From the NCBI GenBank assembly GCA_030068145.1, contig JAPJBO010000122.1:124001-188000 (forward strand): DNA of 64,000 nucleotides, read 5' to 3'. A model generated the notes under the pieces. The model did not search any database, was not told the origin of the DNA, and saw only the letters and a list, made by a program, of their open reading frames with translations. Every line of letters starts with the position of its first letter. Positions within the stretch are counted from its first letter, which is position 1. The translations under genes were made by a program, and so were the position numbers. Of this stretch, positions 1-64,000 are shown one piece after another. The stretch comes from Diplonema papillatum. Its lineage: Eukaryota; Euglenozoa; Diplonemea; Diplonemida; Diplonemidae.

Positions 1-603
1 GATGCATTCCTAACACAGAAAAACTACGTACCCAACAAGTTTGGCCAAGCGAGCGTTCTCGCCACGCAAAGCTTCGATCGTGCGAGCCTGCTGGTGGCAG
101 TGGGCGCAGCCGGCGGGCGACGCCGGCGGTTGGGGGAGGTACGGGTTCATCATCTCGGACTTGGCGCGCTGCTTGGCCGCGAGCTGCCAGTTGTGGCGCC
201 TCTCCGCCGGGTAGTAAGGGGCTGCTTCGTCCTTATTTCGACGGAGGCCAGAACCAAGAAACAGGATACAAGGGCACAATTTGCGTTGAACCGGAACACA
301 ACGGCACGAATTTGTTTCGGGCAACAATATAAGGGAAGGTTTCCTTGTTACTTGGTACTTAATGTCAATAATACTGATAGTAGATGTTTCGTTGGTTTGG
401 TAATAAAGTGAGAGGGCAGGCCTGGTCACGGAAACTATCCTCAAAGCTTGCTGCGCTCGGTTCGCGCTATATCATAAATGGTCAGTACGACACTTTTTTT
501 TGTTTGTTGCGCGCTAGCGAAAATCACCTGCTTTGGTAAGCTTCGTGTACCACGCTGCCAACTGCTGACTAAAATGCATTGTTAACACAGACAAACTACG
601 TAC

Positions 604-813
604 CAACAAGTTTGACCAAGCGAGTGTTCTCGCCACGCAAAGCTTCGATCGTGCGAGCCTGCTGGTGGCAGTGGGCGCAGCCGGTGGGCGACGCCGGCGG
701 TTGGGGGAGGTACGGGTTCCGGGGCGACGACGCCCCCGGCAGCGCCTCGGACTTGGCGCGCTGCTTGGCCGCGAGCTGCCAGTTGTGGCGCCTCTCCGCC
801 GGGTAGTAAGGGG
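604..813 (-). CDS. Candidate in-frame duplicate exon (copy 2, long version)
   Basis: The length is 210 nt (70 codons), phase 1 at both ends, and it matches the 3' part of the first exon almost base for base. Splicing it in would duplicate the CAHC and coiled-coil start. The short copies at 32-221, 1200-1389, 1745-1934 and 2892-3081 are 190 nt and would shift the frame, so they may be skipped or act as poison exons. No transcript evidence is available here. Confidence 0.35.
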
Positions 814-2316
814 CTGCTTCGTCCTTATTACGACGGAGGCCAGAACCAAGAAACAGGATACAAGGGCACAATTTGCGTTGAACCGGAACACAACGGCACG
901 AATTTGTTTCGGGCAACAATATAAGGGAAGGTTTCCTTGTTACTTGGTACTTAATGTCAATAATACTGATAGTAGATGTTTCGTTGGTTTGGTAATAAAG
1001 TGAGAGGGCAGGCCTGGTCACGGAAACTATCCTCAAAGCTTGCTGCGCTCGGTTCGCGCTATATCATAAATGGTCAGTACGACACTTTTTTTGTTGTTTG
1101 TTGCGCGCTAGCGGAACTCACCTGTTTGGGTAAGCTTCGTGTAGCACGCTGCCAACTGCTGATTTAATGATGCATTCCTAACACAGAAAAACTACGTACC
1201 CAACAAGTTTGACCAAGCGAGCGTTCTCGCCACGCAAAGCTTCGATCGTGCGAGCCTGCTGGTGGCAGTGGGCGCAGCCGGTGGGCGACGCCGGCGGTTG
1301 GGGGAGGTACGGGTTCATCATCTCGGACTTGGCGCGCTGCTTGGCCGCGAGCTGCCAGTTGTGGCGCCTCTCCGCCGGGTAGTAAGGGGCTGCTTCGTCC
1401 TTATTTCGACGGAGGCCAGAACCAAGAAACAGGATACAAGGGCACAATTTGCGTTGAACCGGAACACAACGGCACGAATTTGTTTCGGGCAACAATATAA
1501 GGGAAGGTTTCCTTGTTACTTGGTACTTAATGTCAATAATACTGATAGTAGATGTTTCGTTGGTTTGGTAATAAAGTGAGAGGGCAGGCCTGGTCACGGA
1601 AACTATCCTCAAAGCTTGCTGCGCTCGGTTCGCGCTATATCATAAATGGTCAGTACGACACTTTTTTTTTTGTTTGTTGCGCGCTAGCGGAACTCACCTG
1701 TTTGGGATTTAATGATGCATTCCTAACACAGAAAAACTACGTACCCAACAAGTTTGACCAAGCGAGCGTTCTCGCCACGCAAAGCTTCGATCGTGCGAGC
1801 CTGCTGGTGGCAGTGGGCGCAGCCGGCGGGCGACGCCGGCGGTTGGGGAAGGTACGGGTTCATCATCTCGGACTTGGCGCGCTGCTTGGCCGCGAGCTGC
1901 CAGTTGTGGCGCCTCTCCGCCGGGTAGTAAGGGGCTGCTTCGTCCTTATTTCGACGGAGGCCAGAACCAAGAAACAGGATACAAGGGCACAATTTGCGTT
2001 GAACCGGAACACAACGGCACGAATTTGTTTCGGGCAACAATATAAGGGAGGGTTTCCTTGTTACTTGGTACTTAATGTCAATAATACTGATAGTAGATGT
2101 TTCGTTGGTTTGGTAATAAAGTGAGAGGGCAGGCCTGGTCACGGAAACTGTCCTCAAAGCTTGCTGCGCTCGGTTCGCGCTATATCATAAATGGTCAGTA
2201 CGACACTTTTTTTTGTTTGTTGCGCGCTAGCGAAAATCACCTGCTTTGGTAAGCTTCGTGTACCACGCTGCCAACTGCTGACTAAAATGCATTGTTAACA
2301 CAGACAAACTACGTAC

Positions 2317-2505
2317 CAACAAGTTTGACCAAGCGAGCGTTCTCGCCACGCAAAGCTTCGATCGTGCGAGCCTGCTGGTGGCAGTGGGCGCAGCCGGCGG
2401 GCGACGCCGGCGGTTGGGGGAGGTACGGGTTCATCATCTCGGACTTGGCGCGCTGCTTGGCCGCGAGCTGCCAGTTGTGGCGCCTCTCCGCCGGGTAGTA
2501 AGGGG
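2317..2505 (-). CDS. Candidate in-frame duplicate exon (copy 5, chimeric)
   Basis: The length is 189 nt, bounded by CAG acceptor and GTACGT donor. The acceptor takes the phase-1 overhang left by the 3464 donor (G + CC = Ala, then PYYPAERR), and 189 nt keeps that phase, so including it would add 63 residues without a frameshift. Its body is the short version, but its donor end (one C fewer) and flank match the long version, so it looks like a crossover product of the two types. Confidence 0.35.
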
Positions 2506-3463
2506 CTGCTTCGTCCTTATTTCGACGGAGGCCAGAACCAAGAAACAGGATACAAGGGCACAATTTGCGTTGAACCGGAACACAACGGCACGAATTTGTT
2601 TCGGGCAACAATATAAGGGAAGGTTTCCTTGTTACTTGGTACTTAATGTCAATAATACTGATAGTAGATGTTTCGTTGGTTTGGTAATAAAGTGAGAGGG
2701 CAGGCCTGGTCACGGAAACTATCCTCAAAGCTTGCTGCGCTCGGTTCGCGCTATATCATAAATGGTCAGTACGACACTTTTTTTGTTGTTTGTTGCGCGC
2801 TAGCGGAACTCACCTGTTTGGGTAAGCTTCGTGTAGCACGCTGCCAACTGCTGATTTAATGATGCATTCCTAACACAGAAAAACTACGTACCCAACAAGT
2901 TTGACCAAGCGAGCGTTCTCGCCACGCAAAGCTTCGATCGTGCGAGCCTGCTGGTGGCAGTGGGCGCAGCCGGTGGGCGACGCCGGCGGTTGGGGGAGGT
3001 ACGGGTTCATCATCTCGGACTTGGCGCGCTGCTTGGCCGCGAGCTGCCAGTTGTGGCGCCTCTCCGCCGGGTAGTAAGGGGCTGCTTCGTCCTTATTTCG
3101 ACGGAGGCCAGAACCAAGAAACAGGATACAAGGGCACAATTTGCGTTGAACCGGAACACAACGGCACGAATTTGTTTCGGGCAACAATATAAGGGAAGGT
3201 TTCCTTGTTACTTGGTACTTAATGTCAATAATACTGATAGTAGATGTTTCGTTGGTTTGGTAATAAAGTGAGAGGGCAGGCCTGGTCACGGAAACTATCC
3301 TCAAAGCTTGCTGCGCTCGGTTCGCGCTATATCATAAATGGTCAGTACGACACTTTTTTTTGTTTGTTGCGCGCTAACGAAAATCACCTGCTTTGGTAAG
3401 CTTCGTGTACCACGCTGCCAACTGCTGACTAAAATGCATTGTTAACACAGACAAGCTACGTAC

Positions 3464-3842
3464 CAACAAGTTTGACCAAGCGAGCGTTCTCGCCACGCAA
3501 AGCTTCGATCGTGCGAGCCTGCTGGTGGCAGTGGGCGCAGCCGGTGGGCGACGCCGGCGGTTGGGGGAGGTACGGGTTCCGGGGCGACGACGCCCCCGGC
3601 AGCGCCTCGGACTTGGCGCGCTGCTTGGCCGCGAGCTGCCAGTTGTGGCGCCTCTCCGCCGGGTAGTAAGGGGCCGGCGACGTCGAGCGCGCCGACGGCT
3701 TCTCGAAGCGGACGCTGAAGGAGCCGGCGGTCGACATGACGATCTTAGGTTGCAGCTCGTTGTACATGATGTCCGGGGCCGACAGGCAGGCTTCGCGGAC
3801 GCGCGGGCTGGTTATCAACGGCGGGGGTAGCGCTCCTGCCAT
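3464..3842 (-). CDS. First coding exon of an unrecognised protein with a CxxC and coiled-coil start
   Basis: An ATG at 3842 opens 126 complete codons ending at a GTACGT donor, leaving phase 1. The protein starts MAGALPPPLITSP. It has a polar middle, a Pro-rich stretch (NPYLPQPPASP), a C-x2-C pair (GCAHCH), and then what looks like the start of a leucine-type coiled coil (ARTIEALRGENARLVKLV). I do not recognise the family. The last 210 nt are the part copied six more times downstream. The remaining exons must lie left of the window. The upstream 230 bp hold a CT-rich tract ending in T13, which could be promoter or 5' UTR. Starting at 3842 rather than further upstream avoids translating that simple sequence. 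Confidence 0.5.
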
Positions 3843-4442
3843 CTTCCTTCGCGCAGTCGATCGATTCCCGTCGGTCTGCCGCCAGGCGGTCGTCGCAAAA
3901 TGTTTCCCTCCGTGGTATACCAGGTTTGTGCGAGTCTTGCGGCCTTGTCTATTGTTTGCCTTCTGTTGCGGCGTGCCTCGTCGTCTTCTCTCTCTCTCTC
4001 TTATTTTTTTTTTTTTCAGCAACAGAGGGAGACAGCGCTGGTTTCGCTGCGTGCGTGTGTGTGCGCACCACACCAGCCAGGGGGTGGGGGCAGACGGACA
4101 GCAGAGCTCGGTGTGGTTAAATGGTGCCTCGCACGCGCCCTTCGCCTGGGATCAGGCTGACAAGTACTACAGACCCGCGACAGCGGGTGGCGGCTGGATG
4201 GGTGTGCGGTGGTCGGAGGGCACCTCGGTCGCTGTTTTCCCCGTATCTCCAGCGCGGGGGTGCGTGCCGATGGGGTGTGGTGTGTGTGTGGGTGACGACG
4301 TGTTCTCTCCCCCGACCCGCCCCGGTTGTGCCTGCTTGAGAGTTCGGTTCGTGGGGCGGCGCCACACGTCTAGTCTCGTGACACGACTCCAGAACGAGAA
4401 ACCCAGTCAAGGCAAACGTCACTTGATACAGAACGTGCTAAG
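3843..4442. other. Upstream region of the 3464-3842 exon, no gene seen
   Basis: It contains a pyrimidine tract at about 3989-4017 and GT-rich sequence near 4050-4300. Open frames here overlap one another on both strands and show no protein-like composition. Confidence 0.4.
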
Positions 4443-4566
4443 AACATGTGGGCGACTAATGTTCGAGGGGGAAAAAACCTTTCCCCCCTATGTGCGGCGG
4501 GCTAAAAAAAAAAATAGCCCTAACGTGTGGAAATCCACACGTTCCACACGTGGAGCGCAAGCCCTG
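4443..4566 (-). mobile_element. Truncated hAT-like MITE remnant
   Basis: It matches the two full elements at 42350 and 47971 in reverse orientation: it keeps one end (GGAGCGCAAGCCCTG), the CACGTGTGG/CCACACG block and the TGTGCGGCGGGC block, with the interior reduced to an A-rich run. The other terminal repeat is not visible. Confidence 0.6.
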
Positions 4567-5332
4567 GGGAAGTACATTCGCAAGGCTGAAACTTAAGCCC
4601 TTCCGGAGGGGAGGGACGTTGACCAGCGCGAACCGGCTTCTGGGGAATATATGGGTCAAACTCGGGACGAAACCTAGTGCTCCTTGGGAAAGGTTTCGTA
4701 ACGCATCTCTTACACAGCAGCAAACGTTGATATTTTTGGGTGGCGAGAGAAAGATATTCTCCTTTCTTCTTATGGTTTATCGAAACAAAGGAGGGGGCAA
4801 GCTACATTCCTAGGACCGGCTGTGCGTAAATAATAAGAGCCACGTCACTTTTTTGGCGTGTCTTTACTCCGCAGACAAAGTGTCCAAAAATCAAGCTCGG
4901 GGTTGTGGCTTTTTTCGACATAAGATTGAAGTGTCCCCCGTCCGTAAGGGGTTAAAGGAATCGACGGAATGACACCACTAGGCGCGGAGTATGTGGTTAG
5001 GTCGGGAATATCTCAAGGATGGACCGACTTGAGAGCTCTTTCTCGATGAATTGTGTGATGGTTTGTCAGGTTGATTCCATATCTCGACCCTTATACGGAG
5101 GGGCGCGTCGTTGAGTGGGGAGTGTCTTTTGGCGCTCTGTGGGTCATGTCATACTCCCCGGAGCACGCGGCGCAACAAGAAGTGGCAAAGAAATGCGGAA
5201 CGAGACAAAATGCGAACCACTTCCCGAAGGCAGAAGGGCCGTGGGCGCCGTTCTCTTTACGCAGCAGAGCTACCGCAAGTCCATGCAGAGCGGCTTGCAG
5301 AGCCCGCCGAGGGATAGCTGAAAGGCGGTGGG
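4567..5332. other. No gene recognised
   Basis: Mixed sequence with only short overlapping open frames. I see no splice-bounded coding segment or structured repeat. Confidence 0.4.
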
Positions 5333-5415
5333 GAAAAACTTAGTTTTAATGTTTAGGCACAACACTGCCTCGCATGCATGTTTGATGCTAGCATCAAGTC
5401 TTCATCGAAGGATGG
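5333..5415 (+). repeat. Interspersed repeat family E
   Basis: Shared core CTTAGTTTAATGTTTAGGCA...ACTGCCTC...GATGCTAGCATCAAGTCTTC, found again at 8345-8404, 17410-17486 and 37575-37650. It ends in the perfect palindrome TTGATGCTAGCATCAA. Confidence 0.7.
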
Positions 5416-5419
5416 AGGA

Positions 5420-5590
5420 GGTTTTTGTTGACCTTGGCCGGAATCCCCCGGAAGGACGGGCAAGACTTCACAAAGTCCCTGGGGGGTGGGGGGGTCAGCC
5501 CTCTTGCTAAGGATCAGCCTCTTTGGCCGGATGGCCGGATAAACGAGACGATGGATGGATGGATGGTTCTTAACAAGATGCCTGGGGGTT
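5420..5590 (+). repeat. Repeat segment with GGATGGCCGGATAAA and GATG microrepeat
   Basis: The block from GGTCAGCCCTC to AACAAGATGCC occurs reversed at about 34388-34430 and 35130-35185, where a roughly 700-bp A-rich segment separates the two halves. Confidence 0.5.
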
Positions 5591-6300
5591 TGCTTGAGCG
5601 AACCACGTGGGTTCGCCTTTGATTGGCCACGTCCAGTCGTGCTGCAGAATCCGATGGACTTCCTTGATCAACCGCAGTTGAATCAGTGGTGACAGCAGTT
5701 TTATCTTTTCCGTCTGCTTTCGTGACCATGCTTTGTCTTTATCAAGCTTTTTACAACAATTGTGTCTCGCACCCTTCGTGATGATCCTGCCGGTTAAACA
5801 ACATGATCTCGAAAGTAAAATGGTCTCGGTAGACGTTTCCTCTCGAGCCATGCCTTTGCTTGGGTGATCTCGATTTGACTTGCTGGCAAAGGGAAGGCGT
5901 GGTTACTGTTGGGACGTTTGGGATATTTTCCTTTGAACATTGCAGTTCGAACTCCGCAAAATGTTCTCTGACGAGGAAAGCGGAGGGGGATGCTACTGGC
6001 CTGATCGATTGGCGCCGTTCTGTGATACTCAGGGGACGGCAGGGATAACGTTTTCTTTCTAGATTGCTCGTGTCGAGAAGTGTCGGCCTTTGCAAGCACC
6101 GAACAACGGGTGCCGTCGTGTTCGTCGCCCAGGGCGCAAAACAAGGGGTGGTATCTCGGCACCATTGTCGGGCAAAGCATGTTACTGTGCAGGAATGCCG
6201 CATAACTGCTTATTTTGACGGCAAAAGATGGTCCACATTTCTCTTGTGGTTCACTACTCAGCAGAGTCCGCGGAGGTCTCGAGCGTGGTGAACACGACGT
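5590..6300. other. No gene recognised
   Basis: Two overlapping minus-strand frames of about 130-150 codons lie here, but their composition is not protein-like and no repeat or splice context supports them. Confidence 0.35.
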
Positions 6301-6692
6301 TATAGTCGGTTCAGTCTGAGTTTGAGGTTTTGAGGCTGAGTTCAGCCACCATCGTCATCCCTTACCGAAGGGATAGGTCCATTCACGCGCGTCCTTTAAT
6401 CAGGAGACGAGGCCTCTCCTCAGAAGACTCGAAGCGGCAAGCGGGAGCGGAGAACTCCGTTTGACCTGGGGTTTGAGTCTGTGAGCTTGAGGTTGAGTTC
6501 AGCCGTCGAGCCACACCATCGCCATATTGAACCCAAGGGACAGAAGGAAGCCCAATGGGTCCATTCATTTCGCAGCCTTCAATCAGGAGACTCACGGAGA
6601 CGAGACCTCTCCGTGAAAGACTTGAAGCGGCACACGGGAGGTGGAAACCCCCGGTTTGAGTTTGGCTTCGAGAGCTTGAGGTTGAGTTTGCC
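6300..6692 (-). repeat. Duplicated 3' flank of the ACAD8-like gene
   Basis: The sequence downstream of the ACAD8 stop (AACCCAAGGGACAGAAGGA, GGTCCATTCATTT, AATCAGGAGACGAG) occurs at 6340-6480, 6510-6660 and 7125-7270, so at least two rounds of tandem duplication involved this end. Confidence 0.65.
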
Positions 6693-7112
6693 CTACGCGA
6701 GGACGGCGCGCGAGACGATGAGACGCATGACTTTGTTGGTGCCTTCGAGGATCCGGTGCACGCGGAGGAACCGCTCGATGGGGTACGACTGCAGGTACCC
6801 GTACCCGCCGTGCAGCTGCAGGGCGTCGTCGACCACGTTCCAGCAGTCCTCAGCCACCTTCATCTTCGCCATGGCGCAGAACGCGGTTTTGTCCGGATGC
6901 CCCTGGTCCATCGCAGCAGCCGCCTGCCGGACTAACAGCCTGGACGCGTGCACCCTAGCCGCCATGTCGGCCAGCTTGAACTGCGTGTTCTGAAAGCTGC
7001 TGATGCTCTTGCCGAACTGTTGCCGCTCCTTCGTGTACGCCACCGCCAGGTCCAGCGACCGCTGCGCGGCACCCAGGGAGCAGGTTGCCATGCGAATCCA
7101 GCCCCTGTGCAG
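6693..7112 (-). pseudogene. Truncated tandem copy of the ACAD8-like terminal exon
   Basis: This encodes the last roughly 137 residues of the dehydrogenase, from ATCSLGAAQRSLDLAV to the stop, 591 bp downstream of the intact copy and nearly identical to it. Changes visible: a 9-nt in-frame loss (RFLRDLRVHR becomes RFLRVHR), Glu to Lys in LEGTNKVMR and a few conservative changes. Sequence upstream of ATCS is replaced by duplicated 3' flank, so there is no FAD-domain start and no acceptor. The frame is still open, which suggests a recent duplication by unequal exchange. It could in principle serve as an alternative last exon, but it lacks the rest of the catalytic domain. Confidence 0.85.
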
Positions 7113-7283
7113 CCCCACCATATCTCGAACCCAAGGGACAGAAGGAGTCCCAACAGGTCCATTCATTTCACAGTCTTTCAATCAGGAGACGAGACCTCTC
7201 CTTAACACTTAAAGACTGGAAGCGGCACATGGGAGGTGGAGAGGTGGAAAACCCCCCGGTTTGAGTTTGAGGTTGAGTTTGCC

Positions 7284-8312
7284 CTACGCGAGGACGGCGC
7301 GCGAGACGATGAGACGCATGACTTCGTTGGTGCCTTCGAGGATCCGGTGCACGCGGAGGTCGCGGAGGAACCGCTCGATGGGGTACGACTGCAGGTACCC
7401 GTACCCGCCGTGCAGCTGCAGGGCGTCGTCGACCACGTTCCAGCAGTCCTCGGTCACCTTCATCTTCGCCATGGCGCAGAACGCGGTTTTGTCCGGATGC
7501 TCCTGGTCCATCGCAGCGGCCGCCTGCCGGACTAACAGTCGGGACGCGTGCACACGAGCCGCCATGTCGGCCAGCTTGAACTGCGTGTTCTGAAAGCTGC
7601 TGATGCTCTTGCCGAACTGTTGCCGCTCCTTCGTGTACGCCACCGCCAGGTCCAGCGACCGTTGCGCGGCGCCCAGGGAGCAGGTTGCGATGTTGATCCG
7701 CCCCCCGTCGAGCCCCATCATAGCCATCCCAAACCCCTTCCCCTCGACGCCGCCCAGCAGATTCTCCGCCGGAACGACGGCGTCCTCGAAGATGACCTGC
7801 CGAGTCGGCTGGCAGTTCCACCCCATTTTGCTCTCGTTCGCCCCGAACGAGAGCCCGGGGGTGTCCTTCGGGACCACGATGCACGAGATTCCCTTCGCCC
7901 CTTCCCCCGTGCGCAGCATGACCACGTAGTACTTCGCGGTGCCGGCTCCGGAAATGAAGCACTTCGAGCCGTTTATCACGTAATTCGACCCGTCCTTCAC
8001 CGCCTTGGTCCGCAGGGACGCGGCATCCGACCCGCTTCCAGGCTCCGTGAGGCAGTAGCTCATGAGGTTCTCCATCGAGCAGACGTCCGGCAGGATGCGC
8101 TCCCGCTGCTCTTCGGTCCCGAAGCGGTCGACCATCCAGCAGCACATGTTGTGGATGGTCACGAACGCCGTGAACGACGGGCAGGCCCCAGACAGCTGCT
8201 CGAAGATCACGCTCGCGTCCAGCCGCCCCGCGCCGGTGCCGTGGTCGTCCTTCACGTACACAGCCCCGAACCCCAACTCGCCAGCCTTCGCCAGAACGTC
8301 GGTCGGAAAGTG
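7284..8312 (-). CDS. ACAD8: Isobutyryl-CoA dehydrogenase-like acyl-CoA dehydrogenase, terminal exon
   Basis: An FAD-dependent acyl-CoA dehydrogenase. The best match in my recall is mitochondrial isobutyryl-CoA dehydrogenase (valine breakdown, isobutyryl-CoA to methacrylyl-CoA), rather than the short- or medium-chain enzymes. The exon opens after a CTGCAG acceptor in phase 0 (HFPTDVLAKAGELGFG) and runs 342 codons to the stop. Seen in order: SVIFEQLSGACPS and TIHNMCCWMVD, the family signature YCLTEPGSGSDAASL, FISGAG, GISCIVVPKDTPGLSFG, GWNCQPTRQVIFED, GGRINIATCSLGAA, LQLHGGYGYL, and the catalytic-Glu segment RILEGTNEVMR. Human-type enzymes are about 415 residues, so roughly 70 N-terminal residues including the targeting peptide lie in upstream exons I could not find before 14 kb. 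A partial duplicate sits just downstream. Confidence 0.92.
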   Translation of the reverse strand, partial: HFPTDVLAKAGELGFGAVYVKDDHGTGAGRLDASVIFEQLSGACPSFTAFVTIHNMCCWMVDRFGTEEQRERILPDVCSMENLMSYCLTEPGSGSDAASLRTKAVKDGSNYVINGSKCFISGAGTAKYYVVMLRTGEGAKGISCIVVPKDTPGLSFGANESKMGWNCQPTRQVIFEDAVVPAENLLGGVEGKGFGMAMMGLDGGRINIATCSLGAAQRSLDLAVAYTKERQQFGKSISSFQNTQFKLADMAARVHASRLLVRQAAAAMDQEHPDKTAFCAMAKMKVTEDCWNVVDDALQLHGGYGYLQSYPIERFLRDLRVHRILEGTNEVMRLIVSRAVLA

Positions 8313-8344
8313 CTGCAGGCAAGAGTAGTGTGTTGCTGGGATGG

Positions 8345-8404
8345 GGAGAACCTTAGTTTAATGTTTCGGCAGGTCATACCTGCTTGACGCTAGCAGCAAG
8401 TAGA
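8345..8404 (+). repeat. Interspersed repeat family E
   Basis: Shorter copy of the 5333-5415 repeat (GGGGAGAACCTTAGTTTAAT...GACGCTAGCAGCAAG), lying just upstream of the ACAD8 exon acceptor, probably within the intron. Confidence 0.6.
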
Positions 8405-9560
8405 TGTTGTATGGAAAAGAAACGCAAAGATGGGAAAAGGGAGTGTAGAGCACCCAAAATAGGTTACGTCAGTTTTTTTTTAAGGCCACAGGATTGAATC
8501 GAGTTGGATCATTCGGACGTGTATTTAGCAGTGGAGTGGCCGATCGCTATCCAACTGGCCCAGAGAAGGCACCTTCCCGCGCAGATTGCGCCGGTTTACT
8601 GAGCTTCCACACACCTTGGTAGCATCCCACTTCGCTGCATGCGGCTCGATCTCCGTCGCTGCAAACGATCTTGCGGCGTCCTGTTGAATGGGGTTTGAGA
8701 CGATGAACGAAGGTGAAATGGGTCGGTTTGCGACGATTTGGGTGGAGATCCCCCGGAGGGGTACATTACACCTCGGCTGTTCTTTTTTAGCGTTAAATTC
8801 CGCTCCTTCGAGGGGTCACTCGGAGCCGTTGCTCCCACTCGTCCCGCGCATTTAACGTACATTTAATGCCGCGTTCGCCCAAACAGAATACGTGGTTACG
8901 GTCCTTAGCTGGCCTGCTAAAGCTGTGGGACAGAGCCGACGGCGCAGCCGCTGCTAGCAGGGGCGGCCTGTGCGGGACTGACTAAGCGACGGAGGCGGCA
9001 GGTGCGCAACCGTGGCTGTGAGTCTAACAGACGGAGCTCAGCTGGCGGCGAGCAAGCTTGCGTTTGCTGGCCGACCGCGCCATTCAGCTCACGTGTCTAT
9101 TGGATTGTCCCAATGGCTCTTATCCCAATGGACCTTTGGCGCAGCGCCCGAACGAAGGAGGGCGGGGAGGAAGCCCCGAACGGGAGCTAGCAACCGCGTC
9201 TCCTTCGCGACATCAGGGGACTGAAGCGCTGCCAGGACCAGCCAGCGGTCGGCCCTAGCGCACTTCGCTATTGCTGCGTCAACAACACGCTGGTCGACTT
9301 CCCCCCTTCTGCAGTGCAGGATGCCCCGGATGGGGAGTCCCGCCCCAAGCGTGTAGGAGCTTGCGTGGGCAGGGCCGCGATGTTATTCCCGGGACCTTGT
9401 CACGCACGCGTTGCCCGGGGCGACGTCGTTGTCCCCACGCCGAGATCAGATCCGGTCGGCACGGATGACCTGCCTCGACCTTGCCAGGACGTCGGGTTGG
9501 CGGTGCAGCAGGTCTTCTTTGGTGATCTCGGACTGACCGGGCGGGCCAGGCGAGTGGGTG
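8405..9560. other. No gene recognised
   Basis: Short overlapping frames only. This span should contain intron or upstream sequence of the ACAD8-like gene. I looked for an exon ending just before HFPTDV and did not find one. Confidence 0.4.
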
Positions 9561-9569
9561 ACGTACCCA

Positions 9570-10446
9570 CTAACTCCGATACTGGGCAGCCCGTCCTGAG
9601 GTGATGCAGCAGGTGGCGCCCCAGGTACCCAGATCCCGCGGCATCTCGTACCGGGGGGTCCACGTCGCGCAGACCAGCGGAAGTTGCAAGGACGTCTCTT
9701 TCCAGCTGGTCAAGAAATTCGCTGCCGTACTTGAGGTGAGGCAGCAGGGCGTCGGCGCCCTGGATACCCAGATCCCGCATCTCGTCTGGAAGGCCAATGT
9801 GGGCCCATGCGGCGGAAGTTGCGAGGACCTCTCTTTCCCAGCGGATCAAGAAATCCAGGCGCATGCGCTGGGCCTCCGAACCGGTGTCAGTGTGCAGGAA
9901 GTGCCGCGGTTATTTCGTCGTGATCTGGGACATGTCCCTGTCCACCGGTAAGGCGCCGAGGGCGCGCTCGGCGAACTCATACCTCCTCAGCACGCCTCGG
10001 AGCTGGAACTTGACTCCGGCGGACCAGAAGCCGACAGTCGGCGCTGCAATACGCAGCGTCCGGAGTGAGAGATGAGTTGGTGCTGATGCGCGGATGAGGT
10101 GAGTCCCTTCCGCGTTGATAGAGTGACGACGAACTTTCAAATATTAAACAGGGGGTAAACACCGCCGGCGAGTCAGCCATTGAGCCCCATGTGTCAAGGT
10201 CGAACCCGGCTGGTGACCCTCCTGGGAGGTACGGCAGCATGTCTAAGGGCTGCACACCTTCCCCCCTGGCCCACTTGATCCCTCTGAACACCTTCCGAGC
10301 CACGAGGTCGTCCGGCTTGAACTTGAAGTAGTGTGAAAAGACCGTTTGTGGCATCGACGAGCCCTGGTGTGGGGATCGGCTGAACAGGCCCATGTCGATA
10401 ACAGATAGACCGTATGCGACGTCGACTGCACGACATGCGGATGAAC
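9570..10446 (-). pseudogene. Degraded or intron-split coding region, family unknown
   Basis: Protein-like minus-strand segments succeed each other with breaks. From about 10430: VDVAYGLSVIDMGLFSRS, then FKFKPDDLVARKVFRGIKWARG and DLDTWGSMADSPAVFTP. In another frame APTVGFWSAGVKFQL and YEFAERALGALPVDRDMSQ end at a TAA (9910-9912). The same frame then continues with DTGSEAQRMRLDFLIRWE. The last part is an internal repeat of about 45 residues (FLIRWEREVLATSA, then FLDQLERDVLATSA). The in-frame stop and frame changes suggest a decayed gene or transposon ORF, though introns are possible. I do not recognise the family. Confidence 0.4.
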
Positions 10447-10475
10447 GTCAGGTATCGCTCGATGTACATTAGCAT

Positions 10476-10637
10476 CTAGCTCGCATCGTGGGTGGCTGTT
10501 TCCTGTGAGAACCGATGCAGGTTGGTGTCGCGTCGCCCCGCCAGGCGGGCTTGCTTGCGCGCCACAAACCGCTTCACCTCGTCGATCTGCGCCATGGCCA
10601 GGACGTAGCAGCCGTCCTGCTTCTCCTTGCGCTTCAT
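10476..10637 (-). CDS. Short protein-like ORF, 53 aa
   Basis: ATG at 10637 gives MKRKEKQDGCYVLAMAQIDE..., a basic, helix-prone peptide ending at TAG 10476. The same frame continues past the stop as MLMYIERYLTFIRM, so this is probably the upstream part of the degraded region at 9570-10446. Function unknown. Confidence 0.3.
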   Translation of the reverse strand: MKRKEKQDGCYVLAMAQIDEVKRFVARKQARLAGRRDTNLHRFSQETATHDAS

Positions 10638-10739
10638 CCTCGTGCTGACTCGTGCGGACTCATCGACAGCCTCGTCGATCGACGCGCAACCGGGGCAGGC
10701 CAGAGACCACCATCAAGTCCGGAAGCTTAAAGAAGGCGG

Positions 10740-12960
10740 GTAACCGATAGCACGCTAAGTCTATCAGAAGTCACGCGCGGCAACTGGGGCAGGCTGGAGG
10801 CCACTCAGTCAAACCTAGACGCTCAAAGAAGACGAAACAACTGATAGCAGGCCAGGAACCACTAAGTCCATCAGAGCCCCGCACGGCAACCAGGGCAGGC
10901 CACAGACCAACATGTCAACCCCGGAAGCTTAAAAGAAGGCGGGTAACCAATAGCACGCTAAGTCTATCAGAGGTCACGCGCTGCAACTGGGGCAGGCCAG
11001 AGGCCACTCAAACCCGAAAGCATAGAGAAGGCGGGAAGGCGGGTAACCGATAACACGCTAAGTTTATCAGAAGTCACGCGCGGCAACTGCAGGCCAGAGG
11101 CCACTATGTCAAACCCGGAAGCATAAGGAAGGCGGGTAACCGATAGCACGCTAAGTCTATCAGAAGTCACACGCGGCAACCGGGGCAGGCCAGAGGCCAC
11201 TATGTCACACCCGGAAGCTTAAGGAAGCTTGAAAAAAGAAGGCGGGGTAACTGATAGCAGGACAGAGACCACTAATTCTATCAGAACTCCCGCCGGGCAA
11301 CCGGGCTGACTATGTCAACCGGAAGCCGAAGAAGGCGGGTAACCGATAGCACGCCAAGGCTATCAGAGGTTACGCGCGCAACCGGGGAGGCCAAAGACCC
11401 CCATGTCAACCGGGAGCTTGAAAGAAAAAGAAGGCGGCAACTGATAGCAGGACAGAGACCACTAAGTCTATCAGGAGTCACGCAGAGCAGCCGGGGCAGG
11501 CCAGAGACCACTAAGTCAAACCCGGAAGCTCTAAAAACAAAAGAGAAGGCGGGGTAACTGATAGCAGGACAGAGACCACTAAGTCTATCAGAACTCCCGC
11601 CGGGCAGCCGGGCTGACTAAGTCAACCGGAAGCCGAAGCAGGCGGGTAACCGATAGCACGCTAAGTCTATCAGAGGTTACGCGCGCAACCGGGGAGGCCA
11701 AAGACCCCCATGTCACCCGGGAGCTTGAAAGAAAAAGAAGGCGGCAACTGATAGCAGGACAGAGACCACTAAGTCTATCAGGAGTCACGCAGAGCAACCG
11801 GGGCAGGCCAGAGACCACTAAGTCAAACCCGGAAGCTCTAAAAACAAAAGAGAAGGCGGGGTAACTGATAGCAGGACAGAGACCACTAAGTCTATCAGAA
11901 CTCACGCCGGGCAACCGGGCTGACTATGCCAACCGGAAGCCGAAGCAGGCGGGTAACCGATAGCACGCTAAGTCTATCAGTAGTTACGCGCGCAGCCGGG
12001 GGAGGTCAAAGACCACCGTGTCACCCGGAAGCTTGAAAGAAAAAGAAGGCGGCAACTGATAGCAGGACAGAGACCACTAAGTCTATCAGGAGTCACGCAG
12101 AGCAACCGGGGCAGGCCAGAGACCACTAAGTCAAACCCGGAAGCTCTAAAAACAAAAGAGAAGGCGGGGTAACTGATAGCAGGACAGAGACCACTAAGTC
12201 TATCAGAACTCACGCCGGGCAACCGGGCTGACTATGCCAACCGGAAGCCGAAGCAGGCGGGTAACCGATAGCACGCTAAGTCTATCAGTAGTTACGCGCG
12301 CAGCCGGGGGAGGTCAAAGACCACCGTGTCACCCGGAAGCTTGAAAGAAAAAGAAGGCGGCAACTGATAGCAGGACAGAGACCACTAAGTCTATCAGGAG
12401 TCACGCAGAGCAACCGGGGCAGGCCAGAGACCACTAAGTCAAACCCGGAAGCTCTAAAAACAAAAGAGAAGGCGGGGTAACTGATAGCAGGACAGAGACC
12501 ACTAAGTCTATCAGAACTCACGCCGGGCAACCGGGCTGACTATGTCAACCGGAAGCCGAAGCAGGCGGGTAACCGATAGCACGCTAAGTCTATCAGAGGT
12601 TACGCGCGCAACCGGGGAGGCCAAAGACCCCCATGTCACCCGGAAGCTTGAAAGAAAAAGAAGGCGGCAACTGATAGCAGGACAGAGACCACTAAGTCTA
12701 TCAGGAGTCACGCAGAGCAACCGGGGCAGGCCAGAGACCACTAAGTCAAACCCGGAAGCTCAAAAAAGAAGGCGGGGTATCTGATAGCAGGACAGAGACC
12801 ACTAAGTCTATCAGAAGCCACGCCGGGCAACCGGGCCGACGATGTCAGCCCGGAAGCCCAGAAAAGAAGGCGGTAACCGATAGCACCAGGTCTATCAGAA
12901 GGGGCGGGCCGGAGACCACCCATGTCAACCCGGCCGCCCGACAGCCGATAAGGGCCAGAG
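10740..12960. repeat. Higher-order tandem array (about 103-bp monomer, 308-bp HOR)
   Basis: Monomers share CGGGTAACYGATAGCA...CTAAGTCTATCAG...AACCGGGGCAGGCCAGAGACC. From 11247 the monomers are organised in threes: GGGGTAACTGATAGCAGG recurs at 11247, 11554, 11861, 12169 and 12477 (307-308 bp apart), ending near 12776. Flanking monomers (10740-11246 and 12777-12960) are less regular, as expected at array edges. Each monomer has a 6-7 bp inverted pair (CTGATAG ... CTATCAG) about 20 nt apart. Open frames across it are by-products of the periodicity. Confidence 0.9.
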
Positions 12961-13540
12961 GCGTCTATCAGCGGCCACTGCGGGAAGAGTATATTCGACC
13001 TTGGTAGTGTCGCCAGTTCCGGAAAGCGACAGAGCCCGAAACCCCGGACAAGAAAATGCGTGTCCTGTTCGGTAGTTTCGTTCTCTGCCGGCGCTTTGCA
13101 CGAAATTAGCTGGCATTAAATTCCCATTTATTGTGGTTTAGAGGTTCGGTGTTTTAGCAGGGGTTAAGTCAGGATTTTCTTTTTAGCTCTATTCCCGGTT
13201 TTCCCGGTTTTTGCCTGTCAGCGCTGCACTGCGGTTCGGACGCGTTCCCGGCCCTCATTCGCATCCCCGGGGCCACGTTTCCGGCCTGCGGCGGCATCGG
13301 CCTTCGGCCGCGCCTCCTTGCCCTACACATGTACCCGCCATTTCACCAGCGATGCTGCAACGTGGTAACACCATGCCGCTGCGCCCAAGCGTGCCCGCTC
13401 AGTTGCAAAACAGAGAACGGGAGAAGCCTACAGGTGCAACAAGTAAACTGCAAGTCAGGGGAGGAAACAGCAGAGACCCAAACAGGGAGGTAGACGATGG
13501 CTTCGGAATCTTTGTTTACGTGTAGCAATACCGCTGGTCA

Positions 13541-13744
13541 TCAGATCCACCAGCTCTTTTCACAACTCTTTCTCAGGGTCATGGCGTGTTCTTGGGCAGC
13601 TTTGAGGTCTTCGAGAGACGTATATGCAAGCTTTCTTTCCCCAGAAGTAAAGGTCTCTACGTACGAGGAAAGAACGTCATTTGGAATGCCATCCGCGGTG
13701 CAGAATAGTAGTGCACTGCAGCAGTGCAGTGTAGTAGTGAACAA
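13541..13744 (-). CDS. Possible short exon, unknown
   Basis: The minus-strand frame includes GIPNDVLSSYVETFTSGERK and LEDLKAAQEHAMTLRKSCEK, which reads like soluble helical protein. No partner exon or family is recognised. Confidence 0.2.
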   Translation of the reverse strand: MFTTTLHCCSALLFCTADGIPNDVLSSYVETFTSGERKLAYTSLEDLKAAQEHAMTLRKSCEKSWWI

Positions 13745-13854
13745 GCCGGTTCCGGGCTGGGGCGAATTCCACTTTTTTTTTTTTTTTCCAAAACCGGGTT
13801 TAGCCGAAAGCCGGTTTTGGAAACCGGAAAACCGGCCCTAACTTAAACCCTGGT

Positions 13855-14003
13855 TTTAGGGTCTCCGGTTGACCATTGAGGCTGTGAGGCGGGTAGTATG
13901 AGGGTAGTAGGTATGCTTATACACTTTAACTACGGCTAGCCATGTTTGTAAGTGTTGCGACCGACACCAAGAATAAATTCGCTTTGAAATTAGTCTTGGG
14001 CCC
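13855..14003 (+). repeat. Interspersed repeat family C
   Basis: The block GGGTCTCCGGTTGACCATTG...GTAGTATGAGGGTAGTAGGT...GTTGCGACCGACACCAAGAA is nearly repeated at 30566-30712, with partial copies at 21925-21962 and 56428-56580. Confidence 0.75.
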
Positions 14004-14085
14004 CCCACGCGCATGCATGTTGAGCATTGAGTTCTTTAAGGTGCAAGTGCCATCAAGGCAGGCGAGCACTGTTCACGGGCTAGTG

Positions 14086-16155
14086 TTACTTTATGACGTC
14101 GTCCGTCGGGAGAGTCAACGATGATGAGGATGTGGTCAAACTAGTCATTTCCAAGTCAAGTTCAATTCCCGCTCGCTTTCGCGGTGCGGACTTTCCGGGC
14201 CGGTTTGGCTGTTTCCGGGTCGACGATGGGGAAGAAGTCAGGCATTCCATTTCGTGATCGAGCCCCTGTTTGTCTCCGAGGCGGCGGCAGATCTCACACT
14301 TCCCCTTGTAGTGCGCGACGCACTTCGTCGCGTTCCTCTTGTCGACCACCGCGCCCAGAAAATGGACGGGGTCCGGGTTTGCGGCAGGTCTCTGGGGGGC
14401 GGGCCACCGGCCTGCCCTCGCGCGTCGTTCGTCGTTGTACACGGGCCCATTGTCGTAGGCTCCGTTCCCCTTCAACTGTTCCTGGACGATTCCTCCTGTA
14501 GCGGGCATCCGGTGTCGGGGTCTGGGTTCCAGGCCCGGCAGGCTGGGCAGTCCAATAAAGGACAGTGCCGTGGTCACCGCCTTTATCGATCCGGGCAGGC
14601 AGCCGCCGAGCTCTTGCTGGGCCGCCAGCTTCATGACGGCACTGATCATGCATCGCATGCCGTTCGCTTTCTCGCGAAGCGTTTTCGCCTCCTTCTTGGG
14701 CAGCCGTACGTCCAAGCCGGAATACAACTCGAAGTCGACAGCGAGCTCAACCGATGCTACGTCGCCGGTCGATGACCACTCAAGTCCCGCGAGCCAGTCC
14801 ACGAGGGCGAGGAAGGTCCGTTCGTCCCAGTACCGTAACCACGCCCAAGCCGGGGCGATCCGCTGATACGGGAAATCGTACCTTCGCACCGGATTCTGCC
14901 CGCAAAGCTCCCACGGAGTTCTCGCTTTGCGGTCCTTCCATTCTTGGTTGACGTGCCTCGCACGTTCTGCCAGGATCTCCGCCATGAGGGATTGAACCGG
15001 CCCGACCAGATCTCTCGTGCGCGTCGTAGCAATTCCGTGCTCGAGGAGGCACCTGGGCCAGTCCCTCTTTTCCGCGGCTACGATCGCCGCGTACTCTGCT
15101 TTCGCGCGGATCGGGGTGTAGGCACCGCACCGCCAGAAGATGTGCGCCTCGTCCTCGACGCTCCCGTTGCCGCAGCTCGTACATGCGGGGTCACCTCCCT
15201 GATGCATCCGCGAAGTGTGCTGCGCCGTGTTGACGCCTCCGGCGATCGCCACTCTGATGAGCCGCGCGGTCTGGGGTGGGCAGGCCCGCGATTTCCACAG
15301 CGCGTTGGTGGCGTCAAGGTCGACGTCGGCGATGCCGGCATAACTGCCGCGCCTCGCGACGAGTCTCGCCCGCAGCCGCGTCTTCAGGTCGGAGCGGATA
15401 TCGTGGTTCCGCTCTGCTGGGGACTTGCCCAATGGCAAGTACGGTTCACCGTTTCGTTTTACATCGTCGAGGGGGCCGCCTGCCCAGTCGTGACCGCACG
15501 GCTCCAGTCCGTACTTCACAGCGATTCCTACGGGTCCCAGCGCCGCCGTCACGCGGGGCCCGTACATCTCCCGTATCTTTGCTGCTTGTGGTACGAGGTG
15601 CGGGAGTCTCTGGCATGCGGTGTAGAATTGCCCCGTTATGCTGTAGGCCATCCGGGTCGCCGGATCCGTCAGATGCGCCTTCTCGAGGATTCCCAGAACT
15701 GCCTCGGGTGCTCGCTTCGGGTTCTTCGTCCCCCATACCGCCGACATGACTCCGGTCGTCAGCTTCTCAACGGATTCCTTGGTCGTTGGGGCGAAGGGTA
15801 CTCTCGCCAGCGCGGCTGGGAGGACCGCGGATTGTACTAAGAGCACTCTGCTCGGTTGCGGAATCGGGACGTGACGTAGGTTGTGGGCGGTGCTGGTGGC
15901 GGTCTCGAGCCTGGCCGTGTCGTTGTGGTCGCGCCCCTTCCGTGAGGTGCTCAGTTTGGCCCCAAGGCATTTTAGCGCTGTCGCCTGGGGAAACTTCCTC
16001 CCCGTGCTCCGGAGCTGAAGTCGCGACACGTAATCACGGACGGTCGTGAACACAAACGTCTTGTCCATGTTCAACGCCATGCCGGTGAGCCGGCAGAACT
16101 CGTCTACTACGTCGACTCCCTTCTGGAGGATGTTGAGCAGGGGTTGCCATGCAGC
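14086..16155 (-). mobile_element. 5'-truncated non-LTR retrotransposon, RT C-terminus and zinc knuckles
   Basis: One open frame runs from the truncation point at about 16155 (LLNILQKGVDVVDEFCRLTG, then MALNMDKTFVF) to a TAA at 14086, about 687 codons. The start resembles the end of a LINE reverse-transcriptase palm (LNxxKT) followed by the thumb motif CLGAKLS. A Cys-His knuckle of the type found after LINE RT domains follows (C300, C303, H313, C318 counted from MALN: CTSCGNG...HIFWRC). Near the end is another Cys-rich stretch (CEICRRLGDKQGLDHEMEC). The catalytic YADD part and everything 5' of it are missing; repeat sequence starts immediately upstream. No in-frame stop, so the insertion is fairly young. 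No RNase H domain is evident. Confidence 0.85.
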
Positions 16156-16159
16156 TCTT

Positions 16160-16290
16160 ATGTTTTAGAGTGAAAGTTCGCTTGAAACTCCGGGGTTTTA
16201 AAAGTCTTCGTCGTTATGGGAAGAGAGAGAGACGAGTTAGAGTGCAGGGACCATCTCTCCGAGGAGTATCCGGTCGCCCCACTACTATCC
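16160..16290 (+). repeat. Repeat motif TAGAGTGAAAGTTCGCTTGA plus family D
   Basis: The motif at 16162 abuts the truncated LINE and recurs near 27297, 30117, 30713 and 56394. It is followed by family D (GAGTTAGAGTGCAGGGACCA TCTCTCC), also seen at 17727-17800, 34014-34110, 46426-46482 and, diverged, at 52290 and 57762. Confidence 0.65.
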
Positions 16291-16351
16291 CGTACTACTA
16301 CGGCGGGCGCAAGTCGTTGCGCCGTGGGCGCAGAGCGAGCCGTGGCCCAGT

Positions 16352-16697
16352 CAAAAGATGATTGTTGCACCGATGGTGGCGGGAAGATATCCTTTGTGCT
16401 CTGCGCAGGTTTGCTCCGTGTTTCGTCGTTCGGCGACTTGTGTTCGTGGTTCGAGGCGTGCTTTGCGCGATACAAGCTGGACAAATCCAGCCGTCCTCCG
16501 CCAACCCTTCGACGACTCGCACAGCCACCACCTCTTTAGGCAAGCTGGCTTTCAAGCAGGTCTCGTTGCCCCTCTTTCCGCAGCGGGCGCAGAACGCGCC
16601 TTTGACGTGGACTCGGCCGCAATCCATGCAGCAGTCGACGTCCTCGTCAGCAGGCACCCATCCTTCAGGTGCGATGAGGATGGGCACCGGAGCCCAG
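16352..16697 (-). mobile_element. PHD-like zinc-finger ORF, second tandem copy
   Basis: A 346-bp tandem duplicate of the unit ending at 17045; the encoded finger is nearly identical (GWICPACI instead of GWLCPACI). It lacks the MFVDLKTF start. A further partial boundary (GCCCAGTCAAAAGATGATTG near 16346) shows the duplication points share TTTGACTGGGC. Confidence 0.45.
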
Positions 16698-17069
16698 TCA
16701 AAGATGATTGTTGCACCGATGGTGGCGGGAAGATATCCTTTGTGCTCTGCGCAGGTTTGCTCCGTGTTTCGTCGTTCGGCGACTTGTTTTAGTGGTTCGA
16801 GGCGTGCTTTGCGCGATACAAGCTGGACAAAGCCAGCCGTCCTCCGCCAAGCCTTCGACGACTCGCACAGCCACCACCTCTTTAGGCAAGCTGGCTTTCA
16901 AGCAGGTCTCGTTACCTCTCTTTCCGCAGCGGGCGCAGAACGCGCCTTTGACGTGGACTCGGCCGCAATCCATGCAGCAGTCGACGTCCTCGTCAGCAGG
17001 CACCCATCCTTCAGGTGCGATGAGGATGGGCACCGGAGCCCAGTCAAACGTCTTCAGGTCCACGAACAT
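16698..17069 (-). CDS. PHD-like zinc-finger ORF, probably LINE-derived
   Basis: ATG at 17069 gives MFVDLKTFDWAPVPILIAPE, then an acidic patch and a Cys-rich finger: C32-x2-C35, C45-x2-C48, N53-x2-C56 and W79-x-C81-x2-C84. The spacing is that of a PHD finger (C4HC3), except that the usual histidine is Asn. PHD fingers are known in CR1-like non-LTR retrotransposons; here the ORF lies upstream of, and in the same direction as, the truncated LINE at 14086-16155, so it may be a remnant of the same kind of element. The downstream part (ACIAQSTPRTTK onward) is low-quality sequence and may not be coding. Similar starts occur at 54765 and 54143. Confidence 0.4.
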   Translation of the reverse strand: MFVDLKTFDWAPVPILIAPEGWVPADEDVDCCMDCGRVHVKGAFCARCGKRGNETCLKASLPKEVVAVRVVEGLAEDGWLCPACIAQSTPRTTKTSRRTTKHGANLRRAQRISSRHHRCNNHL

Positions 17070-17409
17070 TTTAGTAAATATGTTTCGGCACGAGCGCCCA
17101 ATTTTTTGTTCGTGCGATTTGACCTGTACGCGTTCAGGTTAAATCGCTGCCAACGTTCCTTTTTAGCTGTAACAAGTATGCCCACTAAGGTGGTTACGGG
17201 TTATCGCAGTGAAGATAGAGTCCGGTACCTGGAACAGCAGCTGTTCTTCGGTGAGCCCGAAGGTGGCGCCGCCGGAGAAAAAACGCGCCTGGGCGAGTCG
17301 CGCGGAGCGACGGGTTGCAGCTTTCATCATCGCCTCTTTCGGATTCCCCACACACTAACGTTCACCGCCCACTTTCTTCTGCTTTTTTTTTGTTCGACGA
17401 GTGTTTTGG

Positions 17410-17486
17410 GGGGAGAAACTTAGTTTGATGTTTAGGCAGAACACTGCCTCTCATGCATTTGATGCTAGCACCAAGTCTTCGTCAAA
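17410..17486 (+). repeat. Interspersed repeat family E
   Basis: Close copy of 5333-5415 and 37575-37650, with GATGCTAGCACCAAG at its end. Confidence 0.65.
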
Positions 17487-17726
17487 GAAAGTGTAAGAGA
17501 GAGCAACTCCCCTCCCGAAAAACTGTACTGTTCGGGCGGCTTTATTTTGCAGACTGATGTTCTTTATGCGGCATGGTGTCGGGATTTGTATCTTTCGTGG
17601 CACAAGTAGTGCGGTCTAGTGGTCTAGCTTGGTTTGCTGTTTACCTTTCTTGTTAGCAAGCACACGAGTGCGAGGTAAGAGGGCAGCAACGCGGCCGGTC
17701 CAAAAATAAGCCCGAGGTAAGAAGTT

Positions 17727-17880
17727 CAGAGACGAGTTAGAGTGCAGGGACCATCTCTCCGGGGAGTATCCGGTCTCCTCACTTCTCATCGTGCTGCTAC
17801 GGCGGGCGTAAGTCGCTCCGGAGGCGCGCTGCAGGTTGCGGCTCTGCTACAGTGAGTGCCGGCGCCGGATTTGGCGCTGC
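17727..17880 (+). repeat. Family D plus CAGTGAGTGNCGGCRCCGGA segment
   Basis: Shares with 34014-34130 both the GAGTGCAGGGACCATCTCTC block and the downstream CTGCTACAGTGAGTG segment, so the two are copies of one longer element. Confidence 0.6.
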
Positions 17881-18811
17881 AGCGGGAGCTCTGGCCGGCG
17901 GGTAAGCTCGTCTCGCGGGGGATCGCCGCCTGTTGTAACGCGTGTCGCCCGAGTAAATGCATGACTCGGAAATGCAGACCGCGGATCTAGACCGCTTCGC
18001 CGGAAAAGCTTGTTCACGGGGAAGGAGCTGAATCCGGCGTTTGCTCGGTATTTGGGTTGCTGTGTCACGTCTGTCTTCATTTTGAGGCATTGCTTGACTC
18101 TACTGCGTTTGTAGACTCCACTGGGATCTGCCTTCCCATCGCTACCATGCCACCGCAAGGGCTTTCCCGCGTCGGGAGCTTTGTGTGTCTGGCGTGAAAA
18201 GCACCGCTAAGAAAAGGGCGACCAGAAGCAAGGTTTTACAACTATGAACAAGCCATCTGCGCGTGAGGCTAGGCCTCCGAAGCGGAGCGTGTGTGATAAA
18301 CGGCCGTGTTAAAAGAGTGTACCAGGGGGGGGGGGGGGGGGGTGCGCGCCTGTGACCTTGTCTTCGGCAAGGCTTTTTCGTTTCCCACAGAGTTTGTTTT
18401 CAGTTTTCTTGGTATCACGCACGCCTTTTTCGTCTTCTTGCTTTCCATTCTTCATGTGGTAGCACCGGCTAAACTCGGAGGATAGCTCGATTCCCCCGGA
18501 AAACCCAAAATTTTAAATCATTTTGAGGACCTAAACATACATGTCGCCTATATGTTTTTTGGGCTTTTTGTCTTATAGCCACCTGCTATAATCCCTCAAA
18601 CTCTGTACCGTACCGACCTGCTGCGGCAAAAGAAAAAGGCACGTGGGGTTTCGATGACCCACGACTGAATTAGAGGCATTCTCGGCGTTTCGTCACCCAC
18701 AACAAAATTATAGGACTTTTGCAGTACCCCACAGAGGGAGTTCGTGTGCAGAGGAGGTGCGGAAGTGCACGTACGAACACCGCAGGTAGTGGGTTGTTTC
18801 TCCTAGCTACT

Positions 18812-19017
18812 TTGTTCTTCGCTTACACCACCGTGTGTTGTTTTCTCACTCAGGACTTTGACCTGTTGTGTTTGTGTGATTTGTCGTGTAGGGGTAGACC
18901 CGCATGACCTCACGTCCGTTCAACACGTGGTTCGGCACTTGGGATCCCTTCTGTTCTTTGTCGGGCAGCATCGTCGAGCATTTCCTTTCAACCTTTCAAG
19001 CTGGCGCTTCTGTAAAA
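18812..19017 (+). repeat. Interspersed repeat family B, about 200 bp
   Basis: Starts TTCTTCGCTTACACCACCGT, then TTTCTCACTCAGGACTTTGA, CCCGCATGACC, TTGGGATCCCTTCTGTTCTT and GCAGCATCGTCGAGCATTTC. Near-identical copies: 27707-27892, 41519-41723, 45681-45892; a diverged 5' part lies at 21605-21675. No coding capacity. Confidence 0.85.
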
Positions 19018-19190
19018 AAATTGGCCACCCTCCCTTTCCTCCAAAGAGACTTGGAGCAAAGGGGGATCTCCGACAACTTTGGTGAGACCTTTTCCTCCAT
19101 CTCGCAAGTTACCAAGTATTCGGTTGATTCGTGGATGACTATTGAACGAGTTTTCCCGTCCTTCATGCGGGCTACATGAGCAACGATCCC
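19017..19190 (-). pseudogene. Possible exon fragment, unknown
   Basis: The minus frame reads IVAHVARMKDGKTRSIVIHE, TEYLVTCEMEEKVSPKLSEI and LCSKSLWRKGRVANFF before running into family B. It is protein-like over about 58 residues but has no start, end or recognised family. Confidence 0.3.
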
Positions 19191-19504
19191 GCAGCAAATT
19201 CGTGCAGGGCTCCTACGGAGGGTGGGGCTGTTCGCCCTTCCGCAAACCCAACGGGGGCACAACGCGGGGTCGCTGCTGGGCCCGCCGTGGCTAGCACGAG
19301 GACAAGGAAGTTGTCGCCACGCTCTCCATACGGGTGCTGGCAGCAGTCGATCAGAGGATGCCGGCCTACATGACCGTACACATTCCACTGCAGAAGATCA
19401 TGGACGCGGGATGTGGAGGCAGGTCTTTGGACGGGCGGTAGTAGCAGCTCCGCAAGCGCGCTTTTGCCGCGAAAGGCGGTTCCCTGCCGAGGTACACGAT
19501 GAAC

Positions 19505-19950
19505 GAGTGCGCGAAGGCGACGCGTGTGTGCAACGCTTTGTGGTGAAGCGGATCGTCATTAAGGCGACACACAAGGGTCCCGAGGCCCGCACAGTCTAGC
19601 ACAAGGGCAACAAAGTTGAGATGCGCGTTCTCGCGGTTCATCACGGAGAGAGAATCCGGTACGTCTGGAACACGTGTACTAGCACGGGTGCTGGTAGTAG
19701 TCGAACAGACGTGTTGTCCCAGAGCCTACGAGCCGCAGTGGAGGTTGAGGAGAACATTCGCGAACGCTTTGTCCAGCGCTTTGTGGTGAAGCGGATCGTC
19801 ATTAAGGCGACACACAAGGGTCCCGAGGCCCGCACAGTCTAGCACAAGGGCAACAAAGTTGAGATGCGCGTTCTCGCGGTTCATCGCGGAAAGAGAAACC
19901 GGTACGTCCGGAACACGTGTACTATGGTAGTAGTCGTGTTGTCCCAGAGC
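19505..19950 (-). pseudogene. Two decayed tandem copies of the PC-esterase 3' end
   Basis: The last coding bases of the 19951-20961 gene plus flank recur at about 19715-19900 and again, more diverged, at about 19505-19700. Each keeps the CGCTTTGTGGTGAAGCGGAT block and ends with TTCTCGCGGTTCATC. They have lost frame relative to the gene. The two pseudo-copies share ATTAAGGCGACACACAAGGG, absent from the gene, so one was copied from the other. Confidence 0.75.
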
Positions 19951-20961
19951 CTACGAGCCGCAGTGGAGGTTGAGGAGAACATTCGCGAACGCTTTGTCCA
20001 GCGCTTTGTGGTGAAGCGGATCGTCGTACAGGGGGCATAAGGAAGGGTCCGCCGCCAGGCCCGCCGCATCGAGCACCGTGAACCGCGGCGCCAGCAGCTG
20101 CAGGACGAGGGCGTTGTGGTCCGCAATCTCGCGGTTCATCGCCGCGAGCGGCCGGTGCATCCAGTAGCTCTTCTTGTACGTGTACTTCCGGAAGTGCGGC
20201 TGCGCCTCGCAGATGCGGGTGGTGGTCATCCAGACGAGATGCGCCGTGCTCGGGAAGGTTTGCTGCAGCCGCGCGTTGAGCAGCGGCACCTCGTTGTTGA
20301 CGGCGGGGCGCCAGCTCGCCTCCTTCGTGTTCTGGATGACGTTCACGCCGCTGTTGCCCACGACCAGGCTCGCGTGCTTTTGGTGCTTGAAGAACTCAGG
20401 CAATTTCGGAGACCACACGCCCTTGACATACCCCCAGTAGAACAGCGAAACGTTCCGATACCCGGGCAAGGCGATGTCCTGGCCGCAGGAGTGGTTCTTC
20501 TGGTTGTTCTCGCAGGTCTGCTTCGCTTCGAGCCGCGGGGTGATCGTCTTGTTTTTGAGGATCCCCTCCAGCGCGCTGTACAGAGCGCGGGAGTTGCTGT
20601 TGCCGTATATGACGACCAACTTCCCCTGCAAGCACTCGAACGCGGCTTCTCGGTCGAACTCACGGTACCGACACCCCGGTTCAGCCTCGGGCACCCAAGT
20701 AAGATTCCCCACCCACCGCCCTCGGGAGAACGTGCACTTCAGCGGCGAGGCCGGCTTCACCGGCTCGACTGCCTTCGGCTCAGCCAGCGCGGTAAGGGCG
20801 GGCGATGATGGGGGGTCGACAACTCCCCTGGCGCCCTGCGCCGCGGCGGGCTGCGCGGCGGCAGGGGTGCCTGGATCGTGCCCGCTGGTGCCGAGCACCG
20901 CGAACCCGACCAGACCCGCCGCCAGCCACGCTCCGAGCACAAGGCGCCCAGTCGTCGCCAT
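19951..20961 (-). CDS. Membrane-anchored PC-esterase / TBL-like acyltransferase-esterase
   Basis: Complete 336-residue ORF with ATG at 20961. Residues 5-25 form a hydrophobic signal anchor, followed by an Ala/Pro-rich stem to about 70, then a globular domain, so type II Golgi or secretory topology is expected. CTFSRGRWVGN with a later GCRYREFD resembles the Cys-containing entry to TBL/CAS1-type PC-esterase domains. GNSNSR at 120-125 stands in the place of the GDSxxR block with Ser122 as likely nucleophile, and YDDPLHHKA near the C-terminus supplies the D-x-x-H pair. Several N-glycosylation sequons (NLT, NKT, NHS, NVS) fit a lumenal domain. Such proteins add or remove acetyl groups on polysaccharides or glycoproteins; the substrate here cannot be told. 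The GDS aspartate is Asn. Duplicated 3' ends lie downstream and a copied block lies upstream at 21680. Confidence 0.75.
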   Translation of the reverse strand: MATTGRLVLGAWLAAGLVGFAVLGTSGHDPGTPAAAQPAAAQGARGVVDPPSSPALTALAEPKAVEPVKPASPLKCTFSRGRWVGNLTWVPEAEPGCRYREFDREAAFECLQGKLVVIYGNSNSRALYSALEGILKNKTITPRLEAKQTCENNQKNHSCGQDIALPGYRNVSLFYWGYVKGVWSPKLPEFFKHQKHASLVVGNSGVNVIQNTKEASWRPAVNNEVPLLNARLQQTFPSTAHLVWMTTTRICEAQPHFRKYTYKKSYWMHRPLAAMNREIADHNALVLQLLAPRFTVLDAAGLAADPSLCPLYDDPLHHKALDKAFANVLLNLHCGS

Positions 20962-21094
20962 TAGTTAGGCTAATCTTACCGTTATTTTCGGACTTTTCTT
21001 TCACCCCTCGGTTCCCCAAGGTCTCCCCCGCGGGGGAGATCTGTTTTTTAAGCGTTTTTCTTTTTTGTGTTTCCGACGATCCTTTTTTGTGTTT

Positions 21095-21124
21095 CCGGCG
21101 ATTATCTTTTTTTTTTTTTTTTTT
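21095..21124. repeat. T-rich tract upstream of the PC-esterase gene
   Basis: About 19 T interrupted only at the left, between the gene and the 26-bp minisatellite. Confidence 0.6.
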
Positions 21125-21165
21125 GGCTTCGAAGTTCGAAGGTCGGTACTTTAAAGTCTCCGGTT

Positions 21166-21526
21166 GACCGTTGAGGCTTGCTATTTTTGGTGACCGTAGA
21201 GGCTTGCTATTTTTGGTGACCGTAGAGGCTTGCTATTTTTGGTGACCGTAGAGGCTTGCTATTTTTGGTGACCGTAGAGGCTTGCTATTTTTGGTGACCG
21301 TAGAGGCTTGCTATTTTTGGTGACCGTAGAGGCTTGCTATTTTTGGTGACCGTAGAGGCTTGCTATTTTTGGTGACCGTAGAGGCTTGCTATTTTTGGTG
21401 ACCGTAGAGGCTTGCTATTTTTGGTGACCGTAGAGGCTTGCTATTTTTGGTGACCGTAGAGGCTTGCTATTTTTGGTGACCGTAGAGGCTTGCTATTTTT
21501 GGTGACCGTAGAGGCTTGCTATTTGG
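21166..21526 (+). repeat. 26-bp minisatellite, about 14 copies
   Basis: Unit GACCGTAGAGGCTTGCTATT + TTTGGT, nearly invariant. The first copy (GACCGTTGAGG) continues family C sequence (CTCCGGTTGACCGTTGAGGC), so the array grew from a piece of that repeat. Confidence 0.95.
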
Positions 21527-21679
21527 TTTAGTAGCGGGCCAAGTACTTCCGACACATAATCCGAAAACGGATCTGGCGCTTCCTTCGTTCGTGTGCAGGT
21601 CCTTCGCTACTACACCACCGTGTGGTGTTTTTTTCACTCGAGACTTTTTCCCCTGTTGCGTTTGTGTGTCTTGTCCCCT

Positions 21680-21790
21680 CCAGGATCCCCTCCAGCGCGC
21701 TGTACAGAGCGCGGGAGTTGCTGTTGCCGTATATGACGACCAACTTCCCCTGCAAGCACTTGAACGCGGCTTCTCGGTCGAACTCACGTC
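21680..21790 (-). pseudogene. Copied block of the PC-esterase gene carrying the Ser motif
   Basis: About 105 bp nearly identical to gene positions 20560-20665: it encodes EFDREAAFKCLQGKLVVIYG then NSNSRALYSALEGIL, with Glu to Lys before Cys. It lies about 0.8 kb upstream of the gene in the same orientation, beyond the minisatellite. No flanking coding sequence remains. Confidence 0.85.
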
Positions 21791-22379
21791 CGATGCGCAG
21801 TTGATGACGAGGAAACAGATGATTCGGCGCACTTCCTTTTCTCCCTCGCAGGTTGTTTCTGCGGCCGAGATCTCGACTCCTCAGCCTGCTCGTCTTCGCG
21901 GCTCCGCTTCGGTTGGGTTTGTGTGTGACCATTGAGGCTGTGAGGCGGGTAGTATGAGGGATGTTTCTATAGTTTTGTGTTTTGGGCAGCGGGCCTCGCC
22001 CCGGTGGTCCTACTCCCAACCCTAATTGGCGAGTCAGTCTGCCCCTCCGCAAGCTCTGCGCTTGGAGTGACTAGTTTCCTCGTTCGCTAGAAACAGCTTC
22101 AGGGTATGCGAGTTAGAATAGAGCACCTATTTGGTATTCGTAAAGTAGGTGCGAGAACAGGCAAACCTTGCTAACTTCGGTTAATCGTTGAATCGAATAC
22201 ACAGGGCTTACCCCAAATTCTCGCTTTCATTTCATCAACCCTGTGACAGTTAGTATCTTCACCGTATCTGCCACCCCGCGACCTTTTCCGCTTCTAGATA
22301 GACAGGGCCGGAATGTCAAACTCACAATTCCCAGTCTTTGACAGACACAACTCGGAAAGTGGGCAAGGTGCCCGCTAGC

Positions 22380-22690
22380 TGATGGTTGTGAGGAAAAGGG
22401 AACGGACGGCGGAAGAATGCTGTGGAAAAGAATTAGGAAAGAGAAGAAAAAAAGAAGACGAAAAAGGAGAAGAGGAAAGGAGAAGAGAAGAAGAAATTGC
22501 AACCATCTCGGCGGCTCCCGTGTGTAGGGAGAAGGAAAAAAAAACAAGAGAAAAAAAAAAGGAAATTAGCAAAGGAAGAAAAAGAAGACGGTGAACGGGC
22601 GGTCGAGCAGTCGAGCCTGACTGACCGCTGCTCTTCTTTCACCACAAAGAGAGAAAAGAAAAAGAAAAGACAAAAAAGAAAGAAATGCAA
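22380..22690 (+). repeat. Polypurine-rich stretch
   Basis: Long A/G runs (GAAAAAAAGAAGACGAAAAA, AGGAGAAGAGGAAAGGAGAA) interrupted by GC-richer pieces; mirror-like purine tracts that could form triplex DNA. Open frames here are compositional. Confidence 0.7.
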
Positions 22691-22929
22691 ACTTAGTTAC
22701 GTGCTCGCTGTTTAAAGGTATTGCCAGTAGCGTTACTTTACAGAGAGAGGCAGGGTGGTTACGCGGCGGAGAGTGAGGTCGGAGGCCTGCGAAAGGGCAG
22801 CCAGGGCGTGTTGGAGAGGGAGAGAGGACAGCAGGAGTAACAGGAATGGGCAAACCGGCAATTTCCTTTTCATTGGAGTGCTTGTGTTTTTTTTTTTTTT
22901 TTTTTCCTTTTTTGTATAAGCACCTGCAA

Positions 22930-23425
22930 TGCTTCAGGAGACTGCCAGTTGCGATAGATCAAAGGAGGTAAATGTGCTGTAGCCCACACGAAACACAGGT
23001 AAATCTGGGTTCAGTGGCAGGCGTAAGCGTTCAACAACAAATGCCGAAGCAGCTCGATAGGTCGGATGCGGTGAGCTGGGTGAAAAGGGTGATCGGGACT
23101 GATGTCCCTCCCTGTTTTCATTCACCGCCAACAACGTCTGACCTTTTTGAAGAATACTGGCGGCGAATGAAAGAGATCTAATCAGGCAAAAGTAGCAACC
23201 GGTCTGAAACATGCTTGTTTTAGCGTTGTAATAATTCATTTGCGGATTAGAAAGGTTTAAGGATTTTCCGGTGGAAACTCGTGCTTCTGTCGAACCCAAA
23301 AAAACAGTAGTATGGCGCTTCCGGTTGGTTGTGCGCACTAGCAGAACTCACCTGCTTTGGTAAGTTTCATGCAGTACGCTGCCAACTACTAATTTTTTAG
23401 TACCAACAATGCATTGCCAACAACA
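22930..23425 (-). repeat. Family A copy (reverse) with its 3' companion block
   Basis: 22931-23040 is the reverse of family A (CTGCCAGTTGCGATAGATCA, CCCACACGAAACACAGGTAA). 23305-23425 carries, in forward sense, the CGCTTCCGGTTGGTTGTGCG...ACGCTGCCAACTACTAATTT block that also sits in the 1-3673 introns and at 55470-55570. Confidence 0.65.
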
Positions 23426-23477
23426 ATAAGTGGGGGTGTACTTTGCACACGCTTTTCTTTGGCCTCAGAACGGCAAT

Positions 23478-23896
23478 GCGTGCACGGTGTGCTCCAGCAC
23501 CGGGTGTGGATACACCCGCTGGAGCACACCGTGCACGCAGAGTTAACTGTGCGGGCAAAGTGTCGGGTGTGGATACACCCGCTGGAGCACACCGTGCACG
23601 CAGAGTTAACTGTGCGGGCAAAGTGTCGGGTGTGGATACACCCGCTGGAGCACACCGTGCACGCAGAGTTAACTGTGCGGGCAAAGTGTCGGGTGTGGAT
23701 ACACCCGCTGGAGCACACCGTGCACGCAGAGTTAACTGTGCGGGCAAAGTGTCGGGTGTGGATACACCCGCTGGAGCACACCGTGCACGCAGAGTTAACT
23801 GTGCGGGCAAAGTGTCGGGTGTGGATACACCCGCTGGAGCACACCGTGCACGCAGAGTTAACTGTGCGGGCAAAGTGTCGGGTGTGGATACACCCG
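23478..23896. repeat. 63-bp minisatellite, six-plus copies, opening in a hairpin
   Basis: The unit runs CCGCTGGAGCACACCGTGCA...GTTAACTGTGCGGGCAAAGT...GGGTGTGGATACACC. Period 63 bp keeps several frames open on both strands. The left edge is an inverted repeat: GCGTGCACGGTGTGCTCCAGC at 23478 faces its complement ending at 23538. Confidence 0.95.
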
Positions 23897-24049
23897 CCAA
23901 TCCAGTTTTTTTTTCCCACCCGCAAATCCGGTGTGAAATCCAGTGGACACCCGCGAAAACAGGTGATCGCACTGGATTCGCACTGGATAAGCGGGTGCCG
24001 CACCGGATTTTCACACTGATTTTGCAGATGTGCCACACAGTGTTTGCGC

Positions 24050-25920
24050 TAAGGAAAAACGCGGCTAATTTCAGCCGGGAACATTTCCGGAGTTGGGGCT
24101 TGCACTGATAAACGAAGCAACGGACGATCAGCATCAACTGACCAAAGATGATGAAAATGATAAGGCAAAAATTTCTTGTTCTTCACGTGTACAGGGTATA
24201 AACCTCTCTGGGGGGGGTTTTCCTGTGTTAGCACTTTCGTTGGCTTCGTTTTCTCTTTCATGTGCAACCGTTGTTCCAGAAATGTTCCCGTCAGTACAGA
24301 TGTACTATTAAGAAGAAATTCTTGAAACCCCGACCGGCTGATAATGGCTGATTTTTAGAAGGTCTGCTGATCAGAAGGATTTTGCGACAACATCATGCCG
24401 CCTCTTCGAATGTTTCCTACGAAGCAGTAGAAAAAAAAGACAGGTGCTTTGTTTTGATTGTGCGTGCCAGGTTGATCGCTTTCCCACTTCTATCTACCCT
24501 GTGTCGTTTCCAGGTTTGGAATTCTGATCAACCACCACGCTGCCTACGTCTTCTTCGCCTGCACAATACAATGAAGGGCGACCCGCAAGATTGTTAGTAC
24601 TAGGAAAGAAAAGGAAGAAGAGAGCCATCAGGAAGTACCGCACTCGATCAATGCTGGAACGAGCGAAATGCTGGTGAAAGAACATTGCTCGGGAGAAATG
24701 CAGGAACGTGCTTCGGAATGGCATGTGCTCAACACTGAGTCCTATATCTGAGCCGTCCGGTGGAGGACGTACCTTCCACACCAGCTGCTCCAACTTCTTT
24801 CGGGCATTGACATTCCGCATCCCCAATGCCTCAGTGGTTAACTCCTCGCGGAGACACACGACCATACTCTGTGAAAGCACCCCGTCCTGTCCGTGTCATC
24901 AAAAAGAAAAGACAAAAAAATAACGCCGAGTGCAGTTAGCGCCCAATTCCCTGGAATTACACGACCCACTTGTTGTAAAAGTTACTAGTGACAGTGTCCT
25001 GCACTGCCAGGTCTGCAAGAATGCGGGACTACTGGCTCAGTGGCTGAGTGAAGGCGCCGCTGTCACGCGGCTGTGAGTCAGCCACAGTGTGACACAGCCT
25101 CAACAAGGATGCCGTGGACTGGAGAATGACCGTGGTCACTGGTATGTCAGCCCAAGAAACGGATCATGAGTCTGGAATGCAAAATGAATCGGTCATGTGC
25201 CAATGAAAATGCAAAAGTCAAGACCGTTCCTCTCCCATGGACTCGTTCCAGATCCGAGTTAGCATACTCGTATGCACTCGATCAAATGGTCAAGGTAATC
25301 GGGAAGACACGATGGTGAAATACAAAAAAGGCAATCGAGGAAAGCTATCGGTCGTAGTGATACGATCGAGGACTGCCCCTTTTGAAAGCTGAAGAATGAA
25401 TAGAATGATCATGCATCAATCTAGGCTTGACACGATACAATCTCTGGTGTCGGGGAATCTCTGATTCGTCAGATTCTCCTCGGTCCAGTCTGGTTTGAGT
25501 GACAAGAAACCTGGTTGATCCTTTAAGCCATGATGCGATCCTGTCTCGCCTGACTCTCGGCTGTAGCATCTGGCCAGCTACTACAGTACTGTCACCGCGA
25601 TTAGCCCCGGGCCCGAACGTCAGCGTGGCACGGTGCAGCCAGGCACCTGACCTACCACTTGCGCTGATGTGGTGTTCTCTTGAGTACTCTTGCTTGAGGC
25701 ACCCGATCATCGAATGTGGCCGCGGTGGCCCAAGAGAAGCCAGCAATGCCTCCTCTGTGGACGCGTCTCCCTCCGAGAGTGCTTGGAAGTACCCATGTCA
25801 CACGAATGCAACAGATTCGTGTGAAGCAACGAAGCCCGCGAACGGTGGGTGGTGACCCCTCCGAACAGCCTCCCTGGCCCTGGCCCACGCCTGATGCCGC
25901 AACCCCTTCACCCGGGCGCT
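24050..25920. other. Mostly unassigned; one weak minus-strand ORF (24494-24880)
   Basis: The minus frame at 24494-24880 contains REELTTEALGMRNVNARKKL and HFARSSIDRVRYFLMALFF, which read somewhat like protein, but no family or splice partner is recognised. The rest shows nothing I can support. Confidence 0.2.
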
Positions 25921-25924
25921 TTGC

Positions 25925-26269
25925 ATGAGCCAGGAGCCTCAAGGGGAGCAGCGCGAGAGGCATCATCCACGCTTCAAAGGCCCACTAGTGCAACAAATTT
26001 ACTACTACCCAATGTCAAAGTGGACGGACCCTAACGTTACCCACCTCTGCGAAGATTGCTACGTCTTTGCTGATGACATCCGTCCTCAGCAAGGGCGGCC
26101 TTTTTCCCTTTTCTTTCGGTCTTCTTTCTTGATGACACGGACGCGTGTGAAACGCCTGCAAAGTAGCACAGGCATGCATGATTGCTTGATAAAAGGCTCT
26201 GAGCGACTGTTGCAGTCCACAGCAGACTCCCCCCACTACCACATCAACAATGCCTTTCTTTCGCAGTGA
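25925..26269 (+). CDS. Weak candidate ORF, 114 aa, unknown
   Basis: ATG at 25925: MSQEPQGEQRERHHPRFKGP, then QIYYYPMSKWTDPNVTHLCE and DCYVFADDIRPQQGR. The middle is protein-like with a C-x2-C pair. The C-terminal half loses that character. No family recognised; it may be one exon. Confidence 0.25.
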   Translation: MSQEPQGEQRERHHPRFKGPLVQQIYYYPMSKWTDPNVTHLCEDCYVFADDIRPQQGRPFSLFFRSSFLMTRTRVKRLQSSTGMHDCLIKGSERLLQSTADSPHYHINNAFLSQ

Positions 26270-26290
26270 CTTTGGTACCAGGGAACACGG

Positions 26291-26530
26291 GAGCCGAGCT
26301 TCACGTGTTCGGCGGTACTGCAGAGCCACGGGCCTACAGGTCAAGTGGCTACCGATTTCCCAAACTAAAGCATCAAGGCTTGGTGCACCTTGGGGCTTGG
26401 CCCTCGCGCTGAACACAAGCTCGTCGAGACGAGGGCAGAGCGGACGGGGTTGTGGCACTGTGCTGCCTCCGACTCAAGCTTTACAAGCTGTAGTTGACCG
26501 TCACGTTCCTGGACCAGGAGCGGCCTTTTT
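26291..26530 (+). mobile_element. Short interspersed element ending in a pyrimidine tail, intact site copy
   Basis: The block from GAGCCGAGCTTCACGTGTTC to CAGGAGCGGCCTTTTT matches 28615-28675 plus 29686-29865 at about 90%. It ends directly in the CTT array, as retroposons with simple-sequence 3' tails do. TA at 26350-26351 marks the position that is interrupted in the other copy. Confidence 0.8.
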
Positions 26531-26545
26531 ATTTTTTTTCTTCTT

Positions 26546-27033
26546 TTCTTCTTCTTCTTCTTCTTCTTCTTCTTCTTCTTCTTCTTCTTCTTCTTCTTCT
26601 TCTTCTTCTTCTTCTTCTTCTTCTTCTTCTTCTTCTTCTTCTTCTTCTTCTTCTTCTTCTTCTTCTTCTTCTTCTTCTTCTTCTTCTTCTTCTTCTTCTT
26701 CTTCTTCTTCTTCTTCTTCTTCTTCTTCTTCTTCTTCTTCTTCTTCTTCTTCTTCTTCTTCTTCTTCTTCTTCTTCTTCTTCTTCTTCTTCTTCTTCTTC
26801 TTCTTCTTCTTCTTCTTCTTCTTCTTCTTCTTCTTCTTCTTCTTCTTCTTCTTCTTCTTCTTCTTCTTCTTCTTCTTCTTCTTCTTCTTCTTCTTCTTCT
26901 TCTTCTTCTTCTTCTTCTTCTTCTTCTTCTTCTTCTTCTTCTTCTTCTTCTTCTTCTTCTTCTTCTTCTTCTTCTTCTTCTTCTTCTTCTTCTTCTTCTT
27001 CTTCTTCTTCTTCTTCTTCTTCTTCTTCTTCTT
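26546..27033 (+). repeat. Perfect (CTT)n microsatellite, about 162 units
   Basis: Uninterrupted CTT/GAA repeat of about 490 bp, followed by GTCTTCGCAG, which resembles a 3' splice site. All reading frames are open (poly-Ser, poly-Leu, poly-Glu on the other strand), so the long ORFs here are not genes. Confidence 0.98.
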
Positions 27034-27706
27034 GTCTTCGCAGTAGCTTTCTATGAGTTGTCACTCCATTCACACGACTTTTACTGCAACCCGGGTTTCC
27101 CACGCGTAGGCCTCGGAATCAAAGATGTGAGTGCGACGACGCAACGTCGTACGCAGACAGATCCTGCTGTTGCGTACCCCCGCGACACGAAGGGTTGGGG
27201 CCGGAGAGGAGGGCAGAGGCAAAGACATGCAACACTGGCAGGTGAGCCCCCTATGCTTCTATTTCTTTTTTGCCTGACCCTGCGTACTGAACTTTTAGAG
27301 TGAAAGTTCGCTTGAAACTCTTTTTTTAGTAGGTATTCAGCTCCAAGACAAAAGAGCTGCGTAAGCCTATCCTTGACGTAGCCATGACTCCCCATGGCTG
27401 TAGGCAAACAATGTGTGTTCTTGAATGCACCGGTTTGACACTCTTGACACAGTGCGGAGTCAATATTTTCGTTCTCTTCTCGCTGTCTGTTGAAAAGATA
27501 TGAATCTGGAGATGAAAAGCAGAAATGCATGCGCACGTGCTTAAATTTTTTTTTTGTTGGATTATTTCACTTGGTAGTTGTCGACGACTTGATGAAAGAA
27601 AGAACGAAGGAGCGTGGTGCATGAATCATGGTTGCTATGCAGCAGAAGAACTCACGGGTGGGCCGACTTGAAAATGAAGAAAAATGGAGAAACTTGTTTA
27701 ATTCTT

Positions 27707-27892
27707 CGCTTACACCACCGTGTGTTGTTTTCTCACTCAGAACTTTGACGTGTTGTGTTTGATTGGTCGTGTGGATGTAGACCCGCATGACCTCACGACA
27801 TGGTTCGGTAGTTACAGCACTTGGGATCCCTTCTGTTCTTTGTCGGGCAGCATCGTCGAGCATTTCCTTTCAAGCTGGTGCTTATGTAGAAA
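27707..27892 (+). repeat. Interspersed repeat family B
   Basis: Copy of 18812-19017, with CTCACTCAGAACTTTGACGT and a slightly shorter middle. Confidence 0.85.
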
Positions 27893-28614
27893 TGGGAGGA
27901 CGGACCCTGTTTGCTGCACGGGATGGTCAAGACAGCAAGAGTCGGACGAGCCCACCCTGAAGCGGTTAGTCCCTGTCGGCAGGCACGCGTGATGAAGTGG
28001 GTTTTTGCTTGCTGTTACCGCTGTCTTTCTCACTACACTTTTTTTTTTTTTCGGGGGTGTTGTGCAGGGCCTTATATATAAAGATTCCTCCCACGTAACT
28101 GTCCATAAGTTGCTCGGAGTTTCTAAAAATCCCAGTTGCGGCACAACTGCACGTTTATGTATCCGACAGGGTGCACCTCTTTGTGGTTGTCACTACTGTC
28201 CACAGAGACTGTCCTTCGGAAGCAAAAGAGCCATGCGAAGAAGGCGACAGTGTGCCGGGATCATTCAGAACGCTTGGCAGTAATCTGCAACAGCAGGGCG
28301 GACAGCCACGGTCTTCGCTTTCTTGGCAACACGTCATGAAACAATGCACAAGCCAAAAATATCAGCGCCGCAGGCGCGGAAATTTTTTTCAAGCTATTGG
28401 GCCAGTCACAGGTTCCAAAATTGAGGCTGCACGTTGCTTCAACGATGATCCAACGGTGCAGTAACCGGTGCTGTGTACTGCTCTTGTGACTGTAATGTAG
28501 CACTACTACTGGGCTGGGCCCTCAGCCGTTGCATCATTCTGTGCTTATTTTTTTTGGTTGCTCGGACTTGGTCCGAGCACCAGACCCATATATAAGCCAC
28601 TGGTGTTGTGGGGG

Positions 28615-28675
28615 GAGCCAAGCTTCACGTGTTCGGCGGTACTGCAGAGCCACGGGCCTACGGGTCAAGTAGCTA
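28615..28675 (+). mobile_element. Left part of interrupted short element (copy 2)
   Basis: Matches 26291-26351 up to the TA at 28674-28675. The remainder resumes at 29686. Confidence 0.85.
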
Positions 28676-29685
28676 AACCCCCCTCTCGCATATAATTTAC
28701 ATTTTTGGGGTCCAAAAAATGTAAATTATATACGGTATGTAAATTGTACACGAGTTTGGGCCCCTATGTAAATAATACGCGAGATTCACTTCGTGGTGTA
28801 TATAATTTACATTACGAGGCGCTTACACAGACCCCTTACAGGGCTAGAACACCGCACAAAGGGGCGGGGATGGCTGAACTAAAGGCACTGCAGACAGCAG
28901 CCTTGGAGGAGCTGCGTCTCCAGAATGAGGCAAGCGAGTTCGTTGTTGTCGGGTCCGAAAGTGGAAGCGAGTTCTCCGAGCTTGAAGACGATCCCGGGGC
29001 TGTAAGCACAGACGGGGGCTCCGACGGTGACGTGGCTTCGTTCGCCGGCGGAGACGACGACGGCACAGACGATACGAGTTACACCTTCGTTGCCCCGCCC
29101 CCAGCTGACACGGAAGACCACAAGGAGAGACTGGAAAAGAAAATCAAGGAAGCGGAAGAAAAGGGCCGGCAAATGGCTGCCGCTTCCGCTCGGGATGCGC
29201 CCAAGGGCAAACACAAAAAGCCGCTTCCCCCAGGGGTGCAGAAGATCACAATGTTTACCCAGGTGAAAACAGAGGTGAAAGCAGAGGCTTCACAGCCCAA
29301 CCCCGGCTCACAACAGTAGCAGCCTTTTTCCTTTCAAGACTTTGGAGCCGTCCTTCTTCTATTTTTAAAAAGCGAGAACATCATCATCACCCCTCGTTTT
29401 TGAGTCAGCAATGGAAAGTCTTTCTGCAGTGTTCCCCCCTTTGTTCTGACTTCACTCCGATGCGCATCTTAGAGAGACGTGGAGCTGAAACACGAAGGCA
29501 CAGCTGCCACACCTGCTGACCTTCCCTGGTACACTTGAGCATGGCTTGTTTGTCCCCGGGAAAAATGAAAAAACCGCATGTAAATTATAGAAAAATGTAA
29601 ATTATATGCGAGTTTGGCGTAAAATGTAAATTATATACGGTATGTAAATTATATGCGGATGTAAATTATATGCAGGGGGGGGGTT
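28676..29685 (+). mobile_element. 1010-bp TA-flanked DNA element with a single ORF
   Basis: Inserted at a TA dinucleotide (present at both edges, single in the empty site at 26350-26351). Ends are inverted: AACCCCCC...GCATATAATTTACAT on the left and ATGTAAATTATATGC...GGGGTT on the right. Both subterminal regions (28690-28815 and 29575-29675) contain repeated TGTAAATTATA / TATAATTTACA words in both orientations, as expected of transposase-binding arrays. TA duplication points to the Tc1/mariner-like group, but no DDE transposase is encoded, so it is non-autonomous or carries a captured or accessory ORF. Confidence 0.85.
28870..29319 (+). CDS. ORF carried by the TA element, 149 aa, unknown
   Basis: ATG at 28870 (MAELKALQTAALEELRLQNE) to TAG. 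Residues 3-20 could form a short amphipathic helix. About 26-72 are strongly acidic and Ser/Gly rich (SGSEFSELEDD, GGDDDGTDD). 83-102 are a charged helix (DHKERLEKKIKEAEEKGRQ). 108-145 are Lys/Pro rich (GKHKKPLPPGVQKI, VKTEVKAEAS). There are no Cys/His clusters and no DDE residues. The GC content is much higher than the element ends, which suggests capture from a host gene or an accessory protein with nuclear, DNA- or histone-binding character (inference). It is the only ORF in the element. Confidence 0.6.
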   Translation: MAELKALQTAALEELRLQNEASEFVVVGSESGSEFSELEDDPGAVSTDGGSDGDVASFAGGDDDGTDDTSYTFVAPPPADTEDHKERLEKKIKEAEEKGRQMAAASARDAPKGKHKKPLPPGVQKITMFTQVKTEVKAEASQPNPGSQQ

Positions 29686-29890
29686 TACCGATTTCCCAAA
29701 CTAAAGCATCAAGGCGTGGCGCACCTTGGGGCTTGGCGCTCGCGCTCGTCGAGACGGTCAGCCGCAGGGCAGAGCGGACGGGGTTGTAGCACTGTGCTGC
29801 CTCCGACTCAAGCTTTGCAAACTGTGTGGTTGACCGTCACGTTCCTGGACCAGGAGCGGCCTTTTTCTTTTTCTTTTTCTTTTTCTTCTT
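29686..29890 (+). mobile_element. Right part of interrupted short element (copy 2)
   Basis: Resumes TACCGATTTCCCAAACTAAA and matches 26350-26530, ending in an imperfect CTTTTT tail instead of pure CTT. Confidence 0.85.
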
Positions 29891-29944
29891 TCTTCTTTTC
29901 GGGGGTGTTGTGGGGGGTTCAAAGAGCCGGTGCCTGCAAAGTGA

Positions 29945-30084
29945 GTTGAAGTATGGCTAAAGATAAAGTGGTGTCTCCTGAGGGGTCTCAGGGCCGCCCA
30001 CGTGATAAAACCGTTAACAACTACACGGATCAGCATGCACAGCCGTTAAGCAGCGGCTGCCGGCTTATCCCGTGACACCTTTTA
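29945..30084 (+). mobile_element. MITE-like element with GGTGTCWC ends
   Basis: AAGTGGTGTCTCCTGAGG at the left faces CCCGTGACACCTTTT at the right. Interior blocks CGCCCACGTGATAAA, CACGGATCAGCATGCA and CCGTTAAGCAGCGGCTGC are shared with 48791-48955; fragments occur at 34205-34280, 35318-35360 and 51290-51330. Confidence 0.55.
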
Positions 30085-30539
30085 TATCGGGGGGGGGGGG
30101 GATGACCTTCGACTTTCTAGAGTGAAAGATCGCTCGAATCTCTGAGTTTTTAGAGCCTCTGGGTGACCTTCGGCAAGTTTTTCTTTCTTGATTTTTCATT
30201 TTTATTCTGTTTTTGGTTATTTTTTGCGACGTTTTTTTCTTTCGTTCTCAGACTGTTTCTTCTGAAAGTGAAAGTCTTTCTTGCTACCGACGATCAAGCG
30301 GAGGTGACGTGCAATTTCGACTTTCTTTCGTTTCCTGAGCTCGGGTTCAATCCGTCCTTGGTGTCGCTTGTGCTTGAGAAAACAACATTGGAAAGGTTTC
30401 CCGCCCCCCCCCCCTGACGACAGCTTGTGCCAGACTAGCTCAGGAAGGTTGGTTCCTTCTTGGTAGGGTCTCTACCTTTGGGCAGTTGCATGGGATTCGA
30501 AATGATAGGGTTTATAGACTGTGACAGTCTGTGTTGTGT

Positions 30540-30760
30540 TTTAGCGTTTATTGTGGTTTAGAGGTTCGGGGTGTTAGGGTCTCCGGTTGACCATTGAGGC
30601 TGTGAGGCGGGTAGTATGAGGGTAGTAGGTATACACTTTAACTACGGCCAGCCATGCTCGTAAGTGTTGCGACCGACACCAAGAAGAAATTCGCTTTGAA
30701 TTTAGTCTTGTTTTAGAGTGAAAGTTCGCTTGAGAATCGGGGTTTTGAAAAGTCGACCGT
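30540..30760 (+). repeat. Family C with flanking motifs
   Basis: TTTAGCGTTTATTGTGGTTT (also 13125), then family C (30566-30712), then TTTTAGAGTGAAAGTTCGCT. The same modules occur in other orders at 13120-14003 and 56390-56580. Confidence 0.7.
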
Positions 30761-31059
30761 CGGGGGGATCGCTTTGAGTCTTCTTCTTCTGTAATTAGCT
30801 GGGGGTTCCCCCCCAACCGGCATGAAACATCGGGTGTTGTATCTGTTCGGGACGAAAACAGTGCAAGCTAGTGGTTTAGCTCGGCCCGCCGGTTTCCTTC
30901 CCTGGAGGCTGGATTCTTTTGGAGTCTACGGAAAGGTCCCCGCCCGCTGGCTTGTTTCAACGCGCTTTCTCTCTCAAAATTGTCAGCGCGGTAGCGATGA
31001 CAGCGAGAACACATACAGGTGGATGGAGAGAGGCCCCGGGACTGCGAAGGCGTGACTAA

Positions 31060-31985
31060 CCCCTTCCCTGTCCCTCCCAGGGAGCCACCCCGGAACTAGC
31101 CTAGCTAGATAATAGGCGATAGTCCATAGCACTGTATTTGCCCAGGTTTTAATCGTGCGATAATGCGAATGAAAATGCGATAATTGGCGCCAAACCCCCA
31201 AATGCGATAATATACGATCATGCGAATCGTTTGACCACTATGCCCACAAACCCATAACCGGAAGCCTACCACTCACACCAGGTGGCCCTAAAACGCTCCG
31301 GAAATCCAGGAAAAGTGGTTGGATGCTCGTTTAGGCTGGAATGGTGGCTTACTTCGACCGGCTGCGCTGCTGCCCTCAAAATTTGCCGCGCCCGTTGTGC
31401 AAGTCCGGCCTTCGCTATGGACCCCGCGCAACGCGGCCGTAGACGGAACTCAACAAAGAACCGCTAAGAACTTCGTTTTGACGAGTCGCTCGGGGTAGGA
31501 GACTTAAAAAAAGAGTATAAGTTCGCCCAGACCTTCTCTCACTTCGTTCACGAGATTCTTGATCTCTCCCACGAGTGAGAATTTGGAACGCCTTGCGATC
31601 ACCAAATTCACGCTTAAAGAAGCTAACGCACAAGGTTTGCCTGGCCTCGTACGCACCTACCATTCGAAATGCTATTTCAACTCGCTTGTTCCCCAACGTC
31701 AGCAAGTTGTCAGGCCAGCAGGAATCGTGGGAGCAGGCTTCATTATATTCTTGAAAGTATGCTAATACTACAGGGAATAGCTGACTCTTGAGTTTGTGCT
31801 AACCACGAATTGGGGAGTCGGGAGAACCTACAACGCCAAAAGCGGACCGACCCCCCCCCGTTCGTGAGAAAAAAGCGAAGAATAAAAAACACCTTTTTTC
31901 CATCTATCTTTGTCAAGAGCTGCAACTCAACTATTCCTTCCGGCGAAAGGTTGCCCGGTGTTAACCTGTTTGCCCTTCTTTCTGC
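31060..31985. other. No gene recognised
   Basis: Short frames on both strands near 31415-31765 look mildly protein-like on each strand at once, which argues against either. No other structure apart from GATAATGCGA-type words near 31150-31220. Confidence 0.35.
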
Positions 31986-32215
31986 AGCTTTTTGGATCAC
32001 TAAAACTGACGTCTGAGGGTTGTCCCACTTTTTTGGATCACTAAAACTGACGTTTGAGGGTTGTCCCACTTTTTTGGATCACTAAAACTGACGTTTGAGG
32101 GTTGTCCCACTTTTTTGGATCACTAAAACTGACGTTTGAGGGTTGTCCCACGTTTTTGGATCATTAATACTGACGTTTGAGGGTTGTCCCACTTTTTTGG
32201 ATCACCAATACTGAC
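31985..32215 (+). repeat. 41-bp minisatellite, six copies
   Basis: Unit GGATCACTAAAACTGACGTT + TGAGGGTTGTCCCACTTTTTT at 31994, 32035, 32076, 32117, 32158 and 32199; the last two copies are slightly diverged. Confidence 0.95.
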
Positions 32216-32764
32216 GCCCAAGCAAAGTGACTGGTTGTATGGCAAGAGGCAAGATCGGGCGTAGCAGCAACTTGCTCTTTTTTCCCAGCCCGCGTCGCGT
32301 TTGTGATATTGGCAGAGTGAGCCGATGCCTCTCATCTCACCTATAGACACGGCTGTGTCGCGCACGCCTTGTCAGACGCTAAAAGGTGTGATGAGGGGCG
32401 CCGGCTTACCCTGTCAAAGGACAACGCCACAAGCGAGTGACGAATTTTAAATGAGAGAGAGGACGTTGAGAGCCGAGGTGGGGAAGGTTTCCGTGTCAAC
32501 AGCAGTTGGACATGGGTCAGTCGGTCCTAAGGCAAGGTGTAATTGCTCGCATCAAAAGCTGCCACTGACGAGTTTGCTCGGACGTGCAGGATTGCCGAAA
32601 GGGAATGCTTGACCATTCCGCAACCCGGATCTGAAGTGGTGCCACATGGATGATCCTGTTGACCGTGCCCACAGACCCCAGATGATGCAGTCGCATACGA
32701 GACCGCAGCAGAAGGAAGAGCAGTCAGCGAAATAATAATTAGTGTGGCGCTTTCTCCTTGTTTT

Positions 32765-33075
32765 GTGCACGTTGTCCTTTGAGACTTCGCAACTGGCGGT
32801 CTCCCAAGTATTTCCTACAAAGCAGGTGCTTATACAACGAAAATACTCAAGGGACTGCCTTGTGTTCATTTCGAAGGAGGCTAGAGGGGGAGAAAACAAT
32901 TCAACTACAAGTGGGTCTTTTTTGTTGGACGCTGACGCCCGCCACTAAACCCAGCTTTACCTGTGTTTCGTGTGGGCTACAGCACTACACAGCACATTTA
33001 CCTCCGTTGATCTATCACAACTGGCAGTCCCCTCAAGCATTTCCTACAAAGCGGGTGCTTATACAAAAAGAAAAG
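32765..33075 (+). repeat. Interspersed repeat family A
   Basis: Core ACTCAAGGGACTGCCTTGTG, TTTCGAAGGAGGCTAGAGGG, CACTAAACCCAGCTTTACCT, GTTTCGTGTGGGCTACAGCA and GCGGGTGCTTATACAAAAA. Other copies: 50078-50330, 55253-55455, 55575-55798, split copy 49070-49125/49498-49640, partial copies near 35650 and 38963-39160. Confidence 0.85.
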
Positions 33076-33079
33076 GAGG

Positions 33080-34010
33080 TCTTCATTTTCCCACACTAAC
33101 TGTTACAGCAAGTGAAAAGAAAATGAAGATTCTTTTATTATCGATTAGTCAACCTCTACGACCGCTCAGGAACACCTTCGAAAAGAAGACTTGTACTCAC
33201 GTACAAAAAGATCCGATTCATCCCATCGCAGATGAGCGGTCCAGACCAGCTCACGCGCCAAAGGTGTGGAGTTGACCCCGATAATAAAAGCGGGCGAGAA
33301 AGCACGTGCCGTTCCGCAGCCAGATCTCCGCAAAGCAGCTACCGATCACTGTATGCACAAGTTTGTTCAGCTCCCGTCATAAATCTGCAGGAGTCTAGAG
33401 CTCACAACCGTGCGTGCTTCTGCCATAAGACTGCGGAACACTTGCGTGTCACAACTGTCGGGCTTTGCTGTTGAGACTCGTCGAAGTCATCGGCACGTTT
33501 CCCTGCGGACGTGGTGGGTGCTGGGAACCGCAGGGCGCGGCAGTCCCCCGCAGGAAGTGGACGGGCATCCTGGGTGCTCGCTGTAGTAAAGTTTTGAGAG
33601 AGTCTTGTTATTGCGGCTGCGAGCCCACGGGGCGCGCTGACACCGCATTGCTTGAGTATGTGTGTGTAGGGTGTTTAAGTGATAACGCGCGAGTATTAAC
33701 CGTCTTCTAAGGCGGAGATTTCTTCTTTCTAAATTTTTTTTCCCCAAAATCGACAGCAGGTGACAAACTAGCTCACCCGAAAGCGGTTGATTCCGTTAGG
33801 CAGGGTTTCCTACCGGCAAAAGTTGTTTAGGCTCAAACTTTTATTAGAGCTAGTTGGGGCTCGCTTGAGGATCCGCGGGTTTAAGAGCCACCGGGTTTCC
33901 ATTGCCGGCGATTCAGCTTATTTTGAGCACGCTCTCGTCGTAGGAATTCTGATCAACTACCAAAACACGCGTCTTTTTTGCCTGCTCAACACATCGTGCC
34001 GCAAGACTTA
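33080..34010. other. No gene recognised
   Basis: Only short overlapping open frames. Confidence 0.35.
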
Positions 34011-34013
34011 GAG

Positions 34014-34130
34014 AGAGAGAGGGGCGAGTTAGAGTGCAGGGACCATCTCTCCGGGGAGTTTCCGGTCTCCTCACTTCTCTTCGCACTGCTACAGTGAGTG
34101 ACGGCACCGGAGTTGGTGCTGTAGATTCGA
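34014..34130 (+). repeat. Family D, long copy
   Basis: GAGTTAGAGTGCAGGGACCA through CTGCTACAGTGAGTGACGGC; matches 17727-17880. Confidence 0.65.
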
Positions 34131-34423
34131 TGGTCCAAAAAATACTGGTACGGCGGCACCGCCCAGAGCTTATTGCGACGGAGGCTGGAAAGAAAGAACG
34201 CCGAAGAATGGCCAAAGAGAAACAGTGGTGTCACCTGAGGGGGGTAATCTCCGGGTCGCCCGCGTGACGAAGGCGTTAACTGCCCGATACCGTGTGCTTC
34301 TCTTCCTTCCTCGGGTCCAGGGCGGCATCAACACACGCCAGGTACACCTCGTCCCTGGCTGCGTTGTGCTTGGTGTTCATGTCCCCCCAGGCATCTTGTT
34401 AAGAACCATCCATCCATCCATCA

Positions 34424-35133
34424 GCCGGCTGACCCCCCCCCCCCCCTCAGGCTATTTTCACTGTGGAGGGGGGAGACGCTACCTGTCACACTCTAAGGTG
34501 GTCACCACGGTGGGCGGTCAGAAAAAAAAATTTTTTTTTTGCCCCAAATACCCCAAATACCACACTTTGGAAAAATTTTGTGGGCCCAGGGAATTTTGAC
34601 CATTTCACCTTAGAGAATTTGACCACCCGGCCTCCAAGGCAACTGCGCTGTAGGGGGGGGAGGGGGGGGGGCAATGTAGGCAAAAAAACGAATCCTGGAG
34701 CAAAAAAACAGCAAAAAAACAAAAAAAACAAAAAAACAAAACGCAAAAAAACAAAAAACAAGGCCCTCCTGGTGAACCCAAATACTCGTGCACACGCCCG
34801 GCCGAACCTTGCTACACTGCACCTAGGCCACCAAAAAACGCCCAGCTTTTCACATTCTGCCTGCCAAGCCCATTCAGCTACTGCTCAACAATCCTGATAG
34901 TTCTGCAGACTGCTTCAAAAGCTTCTGATAAGTACTCGAAATGCCACCTCACCAGACCGCTGGCCTGCATATGGAAGACCCTGGCTCACCCGAGCCAGCA
35001 AGAGTGCACCAGCAGACCACCAGGGCAAAAAAACACAAACCTCCAGAGCAAAAAAACAGCAAAAAAACAAAAAAACAAAAAAACAAAAAAAACAAAAAAA
35101 CAGGTAGGGTGCCAACATTGGGGGGGGGTCTGC
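34424..35133. mobile_element. Possible insertion with C-run/G-run ends and A-rich interior
   Basis: Left edge GGCTGACCCCCCCCC, right edge GGGGGGGGGTCTGC. The flanking halves together match the uninterrupted sequence at about 5505-5580 (reversed). The interior has two long A-rich blocks built of CAAAAAAAC units (34676-34770 and 35025-35105). Target duplication is not clear. Confidence 0.4.
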
Positions 35134-35931
35134 TTTATCCGGCCATCCGGCCAAAGTGGCTGATCCCTAACAAGAGCGCTGTGTCCCCCCCGTTCTTGCA
35201 CAACATGGCATGCAGGCCCGATCCATGTCGTCCATGTACTTAAAGGTTCCCAGTGCCGGTATACAAACCTGGGCAGACGTGCCAGCTGTGTGGAGAACGG
35301 GACGGCATGCACTAAGGCCGTTAAGCAGCGGCTGCAGGCTTATCCCGTGACACCTGTTACACGTAGTTGGTTACTATGAACAAACTTGTGGATAGTTCCG
35401 ACGTAGCTCGCCGGGAACGGCACTCCAATGAAACTGGATGTGCTGCCGTTTCATGTTTGGGTTTTGGGGGCATTGCCTCGTGTGGATTCTGTGACCTACT
35501 TCTAAACCAATACACACTGCACTCTAAATAGTGGATTCCTAACTAGTGGATCCCCCAAAAATCGCGAACAAATAATGAATTGTTCCACTAATTAGAAATC
35601 CACTAATTGGATGACCACGAAGTGCTGACCCCTCAATTCGAAGAATTGCGACGGTGGTGCAGGAGGAGGCGAGCTTGCTTGAATGCCTACCGCGCCCGGC
35701 ACTAATCCCAGAATTACCTGCGTATCGTGCGGGCTGCAGCGCATTTCCGGCCGTTGTGATTTTGCACGAGCGGCCTCCTCGCAGGGCTGGTAACCACATG
35801 ATTTTTTTTTTGCGGCAAATTGTCGAAAAGTCTTGGTCCCAGACCATCACTCAGAGGGTAATAAAATTGCCTCGAAAACGCGAAAACCCCGGTGTTTTTT
35901 TTGTGTTTCCGGCGAATATCGCGCAGTCAGT

Positions 35932-35963
<32 letters not shown>

Positions 35964-36781
35964 GGATTATCTGACGTTTTTGGTGCCCCCGCCCCTGGAG
36001 TTCTCGAGTATTTCCTGCAAAGCAAGTGCTTATCCAGTAAAAGAAGGAGAAGAGGGTTCTGCACTGAGCACGTTCGTTGCTTTGTTTTCCTGTATTTTTG
36101 TTCAGAGCTGCAGAAGAAATAGCGTGTGAGTGTGAGTGTGTGTGTGTGGTCCTTTTTAAGATGGATTGTGTCTGAGCTCTCCCTTAAGGTTGCCGCCCGA
36201 GGGAACCGGCTGTGAGCCGAAACTCGGCTCCGGTCTCTCCGGACTGCACCAGGAGAGACTTCGCGGCGGATCACAAAGCACCCGCCCTGCACGAGGCACG
36301 CGCCCAAGACCCGTGCACGGCTACCGTAGCACCCTCCATGCTTGCACCTTCCTCGGATGCTACGGTCGGGGGGGGGAAGTAGTTGGGAAAACACGTTCCC
36401 CTTCCCCGCGTTCTGCGTGTGGGGTTACCACCGGGCAACTGTCGTACCAGCGGCAGATACGTCCTTCGCTCTTGGCTCACTTTCGGGATGTGTCGCTGCT
36501 CACCTACCAGTGTGTTCCTGGTTGTTGCCTTGAGTGTGACTGTGAGTGTGTGTCCTTCTCGTTCGGGGACCGATTCTGGAAGATGAACGGAGCCATCTAC
36601 TACAAGCAAACGAGTGGCGCAATAGCAGCCGCCTGGGCGGTGCCAATCCGAGCGCAAACAACAGCAGGAGACGTGTCGGCAGTAACGCGCAACTCTCGTC
36701 TCGAAGACCTGTATTGTTCGGGCTGTTCTCTTGAAGGCTCATGCCCTTTACCGGCATGGAACATCGGGTGTTGTATCTTTT

Positions 36782-37070
36782 CGGGAGCCACCCCGGAACT
36801 AGCCTAGCTCACCTGACGGTGCGGGCCCACCTGACGGCGGAGGTCCGCACCCTTTGACTTGTTTTGATGTGTTCGCGGGAAAGGTCAGCGCGGTAGCGGT
36901 GACCACGAGAACACATACAGGTGGCCCTGGGACTGCTACGGCGTGACAACCCGTCCCTGTCCCTCCCAGGGAGCCACCCCGGAACTAGCCTAGCCCACCT
37001 GACGGTGGGGGCCCACCTGACGGTGGAGGCCCACACCCTTTGACTTGGTTTGATGTGTTCTCTCTCTTTC
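36782..37070 (+). repeat. Direct duplication, about 188 bp apart
   Basis: GGAGCCACCCCGGAACTAGC...CACCTGACGG...CACCCTTTGACTTG occurs at 36782-36868 and 36970-37052. The leading part (GGGACTGC..GCGTGAC..CCCTCCCAGGGAGCC) is also at 31035-31100, and CATCGGGTGTTGTATCT at 30828 and 36763. Confidence 0.7.
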
Positions 37071-37389
37071 TCTCGGAAAAGGGCCGCGTTGGCGGAAACG
37101 GTGAAGATGATGATTGGCGCAGGTGAAAGCGAATTGGATTTTAGATTCACGGTTAAACGAACGAGCGCCTGTGCGCAGGCGATATTGGAGGCTCAAAAAA
37201 AGGGGATTTCAGTATGTACGCCTGAAATAATTTTGTATGCAACCGTTGCTCCGGAAATGTTCCCTCCAAAGAATTCTCGGAGGTGCGCATTTCGACGGAG
37301 GCTACGGGAGGGAGCAAAATTATTACAAATGAGTGTTAACCGCTTAAGGACAGGGGTGTGTGAGCTAATTTGGGAAAAGGGCGGGCTCC

Positions 37390-37548
37390 ATGGCAAACCT
37401 CAGGTATCCGTTCCGAGAGCTCGGAGCAGGATTTCTGCTCGATGATGGACGCATTTCAAGATTTGTGTCAGATGTTTCCAATGGAGCAAACGGCGACCAC
37501 TTTCGACCATTCTTTGGCCGCGAAGTTGACACCCGCGAACTTCCTTGA
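37390..37548 (+). CDS. Short protein-like ORF, 52 aa
   Basis: ATG at 37390: MANLRYPFRELGAGFLLDDG, then RISRFVSDVSNGANGDHFRP, ending TGA. Composition is that of a folded polypeptide, unlike neighbouring frames. No family recognised; could be an exon or chance. Confidence 0.25.
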   Translation: MANLRYPFRELGAGFLLDDGRISRFVSDVSNGANGDHFRPFFGREVDTRELP

Positions 37549-37574
37549 ATTAACAACCGCTACAGTGGTAAAGG

Positions 37575-37650
37575 GGGGAAAATCTTAGTTTAATGTTTAG
37601 GCAGAACACTGCCTCTCATGCATGGTTGATGCTAGCATCAAGTCTTCTTC
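37575..37650 (+). repeat. Interspersed repeat family E
   Basis: Copy of 5333-5415, with the full palindrome TTGATGCTAGCATCAA. Confidence 0.7.
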
Positions 37651-37755
37651 GAGGAAGATGTCGTCTAGGTAAGGGATGCAAAATAGAAAATAGAAAGTTG
37701 TAAAGAGGGGAGTGTACGGCTCCCAAAGTGGGGAATGAAACCTTGAGGGACTAGC

Positions 37756-37890
37756 CCCCTGTGTTATTATTCGATTTGTCGAATACTAAAAAAAGTTCCG
37801 GGTAGCCGAACAGTAGCAGGATCAAGTAGTGGTAGTGTTTTTAGACAACCAGACGTGTGTCAAATAACTGGTAGTTTTCGACCCCCCCTT
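37756..37890 (-). mobile_element. Remnant of the TCGAATAATA MITE family
   Basis: Reverse orientation relative to 46028-46191: TGTTATTATTCGATTTGTCG, CGGGTAGCCGAACAGTAGCA, GTGTCAAATAACT, and the terminus CGACCCCCCCTT followed by TA. The opposite end is lost. Confidence 0.7.
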
Positions 37891-38726
37891 TAGTTCGTCC
37901 TTAAGTGGTTAATTGTGTTGGTGTTGACTTCTGTAGGAGTTGGGTGGGTGTCGCAATTTTCTTCAAGCCGAACGTGCAGGCAGTAAAAAGGGTTGTGACA
38001 CCAAAATGGAAATACAGGACTTCTGTAGGACTTGGGTACAGGCCTGTTGGATAACACCCGATGAGTCTTTTTTTTTTTTTTTTTTTGTTGATTTTGTGTG
38101 GCAGCCACATTTCGTCCTTTGTGAATTGCAACTGGCGGCCTCCCTCGTGTGTTTTTCTACAAAGGAGGGCCTTTTAGCAGGTGCTGGTTCTAAAAAGGTG
38201 GCATGGGCTTACTGACGATCCTCAGTCTGGCCTGTGTCTATGTTAGGAAACACAAGCTGAGCCATGCACGTGAAATTCGATGGGTGACATGTTAACGTAT
38301 CATTTCGCGTAGTTGATATTGTTGAAACCTTCTCCCTCTGGGGCGGGTTTGTTGCGCGCGGTTCTCTCCACTGGGGGGCACTGCCTGCCAAGGCAGTCGC
38401 ATCGAATCGTCCTCTTGTTGGAACGTCACTGCCCCCCATTGCTAACTACTTGCACTCCGTTAGAAATATTGCGAACTGTTCAGACACGGCCTCAACTTCG
38501 ATCATGTCCATCGGCGGTGTTACATTGAAGGATGCCGGTTGGGATGGACAACGAATATGAATGGATGTGGATGACACCTAACATCTGACGTGACGTCACC
38601 TCGACCGACATGGCAGCGATACATTGAAGGATGCTGTTTGGAACGAGCAATCCAATTGGAATGAGCACGGGGGTTTGAAGAGCTCCCCCGCGGCTGCCGT
38701 GTACGGACGGTCAAAAACGTCAGACC

Positions 38727-38955
38727 CGAGCAGGAGTTCTCAGCCAGTTCTGCACTCCTGGATCCTCCCCATCCGTAAGGCGCTCGCCATAAGGCCCAAG
38801 CAGGAAAACCGAACGAGCCGGAATTATCAGCCAGTTCTGCACTCCTGAATCCTCCTCATCTGTTCGCCATCAGTCGCTTCCTGCGCATTTCCTGCTTGGG
38901 ACTTATAGCGAGCGCGGGAGGATCCAGGAGTGCAGAACTGGCTGAGAACTACACG
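38727..38955. repeat. Long imperfect inverted repeat
   Basis: CTCAGCCAGTTCTGCACTCC at 38738 and the segment up to GGCCCAAGCAGGAAA (38808) face TTTCCTGCTTGGGACTTATA...GGAGTGCAGAACTGGCTGAG (38888-38948). A direct partial copy of the left arm sits between them. The arms are about 70-80 bp. Confidence 0.85.
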
Positions 38956-39169
38956 TGGCCGGGAGTAGCAAAAAGTACTCGGGAGGGCCGCCCGGTGTTC
39001 ATTGTCGGTAGGGAAGCAGACAGCGAGAGTCGGCCTTCTCTCGTTGAACGCTTACGCTGGGCACTAAATCCAGATGTGCCTGTGTTTCGCGTGGGTTGCG
39101 GCACGTGCTACAACTCCCCCCCCCGAGGATTTCTAGAAAAGCAGGTGTTTATGCATAAGAAAAGAATTT

Positions 39170-40145
39170 CGTGGTGCGCCCGACTGTGTTTGTCTCGTCT
39201 TCATGTTCGAGGGATGAAGCCGGAGGTGACAGAAATACTCGACGTAGCTGCTTCGACTCCGAATGGATGGGAGGAAATATAGAGGTAACGGTAGAAAGCT
39301 TTTTTTTTTGTCGTATAAGATGATGATATTAAGATCGAAGATCTTAGAAGATTAATACTATTCCGACGAGAACCAACACTTGTACAAAGGTTATTACTCC
39401 GTCGCTCTCGAGAAGAACACCGTAATTTTACCCCTCGCTTGCCCACGCCCATTTTTATCTTCAAGTCCAGTGTCCTGAGGCGTCACGAAGAACTTCGTGG
39501 CATACACACGAGAATCTCTGCATGACCTTTCTACGTTTGTTACGCACCATCAATCTGACATCACGCAGCAGCAAGGACGAGAGCAGCGAGTACGGAGCAG
39601 CGAGACGGGCGAGGAGGAGAGTATTATCCCGTTGACAACCTTTTTTTTATGTTTTGTGCCCATGTTCGCGCGCGCGCAAAATTTTCCAAAACTCCGGGGA
39701 AAAAAAAGCTTTTACGTGCAGGGGTGAACGTAACTCGGGACCCCCGGACCCGGGTTTTTGAAAACGCAACTTTCAGTGTGCATGCACTTTGTTTGTAGGT
39801 CTGGTTTGTTAACAGGTTTGTGTTGTCGGAGAGGTTGGTCTGTGAAGGAAACTGGCATCTGCACCTGTGCAATCACTCTTTCCAGAAATCTGCTACAATC
39901 AGCAAACAAAAGCAGCTGACAAATCAACACGGTGCACATCTCAGCAAGTATGTTGGGTTCCTTCTGGGCCTTTCGACCGCGCACTGGTCGCACATTCCAG
40001 GATGTGCTTTGCGGTAGCTGCTTGCGACAACGGATTGTTACTGTGTGCAGGTCAGCTTGGCAACGTTCTGGAGCCTATGCGAGATGACACGTCAGAGTCT
40101 CTTTCTGCGCCTTCTGCACGGTCAAGTCACCGAATGTCCTACCAG

Positions 40146-40185
<40 letters not shown>

Positions 40186-41500
40186 ACCTAGGCGATGGCC
40201 TGTGGACCTTACAGTACTGTAGCAAGTAAGTTACGCCAACCGCAAAAGTTGCGTTTCAGCGTAGCCTACGCTAAGTTCCAAATTCCTGGACACCAACTGT
40301 GGACTTGGCGACTTCTAGACTGCAGACTTAGAGGAGGATGCACGTCCCCTAAACGTCATGCTGTTGGGGCCTTGTGCTTTAGAAGTTGCCAATAAGCCGT
40401 TCCAGAGACCTAGTTATCTCTTCGCACGTCATGTGCCAGCTTTCGGCTTGATCGTCGCGCTCTGGCGCGCGTTTGGTGCCTCGCTTCTCCTTCGACTGCT
40501 CGTCCAGGTTCATCGGTTGCGCGTCGATTTTTGCTTCTTCACGGCGCTTGGGCTATGGCCGCGCTTCGATAGGCGCTCCTCTACGCCGTTTTGTTGTCGG
40601 GTTCGACGCAGAGTTCGTTCGCCGCTTCTTCGCTTGCGTCGGTGTCGTCTTTTTGACCCTCGCCGCTGGTTTCGATGTTGATGTTGCGGGCCTCTGATGT
40701 TGCTCGTCGTCTGCTGCCTCCGGTAGCAGGAACACTCGACAAGAGAACTTTACACAGCAGTTGGTTCAAAGAAATGCGTAGTTTTGTTTTATTATTTTAC
40801 TTGTTTGTTGTCGACAACATATTGTGGAAAAAAGTCAGGTTTACCATTCACCATTCAAGCGTCAGACTGCAACCGTAGCATAGTAGTCCGTTCAAAAGAA
40901 AAAGGTGAAGCAGAAGGTTTCGTGCCCAACTGACATGACACAAATTTTGGGTTTCCTTCGCCGATGGTCTGTTGTAGGCACACCTGTGTAGCTCCCTTGC
41001 CCGAACCTTTTTGACGAAGCCGCGTGTTGGCTCAACAAAGCGGAGAACGATACGCACGACGTGAGAGTTGAGCACAAGAAAAGCAATACAACAACGAAAT
41101 GACACGCAAAGTCTCTTCATGCACGCGAACATCATAGTGTGGCATGACAGACTTGTGACAATCATAGTGTGGCATGACAGACTTGTGACAAATTGTCGAA
41201 TTTCCTTTTTTTTTGGTCCGCCCAAAATTACTCAGAGTATGTTTAAGCCTGCCTCTAACCGCGGAAATTCGGTGTTCTTTGGATTTGCCTGTCTCTTTTG
41301 GTGCCCCCGTGGTCCTCATGAGGACCCGGATCTGATCGGATTCGTTTCTCCTCTTCGGGTACGTCGTGGTTTCCTAGCCAAGAAAAGTTTTTTTTTCTCG
41401 AAAAGTTTTTTTTGTGCGCGCGCGCGGAAGTTTTTGGGGGTCAAAAATAACATGGGCACAAAAAAAAAAAAAAAAAAAACTTCTACCCTAAGGGGCAAAT
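39170..41500. other. No supported gene; (CA)n at 40145-40182
   Basis: Apart from the dinucleotide run and a short direct repeat (ATCATAGTGTGGCATGACAG twice at 41130-41190), I see only overlapping open frames. The minus frame near 40570-40760 is Lys/Glu rich but has no start or family. Confidence 0.35.
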
Positions 41501-41518
41501 ACAATACAACACCATCTG

Positions 41519-41723
41519 ATTTGTTCTTCGCTTACACCACCGTGTGTTGCTTTCTCACTCAGGACTTTGACCTGTTGTGTTTGCGTGATTTGTCGTGTAG
41601 GGGTAAACCCGCATGACCGCACGTCCGTTCAACACGTGTTTCGGTGGTTACAGCACTTGGGATCCCTTCTGTTCTTTGTCGGGCAGCATCGTCGAGCATT
41701 TCCTTTCAAGCTGGCGCCTATGT
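41519..41723 (+). repeat. Interspersed repeat family B
   Basis: Near-identical to 18812-19017 and 45681-45892; preceded by AAGGGGCAAATACAATACAA, which also precedes the 45681 copy, so the element probably starts there. Confidence 0.85.
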
Positions 41724-42349
41724 GTTTCTGGTTGCGATCAATACCTTTGGGGTTTTGCTTTTTTTTTGTGTTTCCGACGATCCCGTGGGACGTACAGATT
41801 GGTGTTTTCTTTGACCTGGTGTGTTTTTTTTTTTTTTTTCGAACTTTCGCACAGGGCGGTGACACAGGTGCAGTAGCGAAACTATCTAAATATATTTCAG
41901 AGTGTGCAATGCATTTTCTGGTGTGAAGGGCGTCATTGTTTTCTTCTCGGTTTCTCGCTTTGCTTGTTATTGTGCAGAGTATTGGTTGGTGTGTAGATTG
42001 TGTGGCCTAACGTTGCAGATTCTTCTTTTAGGGGAGCAACTCATTTAATTTTATGTTTTCGAGGGGGTGAAGACAGGGTATTAGCTCAGAGATTCCTGGA
42101 ATTTGCCAGATCTTCACCGTTTGTAGGGGCTAGTCTGTTTTTGGTCGCTTCGGTGCCGTTGTCGCCGGGTTTCGGAAGCTTTCTGCGTTCACTCGGAGCA
42201 CACCGCACAGGCCGGACCTCAGCCTTCCAACGCCTCCAGCACCTTCGGCGCGACGTTGAGCCATTTCACCCACCCCCCAGAGTAGAAGTTTTTTTTTTTT
42301 GGAAAACTAGGACTCTCAGCGTAGTTTTTGGGTCGTACGTTTCCCCCCC

Positions 42350-42719
42350 CAGGGCTTACGCTCCACGTGTGGAACGTGTGGATTTCCACACGATACAAGT
42401 TTTTTTTTTTGGATTTTTATCCCCCACGTGTGCTTCCACGTGTGGATCCAAAGGCACCACATGTGGATTTTGATTTTGATTTATTTTCCCCCCACATGTG
42501 CTTGCCACAGGTTGGTCCACATGCAAGGGAGTGAGGGAGTGTAGGCCCACAAGTCGCCAAGGCCGCACAGCCAGGTGTCGTCAAGTCCAGTAGCGAGGCT
42601 ATTTTTTTTTTGCCCGCCGCACATAGGGGGAACGGTCTTTTTTTCCCCTCGAACCTTAAAGCACCCACATGTGGACCACACGTATATTCTCTGAGGCCGA
42701 AAACGGAGCGTTAGCCCTG
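42350..42719 (+). mobile_element. hAT-like MITE, 370 bp
   Basis: Terminal inverted repeats CAGGGCTTACGCTCC / GGAGCGTTAGCCCTG. An 8-bp candidate target duplication GTCGTACC follows the right end; GTCGTACG lies on the left but 10 nt (TTTCCCCCCC) out. The interior is full of CACGTG/CACATG-type words and short T runs. About 85% like 47971-48310. No coding capacity. Confidence 0.85.
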
Positions 42720-42785
42720 GTCGTACCTTTATGGGGTAGTTGCAACACAACACACGCACTCGCGCGGAAAGGCAGAAAAGAAAAA

Positions 42786-42834
42786 CAGAGAGAGAGAGAG
42801 AGAGAGAGAGCGAGTGAGAGAGAGAGAAAGAGAG
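42786..42834 (+). repeat. (GA)n microsatellite, interrupted
   Basis: About 24 AG/GA units with CGAGTG and AAAG interruptions. Confidence 0.9.
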
Positions 42835-43092
42835 AATGTGTTAGAGTGCGAGCATCTCTGCGATGTAGGCGCAGCCGGGATGAATCATCGTCGTATAGTA
42901 TGCAACTGGTAAATCACCAGCTTGCGCAATAAATGAATCGACAGCTTACGCACGCTGGATGCAGCATCGTCGTCTTGCTTACGCCTTGGGACAAGTACGC
43001 TGTACATACCGCATTCGCATGATAAGTAAGTGTACCGTACCTGTCATGATAGTATGCTGCAGATACGTTATCTGTGTACGACAAGTACGTGG

Positions 43093-43118
43093 TGTATGTG
43101 TGTGTGTGTGTGTGTGAG
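43093..43118 (+). repeat. (GT)n microsatellite
   Basis: About 12 GT units in a GTATGTGTGTG...GAGAGAG context. Confidence 0.9.
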
Positions 43119-44033
43119 AGAGCAAGAGAATCAGGGTTTCGCATCCATCACTTTCGAGGATCAAACAACTGCTCTCTCGGGTTGCGGTGAGGGCAGCGTA
43201 TGCGGGCAACCTGCGCAATCCAACAAAAGGAAGAGAAGGGCGGGGAGGTGGCAATAACAACGTTGGGACAGTCCGCCTCTGCGTGCTTGACCATCCGGGG
43301 GCGGATCTCAATAGATTCTAAGACTGCGTTTCTTGCGTTAAGAAGCCGGTGCCTTGAAGTCGCCGGTTGACTAATGAGGCGGGGTGGGTCCTTTGAAAAA
43401 GCTACGCGGCAGACTCCCCCACGGATGGGGTAAGTGTATGTGCGGTCGTTTGTGCGATCGGGGTCCCGCATTGAGGGAGTTCGCGCCCCGCATTATATCT
43501 CATTTAACGTGCCAGTTAGACTTTGGCGGACACTTGCCGGCATAGCGGAGAACCCCCCCGCCCCCTCCCACCTTTATATTTTTCGGGCGAATGACGGCAT
43601 GGCAAAACCATGGCTTTGTCCTGTAGGCTACTGTGGCCGACGCCCCCTATTTATCCCGGTGGCGGACATGGTTTACTGGAGCACTGTACAGCTGCTGATC
43701 TCGCTAGCGCCAAGCCGTGACAGACGTAGAGGTAACCACATACGGACGAACTACGCCGTATGGCGTAGTTAATTCAAGTTAATTCGCGGGTATCTGCAAG
43801 AGGCCACGGGTGCCCGTCCTGGGTCACTTCCATGTGTATTCATTCAGCGTCGAGGTGCGCATTTGAAAGATCTGCCTCGAAATATTTCAAATGGGCCCCT
43901 CGGTTCCCATTTTTGAACTTCGAAACCCCCCCTTTTGAGTATGACCCAACGTTTGCCCTGAAAAAGTCCATTTTCCCAAAATCAACACCCCTCCGTCCGT
44001 ATGTGGGTTATCGCTATTTATTCGCCGAGAGAA

Positions 44034-44132
44034 AAGTTGTTTTCTTGCACGAGAGTTTTCCAGATTGCCACGAGAGCCCGTTGGGCTCGAGTGGCAATCT
44101 GGAAAACAAGCTCGAGTGCAAGAAAACAACTT
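44034..44132. other. 99-nt near-perfect foldback hairpin
   Basis: The left arm AAGTTGTTTTCTTGCAC..GAGA..GTTTTCCAGATTGCCAC..GAGAGCCC pairs with the right arm ending in GTGCAAGAAAACAACTT, over about 46 bp, with two small bulges and a loop of about 3 nt (GTT). The size and structure resemble a small-RNA precursor, or a foldback scar. Confidence 0.85.
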
Positions 44133-45680
44133 CTCGAGGCAAGAAGATAGCTTTACTGTCTGTCAGCTGACTTTATATACTGCGAGTGGTGTACGTAATG
44201 CTGTAAACCCCAGAGGGCGATGCTTGCCATAGCTGGCATTGAAGCACCTGACACTGGCAGAGAACTCTGACGGCGGTCCGTTCCAAGTAACGTCCCTGCA
44301 ACCTGGGTGGCTGCCTTCGACGTGTAGTCGATGATATTCCTGGGCTGTCTTTGTGGTCCACCCAATTAAGGCTTGCAACTCCGGCAGGACCGCCCCCCTT
44401 CACTGAGATGGCGGCAGCCGATCTTCTCAGTGCCGCCGGTGTGTGTCCCGATGTGGTCAAGCGTGTAGTGTTTCGTTCGTGGCTGTTGGGGTACCATGCT
44501 CATGCCGCTTCTCGTACTTGGCCTGACATGCCATGCTCAGAAGCTCGTCCTCACTCGTTCTGGCAGCCATGGAAGCGACATTCTTCTCCGTTTTTGGCAG
44601 GTTTTCACCCCTTCCTGGTCGTGGATTACGTTTTTGTACCCAGAAAACCCAAAGGTCTACACGTTAGAAAAGTCCCTCCACATTAGAAAAGTACGCCAAG
44701 AGCAGTGTAGAAAAGTCAGCGGACAGACAGTAAAATTTTGTTTCCAGCCAGGTTTTCGTCGCTAACCAAGAAAACTGTGAGAACCCAGGAAACGCGGGAA
44801 CATTGCGCACAAGGTGCCCTGTGCATCTTAACTCCTACATCAAGTTTCCCGGGGACCTCTATTCAATGGTCTTCGCATGAATCCAGTGCCAGGAAGGACT
44901 GCCTTAGCGACGTTCTGTCGACAAAGGCGTGTGGAAACAGCGCAAAAAGGAGAGAGAAAAGAAGGAAAGTGTAGGTGAGGGAAGCGGGCGAGCAGAAGGA
45001 GAGAGTTGAGAGAGAGAGAGAGGGTGAAGAAATGTGAAAAGAGGGTTTTTGCCTAGAGGCTTTTCATGTTATTCTGCAGATGCTTTGAGCTATCTTTTGT
45101 GTCTATGCTTTCAGTCGTCTTCTTAACCATGGTTAAGTGCGCAAATGGTGTGAAAAAAAGTGCGGCGCTTTCTTTTTTAATTTGTGCGCACACCCAGGCG
45201 GAACTTCGCCTGCTTTGGTGAGTTTCGTGTAGTAGTTTTTCTTCTTTTTCACCTGGTATGTCTTGAGTTAGGGATCTCCATGTGAAGCACGGACATGTAA
45301 ACTGTGACAGTGACATGATCTTCAGTTTGGTGTTCGTTCGCTCATTGCTCAGGCTCACATTTTTGGAACACATTGCAATGTCTCGAAAAAAGAAGTACCC
45401 GCGGGCTCGGGGAAAGTTTTGTGACTTTTTCCGGTACGTCTTTTACCAATACCGTGGCAATACGGTTATGGAATGGAACGAGTTGTGACGTATCTTTCCA
45501 TCGCCGCTCTCGGATGGCCAAAGATTTGTCGCCTATGAAGGTTTGGAAAATCGACCCAAGGTATCAGTTATATGCCCCATGTCGACCCTGTCCGAGAAAT
45601 ACTCGACGTAGCTGCTTCGACTCCGAATGGAAGGGAGGAAATATAGAGGTAAGGGGCAAATACAATACAAACACAATCTG

Positions 45681-45892
45681 ATTTGTTCTTCGCTTACACC
45701 ACCGTGTGTTGCTTTCTCACTCAGGACTTTGACCTGTTGTGTTTTTGTCTGCCTTGTCGTGTCGGGATAGACCCGCATGACCTCACGACCGTACAACACG
45801 TGGTTCAGTAGTTACAGCACTTGGGATCCCTTCTGCTCTTTGTCGGGCAGCATCGTCGAGCATTTCCTTTCAAGATGGCGCTTATGTAAAAC
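45681..45892 (+). repeat. Interspersed repeat family B
   Basis: Copy of 41519-41723 including the preceding AGGGGCAAATACAATACAA. Confidence 0.85.
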
Positions 45893-46027
45893 CCCCACAA
45901 TTTAATCTGTAGATGCTCAATCGGCGTCAATTGGTCCCACCCCTGTCTCCTGGACATCGAATTGCCTGTCGCGGTCACGATGGACGGGGTGTGCAGGTGG
46001 CAATTGATCATTATCAGGGGGGTCCTA

Positions 46028-46191
46028 AAGGGAGGGGGGTCGAATAATAGTAGTTATTTGACACGCCGCTGGTTGGCAACTGCCACTCATTGGCCACTAA
46101 TCGAACCTGCTACTGTTCGGCTACCCGGAATTTTCTTCAGTATTCGACAAAATCGAATAATAACACAGGGTGGTATTATTCGACCCCCCTT
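46028..46191 (+). mobile_element. TA-flanked MITE, 164 bp
   Basis: TA at 46026-46027 and 46192-46193 flank AAGGGAGGGGGGTCGAATAA...TATTATTCGACCCCCCTT. A second inner TCGAATAAT word lies near the right end. Homologous to 37756-37890 (reverse) and the ends of 50701-51097. No ORF. Confidence 0.85.
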
Positions 46192-46213
46192 TACTCGGGC
46201 GGTTCAGTTTCCT

Positions 46214-46482
<269 letters not shown>

Positions 46483-46899
46483 CGCACGTTGCATGCGGCT
46501 AAAAAAGCACTAAAAGAGGCGGAACCCCGGTTTTGGAAGAAAGGGGCAAAAAAAGACAACAAAACAAAACAAACAAAACCAAGAAACCCGCAGGCAGCAC
46601 AAAGAAAAACGGGAAGAAAACGATTGGTGCTTTAAGGTGGCAGAAGAAGAATAGAAGGGATAAGAAGAATTAACGCTAAAAGGGAAGAAGGGGGGAGATG
46701 ATGAACCGCTCGTTGCAAAAAAAAAAAGAAGAAGAAGGGGGGAAGGTAAGGAAGATAGCAGCGCTTCTTTCTTTTGCTCGTGGAAGAAAAAAACGTGACT
46801 GGTTGAATGCGTGTATGAATGAGGAGATGGTATGGTGAGAATGATGAGTTGCATGCGAGTGAGGAATTGAGTGATTTGAGGCTAGGACCGACGAGACAA

Positions 46900-47405
46900 C
46901 AGACTGGTATTCTGCGGTACTCGCTGTCCTTCTGCCCAGTGTGTGCCGTGCACAATGCGTTACGCTGGTAACAGACTGGTATTCTGCAGTATTCGCTGTC
47001 CTTCTGCCCAGTGTGTGCCGTGCACAATGCGTTACGCTGGTAACAGACTGGTATTCTGCAGTATTCGCTGTCCTTCTGCCCAGTGTGTGCCGTGCACAAT
47101 GCGTTACGCTGGTAACAGACTGGTATTCTGCAGTATTCGCTGTCCTTCTGCCCAGTGTGTGCCGTGCACAATGCGTTACGCTGGTAACAGACTGGTATTC
47201 TGCAGTATTCGCTGTCCTTCTGCCCAGTGTGTGCCGTGCACAATGCGTTACGCTGGTAACAGACTGGTATTCTGCAGTATTCGCTGTCCTTCTGCCCAGT
47301 GTGTGCCGTGCACAATGCGTTACGCTGGTAACAGACTGGTATTCTGCAGTATTCGCTGTCCTTCTGCCCAGTGTGTGCCGTGCACAATGCGTTACGCTGG
47401 TTCCG
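46900..47405. repeat. 72-bp minisatellite, seven copies
   Basis: Unit CAGACTGGTATTCTGCAGTA...CCCAGTGTGTGCCGTGCACA ATGCGTTACGCTGGTAA, period 72 (46941, 47013 and so on). Since 72 is divisible by 3, long frames stay open on both strands; codon content gives no reason to believe any of them. Confidence 0.95.
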
Positions 47406-47711
47406 CGGAGCTCAGTGTTCCAAGGGGCACCTGCTGAATCACTCGCTACGATTGTACAAGTAGCCTTCGTGTCTCTGGCCTTTCCGAGTGTGGGGTCGGC
47501 TTGTGAACACTCGAGCCACAAGGGCAAGATCTTCATGCCCGGGACCCCAGAAAGTGGGAGGGAACACTTGCTGAAGGCTAGTATCTCCCTGTATCTCCCT
47601 GTGCACGCCCAAGGAGAACCAGAAGGATGTCTTGTTCCCTTATTTTCGTCGTGTCCGCCTGCAGCCACGTGGACAAGTGCTATCAAGGGTCGTGTACTGT
47701 GTACAGACCCG

Positions 47712-48415
47712 GTCCATCGATTGGCAAACGTCACGTTTGCACGTTTGTCAAACGTTTGCGTTTGATAAATCTTGTCAAACGTACGTTTGCAAACGTTTGA
47801 TAGCATCACTGTACTAGAGGGGGGGGGGGCTGGGAGCAGGGACTGTGGCAAGCAACTGGTGCACATGTTGTGCTGAAACAAGTGCGACACGACATGTGTT
47901 CAGATGTCAATACAGTTTACGGATCTTCCTGCCATCTAGAGTTTCTGGGAAAACCCGTTTGTGCTTGCGACAGGGCTTGCGCTCCACGTGTGGAACGTGT
48001 GGATTTCCACACGTTAGTTTTTTTTTTTTTTCGGACTTTTTTTCCCCGTGTGCTTCCACGTGTGGATCCACAGGTACCACGTGTGAATTTTGGTTTCTAT
48101 TATCCTCCGCATATGCTTGCCACAGGTTGGGCGTTTAGGCCCACAAGTCGCCGAGGCGGCGCAGCCAGGTGTCGCCAAGTCCAGTAGTGAGGCTTTTTTT
48201 TTGCCCGCCGCACATATATGGGGAAAGGTTTTGTTCCCCTCGAACCTCAAGCGCCCACATGTGGGTCCACACGTATTTTCTCTGTGGCCGAAAACGGAGC
48301 GTAAGCCCTGGCTTGCATCCCCACTGAAGGCGCAGCCAGCGCCTCACTCACGTTTGATACACGTTTGACATGAATTTTGCAAACGCAAACGTTTGTCAAA
48401 CGTTCAATGTTTGCC
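47712..48415. mobile_element. AAACGTTT-word foldback region split by a hAT-like MITE
   Basis: 47715-47810 and 48345-48415 are packed with AAACGTTTG / CAAACGTTT words. GTCAAACGTTTGCGTTTG at 47745 faces CAAACGCAAACGTTTG near 48382, and TCACTG.ACTAGAG / TCACTGCTCTAG end words occur on both sides. The hAT-like element lies between them. Confidence 0.45.
47971..48310 (+). mobile_element. hAT-like MITE, 340 bp
   Basis: Ends CAGGGCTTGCGCTCC / GGAGCGTAAGCCCTG. Flanks GCTTGCGA and GCTTGCAT form an 8-bp target duplication (6 of 8 matching). CAGGG-type ends plus 8-bp duplications are the hAT hallmark. Second full member of the family at 42350. Confidence 0.85.
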
Positions 48416-48790
48416 ATGATCACTGCTCTAGTAAGCTATGGGGTGTGAAAGATCGCGGAGGGGCAAGTAGGCGACATCGAGGAGGCCGTACACCGACCTT
48501 GTGTAACGTACCGCCTACAATACCACCTCCCAACAACTGGCATACGAGGACGTATCCAGACGGGCCACATGGTCAGGTTGGCTGCCGTAAACCACCAATT
48601 CCGACAGCCACAGCTTCGGTGTGTTGTTGGTGGTACAGGAGCAATCGAACCAGAAACCCCCCGCTTCGCACCTACCCGCCCCACAAGTGGGGTGTAAGCA
48701 GCGAGCCTCAAGATCATCGCGGAATAGATCATCGCGGAATAGATCATCGCGGACCTGGCTGGCGAGTGACACGAGTGCAAGCAAGCGAGT

Positions 48791-48955
48791 TGAAGTATGG
48801 CTGAAGATAAAAGTGGTGTCACCTGAGGGAGCAATCTCAGGACCGCCCACGTGATAAAGCCGTTAAGCACTGGGAACTTTTAAGTACACGGACCACACGG
48901 ATCAGCATGCACTACCGTTAAGCAGCGGCTGCCGGCTTCTCCCGTGACACCTTTT
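48791..48955 (+). mobile_element. MITE-like element with GGTGTCAC ends
   Basis: AAAAGTGGTGTCACCTGAGG at the left and TCCCGTGACACCTTTTT at the right. The interior matches 29945-30084 and contains CTTTTAAGTACACGGA, also found reversed near 35235. Confidence 0.6.
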
Positions 48956-49069
48956 TGAATTGGGCTATGCGCATGGGCCTTGTCATGATTGATGTGAATG
49001 CGTGTGTGTACGTGTAGAGAGTGTGTCTGTCTGCTGATCTGCATTTCCCGAGGAAATCCGGGGGAGAGA

Positions 49070-49640
49070 AAAATACTCGAGGGGCTGCCTTGTGCTTACT
49101 TCGAAGGAGGCAAGAGGTGCCGCAGTAGGTGACTGTTTGGGTCCAAAAAATTGGGTCCAAAATTTGGGTCCAAAATTTGGGTCCAAAAATTTGGGTCCAA
49201 AAATGTGGGTCCAAAAATTTGGGTTCAAAAATTGGATCCAAAATTGGGTCTAAAAATTGGGTCCAAAAAGTGGGTCCAAAAAGTTGGGTCCAAAATTTGG
49301 GTCCAAAATTTGGGTCCAAACATTTGGGTCCAAACATTTGGGTCCGGTCCAAAAATTTGGGTCCAAAATTTGGGTCCAAAAATATGGATCCATTTGGATC
49401 CAGAATTTGGATCCAGAAATTGGGTCCCAATTCTGGAAGGTCTTCTTGGTACCGTCTGACCGTCTCTTTTCGTCTATTTGTGGTGCTGCTTATGGTTTTT
49501 TGTTGAACGCTTACGCCCGCCGCTGAACCCAGATTCACCTGTGTTTCGTGTGGGCTACAGCACGTTTACCTCCTTTCCTTGATATTTTTGCAGCTGGCAG
49601 CCTCCTCGAGCATTTCCTACAAAGCAGGTGCGTATACAAA
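49070..49640 (+). repeat. Family A copy split by a GGGTCCAAAA tandem array
   Basis: Family A stops at GGAGGCAAGAGGTGCC (49125) and resumes TTGTTGAACGCTTACGCCCG (49501). Between them, 49137-49430 is an irregular array of TTGGGTCCAAAA units (about 14-16 bp, roughly 20 copies), each containing the near-palindrome TTTGGGTCCAAA. Confidence 0.85.
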
Positions 49641-50077
49641 ATAAAAAGAAGAGGAAACGGTGATGCATGGCATATCGGGCGACTCAGGGAACAGGACGGC
49701 TAAGGTCAAAGCAAGCTCGGCCTAAGGAGGGGTGGGTGGGGGCTTTTTGTGTTTGCGCGGGGATTAAGACAGAAGTCTGAGTACGGTGCATCCCTCTGCA
49801 AACGCGTGGGGGTGGTCTGTTCTTGCTAACAATGTGCATTTCCAGTGCGGCATGGGAGCTTGCTGCAGGGGACAGGCGGTCCCATACATACTTCGTATTA
49901 CTTACCCTCGAGTGAAGTAGGAGAGCAGCCAAGCTGTTGTGCTGTCGTGAAGTCCAGATGGACACTAACCCTACTTTGCAGCATGGTTGCACAAGGACGT
50001 GAGCTTGTTGCAGCGCACAGGTAGCAGGGAATAAGGTCACGCCACCGGCCCCAGGATTCCCGTTCACTTCCATCATT

Positions 50078-50330
50078 GGAACACATTGCAATGTCTCGAA
50101 AAATACTCGAGGGACTGCCTTGTGCTCATTTCGAAGGAGGCTAGAGGGGGAGAAAACAATACCACTACAAAGTGGGTCTTTTTTGTTGAACGACTTACGC
50201 CCGCCACTAAACCCAGATTTACCTGTGTTTCGTGTGACTACAGCACATTTACCTCCTTCGATCTATCGCAACTGGCAGTCTCCTCAAGCATTTCCTGCAA
50301 TGCGGGTGCATATACAAAAACGAGTGCGTG
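50078..50330 (+). repeat. Interspersed repeat family A
   Basis: Starts TTGGAACACATTGCAATGTC, a 5' piece also found at 45364 in a different context, then the full family A body. Confidence 0.85.
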
Positions 50331-50700
50331 TGAAGGCTTTACTTACAGTACTTGACCCGATTTAGCCAAGCCCCCGCTCTTCTTGTTGGAAACTCCATCG
50401 GACCGGAAAGTCTTTCGTCAAAACGAATGCTTTGCTCTTCCGTGGGATGCCACTTTTTCCTTTTTAATAATAAAAAAAGTTTTATGTTTGATTTGTTTCG
50501 TTCGTTTCCCGGGCCACGAAGACCCTGTTCTCCTTGACCGGACCATCCTGAGACGGGCGTCGAGTGAACAACAGGCTGGATCAGCATTTTGACTAACACG
50601 TCGTAGTCTGAGCTGCGGTGTTTAGGGGATGGATGATTGCAAGATCGTGCTTGGCATGGACGCACCGCCGCACTTGTCCTGTCTGCCGTCCTTTAAGCTA

Positions 50701-51097
50701 AAGGGAGTCGAACAATAACAGCTACTTGACACGGTTGTCGAAACGTGACGGCCCTTCTTTATGCACACGCCGAGATCTATGGGTTTGCGGAAAAAAGCAC
50801 TACCACTATTCGGTGCTTGTTCGGCGCACCATGCCTGCCCGGAACTTTTAGTAGCGTTAATTGTGGATTAGAAGGTCGGTATTTTAAAGTCTCCGGTTGA
50901 CCGTAGAGGCTTGGGTATGGAGGGGATTGAGAAAAGTGAGAGGGTTCCGCTCGTTTCGGGTGATGTGTCGTTCCGTTGTGGCACCTTGTGAAGTCCCCTA
51001 ACGCGTTTAGGGGGTGTTTGGGATTGGGTAGGGTGTGGTCGTTTAGTATTCGACAATTCGAATAATGACACGAGTGTCATTGTTCGACCCGTCCCTT
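50701..51097 (+). mobile_element. Long member of the TCGAA MITE family with nested repeat
   Basis: TA followed by AAGGGAGTCGAACAATAAC on the left; CATTGTTCGACCCGTCCCTT then TG on the right. The interior differs from the 164-bp member and includes family C fragments (GTGGATTAGAAGG, CTCCGGTTGACCGTAGAGGC) between about 50860 and 50920. Confidence 0.65.
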
Positions 51098-51611
51098 TGT
51101 GTACACATAGGGCGGACCATCATCAGCGGAACCTGAGTGTCTGCAGACCGGACGGCGGTGTGCGTCTGGTTTGTCGGGCGGCTGTTTGTAGCTCGCCCAC
51201 GGCCAGGACCACCCGTGTTACTCGAGCACAGGTGAACCCATCACGGGGAGAAAGCTCCTACAACCGTGTCTGAGCAACCCACGAGCACTGTTAAGCAGCG
51301 GTTGCCAGATACTCCCGTAGCACCTATTCACGGGTTTGCAGGGGGGGGCTGTTTTTTTCTGTCCAGGCGACACTTTTTTTTTGGTTGGTTTCGTTTGACT
51401 TGCTCGTCTGCGGTCGCTGCTCCTAACTGTTCCCTTCAGTACACCAGTACTGCTCAGAAAAGACTTCAGACGATCACGGATGACCAGGGGCGTTCATATC
51501 TGTGTAGCAGTGGTTGTGGAATCTCGATTTGTATCGCAAGGCATTGATAAGCGTGATGGTGTACGATACCGTCCAGCCTCTAATTTATAGGCCAACGATA
51601 TAGGGGAGGAA

Positions 51612-52460
51612 AGGATTGGACGTGCTGGTGGGACGCCTTCGAAGACGGCACCTCCGGCAAGAAGGGGCAGAAGAGGGAAAGTTTAGTGGGCGGCGGAGAC
51701 CCAGCGCATGGATGCCCAGGCCACCACCACGGATGCCTGCAGCACGATATGCCGATGTGCGGAGTTGGCGGCGAAGAGACGGAACCGCGGGCCTTCGCCC
51801 CCGAAGCGGCGGATGCCGGAGCCAACACCGCCATCGAGAACGCCGCAGAAGGCGACGACACCAGGACGGCCGCTGGCAACGAAGCGGCGGTAAGGACTCG
51901 CCATTATCGAAGACAGAGACGTGCACTCCGCGGCGGGCAGAGGTGCAAGATAAAGTGCCAGTGACGAACAGAGGTGGCACGAAGAGATAGTCACGAAAGA
52001 GAGCAGATGCAGAGTATCGCCACAGGCTCTTTGCATGCTAACCCTAACCACCAGGACCAGAGGCAGTTTCGGTCGAAGACGGCAATTCGAGCGAGGAGTA
52101 AGGTTGATAGCCAAAATGAGAGGCACGATGGCCATCCTGAAAGCAGGGTTGCAGGATGATGCTTGGCCGAGGATAAGGTTGCTATGGCGACTGGGACAGA
52201 GAGATAAAGCTAGATAGAGAGTCCTCCTTATGGGGTGGTCACGCCTTCGCAGTCCCAGGGCCTCCACCCACCTGCATACGGTCGTCGACTGAGACGAGTT
52301 GGAATGCGGGTACCATCTTTCCGGAGATTTCCGGTTCCTCCCGTACTCTACAACTCCCCACATAAGTGAACGTGGACTCCGAAGTGGACACTCCTTTCAA
52401 CCGGGTGCACGAATTCAAAATTCCGGGACGGGTTGACCCACTGTTTCCGATGCGGCTTCC
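51612..52460 (+). repeat. Dispersed duplication, copy 1 (pair of 57010-57918)
   Basis: GGGGAGGAAAGGATTGGACG through CCGGGA.GGGTTGACCCACTGTTTCCG, about 95% identical to 57010-57918. This copy lacks about 64 nt present in the other near 51800. The plus frame carries a gag-like peptide (HGCLQHDMPMCGVGGEE, then GANTAIENAAEGDDT). Contains diverged family D at 52290. Probably a mobile element fragment of unknown class. Confidence 0.7.
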
Positions 52461-52984
52461 AATCATTGAAGGCTAAACTCGGGTGCAGGAGCGGTGCTCG
52501 TCGTTCGGGACCAGATGGGGGACGACTGGGTCTGCCCGGTTTACACGTGACTGCTGCAGCGTGGTCAGATGGCGGGCGCGAATACTTCTTGCCAAACCAA
52601 AACCCAAGAGGGAATTGGAGAGTTTGACATAAGAATGGCAAACTCGTGGTACCGAAGGTTGCAACCGCATACAGAAGAGTCAGATGATGGTTGAACCTGC
52701 GCTCATGCACACGACGCGTCCTGTCCCACTCCTCCCTGTGTCCAAGGACTCAAAAGCAGGTCCTGCACTCAAAAGCAGGTCCTGCAGGTTTTCCAGCAAC
52801 TGCTGGTTCGCCTTGAGGCCCTCCGAATCCGCAGGCTGCAGGGTATGCCTTAACAACTGCCTAGGAGTCCAAGCTACAGTTGGTAGATGCATCCGAGTTC
52901 TCTCGCACGGTGTTAAGAAACGCCCTGCGAGCTGTCGAGGTGGCCAAGGAAGAGGATCGGAGGAGGAACACGGACGGCTCAAGA

Positions 52985-53150
52985 GAGCCGCGTCCGAGCA
53001 CACTAGCACACCTACCTGCACACCTCACCCACTTGCCCGCCCATCCACCCACCCGTCTACACCTGTTCATCCATCCACCGACCTGCCCACCCCCATCCAC
53101 CATCTGTCCACCCAACTACCAACCTGTACACCTGCCCACCCACCGGCAGC
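52985..53150 (+). repeat. C-rich CCACCCACC low-complexity tract
   Basis: Irregular CCCACC/CCATCCACC words, few G. Pro/Thr/His frames over it are compositional. Confidence 0.8.
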
Positions 53151-53259
53151 CCCACTTTTTCCCATAAGAATCGGGCTGAGTATCGGGGACTTTAGGGGAG
53201 TTTCGAGGAAGTGTCGGGGAGTTCGGGGAACGTACCAGGAGCCCGGACCAGGTGGTTTC

Positions 53260-53350
53260 ATGTAATTTTTAATTTATAAATCGTTAATTGTTTTCTTTCA
53301 AATCACCTAATATTTCCAATCTCCTAATATTTATAAATTAAAAACTACAT
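53260..53350. mobile_element. 91-bp AT-rich foldback (mini-MITE)
   Basis: ATGTAATTTTTAATTTATAA at 53260 faces its complement ATTTATAAATTAAAAACTACAT at 53329-53350, with a T-rich 47-nt loop region. Confidence 0.7.
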
Positions 53351-53497
53351 AAATTAGGAGCCAGACGGTATATGGATCCTGAACGAGAGCAACACCGCTC
53401 AGTCCTCGTGAGGTTCACGCTTCAAAGGCTCGGATAGACTTTGGTTTTATTTCCCTTCTCTGGGTCCGCTAGCAGCGACGGACTTCGCTTCGTAGTG

Positions 53498-53499
<2 letters not shown>

Positions 53500-53540
<41 letters not shown>
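53500..53540 (+). repeat. (CA)n microsatellite, about 20 units
   Basis: Pure CA run preceding ATACTAGC. Confidence 0.95.
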
Positions 53541-53543
<3 letters not shown>

Positions 53544-53807
53544 TAGCAAGCTTGCTTGAGCGCCGAAGGCGCGTCTAGTGGAATCCCATTTCCGTTTCTA
53601 TCATTTGACGTACGCGATGCCTCCTATTTCCACTCTCTAAGAGGTTGGACAGGGGTAGTATTACGCAAACATCCAGGCCGTTTCCCTCTCCGCTGTTTGT
53701 ACTCCGCCTTCCCCCTTTCCCGTGTGCCGCCCACGCGGCCCTCTTCTCCTTGTATTGCCGGCCGGCCGCTTTTCCTCGATAACGGTGCTTTATCCTTTTC
53801 CCGCCTT

Positions 53808-54143
<336 letters not shown>

Positions 54144-54348
54144 GTTTTTGTTTGTACGTGCCGGGGGAGGATTAGCCTGTTTAGTGAGTGATAGTGAGTG
54201 AATACGATCGCTAGGCTAAACTTCTCCCAAATACGCTGCCAGCGTTCTCTTTCGTGTTTACAATTAATTGTTATTACGAAAACCCCGGTCGGGACCCAAT
54301 TTTTTTTACACAGCAAGAACTGCACGGGTAGGGTGGCGGATTTCCTAC

Positions 54349-54765
54349 CCTGACCCCCACTGTTGCCGGTGCGGGCTTCATACTCCGGCCACCTAGCGAA
54401 GCTCACGTGTGGCAGGGCTCCCTCGGGCTCCGGTTCAACCGGAATCAACGGACTGCCGTTGTGTACGAGCCAGCAGCAGGAGGGACACACCCACGTGGTG
54501 TTGAGCGCCTCTGGCAAGGCGAATCCGTCGCGATTGTCCCTGCCCCTGAGCCGGGACCGCAGGCATGAGGCGATACAAACACCGCCACAACGCGAACAGT
54601 GTCGTCCGTTGGCGACATCATGGGCGGTATCGCATAATGGGGAAAAACCGCATTGTCTTCGTCCCACAGCAGACGGGGGCTGCTCGCCGGATATAGTACG
54701 ACTGGGATGGTATCCCAATCTACGTTCGGTAGGTCCATTTGTTCTAGGGTAGGCACAGCCGGCAT
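54349..54765 (-). mobile_element. Frameshifted retroelement-type ORF with PHD-like finger
   Basis: ATG at 54765 gives MPAVPTLEQMDLPNVDWDTI, PVVLYPASSPRLLWDEDNAV. The finger is in another frame: NGRHCSRCGGVCIASCLRSR, then ALNTTWVCPSCCW and EPEGALPHVSFARWPEYEAR. C-x2-C, C-x3-C and W-x-C-x2-C match the start and end of the 17069 finger. The frame change falls near 54620; a small indel or intron could explain it. Confidence 0.4.
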
Positions 54766-54769
54766 ATTT

Positions 54770-55250
54770 TTTGTTTGTGCGTTCGTGTGTAAACCCTGTT
54801 ATGAGTGATTTAGCGCAGCACGCAGCCATCCGACACGTTTTGATACATACAAGCAAGCTTGTTACCATAATATTCTCCTCCGGTGTGTGTCTCGTGCTGC
54901 CATTAGCTCCAGTCTCAGTGCCGCTGCGTAAAAGGGTAAGTAGAAAACGAGCCAACTGTTAATGATCTTCGCGTGTTTGCCACATTTCCATCGTGGTGCC
55001 TGAGGGCACGGAAAGCTAGGGGGTGGGATGGTGGGTAAGCAAGAGCGTGAGCGGATGTGTGAGGGAGCGAGAGGCCCTGTTTCACCGTAATATCATTAGT
55101 CGGTTAATATTAATCTTCTAAGACTAGCGTCCTATAAGCGAGGGGTGAAATTACGATGTTTTCGGGATAGCGACGGGGTTATTTAACCTTGTAACGAGTG
55201 TTAGGTATTCGTCGGATATATTAATCATCTAAGATCTGCGATCTTATACG
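54770..55250. other. No gene recognised
   Basis: Includes TTAATCTTCTAAGA / ATCTTATACGACAAAA words (55105-55255) that recur near 39310-39360 and 59460-59505. Confidence 0.35.
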
Positions 55251-55252
55251 AC

Positions 55253-55798
55253 AAAAAATACTCGAGGGACTGCCTTGTGCTCATTTCGAAGGAGGCTAGA
55301 GGGGGAGAAAACAATACAACTACAAAGTGGGTATTTTTTGTTGAACGCTTACGCCCGCCACTAAACCCAGATTTACCTGTGTTTCGTGTGGGCTACAGCA
55401 CATTTACCTCCTTTGATCTATCGCAACTGGCAGTCTCCTCAGGTGCTTATACAAAAAAAATTAGTATAGCGCTTCCGTTTGTTTGTGCGCGCTAGCGGCT
55501 TTTCACCTGATTTGGTGAGTTGCTTTTAGTACGCTGCCAACTACTAATTTTTAGTACCAACAATGCATTGTTAACACAAAAATACTCGAGGGGCTGCCTT
55601 GTGCTTACTTCGAAGGAGGCTAGAGGGGGAGAAACAATACAACTACAAAATGGGTCTTTTTGTTGAACGCTTACGCCCGCCACTGAACCCAGATTCACCT
55701 GTGTTTCGTGTGGGCTACAGCACATTTTACCTCCTTTGATCTTTTGCAACTGGCAGCCTCCTCAAGTATTTCCTACGAAGCAGGTGCTTATACAAAAA
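55253..55798 (+). repeat. Two tandem family A copies with the companion block between
   Basis: 55253-55455 and 55575-55798 are family A; 55465-55572 is the TAGCGCTTCCGTTTGTTTGT...TGCATTGTTAACAC block also found in the 1-3673 introns. This gives the order of the full composite repeat. Confidence 0.8.
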
Positions 55799-56340
55799 AA
55801 AACAGAAAAAAGACACTACCGTTGTAGCGGTCGGGCGTCGGACGGCGGTAGCGCGTATCCGGCTCGTGCCGGGTTGGGCGGGTGGGGTCGGGGATCAGCC
55901 CGAGCGGGGACGAGTCGACGGGGTGTACGGTCGCTTTGGGCGGAGCGCTGTGCTTGAAGGACACGACGATGCCTTTGCCCTTGACCGGGCCGTACGACGT
56001 CGTGTGGAGCCCCACCAGCGCCGCGACCGCGGAGCGCACGCTGTCCATGGTCGCGATGCACATCTTCGTCCGCGCCTCGTTGGTCGCCTTCACTTCGATC
56101 CACCGAGTCGTGCAGTTGTCGCTGTACTTCCTCAGGGCGTCTTCGACGGTGGCGTTCGGGATCCTGATCGGCACGTTGGAGATGTGTAGCTGGTTGTTCG
56201 GGCCGTGCATGTTGTCGAGATTCTTCTGCGCCGATCTTCCATTGAAGCGGTGGTTGAGGTCGTTCGCTTCGTAGTACTTCGTGTATTCATCCTCGCAGCC
56301 CTGCACTCCGGGCACATGCGCGGGATACACCTTGAGCAGC
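55788..56340 (-). CDS. PTB/hnRNP-L-like protein, C-terminal exon (RRM4)
   Basis: Follows a CCTCCGCAG acceptor at 56341. The first bases complete Arg from the upstream exon (AG + G) and continue LLKVYPAHV, the last strand of RRM3. Then comes a linker with YTKYYEANDLNHRF and the fourth RRM: LHISNVPI (RNP2 position), a helix EDALRKYS, TKMCIATMDS in the RNP1 place, and KGIVVSFKHS. After a Pro/Arg tail the frame runs into family A (SVFFLFFFV then stop), so the last few codons and stop are supplied by that repeat, or a donor near CAACGGTAGTG leads to a further exon. Joined to 58205-59334 it gives 560 residues, close to PTB size. Confidence 0.8.
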
Positions 56341-56604
56341 CTGCGGAGGGGAAAAGTTAAATGAACCCTCGATGGACGGGGTACATATATTTTTAGAGTT
56401 AAAGTTCGCTTGAAATTCCGGAGTTTTAGGGTCTCCGTGTGACCGTTGTCAAATGGGTTCTTAGAGCAAGAGAGGGCTACATGGTTACGGGTTGTATATT
56501 TGGTGTACACTTTCGTATGGGTTATGGCTAGCCATGTCCGGGACTGTTTGTGACCGACACCAAGTACATTCCTTCGAGGAGTGTCACTCCACCTGGTCCA
56601 GACG

Positions 56605-56685
56605 AAAATATCGGGGAGTTTCGGGGAGTTTCGGGGAATTTCGGGGAGTTTCGGGGAAATTCGGGGAGTTTCGGGGTATTTCCTT
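56605..56685 (+). repeat. TTTCGGGGAG short tandem array
   Basis: About eight units of CGGGGAGTTT or close variants; a looser set of CGGGGA words occurs at 53175-53235. Confidence 0.85.
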
Positions 56686-57009
56686 TGTGGCGACCACTTT
56701 CCCTGCAACCGGCCTTGGCGAAGGTGGGGAGGGGGCTACGCTATTATGGCCCTACCTTGCGCAAAGCGGTCCCGTGTTTGGCTATGCCCCGAAGACGAAG
56801 ATAGAGGCTGAGAAGGAAGGACAGACTGGGAGGTACAGGTTGACACGGTTTGACACAGGTAGCGACAGGATCCGCGGCAAGGAGAGCAGGAACCGTTCCA
56901 CCAGAGGTCGTGCGGGTACAGATACGATGCTCGTGCTCGAGTCGCAGCTGGGACGAACAGGCACGCCTTCAATGATGAGGTCTGGGGGATGGACGTATTT
57001 TCCACGTGG

Positions 57010-57918
57010 GGAGGAAAGGATTGGACGTGCTGCCTTCGAAGACGGCACCTCCGGCAAGAAGGGGCAGAAGAGGGTAAATTTAGTGGGCGGCGGAGACCCA
57101 GTGCATGGAGGTAGGCACCCCCACGGATGCCTGCAGCACGATATGCCGATGTGCGGAGTCGGCGGCGAAGAGACAGAAGCGCGGGCCTTCGCCCCCGGGG
57201 ACGCCCGAAGCGACACCGAAGTCGAGACGCAAGCTGCGACCATCGGCCCAAAGCGCCACAAGGGAAGCGGCGGATGCCGGCGCCAACACCGCCATCGAGA
57301 ACGCCGCAGAAGGCGACGACACCAGGACGGCCGCTGGCAACGAAGCGGCGGTAAGGACTCGCCATCATCGAAGACAGAGACGTGCACTCCGCGACGGGCA
57401 GAGGTGCAAGATAAAGTGCCAGTGACGAAGAGAGGTAGCACGAAGAGGTGACGAAAGAGAGCAGATACAGATTAGCGCCGCAGGCTCTTTGCATGCTAAC
57501 CCTAACCACCAGGACCAGGGGCAGTTACGGTCGAAGACGGCAATTCGGGCGAGGAGTAAGGTTGATAACCAAAATGAGAGGCACGATGGCCATCCTGAAA
57601 GCAGGGTTGCAGGATGATGCTTGGCCGAGGATAAGGTTGCTATGGCGACTGGGACAGAGAGATAAAGCTAGATAGAGAGTCCTCCTTATGGGGTGGTCAC
57701 GCCTTCGCAGTCCCAGGGCCTCCACCCACCTGCATACGGTCGTCGACTGACCTTTCCCGGGACGAGCTGGAATGCGGGTACCATCTTTCCGGAGATTTCC
57801 GGTTCCTCCCGTACTCTACAACTCCCCACATAAGTGAACGTGGACTCCGAAGTGGACACTCCTTTCAACCGGGTGCACGAATTCAAAATTCCGGGATGGG
57901 TTGACCCACTGTTTCCGG
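57010..57918 (+). repeat. Dispersed duplication, copy 2
   Basis: Same element as 51612-52460, lying in the PTB-like intron in antisense to the gene. This copy keeps GCGACACCGAAGTCGAGACG missing from copy 1. An open plus frame continues upstream to about 56760 (SGPVFGYAPKTKIEAEKEGQ, GTPSMMRSGGWTYFPRGEE), possibly the element's own ORF. Confidence 0.7.
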
Positions 57919-57950
57919 TTACGGTTTGCGGCGACGAGCTCAAAAACTCT

Positions 57951-58223
57951 GTACACACCTCGTTTCGTAGTACCAACGTTGTGATACGCGTATCAGCCAA
58001 ATCAGTGATACGTGAGACGTTGTAATACGTGTATCAGCCAAATCAGTGATACGTGATACGTGATACGTTGTAATACGTGTATCAGCCAAATCAGTGATAC
58101 GTGATACGTTGTGATACGCGAATCAGCCAAATCAGTGATACGTGATACGTATCAGATACGTGATACATATCACGTATCATTGCAACCCCGGGGTAGGTAC
58201 ACACCTCGTTTCGTAGTACCAAG
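57951..58223 (-). repeat. Duplicated exon end with splice donor, flanking a GATACG array
   Basis: GTACACACCTCGTTTCGTAG TACCAA (26 bp, including the CGAG/GTGTGT donor) occurs at 57951-57976 and 58198-58223. Between them are about four units of AGCCAAATCAGTGATACGTG..TTGTRATACGYGTATC (41-50 bp). Either donor copy is consensus; only the 58204 one follows the full exon. Confidence 0.85.
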
Positions 58224-59334
58224 GGCAGTCGTTCAAGCGGTCGACCGCATTCTGGGCGCCCTCCGGCGTCGCGTACTGCACGAGGGCCGTGGTGCGGGCC
58301 TTCGTGATTTTGACGGCACGCACGTCGCCGCAGATGCCGAACAGCCGGAAAACGGCGTCCGGCGAGGTCCCGTCGAGCAGGCACTTCACCGTCACCACGC
58401 ACGCCGCCGGCGCGGCCGCCGGCGGCGCCGCCCACGGGGCCGGGCCGCCCTTCTTCCCGCCGTGGCTGTGGATCGGGTCGATGTACGCGGGGGCGGGATA
58501 AGGGTTGGCGCCGTTGTGGTACCCGCCGCCGCTGCCGTCGTAGGCTTCGTGGGTGGTTCGGAGGGCGTGGCTGTGCGCGTCTGCCGCCTGCCCCCGCTGG
58601 CCGGAGCCCACGGGGTATGCATGGCGGCTGTTGCCCGGCGGCGGCGGCGGCGGCGGCGGCGGCTGCTGGTGGTGGTTGGCGGGCTGGGCAGGAGGCCACT
58701 GCTGACCGGGCGGTGGGCCAGCCTTCGGGCAGTCGCCTGCGCCTTCGCCGGTTTCGAAGTTGCAGCCGAACTGCAGCTGCTTGATCTCGATGGATTCCTT
58801 GTTCGAGTACGACAACCGCAGGATTGCGCCGTCCATCGAATACCCGCTCAGCTGCTCTCTGAGGAGCTTTGCGCTCCGGTTCGAGTCTGTCTCAACGAGT
58901 CCCGACACCAGCCCGTCCTTGCTCCACAGTTGGATCTTCCGAACCACGACGCCTTTCGACCGGAACAAGTTGCCGAGCCTGTGGCAGTCGGTTTGCCCGT
59001 CGGACAACCCGGGCATGGTGAGGACGAGCACTTTGTTCACTTTCTCCTCGTGGACCTGCGGGTACCGCGACGACAGCTCCGCCCGGAGCTGGTGGCCCTT
59101 CACGAGGATCTGCGTCAGCAGCTGCACGAGCGCGGTGGCTTGGTGGTGCGAGTCCATCTCGATGAACACGTGCCGGTTCTTCTCCTGCACGAACCGCTTC
59201 CGCACGGCGCCGACCTTGTTCGCGTGGGGGATGATGTCCTCCTCCGACACCTCCGCCGGCAGCCCGTGGACGATAACCACCCGCCCGGACCCCTGCACCG
59301 GCTGCTTCGCCTGAGCATGACCCGCCGCAAGCAT
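58205..59334 (-). CDS. PTB/hnRNP-L-like RNA-binding protein, N-terminal exon (RRM1-3)
   Basis: ATG at 59334 (MLAAGHAQAKQPVQG), just after a possible GCAG acceptor, so a 5' UTR intron is likely. RRM1 spans about 17-92 (RNP2 VVIVHGLP, RNP1 RHVFIEM), RRM2 about 99-180 (KVLVLTM..., GLVSGLVE), then a 130-residue Gln/Pro/Gly/His linker with a Pro9 run, then RRM3 from 311 (CVVTVKCLL, TTALVQYA). The atypical non-aromatic RNP residues and the four-RRM order match the PTB/hnRNP L family, nuclear regulators of alternative splicing and RNA stability that bind pyrimidine- or CA-rich RNA. Translation ends in phase 2 at a GTGTGT donor; the next exon starts at 56340 and completes RRM3. I chose 59334 because the frame upstream has no ATG. 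Confidence 0.88.
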
Positions 59335-59734
59335 TTTCTGCTTAGTCACAGGATGCGGTGACGGCGGAATTGTGACGGGGCCCAAACTGGCAACAACACA
59401 AGCGAACGTGAAGTTACGATGTTTTCGGGGTTATTTAACCTTGTACACAATGTTCGGTATTTCGTCGGATATATCAATCTTCTAAGATCTGCGATCTTCA
59501 ACGACAAAAAAAAATGCAATCCACAAAAAAAAACAGAAAAAAAGAGAGAGAAAAAACGATCCGCGAATTCCGATGGGGGGGGAACAAAAAGACGAAGAAA
59601 TAAAAAGGAAAGTAGATCTGAACTGGTTTTAGAGCTTTGGCGGCTTTTCTAACCGTTCCGTTCCGAGCAAGTCGCTTTTTCTTCTTTTTCTTTTTGTTCT
59701 TTTTGTTTTTTTAGCGTTATTTGTGGATTAGAAG

Positions 59735-59737
<3 letters not shown>

Positions 59738-59773
<36 letters not shown>
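59738..59773 (+). repeat. Poly-T, about 36 nt
   Basis: Follows TTTAGCGTTATTTGTGGATT AGAAGG, the motif also at 13125, 30540 and 50852; these modules may be retroposed ends (antisense poly-A). Confidence 0.9.
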
Positions 59774-59774
<1 letters not shown>

Positions 59775-60329
59775 GTCTTGCTTCCCAGATTCCGTCTGGG
59801 TTGCCTTTGTTAGTAAAAGTTTCCCCCTGGACCCCAGGCGAATCCCTTGGTTTTCTCGGTTTCCCCCAACGTCTTGGGTTCTTCTTTCTTTGCCACAAAC
59901 CCCCCCCCCCCCCCCCCCTCTCTCTTCTTTTTCTGTCCGTTCTCTGTCAAGAGCTGCGACTGTTCCTTTCTTCAGAACGACCCTGGCTCCTGTCGTCCGC
60001 TGACAAACAGGCGGAATTGTTTTCTTCCCCTTTTTTCTCTCGTCGGGAGTCACGCGTGGAGATGTGCGCAGCCCTTCCTGGTTTCGGCCTGCTTCACTTT
60101 TGTTGTCTTTGCTTACCTTTTGATTCGTTTGTTCTTCTGGCTGGTTGTTGCTGGTTGGTTTGAGTATTACTTTCGGGGAGATGTTGCTTCCCTTCTTTTA
60201 CCCCTTTTTCAGTGTGTAGTATTGTGTAGATGTCTGCTGGTATTGGGTTGTTCGTGTCTTTGTATTGAGTTGTGGCAGCACAATAGCAGCAATGTTGTCT
60301 TGTTACATGAAGCTGGTGAAGACGCTGCA

Positions 60330-61430
60330 CATCATCAAGGAGTTCCTGAGTGCCTACTTTCTATCTTCTACTCGTCACTATTACTTGCTGTGGCCGTTGC
60401 TAGAAAGGGCCTGCCGCCTGCTCACGACGTGGCTCTCTGTCTCCTTTACTCGTCATTAGAAAGAGACCTGCGGTGCCTACTTGCCATCGTCTACTCGTCA
60501 CTATTACTTGCTGTGGTCGTTGCTAGAAAGGGCCCAAATGCCTTCTCACTACGTGGCTCTCTGTCTCCTTTACTCGTCAATAAAACGGACGTGCGATGCC
60601 TACTTTGTATCTTCTACTCGACACTACTACTTGCTGTGGCCGTTGCTAGAAAGGGCCTGCCGCCTGCTCACGACGTGGCTCTCTGTCTCCTCTGCTCGTC
60701 ATTAGAAAGAAACCTGCGGTGCCTACTTGCTATCGTCCACTCGTCACGATTACTTGCTGTGGTCGTTGTCTATTACTTGCTGATCGTTGCTAGAAAGGGC
60801 CTGCCGCCCTTCTTTACTCGTCATTAGAAAGAGACCTGCGGTGCCTACTTGCTATCGTCTACTCGTCACTATTACTTGCTGCGGTCGTTGCTAGAAAGGG
60901 CCTGCCGCCTGCTCACGACGTGGCTCTTTGTCTCCTTTACTCGTCATTAGAAAGAAACCTGCGGTGCCCACTTGCTATCGTCTACTCGTCACTATTACTT
61001 GCTGTGGCCGTTGCTAGAAAGGGCCTGCCGCCTGCTCACGACGTGGCTCTTTGTCTCCTTTACTCGTCATTAGAAAGAAACCTGCGGTGCCCACTTGCTA
61101 TCGTCTACTCGTCACTATTACTTGCTGTGGCCGTTGCTAGAAAGGGCCTGCCGCCTGCTCACGACGTGGCTCTCTGTCTCCTTTACTCGTCATTAGAAAG
61201 AGACCTGCGGTGCCTACTTGCTATCGTCTACTCGTCACGATTACTTGCTGTGGTCGTTGCTAGAAAGGGCCTGCCGCCTGCTCACGACGTGGCTCTCTGT
61301 CTCCTTTACTCGTCATTAGAAAGAAACCTGCGGTGCCTACTTGCTATCGTCTACTCGTCACTATTACTTGCTGTAGTCGTTGCTAGGAAGGGCCTGCCGC
61401 CTGCTCACGACGCGGTTCCTGTACGCCTCG
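60330..61430 (+). repeat. 123-bp minisatellite, about nine copies
   Basis: Regular copies start CTGCCGCCTGCTCACGACGT at 60902, 61025, 61148 and 61271 (123 bp apart); copies left of 60830 are more diverged. The unit equals 41 codons and one plus frame reads LPPAHDVALCLLYSSLERNL, RCLLAIVYSSLLLAVVVARK, G per repeat. The frame is open at 59847-60827 and, after a break, at 60920-61471. The hydrophobic half could be a membrane helix, but upstream sequence is low complexity and I cannot support a gene. Confidence 0.85.
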
Positions 61431-61489
61431 AAAACCATATCGGGTGTGCGGTTCCTACTCCCAATCGTTGAACTCTGTCGTCTGGCACC

Positions 61490-63910
61490 GCCCTGTGCAC
61501 TGTATCCGGCCCTGTGCACTGTATCCGGCCCTGTGCACTGTATCCGGCCCTGTATCCGGCCCTGTGCACTGTATCCGGCCCTGTGCACTGTATCCGGCCC
61601 TGTGCACTGTATCCGGCCCTGTGCACTGTATCCGGCCCTGTGCACTATATCCGGCCCTGTGCACTGTATCCGGCCCTGTGCACTATATCCGGCCCTGTGC
61701 ACTGTATCCGGCCCTGTGCACTATATCCGGCCCTGTGCACTGTATCCGGCCCTGTGCACTGTATTAGGCCCTGTGCACTGTATCCGGCCCTGTATCCGGC
61801 CCTGTGCACTGTATTAGGCCCTGTGCACTGTATCCGGCCCTGTATCCGGCCCTGTGCACTGTATCCGGCCCTGTGCACTGTATCCGGCCCTGTGCACTGT
61901 ATCCGGCCCTGTGCACTATATCCGGCCCTGTGCACTGTATCCGGCCCTGTGCACTATATCCGGCCCTGTGCACTGTATCCGGCCCTGTGCACTATATCCG
62001 GCCCTGTGCACTGTATCCGGCCCTGTGCACTATATCCGGCCCTGTGCACTGTATCCGGCCCTGTGCACTGTATTAGGCCCTGTGCACTGTATCCGGCCCT
62101 GTATCCGGCCCTGTGCACTGTATCCGGCCCTGTGCACTGTATTAGGCCCTGTGCACTGTATCCGGCCCTGTATCCGGCCCTGTGCACTGTATCCGGCCCT
62201 GTGCACTGTATTAGGCCCTGTGCACTGTATCCGGCCCTGTGCACTGTATCCGGCCCTGTGCACTGTATCCGGCCCTGTGCACTGTATCCGGCCCTGTGCA
62301 CTGTATCCGGCCCTGTGCACTGTATCCGGCCCTGTGCACTGTATCCGGCCCTGTGCACTGTATCCGGCCCTGTGCACTGTATCCGGCCCTGTGCACTGTA
62401 TCCGGCCCTGTGCACTATATCCGGCCCTGTGCACTGTATCCGGCCCTGTGCACTGTATTAGGCCCTGTGCACTGTATCCGGCCCTGTATCCGGCCCTGTG
62501 CACTGTATCCGGCCCTGTGCACTGTATTAGGCCCTGTGCACTGTATCCGGCCCTGTGCACTGTATCCGGCCCTGTGCACTGTATCCGGCCCTGTGCACTA
62601 TATCCGGCCCTGTGCACTGTATCCGGCCCTGTGCACTATATCCGGCCCTGTGCACTGTATCCGGCCCTGTGCACTATATCCGGCCCTGTGCACTGTATCC
62701 GGCCCTGTGCACTATATCCGGCCCTGTGCACTGTATCCGGCCCTGTGCACTGTATTAGGCCCTGTGCACTGTATCCGGCCCTGTATCCGGCCCTGTGCAC
62801 TGTATCCGGCCCTGTGCACTGTATTAGGCCCTGTGCACTGTATCCGGCCCTGTATCCGGCCCTGTGCACTGTATCCGGCCCTGTGCACTGTATTAGGCCC
62901 TGTGCACTGTATCCGGCCCTGTATCCGGCCCTGTGCACTGTATCCGGCCCTGTGCACTGTATTAGGCCCTGTGCACTGTATCCGGCCCTGTGCACTGTAT
63001 CCGGCCCTGTGCACTGTATCCGGCCCTGTGCACTGTATCCGGCCCTGTGCACTGTATCCGGCCCTGTGCACTGTATCCGGCCCTGTGCACTGTATCCGGC
63101 CCTGTGCACTGTATCCGGCCCTGTGCACTATATCCGGCCCTGTGCACTATATCCGGCCCTGTGCACTGTATCCGGCCCTGTGCACTATATCCGGCCCTGT
63201 GCACTGTATCCGGCCCTGTGCACTGTATTAGGCCCTGTGCACTGTATCCGGCCCTGTATCCGGCCCTGTGCACTGTATCCGGCCCTGTGCACTATATCCG
63301 GCCCTGTGCACTGTATCCGGCCCTGTGCACTATATCCGGCCCTGTGCACTGTATCCGGCCCTGTGCACTGTATCCGGCCCTGTGCACTGTATCCGGCCCT
63401 GTGCACTGTATCCGGCCCTGTGCACTGTATCCGGCCCTGTGCACTGTATCCGGCCCTGTGCACTGTATCCGGCCCTGTGCACTGTATCCGGCCCTGTGCA
63501 CTGTATCCGGCCCTGTGCACTGTATCCGGCCCTGTGCACTGTATCCGGCCCTGTGCACTGTATCCGGCCCTGTGCACTGTATCCGGCCCTGTGCACTGTA
63601 TCCGGCCCTGTGCACTGTATCCGGCCCTGTGCACTATATCCGGCCCTGTGCACTGTATCCGGCCCTGTGCACTGTATCCGGCCCTGTGCACTGTATTAGG
63701 CCCTGTGCACTGTATCCGGCCCTGTGCACTGTATCCGGCCCTGTGCACTGTATCCGGCCCTGTGCACTGTATCCGGCCCTGTGCACTGTATCCGGCCCTG
63801 TGCACTGTATCCGGCCCTGTGCACTGTATCCGGCCCTGTGCACTGTATCCGGCCCTGTATCCGGCCCTGTGCACTGTATCCGGCCCTGTATCCGACCCTG
63901 TGCACTGTAT
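61490..63910. repeat. 19-bp minisatellite, about 125 copies with ordered variants
   Basis: Basic unit GCACTGTATCCGGCCCTGT. Variants: GCACTATATCC, GCACTGTATTAGG, and a 12-bp short form ATCCGGCCCTGT. Variants occur in runs (alternating A-type at 61642-61730 and 61915-62035; T-type next to short form at 61758-61850, 62065-62210, 62450-62530, 62750-62965), showing that blocks were copied. All frames are open in both directions. Confidence 0.97.
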
Positions 63911-64000
63911 CTGGCGCGGATTCACTTTTTCCCTGAACGGACGTTCACGCTTTTTAACAGCTCAATAACCGTAGATACCAGGGACTAGAAACTTGTCTGG
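63911..64000. other. Unique sequence at right edge
   Basis: The array ends at GTATCTGGCGCGG; too little follows to judge. Confidence 0.4.

Follow-up and report, generated by a model that had tools for sequence, protein, structure and literature searches.

The left end of the window, a stretch of 64 000 nucleotides from a Diplonema papillatum contig (C122:124001-188000; genome 271 Mb), carries on its minus strand a first exon followed by six tandem copies of that exon's last 189-210 nt. This structure is quite probably a recent tandem-duplication array within a gene, which the main message skips and in which the copies are mostly passengers. The reading is supported by the anatomy of the array, an in-frame second exon beyond it, the near-identity of the copies and the local duplications nearby. 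Counting against it, decay has not reached the six copies: in each, the donor and the adjoining AG are intact and the original phase still reads open.

Anatomy of the array

Positions are those of the window unless a contig position (C122) is given, and the donor-block types G and T are described with the repeat unit. The exonic features were as follows.

3464..3842 (-), exon 1: 379 nt, 126 codons plus 1 nt, ATG at 3842, donor in phase 1
3464-3673 (-), 3' part of exon 1 in the 210-nt form, either the source of the repeated segment or its sister
2892..3081 (-), copy 6 of the exon 1 3' part: 190 nt, frame-shifting, T-type donor block
2317..2505 (-), copy 5: 189 nt, frame-keeping, G-type donor block
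1745..1934 (-), copy 4: 190 nt, frame-shifting, T-type donor block, with 31 nt deleted from the unit's intron
1200..1389 (-), copy 3: 190 nt, frame-shifting, T-type donor block
604..813 (-), copy 2: 210 nt, frame-keeping, G-type donor block
32..221 (-), copy 1: 190 nt, frame-shifting, T-type donor block, intron split by a retroelement past the left edge

The donor GTACGTAG occurs seven times on the minus strand, starting at 3463, 2891, 2316, 1744, 1199, 603 and 31, and the repeated segment opens with CCCCTTACTACC, whose minus-strand starts lie at 3673 (within exon 1), 3081, 2505, 1934, 1389, 813 and 221. From right to left the copies measure 190, 189, 190, 190, 210 and 190 nt, and the units 592, 576, 571, 545, 576 and 592 nt, plus a final piece cut by the retroelement. 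A 300-nt stretch (family D1) was 99-100% identical across its six copies. Other ungapped families of the array fell to 60-92% identity in some copies because length differences of 21 nt and 1 nt break the register. A chance origin of the array is excluded.

The first-pass annotation had described seven units, each with an acceptor, an exon and a GTACGT donor. The donors were found in all seven, those of the six copies being the same as that of exon 1, but an AG acceptor precedes only six of the seven; the copy within exon 1 is preceded by GG. The phase 1 that it had assigned to the first-exon donor agrees with the 379-nt length of exon 1, from the ATG at 3842 to the last base at 3464, and entry into a copy reads ...LVKLV-APYY, as expected from its proposal that the copy acceptor restores Ala-Pro-Tyr-Tyr. 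Its division of the copies was likewise confirmed: frame is kept by two of the six (copy 2, 210 nt; copy 5, 189 nt) and broken by the four of 190 nt.

Gene model and predicted protein

A second coding exon lies beyond the left edge, from C122:119784 downwards, and continues exon 1 in frame. The intron, after resuming, ends ...CGCTAACATACACGACGCAG; exon 2 then joins as ...ENARLVKLV-GTIHEHVSKFAESSAEQADGTRYLMELLAAS... and stays open to a TGA, which is overlapped by GTGAGT, a possible donor towards a third exon. The predicted two-exon protein has 174 aa, and the gene model of exon 1 plus exon 2 is put forward as inferred from the sequence. GC3 was 0.865 in exon 1 and 0.894 in exon 2, compared with 0.869 in a reference of 1501 codons from four Pfam-supported exons nearby (WDR3 not among them). 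A codon test against the same reference supports, and does not prove, a gene at exon 1: the proposed frame scored far above the other two forward frames, one antisense frame scored like it, and 18% of 1786 random open windows in the contig scored as high as exon 1 or higher.

When the 174-aa protein was searched against its own genome, the eight strong matches all lay at the array locus and the other seven had E values of ~0.2 or worse (48 of 48 candidates scored). Neither a PDB match nor a Pfam family was found for it up to E 1. A downstream WD-repeat open frame was considered as a further part of the array gene and was taken as separate, with its own start and a match to WDR3/UTP12.

Structure of the repeat unit

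From the donor, each unit consists of ~8 nt, a short dispersed repeat with an A-run, ~100 nt that are also found before exon 2, a junction segment of 178 nt (a length taken from alignments) and the next copy. The intronic features were as follows.

3344..3449 (-), short dispersed repeat just inside the donor, carried by the other units too, in two types (G and T)
3082..3259, 2506-2683, 1935-2112, 1390-1567, 814-991 and 222-399 (-), six junction segments of 178 nt that precede the copies and end GAAGCAG

The junction segment was absent from the intron tail adjoining exon 2, and no convincing match besides the six copies was seen in 104 kb of the contig. In the genome search it gave one partial match (77%), in a repeated stretch on C517, and no further full copy (eight of eight candidates scored).

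The donor-side block is of type G in units 7, 5 and 2 and of type T in units 6, 4, 3 and 1. Divergence between the types runs from the exon-intron boundary to the A-run (for example, blocks 3344-3463 and 2766-2891) and amounts to 10.9% (128 of 1179 compared positions), whereas the remaining intron differs by 0.36% between the same types (9 of 2493). Simple expansion does not explain this disparity, and the block divergence may perhaps reflect ectopic conversion from dispersed copies of the repeat. With the blocks in the order G T G T T G T, expansion seems to have gone partly by dimers. The extra G that makes a copy 190 nt long comes with the T-type block. The long (ALPGASSPR) and short (MM) forms of the exon segment are distributed differently from the G and T types, and exchange has therefore shuffled the parts.

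The intron beyond the left edge

The last unit runs ~80 nt past the left edge of the window, is broken there by the retroelement and resumes at ~C122:120010. The retroelement (L009 ~6000-9920, C122:120000-123920) sits inside the A-run of the last unit's intron. It has a long open frame, and a 1080-aa stretch matched the reverse transcriptase family RVT_1 at E 7.5e-14 and an endonuclease family with a score under the curated cut-off; from this domain order and the A-rich end it would be of the non-LTR kind. Past it, 108 nt of intron are 99% identical to the intron of the array.

The end of the intron before exon 2 (L009:5785-5900) is a high-copy dispersed repeat, with 1113 first-look candidates; among the 40 of these that were scored, most matches end ~14 nt before the acceptor. 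The other local copies mostly continue into differing sequence before the acceptor, and one of the seven others listed matches through to a CAG. Intron 1 is largely composed of repeats. The idea that mobile elements made the intron in the manner of introners, considered on account of the donor-side and exon-2-side repeats, may hold but is not supported. By eye, the short flanks of 26 dispersed copies of the donor-side repeat, and those of 29 loci, had no common donor.

Splice signals of the copies

Of 18 positions, four are pyrimidines in the acceptors of five copies and five in that of copy 2, which places them at the 4th and 9th percentile, respectively, among 3804 CAG sites, and closer upstream AGs end at -3 and -10. 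Four natural acceptors on the same contig served as a small yardstick (exon 2, two in WDR3 and one in an acyl-CoA dehydrogenase gene), three of them positioned from open frames in the light of known relatives; they have 8-12 pyrimidines of 18, and the nearest AG ends no closer than -23. The copy acceptors look poorer than these. The natural acceptors on this contig are not strong either (n = 4), two of them lying only at the 51st percentile of the CAG sites. No YTNAY was present in the last 45 nt before the copies; three of the four natural acceptors also have no match to it, and the motif therefore does not discriminate.

The phase match of the copies is weak evidence, since one in three breakpoints placed at random in exon 1 would agree with the phase of the donor. 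The G before CCCC is already in exon 1, and one further base (A) sufficed for an AG. That an AG falls exactly at the breakpoint in the correct phase is a mild coincidence, of ~1 in 12 by an arithmetic estimate.

Frame outcomes and alternative explanations

In translation, exon 1 joined to exon 2 through copy 5 stays open for 237 aa and through copy 2 for 244 aa. Inclusion of any one 190-nt copy alone leads to a stop at 204 aa, in exon 2 read out of frame, and inclusion of all copies together to a stop at 339 aa. The exon part common to the seven copies has 4 substitutions in 189 nt, of which 3 replace an amino acid, and the intron of the six copies outside the donor-side block has 3 in 277 nt, counts taken without the G/T block, the extra G or the MM/ALPGASSPR columns. 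The exon part is no less variable than the intron, on counts that are tiny and too few for a firm test.

The two open joins, together with the intact donors in every copy, are what would be expected if the array generated isoforms, with copies 2 and 5 included singly or together so that protein length varied by +70 or +63 residues. The added residues would duplicate the stretch that leads up to the end of exon 1, a stretch that is coiled-coil-like by eye only. This explanation is nevertheless unlikely: the copy acceptors are weak, the few changes give no sign of coding constraint, and the splicing machinery would have to distinguish frame-keeping copies from the frame-breaking ones among which they lie, although their acceptor contexts are identical but for one base at copy 2. 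A polymorphic 'exon VNTR', which we hold to be quite unlikely, would have copy number differing between individuals and inclusion graded and low, with array length tuning protein length through the 189- and 210-nt copies and the frame-broken share through the 190-nt copies.

Highly identical tandem units of ~575 bp pose a difficulty for assembly, and copy number or order could be wrong through repeat misassembly. We regard such an artefact as distinctly unlikely, given that several units carry private variants (the 31-nt deletion, single changes) and that the 210- and 189-nt forms are interspersed; moreover, no full copy of the junction segment turned up elsewhere in the genome (all eight candidates scored), and thus neither a second allele nor a second contig.

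The stop at 204 aa might make poison exons of the four 190-nt copies, included to lower expression, but this is very improbable. If a single copy is included, the stop comes to lie in exon 2, which is the last exon found, and under the usual junction rule a stop in the last exon would not call for decay. The shift itself is one extra G common to one block type, and so most simply one event inherited by duplication; the acceptors are the same weak ones. It is scarcely credible that an older intron stood before CCCCTTACTACC, the copies keeping its GAAGCAG acceptor and exon 1 having lost it: this would account for copies that start right after an AG and in phase 1, but identity with exon 1 starts at the shared G, only one base is coincidental and the acceptor context is poor.

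Local duplications in the neighbourhood

A scan of 104 kb of the contig gave, after merging, 23 clusters of direct duplication, the array being one (pairs of at least 150 bp, at least 80% identical and less than 5 kb apart). Their spans sum to 31.3 kb with unduplicated gaps included, and they take in short-unit arrays and pairs that are possibly dispersed repeats.

In WDR3/UTP12 (L009, C122:114656-118225), two partial copies of the 5' part stand upstream of the gene. An internal exon of WDR3 is duplicated within an intron (L010, C122:112260-112567 and 110997-111304; 96% over 308 bp), and one WDR3 exon copy has lost the CAG before it and gained a stop, a dead exon copy. The 3' part of the acyl-CoA dehydrogenase gene is tandemly duplicated at window 6522-7722 (87.5% over 616 bp). 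In this neighbourhood, then, it is not unusual for part of a gene to be duplicated with no visible function.

Elsewhere in the window, a 692-aa open frame at 14089-16164 (-) gave a sub-threshold match to a reverse-transcriptase zinc-binding domain (24.8 bits, cut-off 27.5). Simple arrays of TTC (~166 copies) and AG (~105 copies) lie at 26538-27033 and 46217-46426, and a tandem array of a 19-bp unit (~130 copies) at 61490-63889. Family searches gave no chlorophyll-binding match, the control being detected in 1 of 14 genomes, and no EsV-1-7 match, a result that is uninformative because its control was detected nowhere.

Proposed origin and meaning

The first-pass annotation had offered the array as a source of isoforms or as a recent unequal-crossover array. 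The second proposal is favoured by the near-identical units, the nearly alternating block types, the private variants and the many local duplications; the first is not supported, given weak acceptors, no visible coding constraint on the few changes and the truncation that four of the six copies would cause. In the passenger reading that we prefer, a partial tandem duplication would have copied a segment reaching from the 3' part of exon 1 across the 5' splice site into the start of intron 1. Expansion to six extra copies would have followed, probably through unequal exchange, with G-T dimers as the unit for part of it. The main transcript would join the donor at 3464 to exon 2 (C122:119784) and would presumably lose, as one intron of ~7.7 kb, both the array and the retroelement that came later; the copies would be mostly passengers, perhaps with aberrant inclusion now and then.

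So read, the array gives a clear picture of how partial tandem duplication can fill an intron with exon-like sequence in which the donors are good and the acceptors poor; it cautions against taking phase-matched copies for isoforms. If the copies proved to be included, the array would illustrate how exon number has evolved very recently.

Comparison with known systems

As in introners (PMC9860276), a dispersed repeat lies a few bases inside the donor; unlike them, the other copies of this donor-side repeat have, by eye, no apparent common donor. With mutually exclusive arrays such as that of Dscam (PMC3236188), the locus shares tandem homologous exon-sized units between two constant exons, but diverged and maintained coding copies are not seen, and frame is preserved by two of the six copies and broken by four. 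Like poison exons, four of the six copies give an early stop when included alone, here in exon 2.

A survey of tandem exon duplications counts thousands of unannotated intronic targets similar to exons (PMC9013439). The present array resembles such duplications in having a coding segment and a splice site copied beside itself in one gene, and it does consist of head-to-tail copies of an exon-derived segment within one (predicted) gene. It differs from them (PMC9013439) in that only the 3' part of a first exon was copied, into six near-identical copies, and in that the upstream AG was not inherited from exon 1: no complete exon with both natural splice sites was copied, and the AG stands in the junction segment with its G common to exon 1. 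Tandem duplication across an exon-intron boundary is able to supply splice sites, and the array is alike in this, but its copies sit in an existing intron and would add exons instead of splitting one.
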